Below, piece after piece: positions 1 to 64,000 of a stretch of 64,000 nucleotides of DNA (position 1 is the first letter of the stretch; the number at the start of each line of letters is the position of its first letter). A program made the position numbers and the translations under genes. The stretch is from Corynebacterium sp. (GTDB lineage: Bacteria; Actinomycetota; Actinomycetes; Mycobacteriales; Mycobacteriaceae). The notes under the pieces are model-generated. The model was given only the letters and a program-made list of their open reading frames with translations, made no database searches and was not told the DNA's origin. The stretch lies in assembly GCF_030532965.1 (NCBI RefSeq), contig NZ_JAUNKC010000014.1, positions 1 through 64,000 on the forward strand, written 5' to 3'.

Positions 1-2
1 GA

Positions 3-353
3 ATAGCCGCAGCGCAACACATCGACGAAGTAGCACACCTCATCAAACCACTCGGGATGGTAGGCCATGTTGGAAACGTAGTCAGTTTTTATAATAGCTA
101 CGAGGATGCCAAAGCTACAGATCAACTTACCCCACTGATAGAAGCAGGCGGATCAATAGCAGGAGGTAGCTTGGGCGGAATGGCTGGCGGCGCCTTAGCA
201 GAATCAGTCGTAGCAGGTCCTATCGGTGCGATAGTTGGTGGCGCAGTCGGCGGCATTGCAGGCTCAGAGCTAGGCAAAAAACTCGGACACGAAATCGGCG
301 AAGCAATTGAGGATACTGCTGTTGGAAAATTTGCAACTGAACATCTACTTTAA
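3..353 (+). CDS. Glycine-zipper protein, 5' end cut by the window edge
   Basis: The frame is open from the first complete codon at position 3, so the gene starts outside the window; the Met at 57 is probably internal. The visible 116 residues begin with an amphipathic helical stretch. About 45 residues of small amino acids follow with GxxxG repeats (GGSIAGG, GGMAGG, GAIVGGAVGGIAG), a glycine-zipper pattern typical of membrane-inserting segments. The end is a charged helix finishing TEHLL. Glycine zippers of this kind close many secreted toxins, bacteriocins and phage proteins. Two paralogous membrane proteins follow within 75 and 650 bases on the same strand, which fits an effector/immunity arrangement. 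That function is inferred; the family is not recognised. Confidence 0.6.
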   Translation: MAAAQHIDEVAHLIKPLGMVGHVGNVVSFYNSYEDAKATDQLTPLIEAGGSIAGGSLGGMAGGALAESVVAGPIGAIVGGAVGGIAGSELGKKLGHEIGEAIEDTAVGKFATEHLL

Positions 354-425
354 AAGTCAATGAAAGATAAAGCCGGGGTTTAATTCAATATTGCCCACTT
401 TGATGGAGGGAAATAGAAACGATAG

Positions 426-923
426 ATGGGCGCTTTCAACTATACTGCCTTAGTTTTTTTTCTGGGTTTTTTGCCTGCACTTTTTTATATTTTTACATTT
501 TCCGATCAAAAAAAGCTGCAATTAAAATCCAACCATTTTGGAGGATGGTATTTCCTCTTTGAATTTTCTTTGTACTTTATTTCTGGCCTTTTCCCAGCTT
601 TGTTGATCGATGCGTTTTTCTTCTCCGCCTCCATGTCTCCGATACGGAGACTCACGTTTTCCCTATCCGCATTTATTATAATTTACCTGTCTTTTACCTT
701 ATCTACATGGATTCGATTATCCGGATTTCATTACAAAACCCGTTTGCGCGATTTTCGGCCTTTTATGCGTGAAATTATGGGCAAAAACCCTTACCCAGAT
801 TCTGCCGTAGCTTCGGAAGTAGCGGAAACAAATTCCACCTGGCTATTTAAAGGCTGCGCGACATTGTTCTTTGCAATACCGGTCACGATAGTCGTGCTAA
901 CCCTCGTACTGAGACACCTTTAG
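426..923 (+). CDS. Four-helix membrane protein, tandem paralogue 1 (possible immunity protein)
   Basis: This 165-residue protein has four hydrophobic segments, near residues 7-24, 44-65, 77-95 and 143-163. It shares a clear signature with the next gene: FGGWYF[LI]FE in the second helix and RPFMREIMGKNPYP in the loop before the last helix (MPFIRENLGKKPYP in the neighbour). The coding DNA is AT-rich compared with the core genes of the window. A GAGG lies about 14 bases upstream of the ATG. The family is not recognised. Its position behind a glycine-zipper protein and its duplication suggest membrane-located immunity, which is inference only. Confidence 0.75.
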   Translation: MGAFNYTALVFFLGFLPALFYIFTFSDQKKLQLKSNHFGGWYFLFEFSLYFISGLFPALLIDAFFFSASMSPIRRLTFSLSAFIIIYLSFTLSTWIRLSGFHYKTRLRDFRPFMREIMGKNPYPDSAVASEVAETNSTWLFKGCATLFFAIPVTIVVLTLVLRHL

Positions 924-1000
924 ACTGAGGTTTTCTCACCGAATAATTCTAGATATTTAGCCCACCAATAAAACTACTTTCAGCATTCTTAATTGGCGAA

Positions 1001-1495
1001 ATGGACATACTTAAACCGGAAATTATCTTTTTGACTATTAGCATAATTCCGCCAATGATCTATGCTTTTCACCTCAGCATCAGCAGAGAAGATGAATTAA
1101 AGCAGATTCCTTTTGGCGGGTGGTATTTCATTTTTGAACTAACCTTATCTTTTATGATGGGATTAGTTCCCGCATCGTTATTGAGCCTAATTTTCTTCTA
1201 CGATTTTTGGATCGTTGAAGAAAAAATACCTTTTTTAATAAAGCTGGCAGTGGGAACAACTTCTGTGGTGTTAGTACTTGAATGGTTCAGAATCAGTGGA
1301 TATACGCTCCCATTTGGAAAAGGATCGTTCATGCCTTTTATCCGGGAGAATTTAGGTAAAAAACCGTATCCGGAAACTGATGAAGATGGAATTGAAAAAG
1401 TGCGGTTGAGTCCGCTTTTTATGGGGTGCGGAATCTCGTTTGTTAGTGCGTTGTCCATAATAATTTTCCTGTTATTAATATGGGCACATTCGTGA
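1001..1495 (+). CDS. Four-helix membrane protein, tandem paralogue 2 (possible immunity protein)
   Basis: This 164-residue protein has the same layout as the preceding gene: four predicted membrane helices, the FGGWYFIFE motif near residue 47 and the loop motif IRENLGKKPYPE near residue 113. Overall identity to the neighbour is modest, so the duplication is old or fast-evolving. The DNA is again AT-rich. It closes the AT-rich patch; cobD lies beyond it on the opposite strand, with only 28 bases between the two stop codons. Function is unknown. Confidence 0.75.
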   Translation: MDILKPEIIFLTISIIPPMIYAFHLSISREDELKQIPFGGWYFIFELTLSFMMGLVPASLLSLIFFYDFWIVEEKIPFLIKLAVGTTSVVLVLEWFRISGYTLPFGKGSFMPFIRENLGKKPYPETDEDGIEKVRLSPLFMGCGISFVSALSIIIFLLLIWAHS

Positions 1496-1523
1496 GGATT
1501 AATTAGCAAGATCGGCCAGCGTC

Positions 1524-2432
1524 TTAACGTAAACGCCGACGGGCGAAACTGACCGCTATTACTCCGGCGGCAACGATAAGCTGCGTGGTGCGCGATAGCC
1601 GGACGGCGTCGTGGATCGTCGAAAAGCTAGGGCTTGGGCCCTGCCCTAATATTGGGCGCTGCTCTATTCCGTGTGCGTAAGCCGTGGGCCCGCCTAATTG
1701 CACCCCGAGGGCTGCGGCGGCGGTCGCCTCCACCGGGCCCGCGTTCGGACTTGGATGGTGCGGCGCGTCCTTAACCCACGCGCGAATGGCCGCCCGGAAC
1801 CGACCCTTCGTTGCAGCGATGGCAACGTGCGTGATGGCGGTTATCCGGGCGGGTATAAACGCCAACGCGTCATCGAGTGTCGCTGCGGCCCAGCCGAACT
1901 GGGCGTATTTGTCATTGCGGTAGCCAACCATCGCGTCCAGTGTGTTTACCGCCCGGTGCAATACCACCCCGGGTGCGCCGAAACTCGCCCACACCAGCGG
2001 CGCGATTGCCGCATCGGAGGTGTTCTCCGCCAGGGATTCGACCGCTGCCCGGGCCATGCCGGTTTCGTCTAATAGCTGAGGGGCACGCGAGCATAGCCAC
2101 GGCACCAGCGCCCGCGCTGCTTCATTGTCGCCGCGTTCCAGGGCCGCTGCCATGGCGGTTCCGATCCGTTCCAATGTTGTCCCACCCAAGGCCCAGTACA
2201 GCGCCACCGCAGTCGACGCCTGCGGCCACCGCCGGTGCGCAACGATCGACGCCGCCACGGGTGGCATGACGCAGCCTGCGACGTAGAAGATCCCGGCGCG
2301 CCGGTTCGGTTGGTACATGTGGGTTTCCAGCCAGCTGGCGTATTTGCCAAACAATGCCACTGGGTGCCATTTCCCCCCAGGGTCCCCCAAAAGCCGATCG
2401 GCGGCTATGCCTAGGAAAATTCCTAACGACAT
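1524..2432 (-). CDS. cobD: Adenosylcobinamide-phosphate synthase CobD/CbiB
   Basis: This integral membrane enzyme attaches the aminopropanol (phosphate) linker to adenosylcobyric acid in cobamide synthesis. The 302-residue protein has the family's N-terminal DRLLGDPGGKWHPVALFG and the central ENTSDAAIAPLVWAS and NTLDAMVGYRNDKY blocks. Several hydrophobic segments are visible. The ATG at 2432 is preferred over a TTG at 2441, because the AAAGG ribosome site then sits about nine bases upstream. The start lies 18 bases after tRNA-Val, so the two are probably transcribed together. No other corrin-ring genes lie next to it; bluB is in the window near 39.2 kb. Confidence 0.92.
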   Translation of the reverse strand: MSLGIFLGIAADRLLGDPGGKWHPVALFGKYASWLETHMYQPNRRAGIFYVAGCVMPPVAASIVAHRRWPQASTAVALYWALGGTTLERIGTAMAAALERGDNEAARALVPWLCSRAPQLLDETGMARAAVESLAENTSDAAIAPLVWASFGAPGVVLHRAVNTLDAMVGYRNDKYAQFGWAAATLDDALAFIPARITAITHVAIAATKGRFRAAIRAWVKDAPHHPSPNAGPVEATAAAALGVQLGGPTAYAHGIEQRPILGQGPSPSFSTIHDAVRLSRTTQLIVAAGVIAVSFARRRLR

Positions 2433-2449
2433 AGCCGCCAACCTTTCTG

Positions 2450-2522
2450 TGCGCCCTGACGGGCTCGAACCGCCGACCTGCTGGGTGTAAACCAGCTGCT
2501 CTCCCAGCTGAGCTAAAGGCGC
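2450..2522 (-). tRNA. tRNA-Val (anticodon TAC)
   Basis: The reverse strand folds as a full cloverleaf: acceptor GCGCCTT with AGGGCGC, D arm GCTC/GAGC, anticodon stem GCTGG/CCAGC around loop TTTACAC, and T arm with TTCGAGC. The anticodon TAC reads GTA/GTG valine codons. CCA is not encoded; the discriminator is A at 2450. cobD begins 18 bases downstream on the same strand with no terminator between them. Confidence 0.95.
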
Positions 2523-2620
2523 ATGTGATGCTTAACTGCATCGCTGGTAGATAGTAACAGCAAAATCAAGCAACACACAAAACGTAAGGTGAGAGCGGAT
2601 TTTTGCTTCTCGTAACCGGG

Positions 2621-3049
2621 TTACTTGTTTCCGCGTGGAACCAGGCAGCTGCCTTGCCAGTCGCCTAGGCGTTCTGCTTTGGTTTGCACCATTCCGGCCA
2701 ATTGTGCAGATTCGGCGATCTCACCCGGCGCTAGGGCATTGGGTTTTCCGGCGCCTGGGGTAAGCAGCCACACCACACCGTTGTCGGCAAGTGGGCGAAC
2801 TGCGTCTACGAGGCCGTCTACCAGGTCGCCGTCGTCAGCCCGCCACCAGAGCAGGACTACGTCGCAAATTTCGTCGGTGTCTTCGTCGAGAAGTTCCGAC
2901 CCGATGATGTCTTCAATTGCTTCGCTTAACGACGAATCGCAATCATCATCCCAACCAACTTCTTGAACCGAAATTCCGTCCTTGATGCCTAACCGGGCGG
3001 CGAGGGCGGACACGGTGTTCTTCTCCTTAGAATCTTGAACGTTCATCAA
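2621..3049 (-). CDS. DUF3052 family protein
   Basis: This acidic protein of about 142 residues matches the actinobacterial DUF3052 family that commonly sits divergently beside aceE. Recognisable blocks are AARLGIKDGISVQEVGWDDD near the start, CDVVLLWWRADDGDLVDGL in the middle and VVWLLTPGAGKPNALAPGEI near the end. Its role is not established. The divergent position suggests shared control with aceE through the interval of about 250 bases between the two start codons. The Met pair at the start leaves the exact first codon uncertain by one residue. Confidence 0.85.
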   Translation of the reverse strand: MMNVQDSKEKNTVSALAARLGIKDGISVQEVGWDDDCDSSLSEAIEDIIGSELLDEDTDEICDVVLLWWRADDGDLVDGLVDAVRPLADNGVVWLLTPGAGKPNALAPGEIAESAQLAGMVQTKAERLGDWQGSCLVPRGNK

Positions 3050-3297
3050 CGGCTAAGAATACAGGCAATCTGCCAGTTTCTCTCGTATAACACCAAAAAT
3101 TCTTCTCACATTTTCCGCTGTTTCCCCAGTTCGCCCCTCAAACTTCCCCTATGAGATACCCCGTAATTATATGCGTAAAGAGCAAAAAAGGACCGGCACA
3201 ACGTAAAGTAGAGGGGTATTGCCACATGAATAGCGCCACAAATGTGTATCACGTGGTTTTTCACCTAAAAATCAACTTACCCCTTTGGAGGTGTGGA

Positions 3298-6033
3298 ATG
3301 GCAGACCCGAACTTCGGGAAGCCCATCGAGGACACGAACTTTGCGCTCATCCGCGATGGTGTCGCGTCCTATCTCAACGACGCTGATCCGGAAGAAACCC
3401 ACGAGTGGATGGAATCCCTCGACGGGCTGCTGGAGCAATCCAGCCCAGATCGCGCCCGTTACCTCATGCTCCGCCTGTTGGAGCGCGCGTCGGCGAAGCG
3501 GGTTCCGCTGCCACCGATGACGTCCACCGATTACGTCAACACCATCCCCACCACGATGGAGCCGGAGTTCCCCGGCGACGAGGAAATTGAAAAGCGCTAC
3601 CGCCGGTGGATTCGGTGGAACGCCGCCATCATGGTGCACCGCGCTCAGCGTCCCGGCATTGGGGTGGGTGGGCACATTTCCACCTACGCTGGTGCTGCCC
3701 CACTGTACGAAGTTGGTTTCAACCACTTCTTCCGGGGTAAGGATCACCCCGGTGGTGGCGACCACATCTTCTTCCAGGGCCACGCCTCCCCTGGCGTGTA
3801 CGCACGTGCATTCATGGAAGGTCGGTTGACCGAGGATGATCTTGATGGTTTCCGTCAGGAAGTCTCCCGCCCGCAAGGCGGCCTGCCGTCCTATCCACAC
3901 CCGCATGGAAAGCCGGACTTCTGGGAATTCCCCACCGTATCCATGGGCTTGGGCCCGATGGATGCCATCTACCAGGCACGCTTCAACCGCTACCTGCACA
4001 ACCGTGGCATCAAAGACACCTCCGAACAGCACGTGTGGGCGTTCCTCGGTGACGGCGAAATGGACGAGCCGGAATCCCGCGGCTTGATTCAGATGGCTGC
4101 GCTGAACAACCTGGATAACCTCACCTTTGTTATCAACTGTAACTTGCAGCGTCTTGACGGCCCGGTTCGTGGTAACACCAAGATCATTCAGGAGCTGGAG
4201 TCCTTCTTCCGGGGTGCTGGCTGGTCGGTTATCAAGGTTGTGTGGGGCCGCGAATGGGATCAGCTGTTTGAGGCTGATAAGGACGGCGCTCTGGTTCACC
4301 TGATGAACACCACCCCCGACGGTGATTTCCAGACTTTCAAGGCCAACGATGGCGCATATGTCCGCGAGCACTTCTTCAACCGCGATCCACGCACCGCCAA
4401 GCTGGTGGAAGACTGGACCGACGAGGAGATTTGGAAGTTGCCGCGCGGTGGTCACGACTACCGCAAGATCTACGCCGCATACAAGCGCGCGTTGGAGATC
4501 AAGGACCGCCCAACCGTTATCCTCGCCCACACCATTAAGGGCTATGGTCTCGGCCATAACTTCGAGGGTCGGAACGCAACTCACCAGATGAAGAAGCTCA
4601 CGCTGGATGATTTGAAGCAGTTCCGCGACAAGCAGGGCATTCCGATTTCCGATGAGGAGCTGGAGAAGGACCCGTATCTGCCGCCGTACTACCACCCAGG
4701 TGAGGACTCTCCGGAGATCAAGTACCTCCAGGAGCGTCGCCGCGAACTCGGCGGCTACGTGCCGGAGCGCCGCGAGAGCTACACCCCAATTGAGGTTCCT
4801 GGTATCGACAAGCTCCGCAGCCTGCGTAAGGGTTCCGGCAAGCAGGAAGTCGCTACCACCATGGCTGTGGTGCGTGGCTTCAAGGAGCTCATGCGTGACA
4901 AGGAACTGGGCAAGCGCTTCGTTCCGATCATCCCCGACGAGGCCCGTACCTTCGGCATGGACTCGTGGTTCCCAACCATGGGTATTTACAACCCACACGG
5001 CCAGAACTACGTGCCGGTGGACCACGACTTGATGCTGTCCTACAAGGAGGCTGTCGACGGCCAGATCATGCACGAAGGTATCAACGAGGCGGGTTCCACC
5101 GCAGCGTTCATCGCCGCAGGTACGTCGTATGCGACCCACGGCGAGCCAATGATCCCGCTGTACATCTTCTATTCGATGTTCGGTTTCCAGCGCACCGGCG
5201 ATTCCTTCTGGGCAGCAGCCGACCAGATGGCACGTGGTTTCATCCTGGGCGCTACCGCTGGCCGCACCACCCTCACCGGTGAGGGCCTCCAGCACATGGA
5301 CGGCCATTCCCAAATCCTGGCGTCGACCAACCCAGCAGTTGTGTCCTACGACCCGGCGTTCGCCTACGAGATTGCGCACTTGCTGCATGAAGGCATCGAC
5401 CGCATGTACGGCCCTGGCCGCGGCGAGAACGTCATGTACTACCTGACCATCTACAATGAGCCGATTTCGCAACCTGCGGAGCCGGAGGATCTCGACGTTG
5501 CGGGTCTACACAAGGGTATTTACCTCTACGAGAAGGCCGAGGGTGGCGCGCACGAGGTTTCGTTGCTGGCGTCTGGTATCGGCATGCAGCAGGCACTGCG
5601 CGCCAAGCAGATGCTTGCCGACGAGTACAACGTCGCCGCAAACATCTTCTCCGTCACTTCCTGGGTTGAGCTGGCTCGCGAGGGCCAGGCTAAGGCGAAG
5701 GAACAGCTACGCCACCCTGAGCGCGAGGTTGAAGAAGCATTCGCTACCACCCAGCTGAAGAAGGCATCCGGCCCATACATCGCGGTTTCGGACTTCGCCA
5801 CCGATTTGCAAGAGCAGATCCGGGCATTCGTTCCTGGCGATTACACCACCTTGGGTGCTGACGGTTTCGGGTTCTCCGACACCCGGCCTGCCGCCCGCCG
5901 CTTCTTCAATATTGATGCGGAATCCGTGGTTGTTGCCGCGCTTAGTGCTCTCGCACGGGAAGGCAAGATTGATCGTTCCGTCGCAGCTGAAGCTGCACAG
6001 AAGTACAATCTGACCGACCCAACCAAGGTCTAA
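3298..6033 (+). CDS. aceE: Pyruvate dehydrogenase E1 component, homodimeric type
   Basis: This thiamine-diphosphate enzyme decarboxylates pyruvate and passes the acetyl group to the E2 lipoyl domains, feeding acetyl-CoA to the TCA cycle. The 911-residue protein carries the TPP motif [12 protein letters not shown] near residue 250 followed by [20 protein letters not shown]. The HxxxH-type N-terminal segment and the C-terminal transketolase-like domain are also present. The open frame extends upstream to 3151, but the ATG at 3298 has a strong GGAGGTG about six bases before it and gives the family's normal N-terminus (MADPNFGKP). A clear terminator follows the stop. Confidence 0.97.
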
Positions 6034-6048
6034 CGCTTAGCGCCACAC

Positions 6049-6087
6049 AAGGTGGGATAATCAGGACACTGGTTGTCCCACCTTTTT
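6049..6087 (+). terminator. Rho-independent terminator of aceE
   Basis: The hairpin AAGGTGGGA ... TCCCACCTT is followed directly by a T run and begins 16 bases after the aceE stop. A copy of the 11-base motif GCTTGTCGACG lies immediately after the T run at 6088-6098. Confidence 0.85.
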
Positions 6088-6098
6088 GCTTGTCGACG
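6088..6098 (-). repeat. Representative copy of the dispersed 11-base motif CGTCGACAAGC
   Basis: The exact motif occurs 12 times in this window. Plus-strand copies start at 6550, 8317, 24961, 26590, 46618, 61194 and 61825. Minus-strand copies start at 6088, 9722, 19490, 39848 and 48059. Chance predicts well under one. Variants differing only at positions 6-7 add about 23 more. Copies sit inside genes in several reading frames and also between genes. Confidence 0.85.
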
Positions 6099-6121
6099 CC
6101 ACGCCGTCGCCGCGAAAAACC

Positions 6122-6212
6122 GCTATCATTAAGGTTGTAATGCCGCCCGTTACGACGGGATAGGAAGACCACTTTGGGACCCCAGCCGGACGACTGGACC
6201 CAAGGTGGTCGC
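6122..6212 (+). ncRNA. Candidate structured RNA, copy A
   Basis: Two hairpins are visible. The first is CCCG (6146-6149) with CGGG (6156-6159) around loop TTACGA. The second is a 12-pair stem, 6167-6178 with 6199-6210, that encloses an inner hairpin CCAG/CTGG with loop CCGGACGA. A second copy at 6880-6963 keeps every loop base but changes five base pairs on both sides, which is strong evidence for selection on RNA structure. A TATCAT that could serve as a -10 element starts at 6124. The element ends 27 bases before the start codon of the gene at 6238, so it could be a 5' leader regulator or a separate small RNA. It does not match any RNA class I know. Confidence 0.6.
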
Positions 6213-6237
6213 TTTCATTGTCGTTTGAGGAGAAGCC

Positions 6238-6686
6238 ATGGATCGCCCGCACTCCCCCCGATACGATTGTCGCGGAAGAATACGATTTCAGCCGACTCAT
6301 CAGTTGCCACTGTGCGAATAGCGGTTCTGAACTCAATTTTTTGGTGTCGTTTTTGGGAACAGCGCGTCGATCCAACAGACGAATTCGATGAACTTTATTG
6401 GCATGAAACCGGCTTTATCCTGCGCGGCGTAACAGATGCCCTTACGGCTATCGCCTGGGAAAAAGAACACGCCGCCGGACGGCATTCAGCCACTTTCGTC
6501 CTTATACCAGCAGATCCTTATCCACTAATCGAGGACGAAACATTAGAAACGTCGACAAGCGGCACCCCACCACAACGCGACCAGGCGATCCACATACACA
6601 GCACAATTCCCGACGGGCGGATCCTCAACGATTCTAATTTCTTCGAATTTTGCATGTATGCAGATCCGGAAGCCTTGGAATCTTAA
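6238..6686 (+). pseudogene. Unknown gene broken by two homopolymer frameshifts
   Basis: A good ribosome site (GAGGAG) precedes ATG 6238, but that frame stops after about 26 codons. Removing one base from the C6 run at about 6254-6259 continues the frame as PDTIVAEEYDFSRLISCHC. Removing one T from the T5 run near 6350 joins it to EQRVDPTDEFDELYWHETGF and on to the stop at 6684-6686. The rebuilt protein has about 148 acidic residues and ends FEFCMYADPEALES. The family is not recognised. Both shifts are single extra bases in homopolymers, so sequencing error, phase variation or true decay are all possible. Confidence 0.5.
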
Positions 6687-6856
6687 CGTTAGTGCTGTAG
6701 TAGCCCACGTCGGATCACATTGATGCATTTCTGTTTCGTAAACTATTCTGGTCGCAGAAGCTCTTTAATCTGAAATCTGTACAGACATTCAAAAGTAATG
6801 CCCGGCGAACCGCTTGCACCCGCTCTAAGTAAAGAAGATAACACTCATTTTAGTTG

Positions 6857-6885
6857 TTGCTAAAAGACAGAAAAGCAGTTATCAT
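6857..6885 (+). promoter_or_regulatory. Possible promoter of structured RNA copy B
   Basis: TTGCTA at 6857-6862 and TATCAT at 6880-6885 are separated by exactly 17 bases, a normal sigma-70-like spacing. The predicted transcript would begin close to the conserved ATAATGCCGCC that opens the RNA element. Copy A keeps the TATCAT but has no good -35 match. Confidence 0.4.
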
Positions 6886-6965
6886 GATCATAATGCCGCC
6901 TGTTACGATAGGAGTGGAAGACCGCATTAGAACCCCAGCCGGACGACTGGATCTAGTGCGGTCGT
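6880..6965 (+). ncRNA. Candidate structured RNA, copy B
   Basis: This is the second copy of the element at 6122. The first hairpin is CCTG (6899-6902) with TAGG (6909-6912) around TTACGA. The second is a 12-pair stem, 6920-6931 with 6952-6963, around the same inner hairpin CCAG-CCGGACGA-CTGG. Relative to copy A, the long stem has four two-sided compensatory pair changes and one wobble change. The short stem has one of each. No convincing plus-strand gene follows it, so this copy may be a stand-alone RNA or a remnant. Confidence 0.6.
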
Positions 6966-7047
6966 ACTTATTTCCCATACAATAACTTTTCAACAGCGGT
7001 CACATTATTACCACCTATCAAATCACCGCCTCATAATAAAATTGTTA

Positions 7048-7592
7048 CTTACTTGCTGCTAGGTGTGTTTTCTTCGACAAGTACCCTGTCCCTATCCCGG
7101 AATTTGAGAATATAGTCTTGATTTCCGTTACGATCGGCATTCACCGCCTCTCTTATGTTCTATATGCAATCCGACATAGCTGCCACGTTGTTGAAGATGG
7201 ACTATGTGTCTTTTATCCTCTCGATCTTGAACTACCGAACGTGATTCCAGAATGAGATTGGTCACACCGTAATCAGTCAAATAGCTGTAGAGGAGCTTCA
7301 GGCATTCTTTACGAAAACGTTCTGTCTTATTTTGTGGGCTAGCTTTATGCGAGACCACGAACAAGATAGATTCAATACCAGAAACAAGTTCTACAATCTT
7401 TCGTCTACGTGATTCTTTTTCATCGGTCCAATGAAGTTTGATCTGCCCAGGTTCCTTCAAGGTCGATAATTCTGCCCTGATTTCTTCGGCGGCATCGGAA
7501 GCGATTAGAGCAGCACACATGAGATATTCCTGCTCAGTTCCGCTTCGCTTTACAGAAGATTCGTCAGCAAACGCGCAGTAGAGACCAGCCAT
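7048..7592 (-). pseudogene. DUF3800-like protein, frameshifted near the 3' end
   Basis: The N-terminal part (YCAFADESSVK, then YLMCAALIAS and WTDEKESRRRKIVELV) resembles DUF3800, an RNase H-like fold family often found in defence and accessory regions. The intact frame ends at 7128 after HIEHKRGGECRS, where the family should have its conserved AD motif. In the neighbouring frame the sequence reads NNVAAMSDCI, then a stop codon, then NIREAVNADRNGNQDY up to a stop at 7048, which restores the expected C-terminal pattern. One frameshift near 7190 and one in-frame stop therefore appear to have disabled the gene. The family assignment is moderate. Confidence 0.5.
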
Positions 7593-7650
7593 AAAATTAC
7601 TTTAACCAAATAAAGATCCTGCGTTTGCCACTTCGACTCAAAAGTGCTTT

Positions 7651-7929
7651 TCAATACGACGATTCTTCTAACCGGCATTCCCCCGCAACGAGCATGTGCT
7701 TGTTAACTGGGCAGAAACACGACTCGTACCAGCCGTAATGCGGATCATTATCGACCGCAAACTTAACGCTTCCGGCTACTCGTTTTCCGGCCGAGAAGTC
7801 TTTCTCCAAGGACCCGAAAACGGAACCGTGGGCGGGCCAATCCGCTTGGTAAGGCCCGTCTGAAAAGCTGTTTCCTGCTTGCAATTCTGCGCTAAGCACC
7901 CGTTGCAGTTCCGGGCAAAACTGAGCCAT
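7651..7929 (-). CDS. Small hypothetical protein
   Basis: This is a 92-residue soluble protein with no signal peptide or membrane helix. It opens MAQFCPELQRVLSAEL and contains the tryptophan- and cysteine-bearing stretch GWYESCFCPVNKHMLVAGE near its end. A ribosome site AAGGAT lies seven bases before the ATG, which supports a real gene. The family is not recognised. Neighbours are accessory-type genes. Confidence 0.65.
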   Translation of the reverse strand: MAQFCPELQRVLSAELQAGNSFSDGPYQADWPAHGSVFGSLEKDFSAGKRVAGSVKFAVDNDPHYGWYESCFCPVNKHMLVAGECRLEESSY

Positions 7930-8020
7930 GAGGGTTATCCTTCTTCCCGTTTTTAGCAGCTACGTGGCACCATGCGCCAACGCGACGTCACTGCCCGTTG
8001 GCCGCCGTGGTATCTGGTGG

Positions 8021-8422
8021 CTAGGCCTCGTCTTGTTCGTCCCCGTAGAGACGCTGCGCCACGTTTGTGAGTTTGTCGATGTCGTTTCTAATCTCGGCGA
8101 AGAGTTCTTCGTCATCGTCCCACGTTTCCACGAAGGCTTTGTGGTATTCGTGGGTTGGATCGATAGTGTTTTCCAAAATCTCGATGATGCGTTTGATTAA
8201 CCGCTCGTGCTCATCTGCCAACGGCTCGGGCATGATGTAGAAATTGTCGAAGAAACTTAACAGGTGGGCTGCGGCGCGAATGAATACGATGCCGTTTTCG
8301 TCATCGCTGTCAAATTCGTCGACAAGCGTGATTATTCCGGCGAAATCTGGGTTCTCCCAGAAATCCGCAAACCAGTCTGCGGCAGAGTCGTTTTCGTAGT
8401 ATTTGTAGCCCCATGCGCCCAT
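8021..8422 (-). CDS. DUF4259 family protein
   Basis: This acidic 133-residue protein starts MGAWGYKYYENDSAADWFADF, the hallmark N-terminus of DUF4259 (MGAWG...NDxAxDW). It is otherwise helical and rich in Asp and Glu, without signal or membrane segments. GAGGAG precedes the ATG at good spacing. The function of the family is not established; members are common in accessory regions. A copy of CGTCGACAAGC lies inside the gene at 8317. Confidence 0.8.
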   Translation of the reverse strand: MGAWGYKYYENDSAADWFADFWENPDFAGIITLVDEFDSDDENGIVFIRAAAHLLSFFDNFYIMPEPLADEHERLIKRIIEILENTIDPTHEYHKAFVETWDDDEELFAEIRNDIDKLTNVAQRLYGDEQDEA

Positions 8423-8546
8423 GTTTTCTCCTCACACTATAGGATCATTCAAACAGATGTCCTAATTGTAATACTGGGCGCGGTTGCGGGTTGTGGTTTT
8501 GAAATAAATTAATCCGAATCTGGACATTGGTCCGGATACAGGCAGC

Positions 8547-9494
8547 TTATTCAAAGAATTCCGGGTCGAGCATCAACCGGTTAATCGCGGCGGTCACCAC
8601 TTTATGGCTTTCCAACGGCAACATGTGGCCGGCACCGGGGACGATTGTGAGTTTCGCTTCCGGCCAATTAGAGCTAATAAATTCCGCCTGCTCGACTGGG
8701 GTAAAGAGGTCCGCATCGCCGACGATGATTTCGCCGTTAATGCCGTGGAGGAATTCCAAGGCTTCTGTTTCGTCGTGGATTTCAAGGTCGTCCAAGAAAC
8801 CAATGATCGACGTCAACGGCGTGTTATTGATCAGTTTCATATGCAGGTCCATCATTGCCCGGTCGGCTTTGTCCGAGAACGCTGAAGCCTTGACCACCGG
8901 GGCGACGATGTCCATGAGTTTGCCACGGAAGTCTTCGCTTTCTTCTGGCGCGGCTTCGGCGGCATCCCGAATGGAATTGACAAGCGGCAGCTTCAGTAGC
9001 TGAGCCATGCCGTCGGTAGCAAAAGGTTGGGCGGAGGTGGCTACCAGCACCACGCCCTTGCAGCTCACGCGGAACTGCGGGTAGCGGCGCAGCAGGTTAA
9101 GGACAACCATGCCGCCGAGCGAATGACCGACGAGAATGACCGGGCCGGTAATGTTCGCGTCGTCAAGCACCGTCATAACGTCGTCGGCAGCGCCATCAAT
9201 CGTGCATTCCTCGACGGCGCAGGTATAGCTTTTTCCATGTCCGCGCAGGTCCATGGCGATGCAGCGGGCTTGTTCCGCGACGGTTGCGATTTGCAGGTGC
9301 CATGACGAGGCGGCGAGCGTATAGCCGTGGACGAAAACGACGGTTGCTACCGCTTCATCATCGCCTTCCGTGTAGTAACGCAAACCCCCGATGCGGTTAC
9401 CTTGACTGAACTGAGCGGGCTTGAATTCTTGATCGCGGGTATTTCGCGCAATCCGCCATGCCCGATACTTTTTGGCTACGTGACGCAACACCAT
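8547..9494 (-). CDS. Alpha/beta-hydrolase fold protein
   Basis: This is a soluble serine hydrolase of about 315 residues. The oxyanion-side HGYTLAASSW comes early, the nucleophile elbow is GHSLGG near residue 130, an acid is likely within the VGDADLFTP region, and the catalytic histidine is in GAGHMLPLE near the end. The substrate is unknown. The frame extends to 9563, but the Met at 9494 (MVLRHVAKKYRAWR) gives a more natural basic N-terminus. It is divergent from the acyl carrier protein gene at 9579, which might hint at lipid-related chemistry; that is inference. Confidence 0.85.
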   Translation of the reverse strand: MVLRHVAKKYRAWRIARNTRDQEFKPAQFSQGNRIGGLRYYTEGDDEAVATVVFVHGYTLAASSWHLQIATVAEQARCIAMDLRGHGKSYTCAVEECTIDGAADDVMTVLDDANITGPVILVGHSLGGMVVLNLLRRYPQFRVSCKGVVLVATSAQPFATDGMAQLLKLPLVNSIRDAAEAAPEESEDFRGKLMDIVAPVVKASAFSDKADRAMMDLHMKLINNTPLTSIIGFLDDLEIHDETEALEFLHGINGEIIVGDADLFTPVEQAEFISSNWPEAKLTIVPGAGHMLPLESHKVVTAAINRLMLDPEFFE

Positions 9495-9578
9495 GTAACA
9501 CAGAGTACCCCGCCCGGTGGGTGCTGTGAAAAATCGGCTGGCTGTGCCGTAAAGTGACAACAAGGAAAGGAAAAGTCA

Positions 9579-9878
9579 GTGTCATCACTTCAAGAACAGC
9601 TCGCCGCGCTGCAATCCCAGCCCGAAAAGGCGCAGCAGGATTCCTCCATCGCCACGCAACTTCGCGGGTTAGTAGCCAAAGTCACTGGTGGCGATGCGGA
9701 AAGCATCACCACCGAGTCATCGCTTGTCGACGACCTCCATGTCTCTTCCCTGGATTTCATCGAGATTGCGGTTCGATGTGAACAACAATTCGGGGTGAAA
9801 ACCGAGGAAGAGGCCTACCGCGCGATGCGCACCTTCGGCGACCTGCTGGATTACTGCACGCCGGAATTAACCGACTAG
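9579..9878 (+). CDS. Acyl carrier protein
   Basis: This 99-residue acidic protein has the carrier fold. The phosphopantetheine attachment serine is in DLHVSSLDFIEI (the usual DSLD is SSLD here), followed by the recognition helix EIAVRCEQQFGV and the third helix EAYRAMRTFGDLLDYC. It starts at GTG 9579 behind AAGGAAAGG. No fatty-acid or polyketide synthase gene lies next to it, so its partner enzyme is encoded elsewhere. A copy of GCTTGTCGACG overlaps codons just before the attachment site. Confidence 0.9.
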   Translation: MSSLQEQLAALQSQPEKAQQDSSIATQLRGLVAKVTGGDAESITTESSLVDDLHVSSLDFIEIAVRCEQQFGVKTEEEAYRAMRTFGDLLDYCTPELTD

Positions 9879-10241
9879 TTCCAGACGGGCTTCAAAACCG
9901 TGCTCACCGGCCATCATGCCGAGCACGTCTTCAAAAGCGTTGAGCTCCCGACCGGTGCCACTGAGCACCTGTCGGCAATCCACCGCCCCCACCTTGGCAC
10001 CAGAACGTTGCCATTTGGTGTACCAGCTGGCTTCAAGAACATCCACTCCAGGTGTCGTGCACATGGGTTCGGATGTGAGGACGTCTACCATAGCCTGTTC
10101 CACACGTGCTCGGCATACCCGCGGCATACCTTGGACGTGCATGACGGCAATGCGTTGCACTTCTTTTTCCACTGTAATAACCGTTTCTTCGCTTAGACGA
10201 GACGGAAAATAATCCGCCAAGACGAGGTTCGTCTTCCCCAA
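9867..10241 (-). CDS. Hypothetical protein
   Basis: This 124-residue protein has no signal peptide or membrane segment and opens MGKTNLVLADYFPSRLSEETV. A stretch of alternating basic and hydrophobic residues (VEKEVQRIAVMHVQGMPRVC) is followed by a low-homology C-terminus. It overlaps the end of the acyl carrier protein gene tail to tail by 12 bases. No family is recognised. The opposite strand also has open frames here, so it could be spurious. Confidence 0.45.
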   Translation of the reverse strand: MGKTNLVLADYFPSRLSEETVITVEKEVQRIAVMHVQGMPRVCRARVEQAMVDVLTSEPMCTTPGVDVLEASWYTKWQRSGAKVGAVDCRQVLSGTGRELNAFEDVLGMMAGEHGFEARLELVG

Positions 10242-10368
10242 CGGCCTTGTCTGAAAATGGTGCTATCCGAAGAACGTGGAATGTCACAGTTTTATAAACG
10301 CGATTCAACAGCACCATTAACAGACCATCAACTCTCAACTACTACTTTAACCCCCATTCCTTCAAGTA

Positions 10369-11187
10369 CTAGTTGAGAGTTTCCCCAGCCCACACGGCGT
10401 CGTTAAGCTCCTGCCATACCGGCTTCGCCCAGTCCCCAAATGCCCGGTCAGTAAGCACAACCATGCCTCGTCGTGAAGCCCGGTGCAGCCACAAAAACGT
10501 GCCCGACTGCCCGAAATGCCCCACCACATCTTCCGGCATCGTTACCCCCGTCCAATGCGGCGATTTCGTTCCGCGAAGTTCAAAACCTAAACCCCACGGG
10601 CACGGCTTCTGCATGCCATATCCCGGAACGATACCGGCTAACCCCGGAAAGTGGTCACGACACGCCAGCGCCACCGTTTCGGGGGCCAGCAACGTCGGCT
10701 CCAAAACTTCGCCTACAAACGCAGTGAGATCCGCGACGGTCGAACGCGCCTCATGGCCGGGCGAACCCCACAACGTGGTGGCGGTCATCCCGAGCGGCTG
10801 GAAAACTGCCTCCGAAAGATATTCGCTAAACGGCATCTGTGCCTCTTCGGCTACCACGTCCGCCAAAATCTCAAAACCATAGGAGGAATACACCCGGCGC
10901 GTTTCGACCTCCCGGATCGGGTCGCCCTTTTTAAAACCCACCCCGCCTGCGTGCGCCAAAAGGTGGGCGACGGTCGCACCATTGTCCCCTACCGGCTGCT
11001 CAAGGTCGAAGACCCCCTCCTCAACGGCGATGAGGAAACCGTAGGCCGCCAGTAGTTTCGTCACCGAGGCTAACTCGTACACGCGGTGAATATCTCCGAA
11101 AGTGTCACCCGCCCGCGGCCCTCCGATAACCGCTGCGGAGACGTTTTCAACCGGCCAAGATTCTAAACCCACACTCATGGTGTTCAT
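10369..11187 (-). CDS. Beta-lactamase-like serine hydrolase
   Basis: This 272-residue protein belongs to the class C beta-lactamase/penicillin-binding-like family. The SxxK nucleophile motif is SVTK near residue 41 (ELASVTKLLAAYG), and the second motif appears as YSSYGFEIL near residue 100 in place of YxN. A C-terminal HFGQSGTFLW occupies the place of the KTG-like strand. No signal peptide is seen, so it is probably cytoplasmic and an esterase or peptidase rather than an antibiotic resistance enzyme. It starts one base after the stop of the TRIC-type gene, indicating co-transcription. Confidence 0.85.
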   Translation of the reverse strand: MNTMSVGLESWPVENVSAAVIGGPRAGDTFGDIHRVYELASVTKLLAAYGFLIAVEEGVFDLEQPVGDNGATVAHLLAHAGGVGFKKGDPIREVETRRVYSSYGFEILADVVAEEAQMPFSEYLSEAVFQPLGMTATTLWGSPGHEARSTVADLTAFVGEVLEPTLLAPETVALACRDHFPGLAGIVPGYGMQKPCPWGLGFELRGTKSPHWTGVTMPEDVVGHFGQSGTFLWLHRASRRGMVVLTDRAFGDWAKPVWQELNDAVWAGETLN

Positions 11188-11188
11188 G

Positions 11189-11938
11189 CTACGGGGTTTC
11201 GCATTCTCCTTCGAACGGCGCGGCCGATTTCCGCCCCAACTTCCACCCCTTCGTCTCTGAACGGCCGATCAGTTCCCGCACCTGGTGCGCGGTCATATTC
11301 ACCGGTGCCCATTCCCCGCTGCGGAAAAGCACCCAGCCTTTCCAGTACGACACGATGGCTAGCCCCGCCCCTAGGATCGGCGCGACCATCATGCCCGCCG
11401 CATCCAGCTCCCACCAGTGAAACAACACCATCGTTACCGCGCTCACCGTGGCGGGTACGGCGTATAGGGTTCCGCCGCCGAAGATGCTGGGGATCTGCCC
11501 GGTCACAACGTCGCGGATCATGCCGCCGCCGACCGCGGTGAGCACCCCCATAAACACGGCTGAGATCACAGGCATGTCGAAGGTTAATGCCTTCACGCAG
11601 CCGGTCACCGCCCATACGCCCAAAATGATCGCGTCGCCGTGGACCTTAAAAAGCTCCCAGGCGCGTCCTTTTAAGTGTGTGATGAGGGCGATAAAGGCAC
11701 CGAAACACGCAAGAAGCAGGTATGTGGGATCGGCGATGGCTGCCGCCGTACCTTTCTGCATCAGGACGTCCCGCAGCATGCCTCCGCCGAGCGCGGAGAA
11801 TAACGCCAGGAACACGAAACCCACGAAGTCGAAGTTGCGTTGGCGGGCGATCGTGCCGCCGATTATGCCGTTGAGCACCACTCCGATCAGATCGAAGGTT
11901 TGGTATAGGTTCCAAATCAAAGGATCAACATCAGCCAC
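11189..11938 (-). CDS. Trimeric intracellular cation (TRIC) channel family protein, UPF0126
   Basis: This integral membrane protein of 249 residues has two repeats, each of three helices. Each repeat carries the family's glycine-rich signature: GGGMLRDVL near residue 55 and GGGMIRDVVTGQIPS near residue 140. Bacterial members form trimeric potassium-conducting channels. The start is GTG 11938. It precedes the beta-lactamase-like gene by one base, so the two form a short operon. Confidence 0.88.
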   Translation of the reverse strand: MADVDPLIWNLYQTFDLIGVVLNGIIGGTIARQRNFDFVGFVFLALFSALGGGMLRDVLMQKGTAAAIADPTYLLLACFGAFIALITHLKGRAWELFKVHGDAIILGVWAVTGCVKALTFDMPVISAVFMGVLTAVGGGMIRDVVTGQIPSIFGGGTLYAVPATVSAVTMVLFHWWELDAAGMMVAPILGAGLAIVSYWKGWVLFRSGEWAPVNMTAHQVRELIGRSETKGWKLGRKSAAPFEGECETP

Positions 11939-12044
11939 GACACGCCATACTAGAACGAAACTGTGGGCAAATCTAACAGCACACCGGCATTTCTATACAA
12001 ACAGCACGGAATTTTCAAAAGAAATTTATGGCCTTTCGTTAAGG

Positions 12045-12455
12045 TCAGATCGTTATTTCAATCAGGATATTCTCAATTCCTTGCACACAACTTTCGTAAT
12101 AACCGTCCCCGGTTGTGCGCGGCCCGCTTATCACCGGGTAGCCATCGTCGTGTAGCCGCCGCGATAGCTCATCCACGGCTTCTGTGCTGCCGACGCTGAT
12201 TGCGATGTGGTGATACCCCAGGCGGTCGCCATCGCTAACACCTTCCGCGACATCCGGACGCTGCATGAGCTCAAGTCGTGCACCACGACAAGGATCACCT
12301 TCGGTTTGGGCATCATCGAAGCTAAGAAAATAGGAACGAAAATTCGTCACAGGGTTGTGGTACAGATCGTTAGCCGTCGCCCCGAAGTACGTGACGAAGA
12401 ACTCGCGCACCGCTTCTAGATCAGCCACATACACTGCAAGGTGTTCAATTTTCAT
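12045..12455 (-). CDS. VOC (glyoxalase/bleomycin-resistance fold) protein
   Basis: This 136-residue protein has two beta-alpha-beta-beta-beta modules. Potential metal ligands are the His in MKIEHLAVYV, a Glu in RLELMQ, the His pair in GYHHIAISV and a C-terminal Glu in LIEITI. AAGGAGAAACC gives a strong ribosome site before the ATG. The substrate is unknown; it could be a lactoylglutathione-lyase-like enzyme or a binding protein. Confidence 0.85.
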   Translation of the reverse strand: MKIEHLAVYVADLEAVREFFVTYFGATANDLYHNPVTNFRSYFLSFDDAQTEGDPCRGARLELMQRPDVAEGVSDGDRLGYHHIAISVGSTEAVDELSRRLHDDGYPVISGPRTTGDGYYESCVQGIENILIEITI

Positions 12456-12649
12456 GGTTTCTCCTTGTCCATCGTTATGCCCAGCATATTCCTCGCGGGC
12501 TTGTGGTCACCTCATTCTATTCTTGCGAAATGACGCCGCGGGGTCAGTGACGGTGGTAGGAATGAGCCCGCGTCACTACCCTGGGGGTTAACCTCCCGTT
12601 TCCGCCAGCGGCTTGATGTATGGCCGTGAGAATATTAGTCGAGGTCGCC

Positions 12650-12928
12650 ATGACTACTAACAGGATTCTGTTCTACTTAGGGATTATTGCCACGGTTTTT
12701 GCGGCGGCGATTGCCTACGTGGCCGATAATTACGTGGCCGCGACGGCAATTTTGTTCGGCTTATTGTGTTTCCTCATCTCGGAGGTAACCGCAAAAACCC
12801 CGCATGTGGACTTCGGCGGCGAAACCATCAATGTGGCCGAGGTTAAGCGGTATCGGCGCGCACACCCCGACGCTTCGCTTTTCGACGCCATACAGGCCGT
12901 CGCCGACCAAAAGCAGCAGCAGGACTAA
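12650..12928 (+). CDS. Small two-helix membrane protein
   Basis: This 92-residue protein has two adjacent hydrophobic helices (residues 6-24 and 29-46), then a soluble tail with EVKRYRRAHPDASLFDAIQAVAD. The ATG at 12650 is preferred over an upstream in-frame ATG at 12620 because GAGG lies nine bases before it. The family is not recognised with certainty. The tail pattern resembles short actinobacterial membrane proteins of unknown role. Confidence 0.7.
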   Translation: MTTNRILFYLGIIATVFAAAIAYVADNYVAATAILFGLLCFLISEVTAKTPHVDFGGETINVAEVKRYRRAHPDASLFDAIQAVADQKQQQD

Positions 12929-12931
12929 CTG

Positions 12932-13696
12932 TCATCGGGTGTCGCAACGATGCGCCCGGATCATGGCGATCCGCTGGCGCTCCCCACCGGATACCCCGCT
13001 ATTGGCGGCCCCGACCTCCCGCCGCAATCCGGACTGACTCGCAAAGTCGGATAAGCCACACTGCCGCAGCAACTCAATTAGTTCAGAATCGGTTGGTGGC
13101 TCCGCAACTCCAAGTAAGAGGTTTTCTTTTAGGGTTCCGGGCAAAAGATTCGGTTCTTGTTCCACGTAGGCCACGGTGCCGCGCAAGTCAAACAGTGACT
13201 GGTCTGCGATGGTGGCGCCGTCGACAAGTATGGTGCCGGAGGTAGGTTCATAGAACCTAAGCAGCAAGGACAACATCGTGCTTTTGCCGGACCCAGATGG
13301 CCCCGTTAATGCGACTTTCTCCCCGGCACGCACATCAAAGCTCACGATGGTCGTGTCGCTGCTAATCCGGGTAACGAAACCACCAGCGCCGCGTTTTTCG
13401 TATTTAGCGACGGTCAGCGCCATCAAGTGGCGGCTGAGCTTCCGTCGCAATTCCCGCACAGCTTTATCCGCCGCCAACGACGAAACAAACATCGTGAGCC
13501 CGCTGAGTATTGCGCCCCCGACCAGAACACCGAGCAGCTTTATCAGCGGTGCTGTGATCCCACCGCTACCAGCGGCGGTGAGAAGCGTCCCAACATAAGC
13601 AGGTTGCAAAAGCGTGACCGCTGTCGTCAACAGCGAAAATACAACCGCAAGTGCAATGAGTTTGCGGTTGGTTTTAATAAGAAATGCGAAATTCAA
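12932..13696 (-). pseudogene. ABC exporter gutted by an internal deletion and cut at the 3' end
   Basis: The frame begins like a normal fused ABC exporter: a basic start, two membrane helices, then LRRKLSRHLMALTVAKYEKRG and FVTRISSDTT. The sequence jumps directly from there to SFDVRAGEKVALTGPSGSGKST, the start of the ATPase domain. About 170-200 residues that should hold the remaining membrane helices are therefore missing. The ATPase ends right after SGGERQRIAMIRA, without Walker B. The frame is still open, so the deletion is in frame, but the product cannot work as a transporter. A TTG start at 13696 has GGGAG upstream. The partner half-transporter is not in the window. Confidence 0.8.
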
Positions 13697-13807
13697 ACGT
13701 TTCTCCCATCGGAGTTAGTGTGAATGAAGCACTGGCACCCGGTTGGCGTTTTGGTTAGTCGTGCACGGCAAGAATCGGCTGCACCCGAAACCCTCCGTGG
13801 AATCGCG

Positions 13808-14080
13808 TTAGCGTGGTTTCTTCGGGATGGCCAAGCCGATGGCCATCCCCACACTTAATCCGATTGACGTGGACATCAGGCTCCACATGGACGCACCGGG
13901 GTTCCCGCCAGGTAACACGAACACCATCACAGCAGTACCGATGAGCATGCCAATAATCATTCCATCGCCCATGTAGGTACCGTTCGATTCTTTCTCCCCC
14001 GCATCAGTAGCATCGGCCAGAGAAGCATCGGTTTGCGCAGTTACATCACGAACATCACGGTTGTCAGCTTCGTTATTCAT
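13808..14080 (-). CDS. Small two-helix membrane protein
   Basis: This 90-residue protein has an acidic, Asp/Ala-rich N-terminal half. Two helices follow (residues about 40-57 and 66-84) with GDGMIIGMLIGTAVMVF and SIGLSVGMAIGLAIPKKPR. The MIIGMLIG/GMAIGLAIG-like repeats suggest a glycine-packed helical hairpin. A GGAAAG lies ahead of the ATG. The family is not recognised. Confidence 0.65.
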   Translation of the reverse strand: MNNEADNRDVRDVTAQTDASLADATDAGEKESNGTYMGDGMIIGMLIGTAVMVFVLPGGNPGASMWSLMSTSIGLSVGMAIGLAIPKKPR

Positions 14081-14320
14081 TTCGCTTTCCGTTTCACCTC
14101 ACATCACAGGTCGTGGCTGCCAGGGTACCAAAGCTTCTTACGCCACCGAGCCGATGCTTGTGGTAGCCGCGGGCAGGAAACAGAATTGCCAGCGACCGTG
14201 GATAAAAACAGACCAGCCAATCGGTTAAACCACAACAATCACCACGTAACACGTGTCAGATACACGTATGAGGTATTTTTACGGGACTCCAGCATCCACC
14301 CCGTGGGAAATTATAGATAA

Positions 14321-14353
14321 AACCCCGGGTCAAACATGGTTTGACCTGGGGTT
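14321..14353 (-). terminator. Rho-independent terminator of tRNA-Met
   Basis: On the minus strand, AACCCC-AGGTCAAA pairs with TTTGACC-CGGGGTT around a short loop. The 3' side is followed by a TTTTAT tract. It begins just below the 3' end of the tRNA at 14358. Confidence 0.75.
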
Positions 14354-14357
14354 AAAG

Positions 14358-14431
14358 TGGGGCCACCGGGGCTCGAACCCGGGACCAACGGATTATGAGT
14401 CCGTAGCTCTAACCGACTGAGCTATAGCCCC
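14358..14431 (-). tRNA. tRNA-Met (anticodon CAT), elongator type likely
   Basis: The minus strand gives acceptor GGGGCTA/TGGCCCC, a D arm with GGTTAGAGC, anticodon loop CTCATAA and T loop TTCGAGC. The anticodon is CAT. The perfectly paired acceptor end argues against an initiator. The sequence resembles elongator tRNA-Met, but a tRNA-Ile with lysidine-modified CAT cannot be excluded. CCA is not encoded. Confidence 0.92.
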
Positions 14432-14635
14432 ACGCGCCGTTGGCGCACGTTTAGGAAGTATAGCCATGTCGGTGCGAAAAAGACTAGTCGAGGACTCACC
14501 CCAATCCCCCGCAACACAATTACACCGGCGGAAAACATGTTTCACCTGCCAATTTGCTTAGTTTCTTAGGGTGGATGTATAGTTTTCAACGTTGCCGCGA
14601 AGCACACAACATAACAGCTTCATGGTGATAGGTAA

Positions 14636-14708
14636 TCCCCCATAGCTCAATTGGCAGAGCATTCGACTGTTAATCGAAGGGTTACTGGTTCGAGTCCAGT
14701 TGGGGGAG
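14636..14708 (+). tRNA. tRNA-Asn (anticodon GTT)
   Basis: A complete cloverleaf is visible with acceptor TCCCCCA/TGGGGGA, anticodon loop CTGTTAA and T loop TTCGAGT. The anticodon GTT reads asparagine codons. The discriminator is G and CCA is not encoded. A terminator follows 12 bases downstream. Confidence 0.96.
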
Positions 14709-14719
14709 CTTAAATTTTT

Positions 14720-14746
14720 AGACCGCCATCGTTGGCGGTCTTTTTC
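14720..14746 (+). terminator. Rho-independent terminator of tRNA-Asn
   Basis: AGACCGCC and GGCGGTCT form a perfect eight-pair hairpin with a short ATCGTT loop, followed by TTTTT. Confidence 0.9.
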
Positions 14747-14828
14747 GTTGTTTGCGGTGGTTTTTGCAGGTAAGGTTGGAATCCTCACCCTAAAGTTATT
14801 TTCCCAAGAAAGAGTGTCGACTTTTATC

Positions 14829-15077
14829 ATGATCCAGTTCGTTATTGGTGCCGCTGCGGGATACGTTTTTGGAACCAAAGCTGGGCGCAAACGGTACGAA
14901 CAAATCAAGAAGGGGTATCAAGCCGCCGTCCAGTCCCCAGTAACCAAGCAGGTACTCACCACCACCCGGCGGGTCATTGCTAATAAAATCGATCCGCAGC
15001 CCCGGATGAAGGAAGTAAAAAACGTCAAGAAAACCGGGTCTGAGGACATCACGATTTTCGAACCCGATTCAGATTAA
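14829..15077 (+). CDS. YtxH-like small protein with one N-terminal membrane segment
   Basis: This is an 82-residue protein starting MIQFVIGAAAGYVFGTKAGRKRYEQ. A short glycine-containing hydrophobic segment runs straight into a basic GTKAGRKRYE motif, characteristic of YtxH-like stress-associated membrane proteins. The remainder is helical and ends in an acidic tail. The frame continues upstream into the tRNA-Asn gene, so the ATG at 14829 is taken as start. It lies downstream of the tRNA terminator, so it needs its own promoter. Confidence 0.75.
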   Translation: MIQFVIGAAAGYVFGTKAGRKRYEQIKKGYQAAVQSPVTKQVLTTTRRVIANKIDPQPRMKEVKNVKKTGSEDITIFEPDSD

Positions 15078-15176
15078 AACCGGCTTTTGGCGGTTTTGTA
15101 CCGCAATCATATTGATTCTTCCCATATAATCGCGGGGACTAGGTTCTCTCTTTTCATTTGAAAGGTTGCTGGAATA

Positions 15177-15737
15177 ATGATTCGCAACTTCCGCCGTTCC
15201 CTTTTCACCGCCGCCGCAATCGCAGCAGTAGGTACCGGACTCGTGGCGTGCACCCCACCCAACCAAGTCGATTCGGACCAAAAGGTTGATACCGCCACTT
15301 CGGTTGCAGCAGCACCAATGTCCGCGGCACCGAGCGCTGCGGCGTCGTCAAGCGTCGCAAAGCCTGCCGCAGCACCCGTGGAGGTAAAGGTTTCCAAAAC
15401 TGAAAACGTTATGGAAGGCGAAGCTCTGACCATCAATATCGCGGGCCTTAACCCGGCTCTCGGCTATTACGCCGCCATCTGCGCTGCTGAGAATCCGGCC
15501 GGGCCGCCAGCCTGCACCGGCACCCTGACCGACCCGAACACCGCGGCGTGGATCAACAGCAAGGGCACCGGAACCGTTGCTCTTAACGACGACGGCACCG
15601 CTGTCGTTGAGATCACCGCGGCCGCCACCGGTGATGGCGTGGATTGCACCGCCGACAAGTGCGTTGTCAAGGTCTTCGGCGACCACTCAGAGGGCTTCCG
15701 CGACGTCGCAGCTGTCCCAGTAACTTTCGCTTCTTAA
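15177..15737 (+). CDS. Secreted lipoprotein with neocarzinostatin-like beta domain
   Basis: This 186-residue protein has a signal peptide with a basic start and the lipobox VGTGLVAC, so the mature protein is a lipoprotein from Cys 25. An Ala/Ser/Pro-rich linker reaches about residue 65. The folded domain begins VEVKVSKTENVMEGEALTI. It contains paired cysteines (ICAAENPAGPPAC and DCTADKC), the pattern of the neocarzinostatin-type immunoglobulin-like fold common in actinobacteria. No enzymatic residues are evident, so a binding or structural role in the envelope is likely. A terminator follows directly. Confidence 0.75.
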   Translation: MIRNFRRSLFTAAAIAAVGTGLVACTPPNQVDSDQKVDTATSVAAAPMSAAPSAAASSSVAKPAAAPVEVKVSKTENVMEGEALTINIAGLNPALGYYAAICAAENPAGPPACTGTLTDPNTAAWINSKGTGTVALNDDGTAVVEITAAATGDGVDCTADKCVVKVFGDHSEGFRDVAAVPVTFAS

Positions 15738-15747
15738 ACCACTGTTA

Positions 15748-15787
15748 AAGCCGGTAGGTGGAGTAACTCCCCTACCGGCTTTTCTTT
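15748..15787 (+). terminator. Rho-independent terminator of the lipoprotein gene
   Basis: AAGCCGGTAGG pairs with CCTACCGGCTT around a short loop, followed by a T-rich tract, 11 bases after the stop codon. Confidence 0.9.
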
Positions 15788-15917
15788 TATTCTCATGAGC
15801 TTTAACGCGCTTATGCGGTTTTAGAGTACGTTAGGGGTTGAACGCTACCCCGGCATTCAACGGACAAACCATGAGCCACAGTTGGCGGCCGGAAAACCCG
15901 ATTTTTAGGAGGCGATC

Positions 15918-16097
15918 ATGGGAAACCGCAATCGTACCAGCACTGGTGTGGGGTGGATTCTTGTTGCACTTTTGGCGTTAATCTTTATTGGGGTTGCGGT
16001 AGTCGACGATGCGCATCAATCAACGTTTATCAGTTTCTCGATGATCGCGACTCTCGCGGCATTAGCGTTCGTGGGTTACCAGCAACGCGGAAACTAA
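15918..16097 (+). CDS. 59-residue two-helix membrane protein
   Basis: This short gene has a near-perfect ribosome site (TTAGGAGG) ahead of ATG 15918. The product starts MGNRNRTSTGVGWILVALLA, has two hydrophobic helices (residues 12-28 and 38-54) joined by DDAHQSTF, and ends GYQQRGN. It sits alone between the lipoprotein terminator and the convergent dnaG gene. The family is not recognised. The ribosome site and membrane pattern make it very likely to be real. Confidence 0.8.
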   Translation: MGNRNRTSTGVGWILVALLALIFIGVAVVDDAHQSTFISFSMIATLAALAFVGYQQRGN

Positions 16098-16139
16098 CGG
16101 ACGACATTCGCCCGTTGTATGCCCGTTGGATGATCGAGG

Positions 16140-18038
16140 TTATTTAAACGCCCGCTCCAAAAGCTCCCGGCGCGCCTGCTCTAAGGCCACCAAATCCGCG
16201 AACATTGCGTTGTAGGCTTGTTCGTCTTCGCTTGGCCGCATGCGTTGCAGCTTGCTTTTGAGCAGGGCGATTTGATTACCCACCCGTTGTTCATGCAGCC
16301 GCGATAGGGTGCGGTCGGTGTGCTGCATGAGGTTATCGGAGTCAGATTGGATAGGTTCGACGATTAATTCCGAGACCAGGGACCGGCCGATAATGTCGTC
16401 GATTTCCGAGGCGACGCTAGCGACCCATTCCTGTTGGTTTTCAGCCGCGGCGCAGCCCCCAGCTTTGGCGATGGCTTGGCGTACCACGCGGTAGGTCTCA
16501 AAGCTGAACGCGTCGTCGGGCAGTCCGTCGAAATACGCACCGGCGGCATGTGGGAACTGTAGTGCGAGTTTGAGGCTTTCGCGTTCCGGCCATAGCCTAG
16601 GGTCGCGGCGATTAGGTTGCGGCAGCATCGCCTGGGTGGGGGTTTGGTTGTGAGAAGCTGCGGTATCGAAACGCTTGGCGCGGCGTGGTTCTTGCTTGCG
16701 TTTGGGTGTGCGTGCTTCTTCCCGTACTCGTTGCAAAACGTCGGCTTCGTTGTGCCAGCCGACCCAGCCGCAGAGTTGCCGGGCGTATTCGGTTTGTAAG
16801 GCTTTATCGTGAATGTCGGCGACGATCGGGATCGTGCGACGCAGCGCTTGCAGTCGGCCTTCGACCGAGTCAAGCGGATAGTCGGCGATGATGGTGCGGA
16901 TGATGAATTCAAACATGGGCACCCGGGTTGCCACGAGGTCTCGTACCGCAGTGTCGCCTTTTTTCAGGCGCAGATCGCAGGGGTCCATCCCCTGCGGCGC
17001 CACCGCGACGAAGGACTGGCCGGTGAATTTTTGGTCACCTTCGAATGCCCGCATCGCGGCCTTTTGGCCAGCTTCGTCGCCGTCGAAGGTGTAGATGAGT
17101 TCGCCCCGAAAGTAGTTGTCGTCAAGCATGAGGCGGCGAATCATCTGGAGGTGTTCGTCGCCAAAAGCCGTGCCGCAGGAAGCTACGGCGGTGGTGATTC
17201 CGGCGGCGTGCATGGCCATAACGTCGGTGTAGCCTTCCACCACGACACATTGGTGGCGGGCGGCGATGTCCTTCTTGGCCATGTCTAGCCCGAAGAGCAC
17301 TTTGGATTTCTTATACAACAGGGTTTCCGGGGTGTTCATGTATTTGCCCAGGTTGTCGTCGTCGAAAAGCTTGCGGGCGCCGAAGCCAATAACGTCGCCG
17401 GAGGTGTTTTTAATCGGCCATAACAGGCGGCGATGGAACCGATCGATCGGGCCGCGTTTGCCCATGGTGGATAGCCCGGCGGCTTCAAGTTCTTTGAAGC
17501 TGAACCGCTTGAGCAGGTGTTTGGTCAGGGTGTCCCAGCCTTCCGGCGCGTAGCCGCATTCGAATGCATAGATGTGTTCTTTGGAAAACCCCCGATCCAG
17601 TAGGAATTTCCGGGCGACAGCGGCTTGGGGGGTTTCTAATTGCTGCCGGTAGAACTGGTGGGCCGCCCGATTCGCCTCAATCAGGCGTTTACGGGTGCCA
17701 GGTTCGACGGCCGGTGCACCGGTGCTGCCGCCTTGGTAATTTATCCGGTAATTGATGCGCTCGGCGACCGCCTCGACGGCCTCGGGAAAGCTGAGATGTT
17801 CCACCTCCATGAGGAAGGTGAAAACGTCGCCGCCTTTGCCGGTAGAGAAACAGTGGAAATAACCGTGGTTGGGGCGGACGTGAAAGGACGGGGTTTTCTC
17901 GTCTTTGAAGGGACTTAAGCCCTTAAGGGAATCGGCACCGGCGGGTTTTAATTGAACATATTCCGACACGATGTCTTCGATCGCCACTTGTTCACGAATC
18001 GCTTGAATATCAGAATCGGGAATACGTCCTTTTGCCAT
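16140..18038 (-). CDS. dnaG: DNA primase DnaG, with degenerate zinc-binding motif
   Basis: Primase makes RNA primers for lagging-strand synthesis. The 632-residue protein starts at MAKGRIPDSDIQAIREQ. An N-terminal zinc-finger-type domain spans residues 1-100, followed by the catalytic Toprim domain with EGYTD near residue 260 and the DGD of YTFDGDEAG near residue 310, and a helical C-terminal DnaB-binding region. In the zinc module the usual GLCPFH and HCFGCG are GLSPFK and HCFSTG, so three of four metal ligands are absent. The frame extends upstream to 18167, but 18038 gives the normal N-terminus. Confidence 0.95.
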   Translation of the reverse strand: MAKGRIPDSDIQAIREQVAIEDIVSEYVQLKPAGADSLKGLSPFKDEKTPSFHVRPNHGYFHCFSTGKGGDVFTFLMEVEHLSFPEAVEAVAERINYRINYQGGSTGAPAVEPGTRKRLIEANRAAHQFYRQQLETPQAAVARKFLLDRGFSKEHIYAFECGYAPEGWDTLTKHLLKRFSFKELEAAGLSTMGKRGPIDRFHRRLLWPIKNTSGDVIGFGARKLFDDDNLGKYMNTPETLLYKKSKVLFGLDMAKKDIAARHQCVVVEGYTDVMAMHAAGITTAVASCGTAFGDEHLQMIRRLMLDDNYFRGELIYTFDGDEAGQKAAMRAFEGDQKFTGQSFVAVAPQGMDPCDLRLKKGDTAVRDLVATRVPMFEFIIRTIIADYPLDSVEGRLQALRRTIPIVADIHDKALQTEYARQLCGWVGWHNEADVLQRVREEARTPKRKQEPRRAKRFDTAASHNQTPTQAMLPQPNRRDPRLWPERESLKLALQFPHAAGAYFDGLPDDAFSFETYRVVRQAIAKAGGCAAAENQQEWVASVASEIDDIIGRSLVSELIVEPIQSDSDNLMQHTDRTLSRLHEQRVGNQIALLKSKLQRMRPSEDEQAYNAMFADLVALEQARRELLERAFK

Positions 18039-18225
18039 GGTGTATAGATTACCCGCTGTGTCTAACTGGGCGGGTTTTCGCCTGCTTTTCGACGCCCCAC
18101 AGGCGGCATTCACCCAGCTTATCCGTATCATTTCAGGGGATATACAGCTCCAGTGCACAAAGACCACAAGGATTTTTTACACGGATGTAACCTCACGTTA
18201 ACCCCACCGGTTCACAGTGGTAGGT

Positions 18226-19263
18226 ATGCGATTAAAAAACAGTGATACCCGACCCATTGGTCAATTCAACGCCAATGAGGCAGAGAAAATTCGACAGTAC
18301 ATCCGCACCGAAGGAGCAAAATTCCTCCAAGACCCGAACGTGACCTCCGTCGGCATCGGTTTTAAAACCACCGACGGTAAACCAACCGGCGAAGTGGCCA
18401 TTCAGTTCACCGTGGCGAAAAAACTCAGCCCCCAGGAACTGGAAAATTCGGCATCCACCTTGCTGCCGGAATCCATCGAATTCGATCAGCTCGTTGTGCC
18501 GACCGACGTGGTGGAAGCCGATTTCGCGCCCAGTGTGGGCACCTCCACCACAAAGACCTTGGCACCGCAGCAAGTCTCCGACCCGGAACGCACGAAACGC
18601 CGCGACCCGGTTGTCCCCGGCATAAGCATCGGTAATCTCAACACCTCCGCTGGGACGCTGGGCGCAATCGTCTACGACAACACCACCAAGGCTGCGGTGG
18701 GGCTCAGTAATTGGCACGTACTGCACGGCCCGGATTCTGAAGTGGGAATCACCACCGTGCAGCCCGGCGTCCACGACGATCCGAATACGACGAAGAATAC
18801 GTTGGGGCAATTGCTCCGTTCGCATTTGAGTGAGGCAGGCGACTGCGCAATCACCTCCATTGAGCAGCGTGCTTTCGACCCCACGGTGCTGCAGTTAGGG
18901 GTTATTCCCGACTCGATTGGCGATCCGGAATTGGGGGATAAAATAATCAAATCGGGCCGCACCACCGGGGTGACCGAGGGTGTAGTGCAACGCGTTGATG
19001 TGCTGACCCGGATCGATTTCGGCGGCACCGTCGGGGAGAAAAACGTGCTCGGCTTTGAAATTGCCCCAGCCAAGACCGGCGGCACCGTCAGCGAAGGCGG
19101 CGATTCCGGTTCAGTGTGGCTGTACCAAAACCCGGATGGCACCACCTCCACCACCCTGGTTGGCCTGCACTTCGCGGGCAGTATCGCAGGCCCGTCGGTG
19201 GGAATTGCGTGTTTACCGGAATCGGTTTTCGCGAAGCTCAATATCAGCATTAAACCGACATAG
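18226..19263 (+). CDS. Trypsin-like (S1 fold) serine protease
   Basis: This protein of about 345 residues has an N-terminal domain (IRTEGAKFLQDPNVTSVGIG, then VAIQFTVAKKL). A chymotrypsin-fold domain follows with His in LSNWHVLHGP near residue 166, Asp in AGDCAI near residue 206 and Ser in SEGGDSGSVW near residue 295. No signal peptide is visible. Similar bacterial proteins act on unknown substrates; some are envelope-associated in spite of lacking a classical signal. Starts at 18217 (GTAGG-proximal) or 18226 (MRLKN) are both possible. Confidence 0.82.
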   Translation: MRLKNSDTRPIGQFNANEAEKIRQYIRTEGAKFLQDPNVTSVGIGFKTTDGKPTGEVAIQFTVAKKLSPQELENSASTLLPESIEFDQLVVPTDVVEADFAPSVGTSTTKTLAPQQVSDPERTKRRDPVVPGISIGNLNTSAGTLGAIVYDNTTKAAVGLSNWHVLHGPDSEVGITTVQPGVHDDPNTTKNTLGQLLRSHLSEAGDCAITSIEQRAFDPTVLQLGVIPDSIGDPELGDKIIKSGRTTGVTEGVVQRVDVLTRIDFGGTVGEKNVLGFEIAPAKTGGTVSEGGDSGSVWLYQNPDGTTSTTLVGLHFAGSIAGPSVGIACLPESVFAKLNISIKPT

Positions 19264-19582
19264 CGAGAAAACTACCGGTGCCAAGTTTTTAGGCACCGGG
19301 GCATGTGGCCGTGGGTTGGTTAACGAAGAATTACCTGTATAACTATTTCGATCCCTTGGCCTACTACTTCCCGCCAAAAACGACGCCAACCACGCCGAAA
19401 GCGGCGCGAACCACGCTGAACCGCGCCGACCGCCCGAACGGAAAACCGCTGTGCGGAAACCGATCGTGCGGAATTAGCCTGTCCGCGTTGCTTGTCGACG
19501 CGGCGGCTTCTCACGTTCTGGCGGCGGTTCGCCGCACGTTGAGTCCGCTTCCGGGCGGCGCGGTTTCGCTTGGGTGTCACCA
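19264..19582. other. Intergenic region between the protease gene and glmS
   Basis: Both flanking genes end here. A hairpin of CCGGTGCC with GGCACCGG near 19276-19299 is the only terminator-like structure, and it lacks a strong T run. The rest is GC-rich and low in complexity, with repeated CGCGCC/GGCG runs. It includes one copy of GCTTGTCGACG at 19490. Short arginine-rich open frames here look like composition artefacts. Confidence 0.5.
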
Positions 19583-21451
19583 CTATTCGACGGTGACGGA
19601 TTTAGCCAGGTTACGGGGCTGATCGACGTTGTACCCCTTAGCTTCGGCGACGGTGGCTGCAAAGATCTGGAGCGGAACCGTAGCCAACAGCGGTTGCATG
19701 AGGGTTGGGGCCTGAGGAATCCGAATCACGTGATTGGCGTATTGCTCAACCGCGTCGTCGCCTTCCTCAGCAATGACGATGGTGATGGCGCCTCGGGCAC
19801 GCACCTCTTGGATATTCGAGACGACTTTGCCGTGCAAAGAATCCCGGCCGCGCGGCGACGGAACGATGATGAACACCGGCTGGCCTTCGTCGATAAGCGC
19901 GATGGGGCCGTGCTTCAATTCGCCCGCCGCGAAACCTTCGGCGTGGATATAAGCCAACTCTTTGAGCTTCAAGGCACCTTCCAAGGCAACCGGGAAGCCC
20001 ACGTGGCGGCCTAGGAACAGCACCGACTCCACGTCCTTCATGCTGCGGCCCAATTCCTTGATCTGGTCTTCAGTGTCGATGACCGCCTGAATCTTATCCG
20101 GGATCGCCCGCAGGTCATCTAAGACCTTGAGTACTTCGTCGGCGAACATATTGCCGCGCAATTGCGCCAGATACAGCCCCAATACGTAAGAGGCGGTGAT
20201 CTGCGCCAAAAACGCCTTCGTGGAGGCAACCGCGATTTCCGGCCCGGCGTGGGTATAAATATTCGCATCCGCCATGCGCGGGATCGACGAACCGTGCGTA
20301 TTGCAGATCGCGATGACCTTCGCCCCTTGCTCCTTCGCGTGGCGCACCGCCATGAGCGTGTCCATGGTTTCACCCGACTGGGAAACCGCAACCACCAGGG
20401 TCTTTTCGTTCACGATCGGGTCGCGGTAGCGGAATTCGTGGGCCAGCTCCACCTCGGTAGGAATCCGGCACCAGTGCTCAATGGCGTACCGGGCAACCTG
20501 GCCGGAATAGGCGGCGGTGCCGCAGGCGATGACGATGATCTTGTCGATGGAGCGCAAAATAGCCTCGTCGATACGCAATTCGTCCAACGTCAACCGGCCT
20601 TTTTCATCCAGTCGACCGATGAGGGTATCCCGAACCGCAATCGGCTGGTCGTGGATTTCCTTTTCCATGAAGGAGTTAAAGCCGCCCTTTTCCGCAGCGG
20701 CCACATCCCACTCCACCGTAAACGGCGTGCCCTGGGCGGCATTGCCCGCGAAGTCGATGATCTGATACGAGTCGGCGGTGATGGTGACGATCTGGTCGTT
20801 ATCCATCTCCACCGCGGACTTGGTGAAATCGATAAAGCCGGAGACATCCGAACCTAGAAAGTTCTCCCCCTCGCCCAGGCCGATCACCAGCGGCGAGTTC
20901 CGGCGGGCGGCTACAATCCGATCCGGGAAGTCCGCATGAACCGCCAATAAGGTGAATGCGCCTTCCAAGCGGTTACAGGTACGCCGCATCGCCTCGGTGA
21001 GATCGCCTGCCTCGGCAAGCTCGGCGGCCAATACAGTCGCTGCAACCTCAGTGTCAGTCTCGGACACAAATTCATAACCCGCCGCGACAAGCTCCGACTT
21101 GAGTTCCGCATAGTTTTCGATGATTCCGTTGTGCACCACCGCGAGTTTTCCGCCCGCAACCACATGCGGGTGCGCATTCACGTCGGTGGGGCCACCGTGA
21201 GTCGCCCATCGGGTATGCCCAATCCCAAGCAGTGCATCCGGCAGCGGCTGTTGGGCGATCTCCGCCTCTAGGGCCGCAACTTTTCCTGCTTTCTTTCGGT
21301 GCGCCACCGCCTGGTTGTGCACCACGGCGATCCCGGCGGAGTCGTAGCCCCGGTACTCCAACCGACGCAAACCTTCGAGTACCACATCTTCTGCATTATG
21401 GCTACGACCAGCGATTTCAGGATTTCCTACATATCCGACAATTCCACACAT
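19583..21451 (-). CDS. glmS: Glutamine-fructose-6-phosphate aminotransferase (isomerizing)
   Basis: GlmS makes glucosamine 6-phosphate for peptidoglycan and other aminosugars. The 622-residue protein begins MCGIVGYVG, placing the glutaminase nucleophile at Cys2 after Met removal. The N-terminal amidotransferase domain includes RRLEYRGYDSAGIAV and GIGHTRWATHGGPT. Two SIS sugar-isomerase domains follow, with CGTAAYSG, SQSGETMDTL and a C-terminal PRNLAKSVTVE. The frame extends to 21508, but Cys2 fixes the start. No glmS ribozyme is expected or seen upstream. Confidence 0.97.
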   Translation of the reverse strand: MCGIVGYVGNPEIAGRSHNAEDVVLEGLRRLEYRGYDSAGIAVVHNQAVAHRKKAGKVAALEAEIAQQPLPDALLGIGHTRWATHGGPTDVNAHPHVVAGGKLAVVHNGIIENYAELKSELVAAGYEFVSETDTEVAATVLAAELAEAGDLTEAMRRTCNRLEGAFTLLAVHADFPDRIVAARRNSPLVIGLGEGENFLGSDVSGFIDFTKSAVEMDNDQIVTITADSYQIIDFAGNAAQGTPFTVEWDVAAAEKGGFNSFMEKEIHDQPIAVRDTLIGRLDEKGRLTLDELRIDEAILRSIDKIIVIACGTAAYSGQVARYAIEHWCRIPTEVELAHEFRYRDPIVNEKTLVVAVSQSGETMDTLMAVRHAKEQGAKVIAICNTHGSSIPRMADANIYTHAGPEIAVASTKAFLAQITASYVLGLYLAQLRGNMFADEVLKVLDDLRAIPDKIQAVIDTEDQIKELGRSMKDVESVLFLGRHVGFPVALEGALKLKELAYIHAEGFAAGELKHGPIALIDEGQPVFIIVPSPRGRDSLHGKVVSNIQEVRARGAITIVIAEEGDDAVEQYANHVIRIPQAPTLMQPLLATVPLQIFAATVAEAKGYNVDQPRNLAKSVTVE

Positions 21452-21653
21452 GCGGCAATCATAGCGTATTTCCAACTCATCGCTTTTATCGAAAACTCCA
21501 GAACACAAAAGGTCAGACGTCTTTATGAAAGCTTTCTCATATAGATAACCCTCGTTGGTGGTGGTTTTCTCCGCAATCCTGCAGCTGAATCTTTAGCACC
21601 AACAATGAGCAAGCACTCCCGCCCTGCGGCAGTTTCGTGCCACAATGTTGTCT

Positions 21654-22253
21654 ATGTCCGTTCCGTGGAAAAAGATCATTCCGGCCATCATCATCGCAGT
21701 TGTTGTCATCGGCATTGCCATCGCAATTGGTAATTTCCAAGCCGCCGACTCATCAAAGCAGCAAACCGCCTCCTTCATGAGCACCCAGGAACGGTCGCAA
21801 TCGGCGTCGAAAAGCACGCAGCCGCGCAAGGACATCACCAACCCCACCGAGAAACGCCCCGAGGCGAAGCCTGCCGAACCGCAACGCAACAACTCCGCCA
21901 AGCCCTATCCGTCGGAGAAAAACAGCGCGCCGAAGAAAGGCTTTGAGGACTTCCCCACCTGCGAAGTTTTGGATCTGCCGGTCGAGGCGGAGGAAACCAT
22001 CGACGATATTTTGGCAGGCGGGCCGTATCTCTATCCGAACAACGACAATCGCAGGTTTGGTAATTACGAACAAGTACTGCCGAAGAACAATAAAAACTAC
22101 TACCGGGAATACACGGTGGAAACCCCCGGGCTGCGGCATCGCGGCGAACGCCGCATCGTCACCGGCGGCGGCACCGAAACCGACCCCGAGGTGTGGCTTT
22201 ATACCGACGATCACTACGAAAGTTTCTGTCTGATCCCCGACGCCGAATACTAG
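21654..22253 (+). CDS. Membrane-anchored or secreted guanyl-specific ribonuclease (RNase Sa/barnase-like fold)
   Basis: This protein of about 199 residues has an N-terminal hydrophobic anchor (IIPAIIIAVVVIGIAIAIG), a charged proline-rich linker to about residue 95, and a C-terminal domain matching microbial RNase Sa/T1-type nucleases. The domain shows LPVEAEETIDDILAGGPYLY, the catalytic Glu in YYREYTV, the Arg in RGERRIVTGG and the His in YTDDHYESF, in the expected order and spacing. It should cleave RNA after guanosine outside the membrane. No barstar-like inhibitor is encoded beside it. The start could be 21645 or 21654. Confidence 0.85.
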   Translation: MSVPWKKIIPAIIIAVVVIGIAIAIGNFQAADSSKQQTASFMSTQERSQSASKSTQPRKDITNPTEKRPEAKPAEPQRNNSAKPYPSEKNSAPKKGFEDFPTCEVLDLPVEAEETIDDILAGGPYLYPNNDNRRFGNYEQVLPKNNKNYYREYTVETPGLRHRGERRIVTGGGTETDPEVWLYTDDHYESFCLIPDAEY

Positions 22254-22264
22254 AACAACCAGGC

Positions 22265-22327
22265 GCGACATATCACGGTACATGTGCGACATATCGCGAT
22301 ACATGCGGGACAATCAGACATAAGCGA
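22265..22327 (+). repeat. Short 21-base tandem repeat, two good copies and one degenerate
   Basis: Units at 22265-22285 and 22286-22306 share 18 of 21 bases (core GCGACATATC, then TACATG). A weaker third unit runs to 22327. They lie between the convergent ends of the ribonuclease gene and dgt. No terminator hairpin is obvious here. Confidence 0.7.
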
Positions 22328-22354
22328 GACTGTCACGAACCTTGCGGTCGCTAT

Positions 22355-23656
22355 CTAGCCCCAGAAGCTTGTTAATTCCGCCGATTGTTTAGCCAATCGC
22401 TCCAACCGCGATTCGGTCATCGACGCGATCTGGTCAACGATAACCCGCTGCCGGGCAGCAGGGGTTTCGGCCTCAAGCCACCAGTGCCGAAACATCGGGT
22501 CCAAAGCGCCGGGAGCGCCGGCGGTGAGATAATCCGCCACCCGGTAAATCCGGTCCCGCTGGAAACTTTGGCGCTCCATGTGGGTTTTCGTGTCCATGAC
22601 GTAGAGCACCGCGATGGTTTTCAGCAGGGTCACTTCAGCCATCACCTGGTCAGGAATAACCAACCGACCGTAGGTGCGGCCAATCGCGCCGATGCGGACA
22701 TTATCTGGATCGGCTTTGGTCGCTTCGATCACCGCGCCGACATATCTACCCACGAGTTCGGAGGTCATGGCCTTAAGTCCGATATGCCCCCGCAGGCTAC
22801 CGTCGAATTCCGCTGCGCCGCGTACCACCGCCAGTTCGCGTAGGTGATCGGCCGCGTCCACCATAGCTTCCGGGGTTCCGCCGAAAGCATGGGCACCCTT
22901 GTCGGCGAGGTTGGCCAATTCCACGAAATCCCACAGCACCTTCAGGTCGATGCGCCCCGAGATGATCCCGTCCTCCACGTCGTGGACGGAATAGGCGATG
23001 TCGTCGGAAAAGTCCATCGTTTGGGCTTCCATCGCGGGGCTAATATCGTCATGCCCGGCCCGCAGCCAGTCGAGAATGTGCCGGTCTTCGTCGTAGCAGC
23101 CGTATTTCCGGTTGATGCTGCCATCCGGATTGGTTTTGGTCACCGGGTATTTGCAAGCCGCGTCCAGGGCGGCGCGGGTGAGATTCAACCCAACAGACGC
23201 ACCGTCCGGGGTGAGTATCTTCGGCTCAAGTCGGGTGAGAATCCGCAGCGTCTGGGCGTTTCCTTCAAAACCGCCGCAGCTGTCGGCGACATCGTTGAGG
23301 GCGCGTTCGCCGTTATGCCCATACGGTGGGTGGCCGATGTCGTGGGTAAGCCCCGCCATTTCGCACAGATCCGGATCCAGCCCCAATCCGGTCCCGATGC
23401 CGCGCGCGATTTGCGCGACCTCAAGCGAATGGGTCAGCCGGGTGCGCGGGGTATCGCCGTCGCGGGGGCCAACCACCTGGGTTTTATCGGCTAGTCGGCG
23501 CAGCGCAGCCGAGTGCAGCACGCGCGCCCGGTCGCGGGCGAAGGGGCCGCGACCATCGGAGTGGTCGATTAATGAGCTGCCCTTTGATGGTTCGTCGTAC
23601 ATGCGGTCGACGTCGTGCGCGGAATAGTGGTACATGCCTGAAGGTGACGCTTTCAT
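22355..23656 (-). CDS. dgt: Deoxyguanosinetriphosphate triphosphohydrolase-like protein
   Basis: This HD-domain enzyme hydrolyses dNTPs (dGTP in the type member) to nucleoside and triphosphate. In the 433-residue protein the metal ligands are visible in RTRLTHSLEVAQIARGIG and LTHDIGHPPYGHNGERAL, followed by a later acidic segment FSDDIAYSVHDVEDG. The N-terminus includes RARVLHSAALRRLADKTQV, typical of this group. It lies directly after the YdcF-type gene, with their ends touching, so the two are likely co-transcribed. Confidence 0.93.
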   Translation of the reverse strand: MKASPSGMYHYSAHDVDRMYDEPSKGSSLIDHSDGRGPFARDRARVLHSAALRRLADKTQVVGPRDGDTPRTRLTHSLEVAQIARGIGTGLGLDPDLCEMAGLTHDIGHPPYGHNGERALNDVADSCGGFEGNAQTLRILTRLEPKILTPDGASVGLNLTRAALDAACKYPVTKTNPDGSINRKYGCYDEDRHILDWLRAGHDDISPAMEAQTMDFSDDIAYSVHDVEDGIISGRIDLKVLWDFVELANLADKGAHAFGGTPEAMVDAADHLRELAVVRGAAEFDGSLRGHIGLKAMTSELVGRYVGAVIEATKADPDNVRIGAIGRTYGRLVIPDQVMAEVTLLKTIAVLYVMDTKTHMERQSFQRDRIYRVADYLTAGAPGALDPMFRHWWLEAETPAARQRVIVDQIASMTESRLERLAKQSAELTSFWG

Positions 23657-24333
23657 TATTGTGCGCGGAGTTTCTCGTGACGGGCTACCCGGGAAGGCCG
23701 AAGCAGCCCTTGGGCGTAGCGAAGCCAGTCCTCAACCACGGCTGCGGAGCGGCGGCCAAGAAGTGCGTGGATGGCGACAACGATAAGCCCGCCGAGTTCG
23801 TGGCTGAGGCTTAGAAACCACGACTTTGTGGGGAACGTTGTGGGACAGTACGGGGTCGGTGACGCTTGAGCATCGATACCGACCAGGCGGGCGAGTAATT
23901 CGGCGCGCAACGCGTGGTGCGGGTCGGTGACGATGAGCGCTTTGCCGACCACGTGTGGTTTCAACGCCACGTAGGATCCGAGGGTGTCGTTTCCCTCCGG
24001 CACTGCAATCATGCAGTCGGGATCGACTTTGGCTTTCAGCAGCGTGGTGCGCCCGACTTCGGCCTCGGTGAAAACGTCACCGGGGAGGTTTCCGCCAACC
24101 GTGATGATGGTTTGGGTTTCGTGTTGGTGCCATAATTCGGCGGCCCAGCGGAGCCGGGCAGCGAATTGCCGACCAGGGATACCGTTGTATTGCGCGGTTC
24201 CCAAAACGATGATGGTTCCGTATGCGGTGCGGGGTTTATTAGTTGGCCGGTAGTGGCCACGGCCGATGACACCGACCAGTGCTGCGCCGATAACGGCTAG
24301 TGTGGTGTTAAGAATCACCCGGAGCGCGTTCAT
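23656..24333 (-). CDS. YdcF/SanA family (DUF218) membrane-anchored protein
   Basis: This 225-residue protein has an N-terminal hydrophobic helix (residues 5-22). A DUF218 domain follows with IVLGTAQYNGIPGRQFAARLRWAAELW, TIITVGGNLPGD, FTEAEVGRTTLL and DPHHALRAELLARLVG. The family acts in the envelope and includes the SanA vancomycin-sensitivity protein; its reaction is not established. Its stop overlaps the start of dgt downstream. Confidence 0.88.
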   Translation of the reverse strand: MNALRVILNTTLAVIGAALVGVIGRGHYRPTNKPRTAYGTIIVLGTAQYNGIPGRQFAARLRWAAELWHQHETQTIITVGGNLPGDVFTEAEVGRTTLLKAKVDPDCMIAVPEGNDTLGSYVALKPHVVGKALIVTDPHHALRAELLARLVGIDAQASPTPYCPTTFPTKSWFLSLSHELGGLIVVAIHALLGRRSAAVVEDWLRYAQGLLRPSRVARHEKLRAQ

Positions 24334-24413
24334 AGTTGTAAATCGTAGTGGTTTTTGCCTGTTGCTGGCACTTTATGGCTGCCGTGTCGGTATGTGCGAC
24401 TATCCTTATTGGC

Positions 24414-26507
24414 ATGAATCCTTTTGCTTTTGCTTTTCGACGCTCAACCGTCCGCCGAATCGGCGCGGCAGTAGCCATCGCCGCCGCACCAGTTGTGGTC
24501 ACTGCGCTGGGGAATCCGCTCGCTGCGGCACAGACAGTTATGGTTGTTGCCCAGAGTTCTTCGGTTTCGGTGACGGATGATTCGGGCCGGTTATCGGAAT
24601 CCGACATCAGTGCCATTGAAGATGCCGCCACGGAATACTCCCGCCAAACCGGGGGTGCGGTGTCGATCACGTTTATTACTGATTCTTCCGGCAACGACCC
24701 GGTTGATTATGCGGAACAGCAACGCGACCGAATGGGGTCCGGGCGGTACGACATTGCTTTATCCGTCGCGGATAGCACGTATGGGGTGGCCTTCTCCGAT
24801 CCGTTTAGTAGTTCCCAGGCCGTCCAAATCGAAAACGCCACCCAGGCGAAACTGGCCGATGGTGATTTCGCGGGAGCAGCCTTAACGTTTATTTCCACTT
24901 CTTCCGAGATCGCGAGCGGCAGTGGAAGCGGCGGTGGCGCTGGTTCGGCCGGTAGCGGGACGTCGACAAGCGATGGCCCCGGAGCCGGAGCGGTTATCGG
25001 CGGTGTCGGCGCGCTTGCTCTCGCTGGCGGTGGTATTGCCTATGCCACGAGACGCCGCCGGAAGCAGGAGCAGTCTTATACCGAGACCACCATCAAGCAG
25101 CTCGATCCGGCAGATTCCGATTCGGTGGCGCAATTGGATATTCGGACCTTAGAAAAACTCGCCGAGGAGGAATTGGTCAGCACCGATGAATCCATTCGGG
25201 CAGCTCGGGCGGAATTAGATTTGGCAGTGGCGGAGTTCGGGGCGGAACGCACCCGTAATTTCACCCGCGCTATGAACCACTCCACCACTACCCTGCAAAA
25301 GGCATTCGCCCTCAAGCAGCGGGTTGATACCCGCCAGTACGCCAACGACATTGAAAAACGCGCCCTGCTGGCAGAGATCGTCTCCAGCTGCGCCCAGGCA
25401 GATGACGCGTTGGATAAGGAAGCGGAATCCTTTGCCCAGATGCGGGATTTGTTGGTCAACGCTCCTGCGGCGCTGGATCGCCTGACCCAAACCACCATTG
25501 ACCTGCGCACCCGGTTGCCGAAAGCCACCGAGCAATTGGCTGAGTTGAACCGCACCTACCCGCCGGAGACGTTAACGTCGATCGCAGGCAACGTCGATAT
25601 TGCTGCCGCAGCAATCGACGAGGTGGAATCCAATGTGACCCAGGGGCGGGAACTGGCGGCCCGTCCGGCCGGTGAACAAGGCGGATTGGTCGATGTCATC
25701 CGCTATGCAGAAACCGCAGCGGATACCGCAAACCGCATGTTGGCGGGTGTAGAAAACGCCCAGTCGGATATTGCCGCGGCCAAGGTTGGTTTGCCAGCGA
25801 TTATCAAAGAGGTGCGCGAGGAGATCGCCGAGGCGAAATCCATCAAGGCGCAAGGCACCGGGCAGGGCACTGAGCTTAATTGGGAAGCCGTGGACGGAAC
25901 GGTAGCCAAGGCGGAAACCGCGCTGGAACAGGCTATGGGCATTCAGAATTCCGATCCGCTTTCCGCGTGGACGCAACTGACCGATATTGACTCCCAGTTG
26001 GACGAGATGCTTGACCAGATCCGCGCGGGCACCACCGATCACGCCCGCCTGCTTCAGGTATATGAGCAGCAGTTTGCCGCAGCCACGTCGGCGCTGCGGG
26101 CTGCCCAGGATTTCATTTCCACCCGTGGCAAATACGTCCAGGCGGGTGCCCGCACCAAACTTGCCGAGGCCGAACGGCTCTACGCCCAGGCCCAGCAGCT
26201 GCGCACCAGCCAGACCCGTACCGCCATCAACCATGCCCGCTCGGCTACATCCACCGCGCAGCAGGCATTGCGGGACGCTCAGCGCGATGTGAATTCCCAC
26301 AACCGCTACAGCAGCGGCGGGGGTTCCAATACCGCTGGTTTCATCGCCGGTGTCGTCCTCAGCGAACTTCTCGATAGCCGAGGCAGCGGCGGTTTCGGTG
26401 GTGGATTCGGCGGCTTTGGTGGCGGTGGATTCAGCGGCGGGGGCGGCTTCTCCGGGGGCGGTAGTTTCGGCGGGGGCGGCGGAATCTCGCGCGGCGGTAG
26501 CTTCTAA
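24414..26507 (+). CDS. Secreted TPM-domain protein with coiled coil and glycine-rich tail
   Basis: In this 697-residue protein, a signal peptide of about 37 residues is followed by a TPM (TLP18.3/Psb32/MOLO-1) domain: GRLSESDISAIEDAATEYSRQTG, then TFITDSSGNDPVDYA and RYDIALSVADSTYGVAFSD. A Gly/Ser linker leads to a membrane helix (AVIGGVGALALAGGGIAYATRRRRK). About 400 residues of long helices, probably coiled coil, come next, then a tail of GGFGGG repeats. Such proteins are membrane-anchored with unknown envelope function. The frame begins at 24348, but MNPFAFAFRRSTVRR at 24414 is the natural signal-peptide start. Confidence 0.85.
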   Translation: MNPFAFAFRRSTVRRIGAAVAIAAAPVVVTALGNPLAAAQTVMVVAQSSSVSVTDDSGRLSESDISAIEDAATEYSRQTGGAVSITFITDSSGNDPVDYAEQQRDRMGSGRYDIALSVADSTYGVAFSDPFSSSQAVQIENATQAKLADGDFAGAALTFISTSSEIASGSGSGGGAGSAGSGTSTSDGPGAGAVIGGVGALALAGGGIAYATRRRRKQEQSYTETTIKQLDPADSDSVAQLDIRTLEKLAEEELVSTDESIRAARAELDLAVAEFGAERTRNFTRAMNHSTTTLQKAFALKQRVDTRQYANDIEKRALLAEIVSSCAQADDALDKEAESFAQMRDLLVNAPAALDRLTQTTIDLRTRLPKATEQLAELNRTYPPETLTSIAGNVDIAAAAIDEVESNVTQGRELAARPAGEQGGLVDVIRYAETAADTANRMLAGVENAQSDIAAAKVGLPAIIKEVREEIAEAKSIKAQGTGQGTELNWEAVDGTVAKAETALEQAMGIQNSDPLSAWTQLTDIDSQLDEMLDQIRAGTTDHARLLQVYEQQFAAATSALRAAQDFISTRGKYVQAGARTKLAEAERLYAQAQQLRTSQTRTAINHARSATSTAQQALRDAQRDVNSHNRYSSGGGSNTAGFIAGVVLSELLDSRGSGGFGGGFGGFGGGGFSGGGGFSGGGSFGGGGGISRGGSF

Positions 26508-26971
26508 TACCGGAGGTTTTTGACGGCTGCGTCGATAAGCACGCAGCCGTAACTAAAAAACGCGAGGTCGACTATGGGCACCGAAGCGGCGTCGACAAGC
26601 GAAACTTGCACCACGCCCGAAATCTTCGTGCTGATTGTCCCCAAGCTCTCCCCCGTCTCCGAACGTATCGTTCGGGCGGTCCGCCACATTGAGTCGCGTT
26701 CCAGTGTGTATTTCCGATCCCCGCAGGTCACTTGCAACAACCGCACGGTCATCGATGCCTTACGCAACGTAAAGACGCTGCCGCAATCGCTGGTGGCGCG
26801 CAACCGGGCAACCCCCATGCCGGTTCCCACCGCAGATTCAAGCAATAGTCGGTGGCCGTCAACCACCAGTAAATCCGCAGTGACGTGGGCGATCACGCGG
26901 CCGTCTTCGGCTAGTAATTCGTCATCAACCCACGACAACGGCGAAAGTGAAGAATTCGTTGCAGTATCCAT
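26504..26971 (-). CDS. Hypothetical protein, possible LURP-one-like beta fold (first of a pair)
   Basis: This 155-residue soluble protein is made mainly of predicted beta strands: VIAHVTADLLVVDGHRLLLES, SVFTLRKASMTVRLLQVTCG, YTLERD. It ends with a hydrophobic FFSYGCVLIDAAVKNLRY. Its layout resembles its upstream neighbour: repeated strands describing a value in memory of phospholipid-scramblase/LURP-one folds. That likeness is only tentative. It begins seven bases after the neighbour's stop, so the two are co-transcribed. It overlaps the end of the TPM gene tail to tail. Copies of CGTCGATAAGC and CGTCGACAAGC lie inside. Confidence 0.6.
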   Translation of the reverse strand: MDTATNSSLSPLSWVDDELLAEDGRVIAHVTADLLVVDGHRLLLESAVGTGMGVARLRATSDCGSVFTLRKASMTVRLLQVTCGDRKYTLERDSMWRTARTIRSETGESLGTISTKISGVVQVSLVDAASVPIVDLAFFSYGCVLIDAAVKNLRY

Positions 26972-26977
26972 CACTTT

Positions 26978-27523
26978 CTAAAGTAGAGCAAAAACCACGA
27001 TGGGGATGATAAGCAGCAGGCTCACCGTCAAAATAAGCGTGCTAATCCCCAGCTTCGCTTCAAGCGCGGTTCGGGTCACCCACGATAAAAACACCTGTTC
27101 ATCGTGGCTGAGACCGGCGTCCGGCTCGAATTCCGTGATGGAACGCCGCACGCCATTATTTCCGCCGGAAAATTGCCCCAGCTTAGCGTCGGCGGAATCG
27201 ACATAGACCCAATCGGCACCGCCTTCGTTTACGGCTGTAACGGCTTTGCCGCCCAAATCAATGTCGATGTGTTTAGCGCGGCTAAAGGATTTCCCACCGG
27301 TGTCCGCGCTGTAAACGGTGCCGTCCGGCAGCGTTGCGGCGATCAGATGTTTGTCCGTCTGGGTAAGCCGCCAGGTATCCGAACCTACCGTCGCCGAATG
27401 AGCGTCGGCATCGGTGGCAATTACTTGCGGAAACGTTGCGATCTCCGCGTCGGCTTCGTCGTGCAAATGCACGACGGCTTCGCCTTTTACTTTTCGACGA
27501 TCACACCACGACGTGTAATTCAT
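26978..27523 (-). CDS. Hypothetical protein with C-terminal membrane anchor (second of a pair)
   Basis: This protein of about 181 residues has a beta-rich soluble part (GEAVVHLHDEADAEIATFPQ, WRLTQTDKHLIAATLPDG, HIDIDLGGKAVTAVNEGG). A single hydrophobic C-terminal helix follows (LGISTLILTVSLLLIIPIVVFALL), suggesting a tail-anchored protein facing the cytoplasm. AAAAGGA precedes two adjacent Met codons; the second gives better spacing. It lies 15 bases after glyS on the same strand. The family is not recognised. Confidence 0.6.
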   Translation of the reverse strand: MNYTSWCDRRKVKGEAVVHLHDEADAEIATFPQVIATDADAHSATVGSDTWRLTQTDKHLIAATLPDGTVYSADTGGKSFSRAKHIDIDLGGKAVTAVNEGGADWVYVDSADAKLGQFSGGNNGVRRSITEFEPDAGLSHDEQVFLSWVTRTALEAKLGISTLILTVSLLLIIPIVVFALL

Positions 27524-27537
27524 CATGTTCCTTTTCT

Positions 27538-28923
27538 CTAGCAACCAATCAGACGGGCAGCGAGATAAGCCTCAAGGTCGGCGATCTTCACCCGCTCCTG
27601 CTCCATCGTATCGCGCTCGCGCACGGTAACCGCCTGGTCTTCCAACGTATCGAAGTCGACCGTGACGCAAAACGGCGTACCGATTTCATCTTGGCGACGG
27701 TACCGACGGCCAATAGCGCCGGAGGTATCGTAATCAATATTCCACAGCTTCCGCAGTTCAGCGGCGATTTTCTCCGCGGTAGGGGTGAGGGTGTCTTTCT
27801 TCGACAGCGGCAAAACCGCGACCTTGATCGGCGCCAACCGGCGATCCAGGCGCAGAACCACGCGCTTATCCACCCCGCCCTTGGCGTTAGGGGCCTCGTC
27901 CTCATGGTATGCATCGCACAAAAACGCCATCATCGCACGAGTCAGACCGAAGGACGGTTCAATCACGTGAGGAACGTAGCGGGTGTCGGTATTCGGATCG
28001 AAATAGGTCAGATCTTCACCCGAATGCTCAATGTGGCAGCCCAGGTCGTAATCGGTGCGGTTAGCCACGCCCATCAGCTCGCCCCATTCGGATCCCTGGA
28101 AACCGAAGCGGTATTCAAAGTCGATGGTGCCTGCGGAATAGTGCGCGCGCTCGTCCTCTGGAACATCGAATTGGCGGATGTTATCTGGATTAATGCCAAG
28201 ATCAATGAACCAATCCCAACACGCCTTCACCCACTCATCGAACTTCTCTTGTGCTTGCTCCGGCGGAACGAAGTATTCGATTTCCATTTGTTCAAATTCG
28301 CGGGTGCGGAAAATGAAGTTACCTGGGGTGATCTCATTGCGGAAAGCTTTACCGACCTGGCCGATGCCGAACGGCGGCTTCATGCGGGCGGTAGTCATGA
28401 CGTTTTTGAAGTTAATGAAGATACCCTGTGCGGTTTCCGGGCGCATGTAGTGCAGGCCTTGCTCGTTATCGACTGGACCTAGGAAGGTCTTCATCAGGCC
28501 GGAGAACATCTGCGGCTCCGTCCAATTGCCGGGCTGGCCGGTTTCCGGGTCCGGCACGTCCGCCAAACCGTTTGCGGGCGGATGTCCATGCTTTGCCTCG
28601 TAAGCTTCAAGCAGGTGATCGGCCCGGTAGCGCTTATGGGTGTGCAGCGATTCCACCAATGGGTCGGTAAACGTAGCAACGTGCCCGGATGCCTCCCAAA
28701 CTTGGCGCGGCAAAATGATGGATGAGTCCAAGCCGACCATATCCGCCCGCCCCTGGACGAAGGTGCGCCACCAGTGCTTTTTGATATTTTCCTTCAATTC
28801 CACACCCAGCGGACCGTAGTCCCACGCAGATCGGGTTCCGCCGTAGATTTCACCACAGGGATAAACCAATCCGCGACGCTTGCACAGATTGACGACGGTA
28901 TCAATGACACTGTTTTCTGCCAT
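27538..28923 (-). CDS. glyS: Glycine--tRNA ligase, alpha2 type
   Basis: This class II aminoacyl-tRNA synthetase charges tRNA-Gly. The 461-residue protein contains the class II motifs [21 protein letters not shown] (RPETAQGIF) and [25 protein letters not shown] (motif 2). The catalytic-site [12 protein letters not shown] is motif 3-like. A C-terminal anticodon-binding domain with [11 protein letters not shown] follows. The N-terminus [16 protein letters not shown] is typical of bacterial and eukaryotic alpha2 GlyRS. It is the first gene of a minus-strand unit running into the two hypothetical genes below it. Confidence 0.97.
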
Positions 28924-29620
28924 GTGTGAAATCTCCTTGAACTCTACTTCTGGCCACCTTAGCCAGGTAACTTGATTACCTTCTCATACTGAAGGCGACC
29001 ACCGGCGGTTATTGCCCGACACACGCTTTGCCGCGATCAGCTTTTTTACACTGCGCAACAGCTATGAATAAGCAACGGTACTTACTGTACTATTTTTGCC
29101 TCGGTTTTTCGCTTTCGCTTCGTGCTACAGCACCGCGACGGCGGTTCCTGCCATCACGAAAGACACCATTAAGTAGATGGGCGGCCAGGTTTCACCGCGC
29201 CCACACATTCCCTAAGAACCCATTGGCAATAAATTTGCTACTGATAACGCATTCAAATAATCTCACCGACGGAATATATGTAATAAAATCCATGTATTCA
29301 CATAGACCCACCACCCACACTTTGGGGTGATTACTGCAATGATTCGCATACTTTTTGCAAAAGCTATGGCCTAGGACTTTTTGGCATAACCCCGCCAAGC
29401 TGGGAAGTTACAAATAGATAACAAGATACAACATTTGCATACTCATTTTATTAATAAAAGGGATATATTATTGGCTTCAAGAATGCTAAGCTGGCTTTAA
29501 TCGCCAAAGGCACCCCCATCCCCTCTTGGCGGGGATTATTTTGGCACCACCTATAGCCTCCCTCCCGCCAATCGCCTTGAACCCCGATGACCACACAAAC
29601 AACTAGGCAGGACGACGATC
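28924..29620. other. AT-rich intergenic region between glyS and the ArsR-type gene
   Basis: About 700 bases carry no convincing gene. A perfect 14-base palindrome TTTTATTAATAAAA lies at 29446-29459, followed by a TATATT that could be a -10. This is a plausible operator/promoter for the metal regulator. A weak hairpin ATCCCC/GGGGAT with a T-rich tract lies near 29517-29545. The base composition is clearly lower in GC than the surrounding core genes. Confidence 0.45.
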
Positions 29621-29986
29621 ATGCGAAACGGTGACCAGCAGACCACGACCCGCACTACAACGACAAAACGCCCCAGCAAACCAGCCCTCCTTTCCGATCC
29701 GCAAAAACTCATCGACACCGCTAACCTTTTCAAGGCACTGGATTCATCCATTCGACTGCACATCATTGAACTTTTGGCGCAACGAGATCACTTTGTCTAC
29801 GAATTGGTCGAAACCCTAGGCAGCAGCCAGCCGCTGATTAGCCAACATCTCCGAGTTCTGCGCAAAGCCCATATTGTCGATTGCCAGCGCAACGGACGGC
29901 TCATCACGTACAGCCTCAGCTGCCGTGACATTTTAAAGGTCATCAACCTCGCTGCGGTCACCTGCAAGAAGGCCCAAACCCAGTAG
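29621..29986 (+). CDS. ArsR/SmtB-family metal-responsive repressor
   Basis: This 121-residue winged-helix regulator has FKALDSSIRLHIIELLAQRD, then the recognition region ELVETLGSSQPLISQHLRVLRKAHIV and the wing CQRNGRLITYSLS. A C-terminal helix with Cys (LAAVTCKKA) could take part in metal sensing. It lies about 500 bases upstream of zur in the same direction, the arrangement known in corynebacteria and mycobacteria, where an ArsR protein senses zinc excess and Zur senses sufficiency. The zinc role is inferred from this context. Confidence 0.88.
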   Translation: MRNGDQQTTTRTTTTKRPSKPALLSDPQKLIDTANLFKALDSSIRLHIIELLAQRDHFVYELVETLGSSQPLISQHLRVLRKAHIVDCQRNGRLITYSLSCRDILKVINLAAVTCKKAQTQ

Positions 29987-30511
29987 TTTGTCTACCCATT
30001 GCCATCCATCAGCGTGGCGGGCAACGACAACCAACGAAATGGCACGCAAACCAGATTGCAACTCTCGCAGGGGTTTTCTCCGTTTCATTTTTCAATAAAG
30101 CCCCAGCTGAACGCGAATACGGAAATATTATTTCGTTCAGCTGGATAAATACCCTTTGCTTAATTTTCAATACGCGCCTACTCTTGGAATAAGACTTGCA
30201 CATGCAAAGTCCTTCGTGGTTAGTGCCGTCGCTCGCCACTCGGCTCAGTGATTCCCTCACCTGGATTGTTGCGCCTTCGCGGTAACGGTACTGACGCTTT
30301 GAGATGTTCATCGTTGCTTTACTTTTTGCGTCTGGGAAACCTCACACACTTCCCCTACCAGCCCAGCATCGAGGGGTATCTCAAGCCATTGCTTCTGGCA
30401 TTGCTTTTGCTAGCTGCCGTTCTCACCGTTTCGAGACGAAGCTACCCCAAGCCAATGTTGGACCTTTAGTTAGTGCTACTCGTACAAGGGTTACCTTGTG
30501 AAAGGGACACC
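29987..30511. other. Intergenic region between the ArsR gene and zur
   Basis: No convincing gene is seen in about 525 bases. The most notable structure is a perfect 11-pair inverted repeat, CCAGCTGAACG at 30103-30113 with CGTTCAGCTGG at 30134-30144. The loop is AT-rich and there is no strong T run, so it may be an operator or an RNA hairpin rather than a terminator. Confidence 0.5.
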
Positions 30512-30937
30512 GTGAAAAAAGCCATGGAACACACTGTGCCGAAATTAGGTGTGCGCAGCACCCGGCAACGCACCGCAGTGGTGAATGTATTACGTGAATT
30601 AGAAAACTTCGCTTCCGCCAAAACTATCCACCAAGAACTGACAAACCGAGATCTCAAAGTTGGGTTAACAACCGTTTATCGCACCTTACAATCCCTATCG
30701 GAGGTTGATGCAGTAGACGTGTTACACATGGCTAATGGCGAGACGTTGTATCGTCATTGCCTCAATGGGGATCACCACCATCACCTGGTGTGCACCCAGT
30801 GCGGCCGTACCGTCGAAATCGACGGCGGCCCAGTAGAGGAATGGGCGAGCCAAATCGCAACAAAATTCGGTTTCCAGCTCACCGGCCACGACGCGGAGAT
30901 TTACGGCCTGTGCTCAGGCTGCGCCGACGCACAATAA
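30512..30937 (+). CDS. zur: Zinc uptake regulator, Fur family
   Basis: This 141-residue Fur-family repressor has an N-terminal winged helix (RSTRQRTAVVNVLRELENFASAKTIHQEL, then VGLTTVYRTLQSL). The metal-binding dimer domain includes HCLNGDHHHHLVCTQCGRTVEIDG and a final CSGCADAQ, giving two CxxC pairs. The four-histidine run and its place behind an ArsR gene fit Zur rather than Fur. The GTG at 30512 is chosen because AAAGGG lies six bases upstream; ATG 30524 is an alternative. Confidence 0.9.
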   Translation: MKKAMEHTVPKLGVRSTRQRTAVVNVLRELENFASAKTIHQELTNRDLKVGLTTVYRTLQSLSEVDAVDVLHMANGETLYRHCLNGDHHHHLVCTQCGRTVEIDGGPVEEWASQIATKFGFQLTGHDAEIYGLCSGCADAQ

Positions 30938-31003
30938 CCATAGTTAAGGCTAACGGCCGGGGCAGGTTTCACTACCGCCCCGGCCGTTTCTCGTTATGCT
31001 TTT

Positions 31004-32113
31004 CTAGGTGATTGTCGCCCCAAAAAGGCTACCTAAGCCGTAGGTGATTCCGGCCGCGGCCATGCCGATCAATAATTGCCGAAGCGCACGCTTGAGCGGG
31101 CGCTTGCCGGATAGAATGCCCGTGATCGCGCCGGTGAACATCAGCGCGATACCGACCAAAACGATCGCCAGGACACTTGCCCACACCGACGGGAAGTCGA
31201 AGATATAGGGAATGACCGGTATCAACGCGCCCGTACCAAAGAACATGAAACTGGAACACGCCGCCGACCAGGCACCGCCGGAGGCGGAAGTTTCTTGTTG
31301 CGTCCCCTCCCAAATATCTTGCTCACCAGGCTGTTTGGTGTGGATGTGGGCGAAAACCCGGGCGGCTTTTTCGTCCGCTTCCGCAGCACTCATTCCCCGG
31401 GCCCGGTACACCAGCGCCAATTCATTGGCGTCGACATCAAGAAGCGTCACCGCTTTTCCGGCTTCCGGGTGTGGGTGCGACGCTTCAAGGAGCTCGTTTT
31501 GGGATTTCACGGAGATATATTCCCCGGCAGCCATCGATAACGCGCCCGAAAGCAGGCCGGAAATGCCGGTGAGCAAAATGATATTCGTATCGACACCGGA
31601 GGCCATCACCCCCAGTACCAACGCTAGATTGGATACTAATCCGTCGTTGGCACCAAAAACAGCGGCACGGAAATTCCCGCTCATCTGCTCCCGACCCCGG
31701 GCAGCTAAGCCTCGTACGATTTCCGCGTGGATGGCTTCGTCGGCTTTCATCTGCTCGGTCGCGTCGGCGTCGTCAAAATACGGGCTGCGCGATTCGGCGG
31801 TCTGCATCATCGCCAATGCGAAAACGGTGCCGAAGCGCCGCGCCAAAAAGGCCATGAACCGGGTGGAGAAATCTGGGGTACGGGGCATGCCTACTTCGTC
31901 GCCAAGCAAAGTGCGCCAGTGTTCCTCATGTCTAGCCTCGGCCTCGGCGACGGCTAGGAGAATGTCGCGTTCTTCTCCGTCTCGTTTGCGGGCTAGTTCC
32001 CGGTAGACGGCGGCTTCCGCACGTTCATTGGCGAGGTATTGCTGCCATCTGCGGATTTGTTTCGGCGTGGGGTTCGACACAGATGAATCTGTATGGAGCG
32101 GCTGCTGTGGCAT
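31004..32113 (-). CDS. Ferritin-like domain fused to VIT1/CCC1-type metal transporter
   Basis: This 369-residue protein has an N-terminal rubrerythrin-like four-helix domain (residues about 15-150) with iron-ligand pattern ANERAEAAVYRELA, EAEARHEEHW and ADEAIHAEIVRG. A VIT1/CCC1 membrane domain follows, with AAVFGANDGLVSNLALVLGV, GLLSGALSMAAGEYISVKSQ and four to five helices. The fusion resembles MbfA, an iron or manganese exporter with a sensing ferritin domain. The start at 32113 overlaps the stop region of uppS upstream, so the genes are coupled. The longer frame to 32227 is an artefact. Confidence 0.9.
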   Translation of the reverse strand: MPQQPLHTDSSVSNPTPKQIRRWQQYLANERAEAAVYRELARKRDGEERDILLAVAEAEARHEEHWRTLLGDEVGMPRTPDFSTRFMAFLARRFGTVFALAMMQTAESRSPYFDDADATEQMKADEAIHAEIVRGLAARGREQMSGNFRAAVFGANDGLVSNLALVLGVMASGVDTNIILLTGISGLLSGALSMAAGEYISVKSQNELLEASHPHPEAGKAVTLLDVDANELALVYRARGMSAAEADEKAARVFAHIHTKQPGEQDIWEGTQQETSASGGAWSAACSSFMFFGTGALIPVIPYIFDFPSVWASVLAIVLVGIALMFTGAITGILSGKRPLKRALRQLLIGMAAAGITYGLGSLFGATIT

Positions 32114-32114
32114 G

Positions 32115-32861
32115 TTATTTCGTTCCCCCAAATCGCCGATCACGTTTCGCGTATTCGAGCACCGCATCGAAAAGGTCCTGCGGGGTGTAATCCGGGAAAA
32201 GCTTGTTTTGATACACCATTTCTGCATAAGCCGACTGCCACATCAGGAAGTTCGAGGTGCGCTTCTCCCCGGATGGGCGCAGGAACAAATCCACATCCGG
32301 CATGGACGGCTCGTCGAGGAATGACTGAAAGTTCTTTTCCGTGATGTCTTCGGGACGCAGTTTTCCTTCCTGCACCTGCTTGGCAATCGCCCGAACCCCA
32401 TCAACGATCTCTGCGCGTCCGCCGTAGTTTACGCACATAAACAGTGTCATGCTGGTGTTGTTTTTGGTTAGTTCTTCGGCGGCTTCCAGCTCTTTAATCA
32501 CGCTGCGCCACAACCGGGGTCGACGCCCAACCCACCGAACCCGCACATTGCGTTCGTGCAGCCATTCCCGCTGGCGTGCCAAAACGTCGCGGTTGAAGCC
32601 CATGAGGAAGCGGACCTCCTCGGCGGAGCGTCGCCAGTTTTCGGTGGAAAACGCATAGGCGGAAAGGTTTTTCACTCCGAGCGCCTGGCACGCCGCGACC
32701 ATATCAAGTAGCACCGCTTCGCCCCGCCGATGCCCCTCTGTGCGTTTCAGTCCCCGTTGCTCGGCCCACCGGCCGTTTCCGTCCATCACCAGTGCGATGT
32801 GGTTTGGAATAAACTCCGCCGGAATGTGTGGCGGCACTAATTGATCAGTCACGCCTAACAT
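32115..32861 (-). CDS. uppS: Isoprenyl (polyprenyl) diphosphate synthase, cis type
   Basis: This enzyme adds isopentenyl units in cis configuration to make the polyprenyl phosphate carrier for cell-wall polymers. The protein of about 248 residues has [18 protein letters not shown] with the catalytic Asp, then [18 protein letters not shown] and the C-terminal [21 protein letters not shown]. These match the Z-polyprenyl synthase family, and position next to recO is usual in actinobacteria. Starts at TTG 32879, ATG 32861 or GTG 32852 are possible. Confidence 0.95.
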
Positions 32862-32925
32862 TGTGCCATTTGTCCCCAATTTTTCAATGCGGGGCCATCA
32901 ATTATTTCGCACAAATTTTCGCAGA

Positions 32926-33690
32926 CTAGGCCTGGTCAAGCACGTTAAGGCTGTGGAGCTTGCGTTCCACATGCCATTGCAGATGGGTGCGGGTGAGGGT
33001 GTGAATGTGGTCGACAAACGTCTGCCCTAATCCGCGCTCAAATTGCTCGCCGATGATCTCCCAGGCCCGGGACCATTGGCCGTCGATAAGCAGCCACATG
33101 ACGTGGAGGACTTCCGGATCAACATCAATGGCGCCCGGCAGGCGGCAGGCGGCGCACAGCGCGCCACCTGGTGCCGGGTGGAAGGAACCGTGCGGGCCGG
33201 GCGCGCCGCAGTTTCCGCAATAAAACAGGCTCGGTGCCCATCCGGCGAGCTCCATGGCTTGCAATAGGAATGCATCGAGCCGCAGCGTCGGCGTGCTGCT
33301 GCTTTGGAGATCCGCCAGGGTGGCAACCACTAGTTCGTAGAGCGAATCGTCGTCGCCGACGTGTGCCAATGCCAATCGTTCGGTGGCTTCTAAGACCGCA
33401 CCGGCGGCGGAATAACGACCTAGGTCTTCGATAATTCCAGTGGCGAAAAACTGTACCGTGTCAGCCCCGGTGATGGATTCCAGGCTTCGCCCGGCATAGA
33501 ACTGCACATCTAGTTCAATAAACGGTTGCAGCCGGGAACCGAACCGGCTCTTCGAGCGGCGCACCCCTTTGGCCACGCCCCGAACCAAACCGCGCCCTTT
33601 GGTCAAAAACACGATGATTCGGTCCGCTTCGCCGAGATCGTAGGTCCGGATCACCAATGCCCGTTCCCGATAGGACTGACTGCGTGCCAT
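32926..33690 (-). CDS. recO: DNA repair protein RecO
   Basis: RecO loads RecA with RecR and anneals single strands. The 254-residue protein starts RSQSYRERALVIRTYDLGEADRIIVFLT, the family's OB-fold N-terminus, followed by GVRRSKSRFGSRLQPF. The helical C-terminal domain carries a zinc site, CGNCGAP and CAAC. It lies 38 bases after era and 64 bases before uppS on the same strand. Confidence 0.94.
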   Translation of the reverse strand: MARSQSYRERALVIRTYDLGEADRIIVFLTKGRGLVRGVAKGVRRSKSRFGSRLQPFIELDVQFYAGRSLESITGADTVQFFATGIIEDLGRYSAAGAVLEATERLALAHVGDDDSLYELVVATLADLQSSSTPTLRLDAFLLQAMELAGWAPSLFYCGNCGAPGPHGSFHPAPGGALCAACRLPGAIDVDPEVLHVMWLLIDGQWSRAWEIIGEQFERGLGQTFVDHIHTLTRTHLQWHVERKLHSLNVLDQA

Positions 33691-33728
33691 ACCGCCCGCA
33701 CCGCCTTAACTTGAATAACCCAAAGCCG

Positions 33729-34658
33729 CTAGAAGCCTAACCGGCCCAGTTGCTTGGGGTCGGACTGCCAGTTTTTCAGAACTTTAATCCGTAGGTCAAG
33801 GTACACATTTGTTCCGAGCAATTCGCAGATTTGTGGCCGGGCGTTGTGGATGATCCGCCCGATTCGGCGTCCGCCTTTACCGATGAGGATTTCCTTCTGG
33901 CCGGGCCGTTCCACGTAGATAACCACGTGGACGTCCATGACGCCGGGGCGATCCTCGTTCGGAATGATCTCATCGACTTCCACCGCCACGGAGTGCGGAA
34001 GTTCGTCCTTGAGCCCGGAGAGAGCTGCTTCGCGCACCAATTCAGCAATTCGGGTTTCGGTGTCGTCGTCGGTTACGTGATCGTCCGGGTAGAACTTCGG
34101 ACCTTCGGGCAGCAGAGAGGTGATGACGTCGATAAGCACGTCGCGTTGTTCCCCGGTGACGGCGGAAACGGGCACGATTTCGCTATTTTCGCCAAGAAGT
34201 TCGTGGACAGCCATCAGCTGCGCCGCCACCTGGTCGCGGCTGACTTTGTCTACCTTGGTTACGATCCCCAGGATGGGGGTTTTGGGCGCTACCTTGCGGA
34301 CGTTTTCCAGAATCCACCTGTCGCCGGGGCCGATCTTTTCGTCGGCGGGAATGGTCAGGCCGATCAGATCCATGTCGGCATAGGTATCTTTAACCACCTC
34401 GTTGAGCCGTTCGCCGAGGAGGGTGCGGGGCCGGTGCAGACCAGGGGTGTCAACCACGATGATTTGTGCGTTTTCGCGGTGGATGATGCCGCGAATGGGA
34501 TGCCGGGTGGTTTCGGGCTGGTTGGCGGTAATGGCGATCTTCTGCCCTACCAGCGCGTTTGTCAGCGTTGATTTACCGGTATTGGGTCGGCCGACAAAAC
34601 TGACGAATCCGGATCGGAATCCATCGGGGGTTGAACTAAACGAATCGGTGGCAGTCAC
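33729..34658 (-). CDS. era: GTPase Era
   Basis: Era is a GTPase that binds 16S rRNA and supports 30S assembly. The 309-residue protein shows G1 GRPNTGKST, G3 DTPGLHRPRTLLGE, G4 TKVDK and a C-terminal KH domain with ILIGKGGRRIGRI. The start is GTG 34658 behind AAGGAG. In many actinobacteria era follows corC and ybeY directly; here an accessory segment of about 11 kb separates them. A copy of CGTCGATAAGC lies inside at 34127. Confidence 0.96.
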   Translation of the reverse strand: MTATDSFSSTPDGFRSGFVSFVGRPNTGKSTLTNALVGQKIAITANQPETTRHPIRGIIHRENAQIIVVDTPGLHRPRTLLGERLNEVVKDTYADMDLIGLTIPADEKIGPGDRWILENVRKVAPKTPILGIVTKVDKVSRDQVAAQLMAVHELLGENSEIVPVSAVTGEQRDVLIDVITSLLPEGPKFYPDDHVTDDDTETRIAELVREAALSGLKDELPHSVAVEVDEIIPNEDRPGVMDVHVVIYVERPGQKEILIGKGGRRIGRIIHNARPQICELLGTNVYLDLRIKVLKNWQSDPKQLGRLGF

Positions 34659-35006
34659 CTGGCTCCTTATATTTTTAGGTTTATTGTTTTATCGCGGCTA
34701 CAACCGCGCGGGTCATCGCGCTGGTTTTTAAGAACCAGTAACGAAAACTGATACTAAAAAACCAATGCTGGTCACCGACACCGCCAGACTAAGCATGAGC
34801 GATTTGCGGCATGTAACCGACGAAACGGCGGTGCTGGTGTCGTATCGGTTCTATTCTAGGACACCCGCCCCCAATCGACCCAGACCCCACCGCCACCCAA
34901 GCCTTGTACCGGAGATGCACCCTGGCCTTGCGCCAGCCCGGCACCCAAGCCTTGTGTCGGCCCAGCACCGCCGCCGCACGATATAGCGCTATCCGATAAG
35001 CCGTGC
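34659..35006. other. Intergenic region between era and pdxY
   Basis: This stretch holds the 24-base tandem repeat described separately. On the minus strand a short open stretch ends at 34730 with MLSLAVSVTSIGFLVSVFV, which looks like the last membrane helix of a small protein but has no convincing 5' part. It could be what is left of a gene cut by the insertion that separates era from corC. Confidence in that reading is low. Confidence 0.35.
34894..34965 (+). repeat. Three tandem 24-base repeats
   Basis: Units at 34894-34917, 34918-34941 and 34942-34965 each begin CACCC and contain GCCTTG at the same offset. Units one and three share CACCCAAGCCTTGT exactly. The period is a multiple of three, so any frame through it encodes an eight-residue repeat. 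No convincing gene covers it. Confidence 0.8.
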
Positions 35007-35858
35007 TTAGGCGATCTTTTCCACCTCGAATTGCAGCTGCGGTTCGGCGAAGCGATCCTGGGCGTCGATGAGCAGCAACTCGCGGGAATCGCGGGCGTGG
35101 GTTAAGTCGATGAGGTCGTAGACGGCAGAGGCGGTGCGAGCCAGCGCGTCGGCGGCGTCGTTGCTGCGAATGTAGTGGCCGGTAAACAGGGCCGCTGTTA
35201 CGTCGCCGGAGCCATTGCGTTTGATGTCGATGAACGGGGTTTGGACTTTCCACGCGCCGGTGTCGTTGACGGCGATCATTTCGATCGTGTTCTCTGGGCG
35301 ATCCGGTCGAAGCACGGAGGTCACCAAAACCGTGTGTGGCCCCATCGCTCGGGCTGCCTCGACGGCGGCGAGGGTGGTGTCGATGCTGGATGCTTCCACT
35401 CCGGTGAGGTAGGAAAGTTCGAATTGGTTTGGGGTGATGATGTCCGCAACTGGCACCACCTTATCGCGCAGCAGCGGCGGGATGAGGTCGGAGACGAAGC
35501 AGCCTGATTTCGCATTACCCATCACCGGGTCGCAGGCGTAGACAGCATGTGGATTTTCGGCTTTGACCTGGGCGACGGTGTCGATAATGACGTCGGCGAT
35601 GTCGCTTCCGCCCTGGTAGCCGGACAGGATCGCCTCAACGTTTGCGAATGCGCCGCGCGCTTTGATTCCGTCAATGACGCTTTTGACCTGCGGTGCCGAT
35701 ATGAGTTCGCCACCCCACTCGCCGTAGCCGGTGTGATTGGAGAAGTTAACGGTGTGTACTGGCCACACTTCGTGCCCGATGCGTTGCAAGGGAAAGACGG
35801 CTGCGGAGTTTCCTACATGTCCGTATGACACGTGGGATTGGATGGAGAGAATAGTCAT
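35007..35858 (-). CDS. pdxY: Pyridoxal kinase
   Basis: This enzyme phosphorylates pyridoxal to pyridoxal 5'-phosphate in the salvage pathway. The protein of about 283 residues is of the ribokinase-like PdxK/PdxY type: TILSIQSHVSYGHVGNSAAVFP at the start, NFSNHTGYGEW, YACDPVMGN, ITPNQFELSYLTG and the catalytic-loop RNGSGDVTAALFTGHY. The Met at 35858 matches the family start better than the one at 35870. It stands alone, convergent with nothing and divergent from the ABC importer operon. Confidence 0.93.
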   Translation of the reverse strand: MTILSIQSHVSYGHVGNSAAVFPLQRIGHEVWPVHTVNFSNHTGYGEWGGELISAPQVKSVIDGIKARGAFANVEAILSGYQGGSDIADVIIDTVAQVKAENPHAVYACDPVMGNAKSGCFVSDLIPPLLRDKVVPVADIITPNQFELSYLTGVEASSIDTTLAAVEAARAMGPHTVLVTSVLRPDRPENTIEMIAVNDTGAWKVQTPFIDIKRNGSGDVTAALFTGHYIRSNDAADALARTASAVYDLIDLTHARDSRELLLIDAQDRFAEPQLQFEVEKIA

Positions 35859-35954
35859 GGTTCTAATCATGACGGTTTTAGCTATAAATCACAAAGATTT
35901 ACCCACGCTTTTCGACGTTTCCAGGCCGCAAAACCACAGACCGTCCCTAAAAAA

Positions 35955-35973
35955 TAAGGTAACACTATCTTTA
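35955..35973 (+). promoter_or_regulatory. Possible DtxR-type iron operator
   Basis: The 19-base stretch TAAGGTAACACTATCTTTA resembles the DtxR consensus TTAGGTTAGCCTAACCTAA at its two ends, though the centre matches poorly. It lies just upstream of the TATAAT at 35990, ahead of an ABC importer lipoprotein gene, where an iron operator would be expected. The match is only moderate. Confidence 0.35.
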
Positions 35974-35986
35974 ATTAGTGTTCGCT

Positions 35987-35995
35987 TGCTATAAT
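35987..35995 (+). promoter_or_regulatory. Extended -10 promoter of the ABC importer operon
   Basis: TGCTATAAT is a perfect extended -10 hexamer with TGn. It lies about 57 bases before the ATG at 36052 and directly after the possible operator. No good -35 is present, which is usual for extended -10 promoters. Confidence 0.6.
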
Positions 35996-36051
35996 GTGTC
36001 TCGGCCTGAAGTTTTACAACTTTAGTTTGATAAACATATAAAGGAGATTCA

Positions 36052-37248
36052 ATGCGAAAGCTTCGTTTGCTGGGCGTGGGCGCACTCATGGCGCTTACTG
36101 TTTCCGCCTGTACCAATTCAGCTGACACCGGTTCCACCACGGCAGAGACGTCAAAAAGCACCGATGCGGCGATCACCGTAACCGACGTCAAAGGCCGCAC
36201 CGTCACCTTCGACACCCCACCGGAACGCATCATTATGGGTGAGGGCCGAGGGCTCTTTGCCACCTCAATCCTCAATAAGGAAAATCCCATCGACAAAGTG
36301 GTCGCCCTGGGTTCCGACCTGACCACCGCCGCCCCATCGTTTAAAGAAAAACTGGTGGAGAAACTGCCCGCCGTTGCCGAACTTCCCGAAATCGGCGGCA
36401 TTGCCAAGGGCGATGTCACCGTGGAGAACCTCATCGCCCACAACCCCGACGCCCTGGTTATGACTGCCGATCATTACGACGCGGCCGAAACCACCGGCAT
36501 GTTGGAGAAAATCGACGCGGCCGGAATCAAATACATCGTGACCGACTTCCGGCAGCACCCGATGACAAACACCACCACCTCCATCACCGCACTGGGTGAG
36601 CTTTTCGGCAAAACCGAGGAAGCCAAGAAATTCAACACCGATTGGCAAGAAACTGTCGATCGGATCACCGAGCGCACCTCGAAGCTCAGCGACGAGGAAC
36701 GCCCCAAGACCCTGCTGTGGCGGGCGGCTGGCCTCAAAGATTGCTGCGCGACGGTTAACAAGTCGAACTTAGGTGAGTTCGTCAACGCGGCTGGCGGCGA
36801 TAATATGGGCGACCATATTCTTGACACCGAATCCGGCGACATCACCGCCGAGAAAGTCATCGCGGAAAATCCAGACGTCATCATCGCCACCGGCGGTTCC
36901 TGGGATCCGGAAAAAGCCGGTTCGAAAGACGAGGAAAAGAAGCAGGCTATCCCGCACGTCGAGTTGGGCTACTCCGCCACCAAAGAACGCGCCGCCGAAA
37001 CACTGCGCGGACTGCTGCAAACCAATGGCTTCGACCAGCTTGACGCCCCGAAGCAAGAAAAGCTGTACGCAGTCTGGCACCAGTTCTACGATTCCCCGAT
37101 GAACTACCTAGCCCTGGAGCAATTCGCAGTATGGCTACACCCAGAGTTGTTCTCCGACATTGATGTCAACGCCCACTGGGAGAAAGCCCACGAAGAATTC
37201 CAGGCGTTCCCCGCCAGCGGCATCTTCTTCACCGGCATGAACCCGTAG
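36052..37248 (+). CDS. Iron-chelate or corrinoid ABC importer, substrate-binding lipoprotein
   Basis: This 398-residue protein has a signal peptide with lipobox LTVSAC (Cys at about residue 20). A type III periplasmic-binding fold follows: VTDVKGRTVTFDTPPERIIMGEG, the long central helix region and a second lobe with ENPDVIIATGGSW. AAAGGAG precedes the ATG. The gene is followed by permease, ATPase and bluB genes. The binding-protein class takes siderophores, heme or vitamin B12; bluB in the unit hints at corrinoids, while the upstream operator hints at iron. The substrate is open. Confidence 0.88.
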   Translation: MRKLRLLGVGALMALTVSACTNSADTGSTTAETSKSTDAAITVTDVKGRTVTFDTPPERIIMGEGRGLFATSILNKENPIDKVVALGSDLTTAAPSFKEKLVEKLPAVAELPEIGGIAKGDVTVENLIAHNPDALVMTADHYDAAETTGMLEKIDAAGIKYIVTDFRQHPMTNTTTSITALGELFGKTEEAKKFNTDWQETVDRITERTSKLSDEERPKTLLWRAAGLKDCCATVNKSNLGEFVNAAGGDNMGDHILDTESGDITAEKVIAENPDVIIATGGSWDPEKAGSKDEEKKQAIPHVELGYSATKERAAETLRGLLQTNGFDQLDAPKQEKLYAVWHQFYDSPMNYLALEQFAVWLHPELFSDIDVNAHWEKAHEEFQAFPASGIFFTGMNP

Positions 37249-37307
37249 CAACTGCCACAAGGCGCCAGCCTTCCCGCAACCGACCACCCGCACTGCTAAG
37301 GACAACA

Positions 37308-38432
37308 GTGAGTACTTCCCCACACTCGGTCATCGACGTGGCTTCGACCGCGCCCGCGTCGCAACCACCCACATCCGCCGATTCGACGCAATCGGCAAAC
37401 CAATTGGTTTCCACCCATCGGCGCACCACCCGTCGACGGTGGGCGATCATCGTCGCGCTCACAGCCATTGCGTTAATAGCGTTCGTTGTGGCCACGGTGG
37501 TCGGCCCCACACAATTGGGATTCGCCGGTGTTGTGCGGGGGCTTATCCAACCAGATTCACTCAGCCAGCAAGAACACACCGTGCTCTACACGCTGCGGCT
37601 GCCCATGTCAGTGATGGCGCTTTTGGTCGGCATTACTCTTTCGCTGGCGGGCGCGCAGATGCAAACCATCTTGTCCAATCCGCTGGCCGAACCCTACACC
37701 CTAGGCATCTCCGCCGCCGCTGCCTTCGGCGGTGCTGCAACCATCGTTTTAGGGTGGACGGCGATCAACCAGCCGCAGTTCAATCTGGCGGTTATTGCTT
37801 GGTTATCGTCCATGATCGCCACCGCCGTCATTGTTGGCGCGTCGATCTGGCGCGGTGCCAGTGCGGAAACGATGATCTTGTTGGGAATCGGTTTGGTCTT
37901 TCTGTTCCAAGCGCTGCTCGCCTTGATCCAATACCGCGCCTCCACCGAAGCCCTCCAACAAATTGTCTTCTGGTCGATGGGCTCCATGACGCGGGCGACC
38001 TGGGCTGGAAACCTCGTGTTGGCGTTGGTCTTGGCGGTCATCATTCCGATTTTTGGTGTCCTCTCCTGGCGGCTGACCGCCTTGAAACTGGGCGACGCCC
38101 GCGCCCAGGCCATGGGGGTCAATGTCGCCCGGCTCCGGGTTATCGTGCTGGTTCTCTGTTCGCTCCTGGCCGCGACCGCAGTGGCGTTCTCCGGGATTAT
38201 CGGCTTTGTCGGCCTGGTCGGTCCGCATATCGCCCGAATGCTCGTTGGCGAGGACCAGCGCTATTTCATACCGGCGGCGGCCGCTGCCGGTGCGGTGATG
38301 CTCAGCGCCTCCCACGCGTTGAGCCTGGTTATCATACCCGGTGTCGCCGTTCCTATTGGAATTATTACCGCACTCGTCGGCGTACCGTTCTTTATCGGTC
38401 TTATCATCACCAGGAAGCGCAACCTATGGTAA
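37308..38432 (+). CDS. FecCD-family ABC importer permease
   Basis: This 374-residue permease has a hydrophilic N-terminal extension of about 40 residues and then nine to ten helices. Family marks are LRLPMSVMALLVGITLSLAGAQMQ, NPLAEPYTLGISAAAAFG, the MGSM motif (FWSMGSMT) and GFVGLVGPHIARMLVG with the coupling helix for the ATPase. The start is GTG 37308 behind AAGGA. Its stop overlaps the ATPase gene's ATG by seven bases. Confidence 0.92.
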   Translation: MSTSPHSVIDVASTAPASQPPTSADSTQSANQLVSTHRRTTRRRWAIIVALTAIALIAFVVATVVGPTQLGFAGVVRGLIQPDSLSQQEHTVLYTLRLPMSVMALLVGITLSLAGAQMQTILSNPLAEPYTLGISAAAAFGGAATIVLGWTAINQPQFNLAVIAWLSSMIATAVIVGASIWRGASAETMILLGIGLVFLFQALLALIQYRASTEALQQIVFWSMGSMTRATWAGNLVLALVLAVIIPIFGVLSWRLTALKLGDARAQAMGVNVARLRVIVLVLCSLLAATAVAFSGIIGFVGLVGPHIARMLVGEDQRYFIPAAAAAGAVMLSASHALSLVIIPGVAVPIGIITALVGVPFFIGLIITRKRNLW

Positions 38433-39181
38433 ACGAACTGACCATCAGTAACGTCTCGGTCGGCTATGGCAAAAACTCGGTCGTCTCCGACTTCACCGCC
38501 ACCCCGCTGTCCGGCGGGACGATAACCGCATTGCTCGGGCCCAATGCGGCTGGCAAATCCACCCTCATCAAAGCCATTTCCGGGATCCTGCGGCACACCG
38601 GTGAAGTCGAATTCCGACGGGATTCTGAAACCTTCTCCGGCGGTTCTCTGCGCCGCCATATCGGCTACGTCCCGCAAGACCTCCCCAGTTCGGCGGCGCT
38701 TCACGCCTTCGAAACCGTGCTGATCGCCGCCCGGCGCGCCACAACAGACCCGGAGTGGAGTGCCGCGAAAACCATGACCTCGTTGGGGATCGCCGATCTT
38801 GGACACAGGTATCTTGGGGAATTATCCGGCGGGCAGCGGCAATTGGTGGGTGTGGCCCAAGCGTTGGTAACGTCTCCTTCGATTGTGGTTTTGGACGAGC
38901 CCACCAGCGCGTTGGATCTCAGACGGCAGCTTTTCCTCTTGGATTATGTGCGTCAGTGGGTGGCGGAGACTAATGCGATTGGGCTCATCGCCATCCATGA
39001 CATCAATCTGGCCGCCCGGTTTGCCGATGAGGTGCTTGTGATGAAATCCGGTCGCCCCGTCGCCCAAGGCCACCCCACCGAGGTGTTGAACCCGGAGGTT
39101 ATCAAGGATGTCTACGGGGTTCACGTGGACGTTTTCTCGCATAACGACATGCACATGGTCGCCCCGATTTCGGTTGCCTGA
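38426..39181 (+). CDS. ABC importer ATPase, iron/B12 type
   Basis: This 251-residue ATPase has Walker A GPNAAGKST, Q-loop YVPQDLP, signature LSGGQRQ, Walker B IVVLDEPTSALD and the switch HD in AIHDINLAARFADEV. The start overlaps the permease stop, showing translational coupling. A larger out-of-frame open reading stretch upstream in the same frame (from 37439) is a shadow of the permease gene and not part of this protein. Confidence 0.94.
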   Translation: MVNELTISNVSVGYGKNSVVSDFTATPLSGGTITALLGPNAAGKSTLIKAISGILRHTGEVEFRRDSETFSGGSLRRHIGYVPQDLPSSAALHAFETVLIAARRATTDPEWSAAKTMTSLGIADLGHRYLGELSGGQRQLVGVAQALVTSPSIVVLDEPTSALDLRRQLFLLDYVRQWVAETNAIGLIAIHDINLAARFADEVLVMKSGRPVAQGHPTEVLNPEVIKDVYGVHVDVFSHNDMHMVAPISVA

Positions 39182-39202
39182 TTGTGGCATAAAGTTAAAG
39201 GA

Positions 39203-39838
39203 ATGACAGAAGAAACCGAAGCTGTTTACCGCACCATTTTCGCCCGGCGCGACGTTCGGGCGGAATACACCGGTGAGATCATCGCCGACGATACCTTAAA
39301 TCGCATTCTTTCCGCCGGACATGCCGCCCCTTCGGTGGGCAATTCCCAGCCGTGGGATTTCGTTGTTATCCAGGATACGGACCGGCTGGCGGAATTTGCC
39401 GCCCATGTAGCTGAGCGCCGAAAAGCGTTTGCGGACGAGTTACCGGACGACCGCAAGGAAGTATTCAACCCAATCAAGATTGAGGGGATTAGGGAATCCG
39501 GCACCGGCATCGTGGTCACCTACGATCCGCGTCGGGGCGGGCCGAATATCCTTGGCCGGCACACCATTGATGACACTGGGCTTTTCAGCGTCACCTTGGC
39601 TATTCAGAACATGTGGTTGGCGGCCACCGCTGAGAATATTGGCATGGGGTGGGTCAGTTTCTATCAGGAGGAGTTCCTGCGCAGCTTTATCGGCTGCCCG
39701 GAGCCGGTTCGCCCTGTCGCCTGGTTGTGTATTGGCCCGGTCACTCATTTTGAAAAGGTCCCTGATCTGCAGCGTTTCGGGTGGCGCGCGGGTGCACCGC
39801 TGAGCGATGTCGTCCACCGTGAGGTGTATCGCAGTTAA
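39203..39838 (+). CDS. bluB: 5,6-dimethylbenzimidazole synthase BluB
   Basis: BluB cannibalises reduced FMN with oxygen to make dimethylbenzimidazole, the lower ligand of vitamin B12. The 211-residue nitroreductase-fold protein shows FARRDVRAEYTGEIIADDTLNRIL, AGHAAPSVGNSQPWDF and GMGWVSFYQEEFLR, a pattern specific to BluB rather than general nitroreductases. It begins 21 bases after the ATPase gene, so it shares the importer operon. Together with cobD near 2 kb it points to at least partial cobamide synthesis or remodelling. Confidence 0.9.
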   Translation: MTEETEAVYRTIFARRDVRAEYTGEIIADDTLNRILSAGHAAPSVGNSQPWDFVVIQDTDRLAEFAAHVAERRKAFADELPDDRKEVFNPIKIEGIRESGTGIVVTYDPRRGGPNILGRHTIDDTGLFSVTLAIQNMWLAATAENIGMGWVSFYQEEFLRSFIGCPEPVRPVAWLCIGPVTHFEKVPDLQRFGWRAGAPLSDVVHREVYRS

Positions 39839-40069
39839 AGGTTTTTCGCTTGTCGACGCCCCCGCCCGCCGCAGGGACGACTCGGGGATCCGCGTAACGA
39901 CTACCGCATGGCTGAAAACCGCCACAACCGGGAGCTATACCACATTCGCTACAATGGGGTTTGAATTGTTGACGACCAATCTCCCCGGCGACAACCGCGA
40001 GGTTTGTGCGCGGCATAGTGGTGCACGATAGATGCGGTAAGACGACGAGAAATGGTGAGAGGAGTAACG

Positions 40070-40336
40070 ATGCCGAACGAAACAACACATCCAGCTAGCT
40101 TCCAGTCACTGAAAACATGGTTTCGCATGTGGCTGGCGCTGACGATTGGTTCCTTCCTTGGGTATTCCGTCGTTCCCGCGTTATTCCACAAGTCACGAAC
40201 TGGCAGCGATTGGAGCGCAGCCATCGACTACGGAATCCAGAGCTTATACGAAAGGTGGGTACCCACCGTTATCGGGTTCAGCGTGGTTGTTGGAATTATA
40301 GTGTTCATCGGTTGGAAGAAGGGGAAAATCCGATAG
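40070..40336 (+). CDS. Small two-helix membrane protein
   Basis: In this 88-residue protein, a first helix (MWLALTIGSFLGYSVVPALF) follows a polar start, and a second helix (VPTVIGFSVVVGIIVFIGW) precedes a basic KKGKIR tail. GAGAGGAG lies six bases before the ATG. The family is not recognised. It lies between bluB and the convergent YceI gene. Confidence 0.72.
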   Translation: MPNETTHPASFQSLKTWFRMWLALTIGSFLGYSVVPALFHKSRTGSDWSAAIDYGIQSLYERWVPTVIGFSVVVGIIVFIGWKKGKIR

Positions 40337-40428
40337 CCGTTACCTTTTCCAGTGCTACTGCCAGTGCTGTTGCCAGCGCTGGCAGAGGTACGGTTACCAA
40401 CGCTTGAGCCCATTGTTGGGCATTAAAA

Positions 40429-40483
40429 ATCGGGGATTCTGCCTCACCAGGCCCGGTTCGTCTGGTGAGGCGGAATCCCCGAA
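40429..40483 (-). terminator. Strong terminator hairpin, probably bidirectional
   Basis: A 20-base arm at 40431-40450 pairs with 40462-40481 with a single wobble. On the minus strand the hairpin is followed by ATTTTTA, so it terminates the YceI gene at 40511. It may also stop plus-strand transcripts of the preceding small membrane protein gene. Confidence 0.9.
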
Positions 40484-40510
40484 GTGTTGGGTTATTGAAG
40501 TGTTGTTTTA

Positions 40511-41164
40511 TTACTGAGTGAGGTTGAGCTGGAATTCCAGGTCGCCGGTCTGGTCAACCACGGCGAATCCCTTGTCCGGGGCTACGACGCCGAAATCGCT
40601 CCAGGTCATCGGGACGGTGCCAGCAACTTCCAGAACGGAACCGTTCTTGGCGATTTCCAGCGTTGCGGTCACTGGCTTGGTCTGACCATTGAGCGTCAGG
40701 TCGCCAGTTACCTCGACTGCGCCCGCACCGGATTCAACCTTTGCCGGTTCGGAGACGACGAAGGTCGCGGTTGGGTTTTCATTGGTGTTGAGAATCTCCT
40801 CGCGGAATGCCTTATCGCGGGCGGCTTCGCCGGAATCAACCGTTGCGAGATCGACCTCGACGGTTGCGGCCAGCAGGGTGCCGTCGTTAAGCGTCGCATC
40901 GCCGGTGACCTTTTCGGTGCGGCCGACTACCACAAGATTTTCGCCGTTTAAGACCTTGCCCACCCGGTAACCAGCGAAGGAGCCGTCACCGACGGTCCAG
41001 GTTCCGGTGAGGTCTGCCGCGTCGGCTGGTTGTGCTTCGGTGGTAACACTTGGTGCCGCGACGTTACTGTTGTCGTATTTCGATGCGTAATATTTGGTGC
41101 CGAAAATAACGCCTGCCACGGCAATTGCGGCGATAACGCCGATAGCGATGAGTCCTTTTTTCAT
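40511..41164 (-). CDS. YceI-family lipid-binding protein, membrane-anchored
   Basis: This 217-residue protein has an N-terminal hydrophobic helix (residues 4-22, MKKGLIAIGVIAAIAVAGVI). A YceI lipocalin-like beta-barrel domain follows: GTWTVGDGSFAGYRVG, GDATLNDGTLLAATVEVDLATVDSG, AFREEILNTNENPTATFVV and GDLTLNGQTKPVTATLEI. The family binds isoprenoid-type lipids. AAGGAAAG precedes the ATG. It stands alone with its own terminator. Confidence 0.92.
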   Translation of the reverse strand: MKKGLIAIGVIAAIAVAGVIFGTKYYASKYDNSNVAAPSVTTEAQPADAADLTGTWTVGDGSFAGYRVGKVLNGENLVVVGRTEKVTGDATLNDGTLLAATVEVDLATVDSGEAARDKAFREEILNTNENPTATFVVSEPAKVESGAGAVEVTGDLTLNGQTKPVTATLEIAKNGSVLEVAGTVPMTWSDFGVVAPDKGFAVVDQTGDLEFQLNLTQ

Positions 41165-41343
41165 GAATCTTTCCTTAAATATGAATGTTGCCTACATTGG
41201 TATGTGAACTGTCCTTTGGGGCACAACGACGCCCAATCAGCAAATTTACAGCACAATTTCGTTGTGGGCGAATGTTGACCACAAATAGTGGACACGTACA
41301 CAATCTTGCCAAATGTTTCCCGAAACAGCAATAGGACCACTCG

Positions 41344-42012
41344 ATGAATACCGCTGAATTCCGCAACCGCGTCGCAGCAGATCCCACCTGGCATCCCGGA
41401 TTCGACACAATCACAACCGAATTTCAACGGCTCTACCCCGGACAAGAACCCGAGTGGTATCACCACGCAATACCACCATCACTGGGCGGCGATTGCTACA
41501 TCGAAGAATTCGCGAAATTCCAATCACCAGCCGGTTACCAGCACATCGTCACATTCGGCATGACGGAACTAGGAATCGAAGAAGAAGCACTCGGTGGCGA
41601 ATTTAGCAGGTGGGGCTACGAAATGACGCTTAAACTTCCCGACACCTCCGCCGACTGGTGGTGGACTATCAACCTGTTGGAGTTTTTCGCCCGTTACACC
41701 TACGAATCCGGAAACTGGTTCAAACCCTACGCCACCATCAGGCTCAACGGCAGCCCGATCATCGAAGACGACGGGTGCACCATCACCGCATTCGTCACCG
41801 CGCCCGATACCGAGGCCCGCACACAGCACGGCATTTACGGCAAAACCGCATTCGTCCAGCTTGTCGGGGTCACCGAAACCGAAATACAACACCTCGACGG
41901 GCTACCAGAAGAAGAAGTCAAGGCATTCATCACAACAATGCAGGCCGATAACCCACACTTGGTTACCGACCTATTTCGCACAAAAGAGTATCTAGAATAC
42001 CGTGCGGACTAA
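41344..42012 (+). CDS. Suppressor-of-fused (SUFU) domain protein
   Basis: This 222-residue soluble protein is recognisable as a bacterial SUFU-domain protein by FGMTELG, RWGYEMTLKLP, LEFFARYTYESGNWF and QHGIYGKTAFVQLVGVTE. Bacterial SUFU proteins are a known class of putative immunity proteins in polymorphic-toxin loci; direct function is unproven here. TAGGA lies upstream of the ATG. No toxin gene is adjacent, so it would be an orphan. Confidence 0.85.
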   Translation: MNTAEFRNRVAADPTWHPGFDTITTEFQRLYPGQEPEWYHHAIPPSLGGDCYIEEFAKFQSPAGYQHIVTFGMTELGIEEEALGGEFSRWGYEMTLKLPDTSADWWWTINLLEFFARYTYESGNWFKPYATIRLNGSPIIEDDGCTITAFVTAPDTEARTQHGIYGKTAFVQLVGVTETEIQHLDGLPEEEVKAFITTMQADNPHLVTDLFRTKEYLEYRAD

Positions 42013-42027
42013 AACCTCACGCCCACG

Positions 42028-42783
42028 CTAGCTTTCATACATCCGAATCACCTTCGGGGCGAGCAGAATCAACACCGCACCCACCGCAAGAGCTGCCGCG
42101 ACAATCGGAAGCGCACCCGCAAACGTAAAAGCATCCGAATCCCCCACCGCAGACGAACCGAGGTTAAGCATCCGAGTGACCAATGCCTGCGGAATGACAT
42201 GCTTGCCGTACACCAGGGGCGGTTTGCTCGCCAGGACTCCAAAACCAGCAACACAGCCAGCGAAACACACCGCCACCGGCGCGGCAAAGGATTTCAAACG
42301 AGCTGAGAGCAGCAGCTGCATCACCACCAGCGGGAACGACGCAACCACCGCAAGCAGCCCAATGACCAGGTAATACAACGGCGGCATGGAGACGTCGTCA
42401 AGCACAATCAACCCGGAAATAAACGTGCCGCACACCAACACAAGCTGCATAACCGCCAACGGAATCGCAATGACAACGGTCTTGGCTAGAAGCAACGACA
42501 CCGCGCTGGTGGAATTAGTACGTAGCAAATTCCAGTTTGTACCTTGGTGCTCCATACGCCACGCCGCAGCGCACATAAGCGCCACAGCCATCGAGAAATA
42601 AAACAACGAATAGAACAAGAACACCTGGCTAAAAAGCGACACCCAACCGCTATTGAGCATCTGTTTGTTCGACCAGTAGTTAATGCTGCCCGTAATAATT
42701 GCCAGCAGCGGCAAAATCACGACCACCACCCACAATTGCGAACGTTTCAACTTCAATAATTCCGCACGAAACATGGCATTCAC
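42028..42783 (-). CDS. ABC-2 type permease, lantibiotic-immunity (MutG/NisE-G) type
   Basis: In this 251-residue integral membrane protein, six hydrophobic segments follow a cytosolic start MNAMFRAELLKLKRSQLW. The helix-one/two pattern with YWSNKQMLNSGW and the cytosolic WRMEHQGTNWNLLRTN loop is typical of LanEG permeases that expel lantibiotics. It lies five bases after the second permease gene. It works with the ATPase and the other permease as one exporter. Confidence 0.85.
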   Translation of the reverse strand: MNAMFRAELLKLKRSQLWVVVVILPLLAIITGSINYWSNKQMLNSGWVSLFSQVFLFYSLFYFSMAVALMCAAAWRMEHQGTNWNLLRTNSTSAVSLLLAKTVVIAIPLAVMQLVLVCGTFISGLIVLDDVSMPPLYYLVIGLLAVVASFPLVVMQLLLSARLKSFAAPVAVCFAGCVAGFGVLASKPPLVYGKHVIPQALVTRMLNLGSSAVGDSDAFTFAGALPIVAAALAVGAVLILLAPKVIRMYES

Positions 42784-42788
42784 CCTTC

Positions 42789-43511
42789 CTATCGTTCCAA
42801 CCGATCAAACCAGCGCACCGCAACCACACCACCGACCAGCATCACGGCTACCAATCCGATAATCGACGCATAGGGCGGCTGAATATAGACAACTTTCTCT
42901 AATCCCCCGAATCCCACCGGCGAAATAAGCGCATAGCATCCCCACGGAATAAACCGCGTGATCGTATCCGGCAGAAGCAGCGAAAACACCGCGATGAAGG
43001 CGCCTAAAACACCGATCCCGATATTGACCAATTGATTATCAACCTTGGCGGCAATCACGACGTGGAACACCACGAACACAATATTGACCAACGCCAGCCA
43101 GCCAAAATACCCCCACCACGCTGAATTATTAACCGTCTCCGGGATAGCATCGCCAATGGCAACGGCGTATAACACGGTGCTTTCCACAATCACCGCGACC
43201 GTAATAATCGCACTAACCAGCAGGATTTTCAGCGCGCACAATCGACTGCGGCTAACGCCCGCCGCCGCCATCAAATGCCAGCCATTACCTTCATGTTCAA
43301 CTTCCACCAACCGGGAAGCAATAATACTGACAAACACCGGCGACAACAGGGCCTGCGCCATCGTGACAGCGAGCAACAACCCCGCCATATCCACGCCGTC
43401 CGTGTCTCTAAACAGCGTCGTTGAACTCAAGGCAACCACCGCAACAACCAAGACCGCAACCAACCACGGTATTTTCAGCCGACGTAACTTTCGTAATTCC
43501 ACCGCAATCAT
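42789..43511 (-). CDS. ABC-2 type permease, second subunit
   Basis: This 240-residue protein has six hydrophobic segments, a start of MIAVELRKLRRLKIPWLVAVLV and the loop VEVEHEGNGWHLMAAAGVSRSRL. That loop is equivalent to the loop in the other permease (EHxGxxWxL), showing common ancestry. Its ATG overlaps the TGA of the ATPase gene by four bases. It pairs with the neighbouring permease as a heterodimer. Confidence 0.83.
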   Translation of the reverse strand: MIAVELRKLRRLKIPWLVAVLVVAVVALSSTTLFRDTDGVDMAGLLLAVTMAQALLSPVFVSIIASRLVEVEHEGNGWHLMAAAGVSRSRLCALKILLVSAIITVAVIVESTVLYAVAIGDAIPETVNNSAWWGYFGWLALVNIVFVVFHVVIAAKVDNQLVNIGIGVLGAFIAVFSLLLPDTITRFIPWGCYALISPVGFGGLEKVVYIQPPYASIIGLVAVMLVGGVVAVRWFDRLER

Positions 43512-44422
43512 CGCAATTGTCCTGTCGCCGTGAGATCCATAAAAATTTCCTCCAACGATTGCTGCGCCCGCTTCGCCTCATACACAGGGACAGACTGCGC
43601 CGCCTCGGCAATCAGCTGCGCGGCTTGCGGTTGCGTGAGCCCCGGTACTGCAACGCTTGACGACGAATGCCGACGCGCGCCGGGAATACGCAGCAGATTG
43701 GCCACATACTGTTCGTCAGTGGTGACGATTAAATCTGGCACGCTGTGACCGTACAGCTCTTCCCTACTGCCCTGGAAAATCAAGGAACCGCGATCGATAA
43801 TCCCCATCATCGTTGCGGTCTTATCCACCTCATCTAGCAGGTGGCTTGACACCATGATGGTAATCCCACGCGCCGCTAGGTCGATTATCAGCTCACGAAT
43901 CTCCTCAATACCGGCCGGGTCCAGCCCATTAACCGGCTCATCCAAGATGAGCAGCTCCGGATTACGGGCAAGCGCCATCGCGATCCCCAACCGTTGCTTC
44001 ATACCGAGGGAGTAGTTCTTCACCACCTTCTTGCGGTGCCCGCTTAGCCGAACCGTGTCCAAGGCTTCTTCAATCTGCCGAGTTTCCAAACCCAACATGG
44101 CCTGCACGATCTGCATGTTCTCCCAGCCACTGAGGTGACCGTAGCCGGGCGGTGCCTCAATCATCGACCCGACGGTGCGCAGCAGCGCCGCCCGACTGGC
44201 CGTTTCCAGCCGCTGCCCGAACAAGTGAATCTCCCCTGCTGTTGGGCGCATGAGCCCGAGCAGCATTTTCATTGTGGTGGATTTGCCGGATCCATTCGGC
44301 CCCAGGAAGCCATATATAGCACCTCCTGGAACACGAAGGTCCAACGCATTAACCACAACCTCCGAACCAAACTGTTTGGTGAGTCCACTGGTGTGGATCA
44401 CATAATCACGTTGATGTTTCAT
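43508..44422 (-). CDS. ABC exporter ATPase, lantibiotic-immunity (LanF) type
   Basis: This 304-residue ATPase has Walker A GPNGSGKST, signature YSLGMKQRLGIAMAL, Walker B LLILDEPVNGLDP and H-loop SSHLLDEVDKTA. The LGMKQRLG signature in place of LSGGQ is typical of LanF/BcrA drug and bacteriocin resistance exporters. The Met at 44422 (MKHQRDYVIHTSGLTKQFG) gives the normal start; the frame runs on to 44542. No biosynthetic lantibiotic gene or two-component system is adjacent. Confidence 0.92.
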   Translation of the reverse strand: MKHQRDYVIHTSGLTKQFGSEVVVNALDLRVPGGAIYGFLGPNGSGKSTTMKMLLGLMRPTAGEIHLFGQRLETASRAALLRTVGSMIEAPPGYGHLSGWENMQIVQAMLGLETRQIEEALDTVRLSGHRKKVVKNYSLGMKQRLGIAMALARNPELLILDEPVNGLDPAGIEEIRELIIDLAARGITIMVSSHLLDEVDKTATMMGIIDRGSLIFQGSREELYGHSVPDLIVTTDEQYVANLLRIPGARRHSSSSVAVPGLTQPQAAQLIAEAAQSVPVYEAKRAQQSLEEIFMDLTATGQLR

Positions 44423-44622
44423 ACTTTCATCTTCGCCGCCCAGCCACTGAAAATCGTCAGCCCAGGGGCAGAAATCGCAGGTCATACCGGGGTTTGAAAC
44501 TGCGATGCTCCAACTCATACCTATGGATAAAAGCGACAGCACTTTCTATCGCGTTAGGATTTATCAGGTGAAGCAGTTGAGAAACGAACAAGTCTGCGTC
44601 GAAAAGCGAAAAGGAGGAAGCC

Positions 44623-44811
44623 ATGCCGGAACCAAAGCTACGCTGTCTTACCGTTGCACAAGCCGAAACGGAGCTGCACGAATTGGAATCAAACGTTGAA
44701 GGTGGGATCAAAGATTTTGAAGCGCGGGCGCACCTTCTTGACATTTCTTCAATCGAAGCCGGAATATGGGAACGGATTTCTGAGTTGCGATGGCTTCTCG
44801 GGCGCTCCTAA
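44623..44811 (+). CDS. Small helical protein
   Basis: This 62-residue protein is rich in Glu and Leu, reading as two amphipathic helices (LTVAQAETELHELESNVEGG and ISSIEAGIWERISELRWLLG). The ribosome site AAGGAGG is strong and well spaced. No membrane segment is present. The family is not recognised. It lies divergent from the ABC exporter genes. Confidence 0.7.
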   Translation: MPEPKLRCLTVAQAETELHELESNVEGGIKDFEARAHLLDISSIEAGIWERISELRWLLGRS

Positions 44812-44960
44812 ATGCTGTGATGAGGGCTCTACTTAGCAGGAAACAGCAGCATAACCACCATTCATCAGGACTCCTGATTGGTTACCAGGACAAAGGAATT
44901 TGTGACGCAACGTTCAATCATTACGTCCCAAATCTTCATTTCAGAAACCTCAACCGTTCA

Positions 44961-45173
44961 CTATTCAGAATTCACTGTTTCCGAAATTTCGTTCAGCACA
45001 TCAAGAATTTCAATGCCCACCAGTTTTCCCTCTTCGGAATAATCAAGGGCTCCGGCCAGATCGCCGTTTCTCCAATGGAGGGTTATTGATCCTTCGACTG
45101 CGGTCCCCGCGGCGAAATCCACATACACGTGCCCATCGATAAAAGTAGCTATAGCAGGAATTTTCTGATTCAT
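44961..45173 (-). CDS. DUF2283 family small protein
   Basis: This 70-residue protein ends EEGKLVGIEILDVLNEI, the defining DUF2283 feature (GxlvGIEiL). Earlier strands are IPAIATFIDGHVYVDF and GSITLHWRNGD. AAAGGAG lies just before the ATG. The family's function is unknown. Confidence 0.78.
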   Translation of the reverse strand: MNQKIPAIATFIDGHVYVDFAAGTAVEGSITLHWRNGDLAGALDYSEEGKLVGIEILDVLNEISETVNSE

Positions 45174-45325
45174 GTCTCTCCTTTCACAACAGTTTCGATT
45201 AGCGTCGTTACTTGTTCATTATCCCCAATAACTGTGGCTGCGGGAACAAGGCGTAACGTGCTCTCCCCACGTTTGGACCACACTCTTCCCAACAACGCCG
45301 GAAGTTTTTCGCTATAATGTTCGAT

Positions 45326-45682
45326 ATGAGCACAACAATCACCCCAGGAATGATTACTGTTGATTGCCGTGATCCTCGCTCGTTGGCGCAGTTCTGGTCG
45401 CAGGCTACTGGCGCACCAATCCTTGCGGATTATGACGGCTTCTTTGTCATGGTTGACGGCAGCCCAAGGTTGGGTTTCCAATTGGTTCCAGACCCCACAC
45501 CGGGTAAAAACCGGGTTCACGTGGATTTCCATGCCGATAATCGGGCAGAAACAATCGCGTGGCTGCAAACGCTTGGTGCCACTGTGGAGTCGGAGCAAAC
45601 GCTTCCGGACGGCAGCTTTTCGTGGACGGTGCTCCACGATCCCGAAGGCAATGCGTTTTGCGTGAGCGACCAGGAGCACTAA
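45326..45682 (+). CDS. VOC-fold protein
   Basis: In this protein of about 118 residues, one compact pair of beta-alpha-beta modules covers MITVDCRDPRSLAQFWSQATGAP and RVHVDFHADNRAETIAWLQTLGA, ending WTVLHDPEGNAFCVSD. The final DPEGNxFCV is very common among actinobacterial VOC proteins. The substrate is unknown. It is four bases upstream of the SMI1/KNR4 gene and shares its transcript. Confidence 0.85.
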   Translation: MSTTITPGMITVDCRDPRSLAQFWSQATGAPILADYDGFFVMVDGSPRLGFQLVPDPTPGKNRVHVDFHADNRAETIAWLQTLGATVESEQTLPDGSFSWTVLHDPEGNAFCVSDQEH

Positions 45683-45686
45683 CGCG

Positions 45687-46097
45687 ATGGATGTACTTGA
45701 TTCCTTTGAAGCACAAACCGGTGCCACGTTACCAGCTGATTACCGCCGTCTTCTTTCCCAATTTGAGCAATTCATGACGTGGTTCCATGACGGAAAAGAA
45801 GTCGACCTGATCGCACGGGCACGGCTTCCGGAAGAATCCTCTAGGTTGCTGGATTTTGTCAGAACACCGGTACGTCGGCACGATGCCGAGGGCGAAATCC
45901 CCGTTGAGCGGCTGGAAAACTGCTTTATTTTCGGAAGCTATAGCGACGGGGTGTATCTCTACTTCGACCCGGAGGATAACATGTCAGTGTGGAAGGTATG
46001 GCTCGACGAGGGCACCGTGGGGAAGCTCTGCGATGATTTCGCGGAATTGGTTCCTGACGATGATGAGATCGACACTGAAAAGACCATCCTGGCCTAG
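45687..46097 (+). CDS. SMI1/KNR4-family protein
   Basis: This acidic 136-residue protein has the family's N-terminal FEAQTGATLPADYRRLLSQF and a later FGSYSDGVYLYFDPED with the tryptophan-bearing VWKVWLDEG. SMI1/KNR4 proteins are widely distributed putative immunity proteins of contact-dependent and polymorphic toxins. No toxin is adjacent. It overlaps the end of the corC gene tail to tail by four bases. Confidence 0.8.
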   Translation: MDVLDSFEAQTGATLPADYRRLLSQFEQFMTWFHDGKEVDLIARARLPEESSRLLDFVRTPVRRHDAEGEIPVERLENCFIFGSYSDGVYLYFDPEDNMSVWKVWLDEGTVGKLCDDFAELVPDDDEIDTEKTILA

Positions 46098-47434
46098 CCC
46101 GTAGTAGCCTCGTCAGCGTCGGTTTCCGGCGCGGCAAGCACGGTCACGATGACCGACCGCACCCGCATCCGGCCACGCCGATCCCGGCCGCCTTCGGCGA
46201 CAAGCCGTAACCCGCAGGTTTCCACGGTGGTGCCGGGTAAGGGCACGCGGCCTTTTTCAAATGCGATAAGGCCAGCAACGGTGTCCACCTGGTCGGTGAT
46301 CTCATCGGAAAATTCGATGGTGACATCGTGGTCTTCGTTGATTTTCTCCGCCAGTTCTTCTAAAAGCAGGCGGCTGACCACCCGGTAGCTGCGGGGATCG
46401 TCCTCAAATTGTTCAATGGGCGCGATTTCCCGTTCGTCGTATTCGTCCGCGATTTCGCCGACGATTTCTTCCAAAATATCTTCGATGGAGATCAGCCCGG
46501 CAATACCGCCGAATTCATCGACCAGCATGGCGATATGGAAGCGGTTGGTTTGCATTTCGTGGAGCAGCGCATCGAGGTTTTTCGAGTCCGGAATGAAAGT
46601 GGCGGGCCGCATGACGTCGTCGACAAGCACGCTGTGACCACCGTCGGCGTCGTGGTAGGTGCGTTGCACCAGGTCTTTGAGATACACCACGCCCACAATG
46701 TCGTCGACGCTTTCGCCGATGACCGGGATGCGGGAATGCCCGGAGCGGACACACAGTGTGGTTGCTTGACCGGCGGTTTTTCCGGATTCGATCCACACCA
46801 TTTCCGGCCGGGGCACCATGACTTCCCGGGCGATTCCGCTGGCGAGGTCGAAAACGTTTTGGATCATGCGCCGTTCTTCGACTTCCACCACGCCGTGCTC
46901 TTGGGCGATGTTCACCATTTCCCGCAATTCGACTTCGGTGGAATACGGCCCGTCGCTGAACCCAGAGCCGGGCGCGATGATATTGCCGATCTTGATTAGC
47001 AGTTTCGGAATCGGCCCCAAAATGGTGGCCACTGCATTGAGAATAAACGCCGAGCCGAGCGAAACGGAATAGGGGTTTTTGCGGCCCACGGTGCGGGAAA
47101 ACACCCCGATGATGGTGAACGACACCAAGGTAACGCCGACGATCGCGGCGAACAACGCCCAGCTTTCGTGTTCCATGACTTCCAGCGCAAGCATCGCCGC
47201 GAAGACTGCGGCGGTGGTGTCAAGAAGGTATCTGCCCAGAACAAGGAGGTTGATATGTTCCGCGCGGCGGTCCAGTACTTTCAGCAGGGACCTGGCGGTA
47301 GCAGTTTCCTTTTCTTTGACAATGTTTTCCACCCGGGCGCGGGAGATGCAGCTTACGGCCGCCTCGACGGTGCCTACCAGTCCGGAGAACAGCAGGGCTA
47401 CCAGCGTGACGGCCCCAAGTATCAGCGGGCTCAC
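46094..47434 (-). CDS. CorC/HlyC-type membrane protein with DUF21 and CBS domains
   Basis: This 446-residue protein has an N-terminal DUF21 membrane domain (about residues 1-190, three to four helices). A pair of CBS domains follows near 210-330 (EVMVPRPEMVWIESG, HSRIPVIGESVDDIVGVVYLKDLVQ, MLVDEFGGIAGLISIEDILEEIVGEI), with a C-terminal CorC_HlyC domain beyond. The family is linked to magnesium transport and resistance. The start is GTG 47434 immediately after the ybeY stop, so the genes are tightly coupled. Confidence 0.9.
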   Translation of the reverse strand: MSPLILGAVTLVALLFSGLVGTVEAAVSCISRARVENIVKEKETATARSLLKVLDRRAEHINLLVLGRYLLDTTAAVFAAMLALEVMEHESWALFAAIVGVTLVSFTIIGVFSRTVGRKNPYSVSLGSAFILNAVATILGPIPKLLIKIGNIIAPGSGFSDGPYSTEVELREMVNIAQEHGVVEVEERRMIQNVFDLASGIAREVMVPRPEMVWIESGKTAGQATTLCVRSGHSRIPVIGESVDDIVGVVYLKDLVQRTYHDADGGHSVLVDDVMRPATFIPDSKNLDALLHEMQTNRFHIAMLVDEFGGIAGLISIEDILEEIVGEIADEYDEREIAPIEQFEDDPRSYRVVSRLLLEELAEKINEDHDVTIEFSDEITDQVDTVAGLIAFEKGRVPLPGTTVETCGLRLVAEGGRDRRGRMRVRSVIVTVLAAPETDADEATTG

Positions 47435-48043
47435 TTAGCTACCACCGTTTGTGGTTGTCGGCTCCCCAATAGGGGGAATACCGCCGCCGGGAACCAGTTT
47501 ATCCAGCTCCGCACGGTCCGCCGCCGAGGGGAATGCCCCCGGTCCGGTGGGTTTCGGTTGGTAGCGAACGCCGCGTTTTTCACAGTCGCTGTACCAGTCG
47601 GACAGCAGTTCGTTTTGCAGCGCGAACATTTTTTGTTCCTCGGCAGGCACCACGTGGTCATAGCCTAATAGGTGGAGACACCCGTGGGTGGTCAAAAGGC
47701 ACAGCTCGTGTCCTAAATCGTGACCTGCTTTCTCGGCCTGTTTCTCGGCAAATTCGGGGCACAAAATGATGTCGCCCAGCATCGCGGGCCCGAAATCAGG
47801 CGCGTCGGGTCGCCCCATGCCGGGCGTTAATTCGTCCATGGGAAAGCTCATGACATCGGTGGGGCCTTCTAAATCCATCCACCGGACGTGGAGATCGCTC
47901 ATGGTAGGAATATCGACGATCGAGATCGTGACTTCCGCCTGGGGGTGGACGTCCATTTCGCCAAGGACGAAGGTGGCGACGTCGATAAGCGATTCCTCAT
48001 TGACGCCGGGGTAGCCAGATTCGTTGATTACTTCGATCGTCAT
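47435..48043 (-). CDS. ybeY: Endoribonuclease YbeY
   Basis: YbeY matures the 3' end of 16S rRNA and takes part in ribosome quality control. The 202-residue protein has the zinc-binding [11 protein letters not shown] near residue 125 and the upstream [21 protein letters not shown]. The C-terminal 50 residues ([20 protein letters not shown] and beyond) extend past the usual domain end. Its ATG overlaps the phoH stop (ATGA). A copy of CGTCGATAAGC lies in its 5' part. Confidence 0.95.
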
Positions 48044-49062
48044 TCGGCATTCTCCTTCGCTTGTCGACGCTCGGCCCGCTGCAGTTCCAGTCGCTCTTCA
48101 TAGTCGTCGTAGGCGGCGACTATCCGACCAACCAGTTTGTGGCGCACCACGTCTTCGGCCGTAAGCTCGCAAAACGCCACCCCATCGACATCGCGCAGAA
48201 TGTGGCGTACCAGCCGCAGCCCCGATTTCTGGCCCCCAGGCAAATCCACCTGGGTAATGTCCCCGGTGACAACCATCTTCGAGCCGAAGCCCAAACGGGT
48301 GAGGAACATTTTCATTTGGGCCGGGGTGGTGTTTTGGGCTTCGTCCAAGATGACGAAGGCATCGTTAAGCGTGCGGCCGCGCATATACGCCAAGGGAGCC
48401 ACTTCCACGATGCCTGCTTCCATGAGTTTCGGAATAACCTCAGGCTCCACCATATCCCGCAGCGCGTCGTGCAGCGGCCTTAGGTAGGGGTCGATTTTGT
48501 CATTGAGGGTACCTGGCAAGAACCCCAGCTTCTCCCCCGCTTCGACCGCGGGCCGGGTGAGGATAATCCGGGATACCTGTTTGGTCTGCAACGCCTGTAC
48601 CGCTTTCGCCATCGCGAGATAGGTCTTACCGGAACCGGCGGGACCGAGCCCGAAGACAATCGTGTTGGTGTCGATAGCGTCGACGTATTCCTTCTGGCCG
48701 TAGGTCTTGGGCCCAATAGCCTTACCGCGCCGAACGATAATATCGCTAGCAAGCACTTTCGCCACCGATTGTGGCGGATTCACCGTAACGATCGAAATGG
48801 CGTTTTTGACAGAATCGGGGCTGATAACATGCCCGCGGCGTGCCAAGGATTGGAGCTCTTTGAGCACGTTGACCGCCCGGGCGACCTCATGGTCGAGCCC
48901 GGTGAGGGTGACGTTGGTTCCCCGCACGTGAATCTGGCAGTCCAATTGGTTCTCAAGGACTTTGAGGTTTTCGTCGTTGATTCCGAGAATCGTGTGGAGG
49001 TGGGCGTCGTCAAGCGACACGACGCGCGAAATCTGCTGCGCTGTTTGCACCTGGGTTGCCAC
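48040..49062 (-). CDS. phoH: PhoH-like P-loop ATPase
   Basis: This 340-residue cytosolic ATPase is of the PhoH/RNA helicase-related family, often encoded beside YbeY. The N-terminal KH-like region ([22 protein letters not shown]) is followed by Walker [19 protein letters not shown] and Walker [38 protein letters not shown] lies near the end. The start is GTG 49062. A copy of GCTTGTCGACG falls in its last codons, where it encodes RRQAK. Confidence 0.93.
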
Positions 49063-49119
49063 TATGGTTAATCGACCTGCCTTGAAGTTTAAAAAAGTTT
49101 TTCTACTTGGGAATTAAGA

Positions 49120-49899
49120 CTAGCAGTCTTTAGCAGCCCACCGGTTAGTGGTAGCACCAATCGCGGCGAGCGCTACCATTCCTGCCGTCGCGGTTCGAAG
49201 CACTTCCGGCCCCAATTTCACCGCTCGCGCGCCCGCCTGACACAAGGTTTCGGTTTCGCTGTCGCTGATGCCACCTTCGGGGCCGATAATCACAACGACG
49301 CTACCGGCGGCGGAAAGATCAATGCTGGTCAGCCCCGCAGTTGCGGCTTCGTGAAGTACTAACGCGTGATCGTATTCGCCCAGCCGTGCCGCCACCTGCG
49401 CCGTGTCGTGCAGCTGGTCGATGGTCGGAAGCCACGCCCGCCGGGATTGCTTCGTTGCCGATACTGCCATTGCCTGCCACTTGGCAACACCTTTGTCGCG
49501 TTTCGCGCCGGTCCATTTTGCCACGCACCTGTCGGCCTGCCACGGAATAATGTGATCCACCCCGGCTTGGGTAAGCAGATCGATTGCTAATTCAGACCGG
49601 TCTGATTTCGGCAACGCTTGCACCACAGTGATCTCCGGGCGCGGTCGAGGCTCGTGCCGCACCGCCATTACCTTGCCATGCAGGGTGTCTTTGCCGCTGA
49701 GCGCCACCACCTCAAGTTCGGCGCGGGTGCCATGGCCGTCGATAAGTTCGATGTGCTCCCCGACCGCGATTCGTTTCACCGAAACCGCATGTCGCCCTTC
49801 CGCACCGTTTACGCTTATCGACGCCCCCACCTGGCTAATTTCCGGGCAGTCGGTGGTGAATGCGGTATCGAGATTGGCAATGAAAACCGGCAATGACAT
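49120..49899 (-). CDS. rsmE: 16S rRNA m3U1498 methyltransferase
   Basis: RsmE methylates U1498 of 16S rRNA with S-adenosylmethionine. In the 259-residue protein, an N-terminal PUA-like domain (GRHAVSVKRIAVGEHIELIDG) precedes a SPOUT methyltransferase domain with VQALPKSDRSELAIDLLTQAGVD, VVIIGPEGGISDSE and the trefoil-knot end KLGPEVLRTATAGMVALAAI. It lies between phoH and dnaJ, as in many actinobacteria. Confidence 0.94.
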   Translation of the reverse strand: MSLPVFIANLDTAFTTDCPEISQVGASISVNGAEGRHAVSVKRIAVGEHIELIDGHGTRAELEVVALSGKDTLHGKVMAVRHEPRPRPEITVVQALPKSDRSELAIDLLTQAGVDHIIPWQADRCVAKWTGAKRDKGVAKWQAMAVSATKQSRRAWLPTIDQLHDTAQVAARLGEYDHALVLHEAATAGLTSIDLSAAGSVVVIIGPEGGISDSETETLCQAGARAVKLGPEVLRTATAGMVALAAIGATTNRWAAKDC

Positions 49900-49907
49900 G
49901 GAAAATC

Positions 49908-51032
49908 CTACTTGCGGAACCGATTACGGAACCGGCTAAACAACCCCGCGTCGGCATCGTCCTGGCTCAGCACCCCAACCTCATCGTTGCGGTAGTCACG
50001 GTAGGAAGAAAGCAGCTCCCGCGCCTTGTCGTCCAGGTTCTTCGGAATAACCACATTGACGTGGGCGATCATGTCGCCGAAACCTTCGCTGCGCACGTGA
50101 GGCATGCCTTTGCCTTCCACGATCAATCGATCGCCCGGCTGAGTGCCCGACGGAATGGTAAATGCAACCTTGTCGCCATCTAAACCTTTGACGTCAACCA
50201 CGGATCCCAGCGCCGCATCCGCCATCGGAACGTTGACCGTTAGATGCAGGTTGTCGCCATCCCGGCTAAACACCGGGTGTTTGCGAACCGCAATCTCGAC
50301 ATACAGGTCGCCTGCCGGGCCGCCGCCGTGGCCGACTTCGCCCTGGCCAGCCATGCGCACCCGCATGCCCTCATCGATACCGGCGGGAATCCGCACTACT
50401 TTATCGCGGCGCGCCTTCATGCGGCCCTGACCATCGCATTTATCGCACGGATCGGGAATAACCTCGCCGAAACCATCGCAGACCGGACACGGCGCGGACG
50501 TCATCACATTTCCGAGGAAAGAACGCTGTACCTGCTGAATTTCACCGGCACCACCGCAGTGGCTACAGGTGACAGGGCGTTGCTTCGTCGCGGAACCAGA
50601 ACCCTCACAGCGATCACAGATCACCGCAGTATCGATGGTGATCTCTTGTTCCACGCCGCTAAATGCTTCCTCCAACGTGATGGAGGTGCGCAGCAGCGCG
50701 TCGTGGCCGGGCTGCACCCGGCTGCGTGGCCCGCGGCGGCCACCGCCACCACCGAAGAACGCCTCGAAAATGTCGCCGAATCCGCCAAAGCCGCCCGGCG
50801 CGCCACCGCCGCCGTTTTCCATTGGGTCGCCACCCATATCGACGATGCGGCGTTTCTCGGGGTCAAGTAGCACTTCCTGCGCGATGGAAATCTCGCTAAA
50901 CCGCTCTGCCGCTTCCGCAGTGTCGTTGACATCTGGGTGGTATTGGCGGGCCAATTTGCGGTACGCCTTCTTGATGTCGTTTTCGCTTGCGTTCTTGTCG
51001 AGGCCAAGAATGCCGTAATAATCACGTGCCAC
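49908..51032 (-). CDS. dnaJ: Chaperone DnaJ (DnaJ2 type)
   Basis: This is a J-domain cochaperone of DnaK. The 374-residue protein has the J domain YYGILGLDKNASENDIKKAYRKLA with HPD (QYHPDVND), then a Gly/Phe-rich region (GGGGAPGGFGGFGDIFEAFFGGG). Four CxxCxGxG zinc repeats follow (CDRCEGSG, CSHCGGAG, CPVCDGFG, CDKCDGQG), then the C-terminal substrate-binding domain. GTG 51032 gives the typical MARDYYG start with usable ribosome-site spacing; TTG 51044 would sit on the site itself. It is paired with hrcA upstream. Confidence 0.95.
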   Translation of the reverse strand: MARDYYGILGLDKNASENDIKKAYRKLARQYHPDVNDTAEAAERFSEISIAQEVLLDPEKRRIVDMGGDPMENGGGGAPGGFGGFGDIFEAFFGGGGGRRGPRSRVQPGHDALLRTSITLEEAFSGVEQEITIDTAVICDRCEGSGSATKQRPVTCSHCGGAGEIQQVQRSFLGNVMTSAPCPVCDGFGEVIPDPCDKCDGQGRMKARRDKVVRIPAGIDEGMRVRMAGQGEVGHGGGPAGDLYVEIAVRKHPVFSRDGDNLHLTVNVPMADAALGSVVDVKGLDGDKVAFTIPSGTQPGDRLIVEGKGMPHVRSEGFGDMIAHVNVVIPKNLDDKARELLSSYRDYRNDEVGVLSQDDADAGLFSRFRNRFRK

Positions 51033-51250
51033 GGTGGTGGACAACTTCCTTTGCTCTGGTTAAAAACTTGTACTTCTTTTCACTCCGCCAGCCTGCGTGT
51101 TGTTCAAAAACTAACCGGCGGTGTGATGATTAAAAACTGCCAGTTATTGTAGGCGTTACCGGGGAAAATTTACGCATCGAGTGACCATATGTTCGCTACC
51201 GGCTTACGTGTTAGCTGATTAACACCCCACCAAACCGGGTACCGAGGCTT

Positions 51251-52306
51251 TTAGGAACGACCCAATACCTGGGTGACGTAATGGGCGACGGCGTGCACCT
51301 TGGACATCGTGTGGGAATAATCCATGTGGGTTGGCCCCACCACCCCTAAACCGCCGAGTGCTGCGCCATCGAGGCCGTAGCCCATAGCCACCACCGAAGC
51401 ACCCCGGAGCCCGTCGTCTTGGGTTTCGTCCCCGATGACGACGCTGACGTGGCGTAAATCTTGCACATTCGCCAGCAGCTTCAAAATAACAACTTGTTCT
51501 TCCAAGGCTTCCAGCAGGGTGTGCAGCCCGGTGGGAAAGTCACGCGCGATGCGACTGAGGTTCGAAGCGCCGCTTAAGATCAGCCGGTCGGTGGGGTGTT
51601 CCACCAGGGTCTCTTTCAGCACTGTGACGCACCGGGTGATGTGGGAATGAAACACCACCTGATCGGGATCGGCTGTTTCCGGGTTCCCGGCCTGGTCGAG
51701 GATTTCCGCGAGTGTGGCGGAGGCTTCGGTAAGGGTTTTTCCGTCTAGCGCCTGATTAAGCAATTCCCGTAACCGCGACACATGTTCGGTGGTGCATTCG
51801 TGTTCTAATTCGACGTTGCGTTGCTCCACCCGGCCCGCGTCGGTGATAAGCACCAACAACACTCGCACCGGGGACAACAGCACCACCTCGCAGTGCCGTA
51901 CCCGGGAAGCATTGAGGGTGGGCATTTGTACGACGGCCGCCTGCCGCGTTAATTGCGAAAGCAGCTGGACAGAGCGGCGCAGGACATCCTCAACATCCAC
52001 GCCACCTTCGAGAAAGCTCACGATAGCGCTGCGTTCCGCCGGTGATAATGGTTTAAGCTCGTGTATGGAATCGACGAACGCCCGATAGGCTTTTTCGGTG
52101 GGAATCCGGCCGGAGCTTGCGTGTTGCTGGACGATTAACCCGGCGGCCTCCAACGCGGCCATGTCGTTGCGAATGGTGGCGGGTGATACGTTAAACCGAT
52201 GCCGTTCGACCAGCGCTTTCGATCCGACTGGCTCGTGGGAGGCGATATAGTCGGCGACGATCGCCCGCAGCACTTGCTGCCGACGTTCCTGCGCGGCACC
52301 AGCCAT
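51251..52306 (-). CDS. hrcA: Heat-inducible transcription repressor HrcA
   Basis: HrcA represses heat-shock genes by binding CIRCE elements. The 351-residue protein has a winged helix ([28 protein letters not shown], then [39 protein letters not shown]). The dimer domain ends [43 protein letters not shown] precedes the ATG. No CIRCE inverted repeat is seen immediately upstream, so its own target sites lie elsewhere. Confidence 0.96.
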
Positions 52307-52354
52307 GTCCCTGCCTTTCGATTGTGTGTGTTCGGATCTTTGCGTTCGCCTTTA

Positions 52355-53560
52355 TTAGTCTAACGTCTCCCCCGCGACCAGAATGTCGGCGATCATGCCG
52401 TCGGCAAGCAACCGCCCGGCATCGGTCACCGCGATCCTGTCGCCGGAAACCACCAGCAGCCCCTGCCGAACGAAGTCGGTGGCGCGCCGCAGCTCGGTCG
52501 GTGTTAGTTCGGCCACATCGATGCCTTCTTTAAGTCGCAACCCGAGCATGAGTCGTTCCTCGTGCCGGGCATACACATCTAGTTCCTCCACTTCCGCCAG
52601 CGGCAATTCGCCTTCCGCTAATCGACGCCCATAGGTGGCCGGATGCTTGGCGTTGAAAAACCGGCGGTCGCCCATGTGTGAATGCGCGCCGGGACCGGCA
52701 CCCCACCAATCGGCGTCGCGCCAATACCCGAGGTTGTGGCGGCATTCACCACCCGGTTTAGCCCAGTTCGATACCTCGTACCAGGAGAACCCGGCGTCGA
52801 TAAGCGCCGTGTCGATCATGTGGAACCGATCGGCGTAGACGTCTTCGTCCGGCGGCGGCAACACCCCGGTGCGCACATTGCGGGCCATTCGGGTACCGTC
52901 CTCGACGATCAGCGAATAGGCGCTCACGTGGTCCACCCCGGTTTCTAGCACTCGGTCCAGGGTGTCGCGGACATCCGCATCGGTTTCGGTGGGCGTGCCA
53001 TAGATCATATCAAGGTTGACGTGGGCAAACCCCGCCGCGATTGCCTCTTTTGCTGCGGCGAACGGGCGACCAGGGGTGTGCACCCGCTCCAGGATTTTCA
53101 GCACGGCGGGGCTTGCCGATTGCATCCCTAGCGAAATTCGGGTGAAACCGGCTTCCGTAAGACCATCGAAAAACTCCGGGCTTGTCGATTCCGGATTACA
53201 TTCGGTTGTAATTTCCGCGCCCTCGGCAATGCCGCAGGTGTTTCTAATCCCCGTGAGAATCCGTCTGAGTCCCTCCGCCCCCAACAAAGACGGCGTACCA
53301 CCGCCAATGAAAATGGTTTCTGCCGGTCGGGTGTCGCCGGCAGCTTCCCTCAGTGCGGCGGCTATTTCCAGTTCCGTTTCTAATGCCACCAGATACGATT
53401 CCGGCGAGGCGGCCGATCCTAATTCCCCTGGCGTATAGGTATTGAAATCGCAGTAGCCACACCGCGATTGGCAAAACGGCACGTGAACATACACACCAAA
53501 CGGAACATATCCGGGGTATGCCAGCGTGAGGTCTGTGGAATCTAAAGATGCATTAGCCAT
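52355..53560 (-). CDS. hemW: Radical SAM heme chaperone HemW
   Basis: This 401-residue radical-SAM protein has cluster motif VPFCQSRCGYC (CxxxCxxC), followed by IFIGGGTPSLLG and the SAM-binding ECNPEST. The lone CxxxCxxC without an extra N-terminal HemN extension marks HemW, a heme-delivery chaperone, rather than a coproporphyrinogen dehydrogenase. It lies upstream of hrcA on the same strand. Confidence 0.93.
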   Translation of the reverse strand: MANASLDSTDLTLAYPGYVPFGVYVHVPFCQSRCGYCDFNTYTPGELGSAASPESYLVALETELEIAAALREAAGDTRPAETIFIGGGTPSLLGAEGLRRILTGIRNTCGIAEGAEITTECNPESTSPEFFDGLTEAGFTRISLGMQSASPAVLKILERVHTPGRPFAAAKEAIAAGFAHVNLDMIYGTPTETDADVRDTLDRVLETGVDHVSAYSLIVEDGTRMARNVRTGVLPPPDEDVYADRFHMIDTALIDAGFSWYEVSNWAKPGGECRHNLGYWRDADWWGAGPGAHSHMGDRRFFNAKHPATYGRRLAEGELPLAEVEELDVYARHEERLMLGLRLKEGIDVAELTPTELRRATDFVRQGLLVVSGDRIAVTDAGRLLADGMIADILVAGETLD

Positions 53561-53619
53561 AGGCGTTAAAGCCTACCCAAGGCCTAAGCGGGTAATGAAA
53601 CTTAGAGCCGTGTTTTCCG

Positions 53620-54042
53620 TTATGAATCCAACTGAAGATAGTCCGCGATGAGCTGCTTATATGCGGGCAGGAGGTTATCGAATCCCAGCGCTTCTTCGGG
53701 GCTAACCAACGCCAACCGGGAGTGCTCGGCGCTTGCTGCAATTTCCGGGACAGGGCTATCGATAGTGGCGCCGTAGGCAACGATGGCAACTGGATTCTCC
53801 ACTTTCGGGTCCCGCAGAATGAACGCATTAATCAGCCGTTGCGGAGTGATGGTTATAGCGGCTTCTTCGCGGACTTCCCGGATCGCCGTTTCTTCAAGCG
53901 AAGCATCTTCCTTATCCGGCCAGCCGCCTAGCAACTCCCAATCGCCGCGAGGATTGCGTCCCAGTAATACCTTCTCGCCAATAACCACGACTACTTTCAC
54001 ACTGAGGTGCATGAAGTACCAGCCGGTTACTGCGTCAATCAT
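53620..54042 (-). CDS. NUDIX hydrolase
   Basis: This 140-residue protein has a Nudix box that reads GGWPDKEDASLEETAIREVREEAAI, with the RExxEE core intact, so hydrolase activity is expected. It is preceded by VVVVIGEKVLLGRNPRGDWELL. The substrate is unknown. The Met at 54042 has GAAGGGAAAG upstream; the frame continues to 54093 in a less likely start. Confidence 0.88.
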   Translation of the reverse strand: MIDAVTGWYFMHLSVKVVVVIGEKVLLGRNPRGDWELLGGWPDKEDASLEETAIREVREEAAITITPQRLINAFILRDPKVENPVAIVAYGATIDSPVPEIAASAEHSRLALVSPEEALGFDNLLPAYKQLIADYLQLDS

Positions 54043-54141
54043 GGCAGACTTTCCCTTCACAACGCCGGTCGGATGGGTTGAGAAAAACCGCAACCTGCCC
54101 AGCCGTCGAAAAGCTCACAGATTGCGGATTCATCGAGTATC

Positions 54142-54846
54142 TCAGGAGACGTTGGCCCCGGCGGACTTGCCGCCACCCAATTTCTCTTTCACCCGGGCAA
54201 CCACCGCGTCCACCCGGGCGCGTTCGTTCAAAAACGCCGGTGTGTTGGAACCACGCATGGTGCGGGTGTATGCCGGGTGATCGCCAGCGACCGCGACCAG
54301 CCACGCATCGGTTGCTGCGTAAACAGCCTCGGCGGTGCGCGCGTAGAGCAGCGGAAGCGACAACGCATCCGGGTCGCGGGCGGCGCGCTCCGTCTCGGCG
54401 AGTTCCCACTCCACGATATGAGCCAAGTACTCGCCGATAAGGTCGGTGCGTGCACCCAGGGCTTGGGTTAATTCCCGCACGATAACGGCTGGCGAATCCT
54501 GGATTGGGAACCGCTGCCGCAACGACTGGGCGTTCACCAGCACGGGGCGATCCACTTGTTTAACTTCCGGGCTTGTCATTGATACAGTTCCCGATGCCAA
54601 ACCGGAAATCAGGGCTTGCCGCAGCCCGAACAGCTCCGCAACAACGGAGCGGGAATCGCGGCGGGCTTCCTCAATGATTTCTTCGAATTCGGCGAGACAA
54701 TCTTCAACCAGTTCAGCGTCCCAATCGGCCACTGCCTCCGCAATGTTTTCGATGTAGGTTGCTACCTCATCGCCGATATTGAACACCTCTTGGGTCAACT
54801 CACGATGACGCTTGGTGGCATCAAAAACCTGCATCGCTGTGGTCAC
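54142..54846 (-). CDS. Hypothetical helical protein
   Basis: This 234-residue, mostly helical, acidic protein begins TTAMQVFDATKRHRELTQEVFNIGDEVATYIENIAEAV. Long amphipathic helices occupy the first 90 residues and a second helical half contains AYTRTMRGSNTPAFLNERARVDAVVARVKEKLGG. No membrane segment or known motif is visible. It is a likely corynebacterial lineage-specific protein. Confidence 0.6.
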   Translation of the reverse strand: MTTAMQVFDATKRHRELTQEVFNIGDEVATYIENIAEAVADWDAELVEDCLAEFEEIIEEARRDSRSVVAELFGLRQALISGLASGTVSMTSPEVKQVDRPVLVNAQSLRQRFPIQDSPAVIVRELTQALGARTDLIGEYLAHIVEWELAETERAARDPDALSLPLLYARTAEAVYAATDAWLVAVAGDHPAYTRTMRGSNTPAFLNERARVDAVVARVKEKLGGGKSAGANVS

Positions 54847-55129
54847 CCCTTACATCCTTTTATCACAGCCAGTGACGGTGGCTTAAAATCACAAACAATA
54901 ACCGCAACTATTGATATGCACCTTAAAAATCACTGTTGGCAGACAAATGATTCTAAGCTTTTGCATAAATAGTTTTGCTTACGTCGAATGACTCTAAAGC
55001 ACCTTCGGCGCAAATGGGGCATGGCTCGCCGGTGTTTTTAGATTCAGCCCCCTTTTGGCATGAAAAAGCCCCAAACCGCTGGAGCAATGCGCGACACAAA
55101 AGGGGGTAGCAGGGCGCGTCGTGTCGCGA

Positions 55130-56962
55130 TTATCGCTTGTATAGCTGGTCGATGGCGTCCGCGTATCGACGCGCCACGACATTGCGCTTCACCTTCATCG
55201 TCGGGGTGAGCTCGTCGGCCTCCTCCGTCAAATCCCGATCCAGAATCTGGAACTTTTTAATGGCTTCGGCATGCGACACCGTGGAGTTGGCGGAGTTAAT
55301 AGCATCCTGAATTTCCGCGCGCAGCATCGGATCGGTCGCCAACTCCGCGATGGTGCGCGATTCTGGGATATTCCGATTGAGTTTCCACCGTTTGATCGCA
55401 TCTTCATCCAAGGTGACCAACAGGCCGATAAACGGCTTACCATCACCGACGACCATCGCCTGGCTGATAAGCGGATGGGAGCGAAGCGAATCCTCCAACG
55501 GGCCAGGCGAAACGTTCTTGCCGCCTGCGGTGACGATCAGGTCCTTCTTCCGGCCGGTGATGACAAGATGGCCAGATTCTAGGAGTTCACCGAGGTCGCC
55601 GGTGTTAAACCAGCCTTCGTCGTCGAAAGACTCCTGCGTGGCCTCGTCGTTATTCCAGTAGCCGTCGAAAACAGTGTTTCCCTTAATAAGGATTTCCGAA
55701 TCCTCATTAATACGCACCGACGTGCCGCCGATTGGTGGGCCCACCGTGCCGATCTTCTGGTCCGCGAAGTCCACCGTCGCCGCGGCGGAGGTTTCGGTGA
55801 GGCCGTAACCTTCGTAGACGGGTGTGCCGATTCCCCGGAAGAAATGCATGATGTCCGGGCTCATGGCCGAACCACCCGAGATGGCGTACTTGACCGAATT
55901 ACCCATGGCGGCGCGGATCTTCGAGTACACCAACTTATCGAAGGTGGCGTGCTTGAGCTTCAGTGCCCGGGACGGGCCCTCGGCGGTATCCAAAGCGCGG
56001 GAATAGTCCATTGCGGTCTTCTCTGCGGCGGCAAACAAAGTTGCTTTAACGGCACCCGCTTCGGCGGCGTTCGCGGCAGCGGAGTTGCGCACCTTTTCAA
56101 AAACCCGAGGCACCCCCAAAATGAGGTTGGGCCGGGCGCGCTGGAATTCCACGCCCAGGGTGGAGAAATCCGACCAGTGGGACTGGGTTGCGCCACCGAT
56201 GGCAACCGCCAGCGACACTGCGCGGGAAAGTACGTGCGCTAACGGCAGGAAGGTGAGCACCCGCGATCCCGGAACGGCAATGCCGCCGATTGGGTTGGTG
56301 AGCAGGCCATAGACCTCCGAAAGCCAGTTAGCGTGGGTAAGGCGGCAGCCCTTCGGCCGCCCGGTGGTGCCGGATGTGTAGACCAATGAGGCCAGATCCG
56401 CCGAGCGGGTCGCCGCGATTCGGGCGTCGACTTCTTCATCGGAAATCGGGCGGCCTTCAAATTTGAGGGTATTGATCGCAGAGGAATTGATTTCGAGCAC
56501 TCGCCGTAGTTGCGAGGTGGAGGTGCTCAGCAGCGGCTTCCCGTCGTCGCCAAGCACCAAGTTTTTCATTAACTCGGTGTGATCGCGGGTTTCGGTGACC
56601 GCAAATACTGCGCCGGAATCTTCGATAATCCACTCGACTTGGCTTAACGACGACGATCCGTAGATCGGAACGCTCACGGCACCCGCGGCCCAGATTGCGT
56701 AATCCAGCAGTGACCACTCGTAGCGAGTTTCGCTGAGCAGCGCAATCCGGTCCCCTTGTTGCACGCCGTTGGCGATGAAACCCTTAGCTACTTCATATAC
56801 TTCGGCGATGAATTCTGCGGAGGTGACGTTAACCCACTCGAAGTTTTTAGGGCGCGTGAACATCACGCCGTATGGGCGAGCCTTGGCACCAGCCAGCAAT
56901 GCGGTGAGGCATGTGTCTGATTCGCCAATGGTGTAGTCGGCTGGGGTGCTCACTTCCTGCAT
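55130..56962 (-). CDS. Long-chain fatty-acid--CoA/AMP ligase
   Basis: This enzyme activates fatty acids through an acyl-adenylate. The 610-residue protein has the AMP-binding signature LVYTSGTTGRPKGCRLTHANW near residue 185, then YGLTETSAAATVDF and WFNTGDLGELLESGHLVITGRKKDL, with ITAGGKNVSPGPLED-like VTAGGKNVSPGPLE at the C-terminal hinge. The group resembles FadD15-type ligases of actinobacteria. The Met at 56962 has GGAAAAG upstream; the longer frame to 57073 adds a basic stretch without support. Confidence 0.93.
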   Translation of the reverse strand: MQEVSTPADYTIGESDTCLTALLAGAKARPYGVMFTRPKNFEWVNVTSAEFIAEVYEVAKGFIANGVQQGDRIALLSETRYEWSLLDYAIWAAGAVSVPIYGSSSLSQVEWIIEDSGAVFAVTETRDHTELMKNLVLGDDGKPLLSTSTSQLRRVLEINSSAINTLKFEGRPISDEEVDARIAATRSADLASLVYTSGTTGRPKGCRLTHANWLSEVYGLLTNPIGGIAVPGSRVLTFLPLAHVLSRAVSLAVAIGGATQSHWSDFSTLGVEFQRARPNLILGVPRVFEKVRNSAAANAAEAGAVKATLFAAAEKTAMDYSRALDTAEGPSRALKLKHATFDKLVYSKIRAAMGNSVKYAISGGSAMSPDIMHFFRGIGTPVYEGYGLTETSAAATVDFADQKIGTVGPPIGGTSVRINEDSEILIKGNTVFDGYWNNDEATQESFDDEGWFNTGDLGELLESGHLVITGRKKDLIVTAGGKNVSPGPLEDSLRSHPLISQAMVVGDGKPFIGLLVTLDEDAIKRWKLNRNIPESRTIAELATDPMLRAEIQDAINSANSTVSHAEAIKKFQILDRDLTEEADELTPTMKVKRNVVARRYADAIDQLYKR

Positions 56963-57298
56963 GTGATCTTTTCCGTTTCTCTCCGTCGTCTTCGGTGGCA
57001 CAACACTCGCAACGAGCTGGCAGTTTTTGTGGCCAGCCCATCGCGATGATGCACTCATGATATGTCCACCCAACGAATCTACAGCTTTTTAGGATAAAGA
57101 GTGAGTTTTGTCTCTATCTAATAGGGGCTTCTCCTCGGGTTTTTAGGGGTTGATTGCGGTTATGTGGTTAGCCATTTCACAAAAATACCAAAACATAAGA
57201 TAAAAGTGAGAATTTTCAGGAAAATTTTAAAGCAAAATTTTAGTTATGGTGACAACTAATTGCACAGATCGGGCAAGTCAATGGCAGAATAGGTCACT

Positions 57299-59446
57299 GT
57301 GGGTTATCAAGAGACATTACGAGAATTAGCAGGCGCACACGCCATTTCAACCAGCTATACGGGTTTCGGTGGCAACACCATCGACGTGTCCAACGACACA
57401 CTCATAAAAACCCTGCGAGCTCTTGGCGTTGACTTAGGAACGGAGGAATTCCCCAGTGAAGAAACGCTAACTAAAGCACTCACCGATCGGCACGATGCGG
57501 AATTCCGCCGTCCCCTCCCCAGGTGCATCGTCACCACCGATGCCACCACGCATGCATTCAACGTACACGTCCACGACGGCGCCCCCGCCGAGCTGACCAT
57601 CACCTTTGAAGACGGCAGCGTCACCGAAATAACCACCCAGCTGGACAACTGGACACCACCACGCACCATCGACGACGTCACCTGGGGCGAAGGCACCTTT
57701 GAGCTTCCCGCCGGATTACCCCAAGGCTGGCACACCATCACCCTGGTTTCCGACGGCGTGACCGACAGCTGCACCTTGATTGTCACCCCAGCGCGGCTTT
57801 CCACCACGGATACCTATATCAACTCCCCCGTCGCGGGCGTCATGGCGCAGATGTACTCGGTGCGTTCCGAAAACTCCTGGGGCATCGGCGATTTCAACGA
57901 CCTTGGTTTCCTCGGCGAGACCATCGCGCAGGAAGGCGCTGGGGATTTCCTCCTTATCAACCCCATGCACGCCGCCGAACCATTCCCACCCATCGAGGAC
58001 TCCCCTTACCTGCCCACGACCCGCAGGTTCACCAACCCGATTTACATTCGGGTTGAGGATATCCCTGAGATCGAATTGCTTGACGACGCCACCCGCGCCG
58101 ACATCGAAGAAATCGCCGCTGAATTCACCTCCCAGAATCGCGACGGCGAAAACATCGAGCGCAACCCTATTTACGAAGCCAAGCTTCAGGTGCTGCGTGA
58201 AATCTACCTCGCGGGTCGGGACGAAACCCGGGAGCAGCAGTTCCGCGACTTCATTCACCAGGAAGGCGATGGGCTTGCGGAATTCGCAACCTGGTGCGCC
58301 CGCCGCGACTTGGACGAGCAGGCTGGCCACGGCAATCACGCTGCGGTGCCGGAGATGGAAGAGCTCACCGAGTTCTACATGTGGTTGCAGTGGATCTGCG
58401 ATTCCCAACTCGCTGTCGCACAGGCCCGCTGCATTGAAGCTGGCATGAAGATCGGCATCATGGCCGACCTCGCGGTCGGTGTGCACCCAGGTGGTGCTGA
58501 TGCGGAGAACTTGGCGGCGGTTCTCGCCCCCGACGCTTCGGTCGGTGCGCCACCGGATAGCTATAACCAGCACGGCCAGGACTGGTCCCAGCCGCCGTGG
58601 CACCCGGAAAAACTCGCTGAGGTTGGCTATAAGCCGTGGCGGGACATGCTTCGCACCGTATTGCGGCACTCCGGCGGTATCCGGGTCGACCACGTTTTGG
58701 GGTTGTTCCGGCTGTTCTGGATTCCGCGCATGCAGCACCCATCGACCGGCACTTACGTCAACTACGATTTCCACGCCCTAGTCGGCATCTTAGCCCTTGA
58801 GGCGGAGCGCGCTGGCGCGGTTGTCATTGGTGAGGATCTCGGCACCTTTGAGCCGTGGGTACAGGATGTTCTTGCTGGCTACGGCATCATGGGCACGAAT
58901 ATTTTGTGGTTTGAATCCTCGCCGCACCACGGCGGTGCCCGCCGGAAAGAGGAGTATCGCACCGCCGCCTTGGCGTCGGTGACCACGCACGACCTCCCGC
59001 CGACCGCCGGTTATCTGGAGGGTGAGCACATCGCGCTGCGGGAACGCCTTGGCCTGTTGATTACCGACGCGGAACAAGACATCGCTGAGGATTTGGCGTG
59101 GCAAGCCCAGGTTCTTAACCGTGTCCTGGAACAAGGTGGTTTCGACGGCGAGGACTTTGAAATGGACACCTTCGAAGGCCGCGCCCGCAACGAACGCGGC
59201 GAAACCGATGTCTTGGTCGCCGCTACGCACCGGTTCATCGCCCACACCCCGGCTGCTTTGTCGTGCACCGCACTGGTTGACATGGTCGGCGACCGGAAGG
59301 TGCAAAACCAGCCCGGCACCACCAAGGATCTGTATCCGAACTGGTGTGTTCCGCTAAGCGACGCCGAAGGCAACGTCGTCTTAATCGAGGACCTCGCGTC
59401 CAACCCACTGTTTAAGAAGATCGCCGCCGCCGGCAAGCGCCCATAA
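57299..59446 (+). CDS. malQ: 4-alpha-glucanotransferase (amylomaltase)
   Basis: This GH77 enzyme transfers alpha-1,4-glucan chains in maltodextrin and glycogen metabolism. The 715-residue protein has an N-terminal extension with beta-rich domains (to about residue 165), typical of actinobacterial MalQ, and then the barrel. The nucleophile Asp is in GGIRVDHVLGLFRLF, the acid/base Glu in VVIGEDLGTFEPWVQD and a further Asp in SVTTHDLPPTAGY. The start is GTG 57299. Confidence 0.95.
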   Translation: MGYQETLRELAGAHAISTSYTGFGGNTIDVSNDTLIKTLRALGVDLGTEEFPSEETLTKALTDRHDAEFRRPLPRCIVTTDATTHAFNVHVHDGAPAELTITFEDGSVTEITTQLDNWTPPRTIDDVTWGEGTFELPAGLPQGWHTITLVSDGVTDSCTLIVTPARLSTTDTYINSPVAGVMAQMYSVRSENSWGIGDFNDLGFLGETIAQEGAGDFLLINPMHAAEPFPPIEDSPYLPTTRRFTNPIYIRVEDIPEIELLDDATRADIEEIAAEFTSQNRDGENIERNPIYEAKLQVLREIYLAGRDETREQQFRDFIHQEGDGLAEFATWCARRDLDEQAGHGNHAAVPEMEELTEFYMWLQWICDSQLAVAQARCIEAGMKIGIMADLAVGVHPGGADAENLAAVLAPDASVGAPPDSYNQHGQDWSQPPWHPEKLAEVGYKPWRDMLRTVLRHSGGIRVDHVLGLFRLFWIPRMQHPSTGTYVNYDFHALVGILALEAERAGAVVIGEDLGTFEPWVQDVLAGYGIMGTNILWFESSPHHGGARRKEEYRTAALASVTTHDLPPTAGYLEGEHIALRERLGLLITDAEQDIAEDLAWQAQVLNRVLEQGGFDGEDFEMDTFEGRARNERGETDVLVAATHRFIAHTPAALSCTALVDMVGDRKVQNQPGTTKDLYPNWCVPLSDAEGNVVLIEDLASNPLFKKIAAAGKRP

Positions 59447-59625
59447 CGCACCTAAAAAACCGCATACGCCGCCGCACCGCCTTCAGCGTGCAGGCGGCGT
59501 TTTCCTGCCGATAAAGCACAATGCTCGCAACCCCATTACAAGCAAATTTAGTTTGATGTGAGTTGATGCGGGCTTTAGTATGTGGAGACGGTTACCGGAC
59601 TGGTGGTTTAAGGTGGTACACAACT

Positions 59626-60510
59626 GTGACTGCGTCTTTTGCGATTTCACTTAGCGGCGAATCATTCCCATCGTCGATTGCCTCGCAGATAACCGAAGTA
59701 TCTCTTATTCGCTCCGAATATCTGTTTCGTGCCAAGGGGTACTATCCAACTGCGGACAGTGCACAACGAGTGATTTCCCCTTATTTAGCTGCTGTGACCG
59801 AATCCTTTCTGGGCCCCGTATGGTACCGCACTCTTGATGTCGATACTGCTGAAGCCAATGTACTTTCCGGTTGTGAGGAAGTAATCATCGAACCTGATCG
59901 GCTGCGCGGCTTACGCGGAATCCGACGATCAATGAGATTTCCAGACGCATTTGATGCGGAATTACGCGCACTCGCCCAATTCGAACACGAAAATCTTGGG
60001 GTTATCGTTCCATTCCTTTCGACGATTGCGGAGGCTGCCTGGGCGATCAAACGTGTACGCCGATTCCTTCCGAGCGTGCCGGTGGCATGCATGGTGGAGA
60101 TTCCATCGCTGATTTGGCACATTGACGCATTGGCAGAACTTGGATATTCCCGCGTAGTTGTTGGATTGAATGATCTAGGGTCGTTGTGTTTTGGAACTAT
60201 TCGAAAGGTTCAGACGCCTTCAGGACTTACTGAAGAATTCACGACGATATTGCGCGACATTGTTCAACGGTGCCGCAACGCACAATTGGAATGCGTTGCG
60301 GCTGGTTACATGAATAATCAGATTGTTGACGTATGTAATGCTATTGGCTTCGATTCGATCGCAATTCATTACAGTGACTTGACATCGCTTTTTGGTATTC
60401 CACACGAGGACCTACCTGATTGTCACCTTCTTTCTCAAATTAAGGCCAAAACGAGGCGAGCGATTAGGGAGTTCAATGTAGCTAATGGCACGAATCAAGT
60501 GCTTTTCTAG
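59626..60510 (+). CDS. Stand-alone PEP-utilising-enzyme TIM-barrel domain
   Basis: This 294-residue protein matches only the C-terminal barrel of PEP-utilising enzymes (enzyme I of the PTS, PEP synthase, PPDK). The matching blocks are VSLIRSEYLFRAKGYYPT (like GLxRTEFL), VWYRTLDVDTAEAN, RLRGLRGIRRSM, GVIVPFLSTIAEAAW and MVEIPSLIWHIDALAELGYSRVVVGLNDLGSLCFG. The swivelling phosphohistidine and ATP-grasp domains are absent. The catalytic CGE motif is replaced by CVAAGYMNN. GTG 59626 has AAGGTGG nine bases upstream. It may bind a PEP-like substrate without the usual phosphotransfer. Confidence 0.7.
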   Translation: MTASFAISLSGESFPSSIASQITEVSLIRSEYLFRAKGYYPTADSAQRVISPYLAAVTESFLGPVWYRTLDVDTAEANVLSGCEEVIIEPDRLRGLRGIRRSMRFPDAFDAELRALAQFEHENLGVIVPFLSTIAEAAWAIKRVRRFLPSVPVACMVEIPSLIWHIDALAELGYSRVVVGLNDLGSLCFGTIRKVQTPSGLTEEFTTILRDIVQRCRNAQLECVAAGYMNNQIVDVCNAIGFDSIAIHYSDLTSLFGIPHEDLPDCHLLSQIKAKTRRAIREFNVANGTNQVLF

Positions 60511-60935
60511 CCACCTCGTTTTCTCAACCACGCTTGTCTATCTGTTCAATCCTCTATGAGGCAGTTACAAGTCGGATTTTCGTTAACACACCCTGCCTAG
60601 TCTCCTCCATCTATCCCGGGTGTACCGCAATCCCCGACTTCATACACTGCTGCCCTTAAAGCGTGGGGATCAGAAAATGCTATTGCGTTAGGTTTTCCGA
60701 TAGCCCGTGACTATGGACGACATGTAGCAAGTATCAAATGTGACCACATTGGGTTATTTCTATTCATTTCCCCTAGATGTCGTCATGCAAATTTTCTTAT
60801 ATATTGGGCGGTCCATTTTTTAAAGAAACGACGCACCGGAATGCGCTGATATGTCCGGCGCCTAAAACACCAACAACCGCAGCCCGTGTCACGATGTGAC
60901 CTAGGCTGCGGTTGTGTGCGGTTAGCGCGGTGTGT
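60511..60935. other. Intergenic region after the PEP-barrel gene
   Basis: There is no gene with a start signal. An open stretch in one plus-strand frame (about 60619-60849) reads like protein (SENAIALGFPIARDYGRHVAS) but lacks a start codon and ribosome site, so it may be a gene remnant. Near 60876-60915 a hairpin AACAACCGCAGCC/GGCTGCGGTTGT forms a likely terminator for the minus-strand gene beyond. Confidence 0.45.
60874..60918 (-). terminator. Terminator hairpin after the 46-residue membrane protein gene
   Basis: ACAACCGCAGCC and GGCTGCGGTTGT form a perfect 12-pair stem around a GC-poor loop. On the minus strand it lies 20 bases after the stop at 60936. The following tract is only moderately T-rich. 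Confidence 0.6.
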
Positions 60936-61076
60936 TTAAAACAGGGAGATCAACCACGCGATGATTACCAGCGCCAGAAGCAAATACAGGGACTGGGTAA
61001 CCCGCGACTGCGGGTAGGCGCGTTTTGGCTTCGGCAACTGCTTGTCTTGTTTCCGCAGTTCTTCTGGGTTAGCCAT
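60936..61076 (-). CDS. 46-residue single-helix membrane protein
   Basis: This short gene encodes a basic, polar N-terminus (MANPEELRKQDKQLPKPKRA) followed by one hydrophobic helix (SLYLLLALVIIAWLISLF) that ends the protein. It lies 19 bases below another small membrane protein gene on the same strand and is followed by a terminator hairpin. That placement supports a real gene. The family is not recognised. Confidence 0.65.
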   Translation of the reverse strand: MANPEELRKQDKQLPKPKRAYPQSRVTQSLYLLLALVIIAWLISLF

Positions 61077-61095
61077 GGTGTGTCGTGCAAGCTTT

Positions 61096-61335
61096 CTACT
61101 TGTGGTTATGGTCGCTGGTTGATGATTCCGCGTTGCGGGTTTTCAGCTTAGCGCGTCCGGCGGCGGATAGCCGTAAATAGGCGGCACCGCAGACGTCGAC
61201 AAGCCGTAACCACACCATAGCCAATAACGCACACACAGGCACAACCACCACGAACATGATTGTGAATTGCAGGGCAAATGGAATGGTGGTGAGAAACTGG
61301 CTGATACTGTCGCCCATCTGCGTTGCCATGTCCAT
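61096..61335 (-). CDS. Small membrane protein
   Basis: This 79-residue protein has one long hydrophobic region (FALQFTIMFVVVVPVCALLAMVWLRLV) followed by a basic, His/Asn-containing tail. It lies four bases after the M3 oligopeptidase gene and probably shares its transcript. The family is not recognised. A copy of CGTCGACAAGC lies inside at 61194. Confidence 0.65.
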   Translation of the reverse strand: MDMATQMGDSISQFLTTIPFALQFTIMFVVVVPVCALLAMVWLRLVDVCGAAYLRLSAAGRAKLKTRNAESSTSDHNHK

Positions 61336-61339
61336 AACG

Positions 61340-63382
61340 TTACACCGCGCCCGCTAGCCCGCGACGGCGAAGTAGCGGCGAGACGTCCTTAGCCCGGCCG
61401 CGCAGCGCAGTAAACGCTTCCGTGAAGTCATCCGCCCCACCCCGGGAGAGCACGAGGTCCCGGAATTTCTGACCAGCTGTCCGCGCGGCGGCCGCATCGG
61501 CGTCGGCACCGGCGGCGTTTTCTTCCACGAACCACTCGAAACCATCGGCGTCGAGCGCTTCGGCCCACAGGTAGGAGTAGTAACCGGCGGAATAGCCGCC
61601 GCCGAAGATGTGGCTGAAGTAGGTGGAGCGGTACCTAGGTGCCAGGTTCTCAACAACAAGGCCCGCTTTTTCCAGGGCGCGTTCTTCGAAGGCGTCAATG
61701 TCGGCGGCGGTTAGTGCCGCGGCTTCTTCTGCTGAAAGTGAATGCCACGCTAAGTCGATGATCGCTGCAGCGAGGTACTCGGAAGTGGCGAAACCTTGGC
61801 CGAATTGGCGGGCGGCGGTGATGGCGTCGACAAGCTCGTCAGGGATAATCTCACCGGTATCCACATGGCGGGCGTAGTTCTTTAAAATCGTCGGATCAAA
61901 CGCCCAGTTCTCATTGATCTGGGAAGGGAATTCCACGTAGTCGCGCGGCACGTTCGTCCCGGAGAAGCTGGGGTACTTCACCTTGGACAGCAATCCGTGC
62001 AGGCCGTGGCCGAACTCGTGGAAAACGGTACGCAGGCTATCAAGCGACAGCAGGGCGTCGGAGCCGTCGGCAGGTTTGGTGATCCCCATGACGTTAACGA
62101 TCACTGGTTTGGTGCCCAGCAGTTCCGACTGGTCGACGAAGCTGGACATCCACGCCCCGCCGCGTTTCGACGGCCGCCCGTAGTAGTCGGTGATAAATAA
62201 CCCGATGCCGGTGCCGTCGGCGTCTTTGACCTCCCACACATCAACCCCGTCGGCATACCCCTCTAAGTCTTCACGCGGCTCAACGGTGATGCCATATAAC
62301 CGGTTGGCGGCGAAGAACACGCCGTCGCGCAGCACCTGGCCGAGCGGGAAGTACTTCGACAGCGCCTCCTCATCAACGTTGTAATCGCGATTGCGCACCT
62401 TCGCTTCCCAATACGGCCAATCAGCGCCCGTCACTGGTGTATCGCCCGCGGCTTCCACCAAGAGCTTATGCTCATTGATGGCATTGGCCGCGGCGGCCGG
62501 GGCAAGATCGAACAGCAATTGCTCCACCGCCTGCGGCGTCTTGGCGGTTTCCTCCTCAATGACATACTCCGCGTGGTTGGCATAGCCAAGCAGCTGCGCC
62601 TTTTGAGCACGCAGGCGCACCATCTCGATGAGCACCTCGGAGTTTTCCTCCTGGCCGCGCAACTGAGAGGCCTCATACAACGCGGCGCGGGACGTAGCGT
62701 GCTCCAAATTAGCCTGCTCGGACTGCACGCTTGGCAGTTCCAGCGGCAAAACGAACCCCTCCCGCCCCAGCGCTTCAGCATCACTGCGTGCCGAGGCAAT
62801 CCGGCCTGTGCTCAAACCAGCCAGTTCTTCTTCCGATTCGAAACCCACCGCCAGTTTCTTCGTGGAGGCAAGCAGGTTCCGGCTGAACTTATCCGACAGC
62901 ACCGACAGCCGCTCATTGATCTCCTGCAAGCTGCGCTTACCGGCCTCATCAAGGTTGGCACCCCGACGCTTGAACTGGCGCACAAGATGCTCATGCAGCC
63001 GCTTGGATTCCGCATCGTCTGGAACCACAACAGCCTGAATGCGCGCGAACAACGCATCGTTTAAGTAGATGGAGTCGTTGTGTGCCGATAGCTTCGGGAC
63101 GATCTCCGAGGCGATTTCCTCCATCTCATCGGTGGTGTCAGTGTTGAGCAAGTTGAAAAACACATTAGACACCCGGGACAATTCCTGCCCGCTTTTCTCC
63201 AACGCCTCAACGGTGTTCTCCCACGTTGCCGACGCATCGTTGCTAGCAATAGCGTCGATTTCGGCCGCGTGGTTGGCGATAGCCTGGGAAAAGGCGGGCC
63301 GGTAGTCACTGGTCGTTATTTCGCGAAACGGTGGGAGCAAGTATGGCAAGGACGATGGTTGCGCAAATGGGTTAGCAGTCAT
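61340..63382 (-). CDS. M3-family oligopeptidase (peptidyl-dipeptidase Dcp / oligopeptidase A type)
   Basis: This 680-residue zinc metallopeptidase degrades short peptides in the cytosol. The catalytic HEFGHGLHGLLS (HExxH) near residue 450 is followed by the glutamate-bearing DYVEFPSQINENW, which gives the third zinc ligand. The N-terminus NPFAQPSSLPYLLPPF is typical of the Dcp/PrlC group. No signal peptide is present. It starts 32 bases from the divergent carboxylesterase gene. Confidence 0.94.
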   Translation of the reverse strand: MTANPFAQPSSLPYLLPPFREITTSDYRPAFSQAIANHAAEIDAIASNDASATWENTVEALEKSGQELSRVSNVFFNLLNTDTTDEMEEIASEIVPKLSAHNDSIYLNDALFARIQAVVVPDDAESKRLHEHLVRQFKRRGANLDEAGKRSLQEINERLSVLSDKFSRNLLASTKKLAVGFESEEELAGLSTGRIASARSDAEALGREGFVLPLELPSVQSEQANLEHATSRAALYEASQLRGQEENSEVLIEMVRLRAQKAQLLGYANHAEYVIEEETAKTPQAVEQLLFDLAPAAAANAINEHKLLVEAAGDTPVTGADWPYWEAKVRNRDYNVDEEALSKYFPLGQVLRDGVFFAANRLYGITVEPREDLEGYADGVDVWEVKDADGTGIGLFITDYYGRPSKRGGAWMSSFVDQSELLGTKPVIVNVMGITKPADGSDALLSLDSLRTVFHEFGHGLHGLLSKVKYPSFSGTNVPRDYVEFPSQINENWAFDPTILKNYARHVDTGEIIPDELVDAITAARQFGQGFATSEYLAAAIIDLAWHSLSAEEAAALTAADIDAFEERALEKAGLVVENLAPRYRSTYFSHIFGGGYSAGYYSYLWAEALDADGFEWFVEENAAGADADAAAARTAGQKFRDLVLSRGGADDFTEAFTALRGRAKDVSPLLRRRGLAGAV

Positions 63383-63414
63383 GAAAAGACATGGTAGTTG
63401 CTAGACTCGCTTTC

Positions 63415-64000
63415 ATGGAAGACAGCGCCACCGACAAGCTTGTAACCACCTGTCCTAGGGGAATCTGCCACGGCACATCCAGCGCTGGGGTGACTGTCTA
63501 CCCCCGCATCGTCTATGCGGCCGCACCCCGATTCGCCGCGTCCGGTTTGGTGGAAACAACAGCCGAGCCGGAACACCCATTGGTGCTGTCCATCACCGCC
63601 CCCACGCACGCTACGCCACTATCCGATTACCCGGTTCTGGTGTTCATCCACGGCGGGGGTTACGAAGGCGGCCACTACCAAGAGCCGTGGCTTAATGCCA
63701 CCGCCCTTGCGCAAGCTAGGATTATCACCGTGAGCGTGGAATACCGCACCGGCATCGACGGCTTCGTCCCCTTCCACGACGACACCCCGCACCACTACCG
63801 CGGCATCGACGATTGCGCCCTCGCCCTGGATTGGGTACAAGAAAACATCGAAAGCTTCGGCGGCGACCCCACCAACGTCACCCTCATGGGGCATTCCGCC
63901 GGCGCCGGGATCGCGCTGTGGCTGGGGCGAAAAGACCACTACAAGGGAACTTTTCGACGCATCTGGGCACTGTCCCCGGCGTTCCCGCACACCTCGGCCA
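63415..64000 (+). CDS. Type B carboxylesterase, 3' end cut by the window edge
   Basis: The first 195 residues are visible and the frame is open to the end. The oxyanion motif is VFIHGGGYEGG near residue 80 and the nucleophile elbow is GHSAGAG near residue 160, following the typical SFGGDPTNVTLMGHSAG block of type B carboxylesterases (para-nitrobenzyl esterase-like). The ATG at 63415 gives an acidic N-terminus MEDSATDKL. It is divergent from the oligopeptidase gene. Confidence 0.88.
   Translation, partial: MEDSATDKLVTTCPRGICHGTSSAGVTVYPRIVYAAAPRFAASGLVETTAEPEHPLVLSITAPTHATPLSDYPVLVFIHGGGYEGGHYQEPWLNATALAQARIITVSVEYRTGIDGFVPFHDDTPHHYRGIDDCALALDWVQENIESFGGDPTNVTLMGHSAGAGIALWLGRKDHYKGTFRRIWALSPAFPHTSA

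Follow-up and report, generated by a model that had tools for sequence, protein, structure and literature searches.

In type III toxin-antitoxin systems, RNA repeats and toxin gene share one operon and transcript, with the repeats upstream; type I systems of Gram-positive bacteria have a tail-to-tail layout, and retrons are RNA-dependent systems. DUF3800-associated RNA motifs, further motifs included, were reportedly discovered by Weinberg et al. in 2017. DUF3800-I (RF02969) and DUF3800-IX (RF02968) are given as Rfam motifs in one report (PMC11701678), and another describes DUF3800 as associated with putative noncoding RNAs (PMC10910872). In the accessible parts of the literature on DUF3800, we found no function for the DUF3800-linked RNA motifs of Rfam. 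For AbiF-RCd22, the accessible text describes an RNA motif (abiF, RF03085) that neutralizes a toxic protein by direct contact and tolerates compensatory swaps in its stem (PMC12373285).

The window analyzed here, a 64,000-nucleotide stretch of a Corynebacterium contig, contains two copies of a two-hairpin RNA on the forward strand, both where the sequence-only reading had placed them. Copy A spans positions 6137 to 6212 (covariance model R1, match 6137 to 6216, 99.3 bits, E = 4.3e-19; 63.9 bits with R2, a second, long-hairpin covariance model built from 62 diverse sequences), and copy B spans 6890 to 6965 (R1 match 6890 to 6969, 90.1 bits, E = 5.1e-17; 58.1 bits with R2). In copy A, a short hairpin, P1 (6146 to 6159, CCCG-TTACGA-CGGG), is paired in 99% of cells in an alignment of 28 sequences and is followed by a long hairpin, P2 (6167 to 6210), whose 12-bp stem shows two-sided changes at all 12 pairs in those sequences and encloses an inner CCAG-CCGGACGA-CTGG. 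P2 of copy B lies at 6920 to 6963, as read from its sequence and the covariation in the 28 sequences. The loops TTACGA and CCGGACGA are identical between the copies, as had been claimed. The long stems (6167 to 6178 with 6199 to 6210, and 6920 to 6931 with 6952 to 6963) differ at five pairs, four of them on both sides and one on one side, again in agreement with the first description, and the short stem has the two-sided change attributed to it plus a one-sided one. Folding energy z-scores were −4.2 for copy A and −3.2 for copy B. Upstream of copy A, a −10-like TATCAT (6124 to 6129) starts 13 nt before the model start at 6137; upstream of copy B, the promoter-like TTGCTA-17-TATCAT reported earlier is indeed present (6857 to 6885), its TATCAT beginning 10 nt ahead of the model start, which is the position seen most often in the family. 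The two copies alone stand out in their own genome, which gave no third match better than E = 5 with R1 and none at E ≤ 1 with R2.

The two copies belong to a large family of two-hairpin RNAs of about 75 to 80 nt with a conserved, strand-specific fold. Our alignment of 28 homologues (A2) leaves out five BLAST loci (L003, L004, L030, L031, and L032), weak matches that by eye were not the RNA, and the ragged alignments A3 and A5 were excluded from the counts. RNAalifold applied to A2 recovered the fold first noted. Two-sided changes occurred at 13 of 22 pairs across the 28 homologues, compared with a shuffle mean of 6.9, and none of 500 shuffles reached the observed covariation score. P1 reads CCYG-TTACGA-YRGG in most Corynebacterium copies and is more varied elsewhere. 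P2 consists of the 12-bp stem, a bulge, and an inner 4-bp hairpin with the loop CCGGACGA in 42 of 60 distinct sequences; three loop positions are invariant in all 60, and one inner-stem pair is CG in 25 of them, UA in 18, and AU in 17. G-U cells outnumber A-C cells by 101 to 12 in the 60 sequences (58 to 12 without one U-G-rich pair) and by 31 to 12 in the 28, an excess indicating that the folding strand is the one that runs from the −10-like box. In 59 of 78 cases, a −10-like TAnnnT begins 8 to 18 nt ahead of the model start, most often at 10 nt, against 0 to 5 in 15 control windows, and the box was found in 14 of the 22 orphan or window copies checked. A repeat conserved only as DNA was considered and rejected, since the changes are compensatory and strand-biased; with strong covariation in both the 28 and the 60 distinct sequences, the earlier view of a conserved RNA fold rather than a DNA repeat is upheld. 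At four loci from C. minutissimum and C. macginleyi (L099, L100, L103, and L110), a variable number of GGTGCCAAAT-like tandem decamers lies just upstream of the −10-like box.

The family is sparse across Actinomycetota. A BLAST search with copy A gave matches in 29 of 151 same-genus genomes at E ≤ 0.1, three of which (L030 to L032) were weak and were dropped. R1 gave 57 hits spread over 50 of 242 same-genus genomes, the window's own included, and matched 11 of 298 genomes, in 9 of 76 genera, across the order. Across the phylum, R2 matched 12 of 346 genomes at E ≤ 0.001, four of the twelve matches being partial or short. No Rfam family, the DUF3800 families included, covered the RNA in window positions 6050 to 7050 (E ≤ 10), at 17 loci (E ≤ 5), or at 10 loci (E ≤ 1). 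A search of 119 genomes of the phylum with RF02969 matched nothing anywhere, controls included, and is hence uninformative. The open-access literature searched, motif surveys included, yielded no description of the two-hairpin RNA. With strong covariation in the 28 and in the 60 distinct sequences, no Rfam match, and a promoter-like box upstream, the RNA deserves the description of apparently undescribed that it was given from the window. At one locus (L112, 150 to 221), Rfam matched the actinobacterial sRNA Ms_AS-8 (RF02466, 64.9 bits), which is unrelated to the two-hairpin RNA.

At many Corynebacterium loci, a gene for a protein of about 190 residues has its 3′ end turned toward the RNA, and the same convergent gene was present at 8 of 12 loci outside the genus that R1 found through the RNA alone. 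From the protein side, alignment A4 led to 80 named loci (the best 80 of 183) without use of the RNA. At these best 80, R1 found a convergent RNA in 73, with matches up to E ≤ 10 allowed, and R2 gave a match at E ≤ 0.05 in 79, convergent within 250 nt in 77; 42 of the 80 had given sequence to R2, and 37 of the other 38 match, some being near-identical to training sequences. A median of 1 nt separates the stop codon from the end of the RNA (72 loci). Exceptions were L152, an intact open gene without RNA; L132, with the RNA on the gene's strand, as also at L223; and L172, with two copies, both 5′ of the gene. The pairing of RNA and gene is itself near certain. At ten ordinary DUF3800 loci, R2 found nothing at E ≤ 10, so the RNA belongs to the divergent branch and not to DUF3800 at large. 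Distances between RNAs and between proteins correlate (r = 0.70, 33 loci), as expected of a pair that travels together, and linkage alone would also give such a correlation. Seven loci have two to five RNA copies. At L171 (2149 to 3620), a single gene is surrounded by five copies, of which four form close pairs with a spacing of about 20 nt; L149, L162, L153, L160, L167, and L172 have two or three each. The window genome has, on contig C50 (12762 to 13409, L227), an ordinary longer DUF3800 gene (E = 7.9e-17, open frame of 322), and R2 found no RNA of the two-hairpin family in its fetched flank.

The partner protein also matched 79 plasmid records, 64 of them at 80% coverage or more, from Clavibacter, Rhodococcus, Mycobacterium, Arthrobacter, and others. 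The RNA was present at all six plasmid loci fetched, convergent at five and on the gene's strand at one (L223), and two of the six lie near parA. In phage records and viral contigs, no relative of this protein branch was confirmed.

The tail-to-tail layout, with its median gap of 1 nt across which read-through past the hairpin would create an overlap, is what might be expected if the RNA acted as a type I-like antisense, overlapping the 3′ end of the gene's mRNA and blocking it by base pairing. Such an antisense, however, would need neither a conserved loop nor compensatory stem changes, both of which are strong here, and gene-less copies remain folded, while at L132 and L223 the RNA lies on the strand of the gene itself. 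We consider antisense action improbable.

We tallied 74 RNA-first entries, taking the two window copies as one and leaving out second loci of the same place. The convergent gene was uninterrupted over at least 150 HMM positions in 27 entries and broken in 16 (11 scored by script and 5 more split near the N terminus); one entry was a second tandem copy behind a gene, and 30 had no gene in the 3′ flank (0.9 to 3.6 kb). L018 and L062 are counted as gene-less, a weak 30-residue piece seen there with an earlier HMM having gone unreported by the later one. Seven first-look hits, none with a partner gene, were left out, R2 being absent (L077, L094, and L096), partial (L184 and L188), or short (L185 and L186); if they are counted in, 37 of 81 entries are gene-less. 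A close relative of the partner gene occurs in 26 same-genus genomes (E < 1e-20, plus G046, which has a fragment beside the RNA), and all 26 are among the 50 RNA-positive genomes; the remaining same-genus protein matches came from ordinary DUF3800 genes, which are longer, or from fragments. Three genomes (G212, G078, and G031) carry broken DUF3800-like fragments with no RNA in the 3 to 5 kb fetched, one 9-bit partial match aside, and these tell against a strict pairing rule. On average, 21.6 of the 22 pairs are retained in RNAs next to broken genes (7 sequences from A2), 21.6 in RNAs next to intact genes (10 sequences), and 20.6 in orphans (11 sequences). The lower figure suggests that orphans may be slowly decaying, and the many pairs that the 11 orphans counted still retain suggest that the RNA may itself have some use. 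Four gene-less RNAs (L010, L014, L068, and L073) lie directly at the 3′ ends of unrelated convergent ORFs, by eye those of a response regulator, a helicase, a TetR-like regulator, and an ABC-F-like ATPase, and the hairpin may serve there as a terminator.

Copy A is itself an orphan, with no partner gene directly adjoining it, and it had been proposed to be a leader regulator of the gene that follows. It does lie about 25 nt before a start codon both in its own genome and in a near relative, G026, although the spacing to the ribosome site had been put wrongly at 27 bases: 14 bases separate 6212 from a Shine-Dalgarno-like GAGGAG, and 25 separate it from the ATG at 6238. Between the two genomes, copy A differs at 1 of 91 bases and the spacer before it at 4 of 88, which would suit a 5′ leader controlling the gene at 6238, but the differences are too few to prove constraint on copy A. 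The same ATG opens a frame of 148 amino acids in G026 (L005); in the window genome, the frame from 6238 to 6686 is broken by five stops. That ORF has no Pfam family at its cut-off, and among the orphan copies checked, only that of G026 shares this gene. A riboswitch or leader upstream of a common gene set is not supported for the family. Of 28 gene-less copies checked (out of 30), 4 are followed on their own strand, within 220 nt, by a Shine-Dalgarno sequence and a plausible ORF, and those four downstream genes differ, except that L018 and L062 share one. Since 77 of 80 loci (best 80 of 183) pair the RNA convergently with a DUF3800-like gene, leader regulation does not apply to the family, and we regard control of the gene at 6238 by copy A as highly improbable.

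The first reading had found no gene after copy B, but one is present on the other strand. An ORF on the reverse strand (7592 to 7128), convergent with copy B, is a C-terminally truncated member of the partner family, a divergent DUF3800-like protein with a predicted RNase HII-like fold, and it matches positions 8 to 154 of the 194 in an HMM of the RNA-linked proteins (E = 8e-45). In an alignment to L097, it lacks the family-invariant residues P156, L158, and D162, and the HMM found no further piece of the gene at E ≤ 1e-3. The putative nuclease gene of the window is truncated and likely dead, in which case copies A and B would be either leftover RNAs or still protective ones. At the end of this ORF, GTTACGATCGG (7127 to 7137) resembles the P1 loop region of copy B, GTTACGATAGG (6902 to 6912). 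Elsewhere in the window, an ABC-transporter-like ORF (12932 to 13696) by eye seems to lack the middle of its membrane domain.

A 984-bp stretch (6680 to 7663) containing both copy B and the partner gene is absent from G026, which keeps copy A: window positions 4619 to 6679 align to positions 2 to 2060 of the G026 locus (L005), and 7664 to 7942 align to 2078 to 2357. The difference is either a gain in the window genome or a loss in G026. Such presence and absence would fit an alternative in which the hairpins are DNA elements and the RNase H-fold protein is a transposase-like enzyme that moves them, orphans being nonautonomous, as would three copies 98 to 99% alike in C. minutissimum 1941 (G101), gene-less copies beside unrelated genes, and the presence of up to five copies per locus. 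An 11-nt inverted pair (6870 to 6880 and 7642 to 7652, 91%) also encloses copy B and the partner gene. However, the pair is short enough to have arisen by chance, its left arm lies 190 bases inside the left edge of the stretch, and no repeat marks both edges of 6680 to 7663. Copies of the C. minutissimum type share their left edge and vary at their right ends, and the fixed −10-like box and G-U strand bias point to a transcript. We therefore think it quite improbable that the hairpins are mobile DNA elements.

The partner is a divergent DUF3800 protein of about 190 residues with a predicted RNase HII-like fold, and it is predicted to cleave RNA or DNA. DUF3800 (PF12686) matched 18 of 59 members at E ≤ 0.1 (best, 0.00039), mostly below the Pfam cut-off; one locus protein reached 21 bits, the PF12686 gathering cut-off, and some relatives are named DUF3800 by their sources. 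In its predicted structure, the partner shares the RNase H-like fold of DUF3800, and the best solved structural matches are RNase HII and RNase H2. An AF2 model made without an alignment (pLDDT 34) was discarded. A catalytic role is read from a DE motif in the first strand, which we take to be the RNase HII motif. None of the 16 Pfam families with a match to one or more of the 59 partner proteins at E ≤ 0.1 is a reverse transcriptase. PADLOC matches were weak, to PDC-M04A (a candidate) in 6 of 59 members (best E = 0.0003) and to RT-DUF3800_VII-A1 models in 3 and 2 members (best, 0.013), and they fit a restrained toxin and a defense-nuclease cofactor alike.

We propose, with about an even chance of being right, that the two-hairpin RNA binds and restrains a toxin-like DUF3800 nuclease, in the manner of an antitoxin. 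The RNA would be transcribed from its own predicted promoter and would bind the partner protein, presumably through the conserved CCGGACGA and TTACGA loops; the predicted nuclease activity of the bound protein, putatively toxic if free, would thereby be held in check. We favor an RNA antidote because broken genes are common beside RNAs that remain folded, because the gene is rarely without the RNA and the pairs ride on plasmids, and because the abiF motif RNA neutralizes its toxic protein by direct contact. Against it stand the commonness of orphans, the presence of a −10-like box in only 14 of 22 orphan or window copies, the exceptions in orientation, the intact gene and the gene fragments that have no RNA, and a layout unlike that of type III systems. 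Its main rival casts the RNA not as an inhibitor but as an essential cofactor or guide for the nuclease within a small RNA-protein complex, for example, in antiphage defense. Near-obligate pairing and codivergence are consistent with a cofactor, as are the weak PADLOC matches to PDC-M04A and RT-DUF3800_VII-A1, and DUF3800 is described as having an RNase H fold, as occurring in some CRISPR-Cas V and VI loci, and as being linked to noncoding RNAs (PMC10910872, PMC12669027). Yet no variable guide segment is evident in an RNA that is conserved throughout, and the RNAs stay well folded beside broken or missing genes, as an inert cofactor should not; we consider this role unlikely. Returning to the antidote, we tentatively suggest, at slightly under an even chance, a new class in which an RNase HII-fold nuclease of the DUF3800 superfamily is inactivated by a convergent two-hairpin RNA on chromosomes and plasmids, orphans being antidotes that outlasted the loss of their toxin. 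If so, this would be the first function for DUF3800-associated RNA motifs. The pair is compact and repeatedly linked; its protein model is confident, its loops are clearly conserved, it occurs intact, broken, and as orphan RNA, and it is carried on plasmids. Whether the RNA restrains, arms, or guides the DUF3800 protein can be tested with two components.

The comparison with known systems can be drawn for each part of the pair. The protein resembles RNase HII and RNase H2, its best solved structural matches, down to the DE motif on the first strand, but identity is about 6 to 14% among the matches listed, and the partner is patchy in distribution and linked to an RNA. With type VII-A1 retrons (RT-DUF3800), it shares a DUF3800 part in an RNA-dependent system and the weak PADLOC matches, whereas no reverse transcriptase is fused to the partner proteins of about 190 residues. 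Type I toxin-antitoxin systems act through antisense overlap of the toxin mRNA; here, the RNA is convergent with a median gap of 1 nt. Nor is the layout that of type III systems, since the RNA is convergent in 77 of 80 loci (best 80 of 183) and, in 59 of 78 cases, is preceded by a −10-like box that belongs to it. AbiF-RCd22 and type III systems, as the available text presents them, are alike in setting a conserved hairpin RNA beside a toxic protein, toxicity being putative in our case, but their RNA lies upstream of the gene, in contrast to a convergent RNA with its own −10-like box and a partner of predicted RNase HII-like fold (PMC12373285). The closest known kind is that of the DUF3800-associated RNAs in Rfam, to which the two-hairpin RNA adds a further, Rfam-unmatched set. 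The two are set apart in that no Rfam model matches the two-hairpin RNA and in that its partner comes from a divergent DUF3800 branch mostly below the Pfam cut-off. They have in common that both are conserved folded RNAs, those in Rfam being named for DUF3800 genes, that their partners belong to the same superfamily, and that the structured RNA adjoins a DUF3800-like gene, as it does here in 79 of 80 loci (best 80 of 183).
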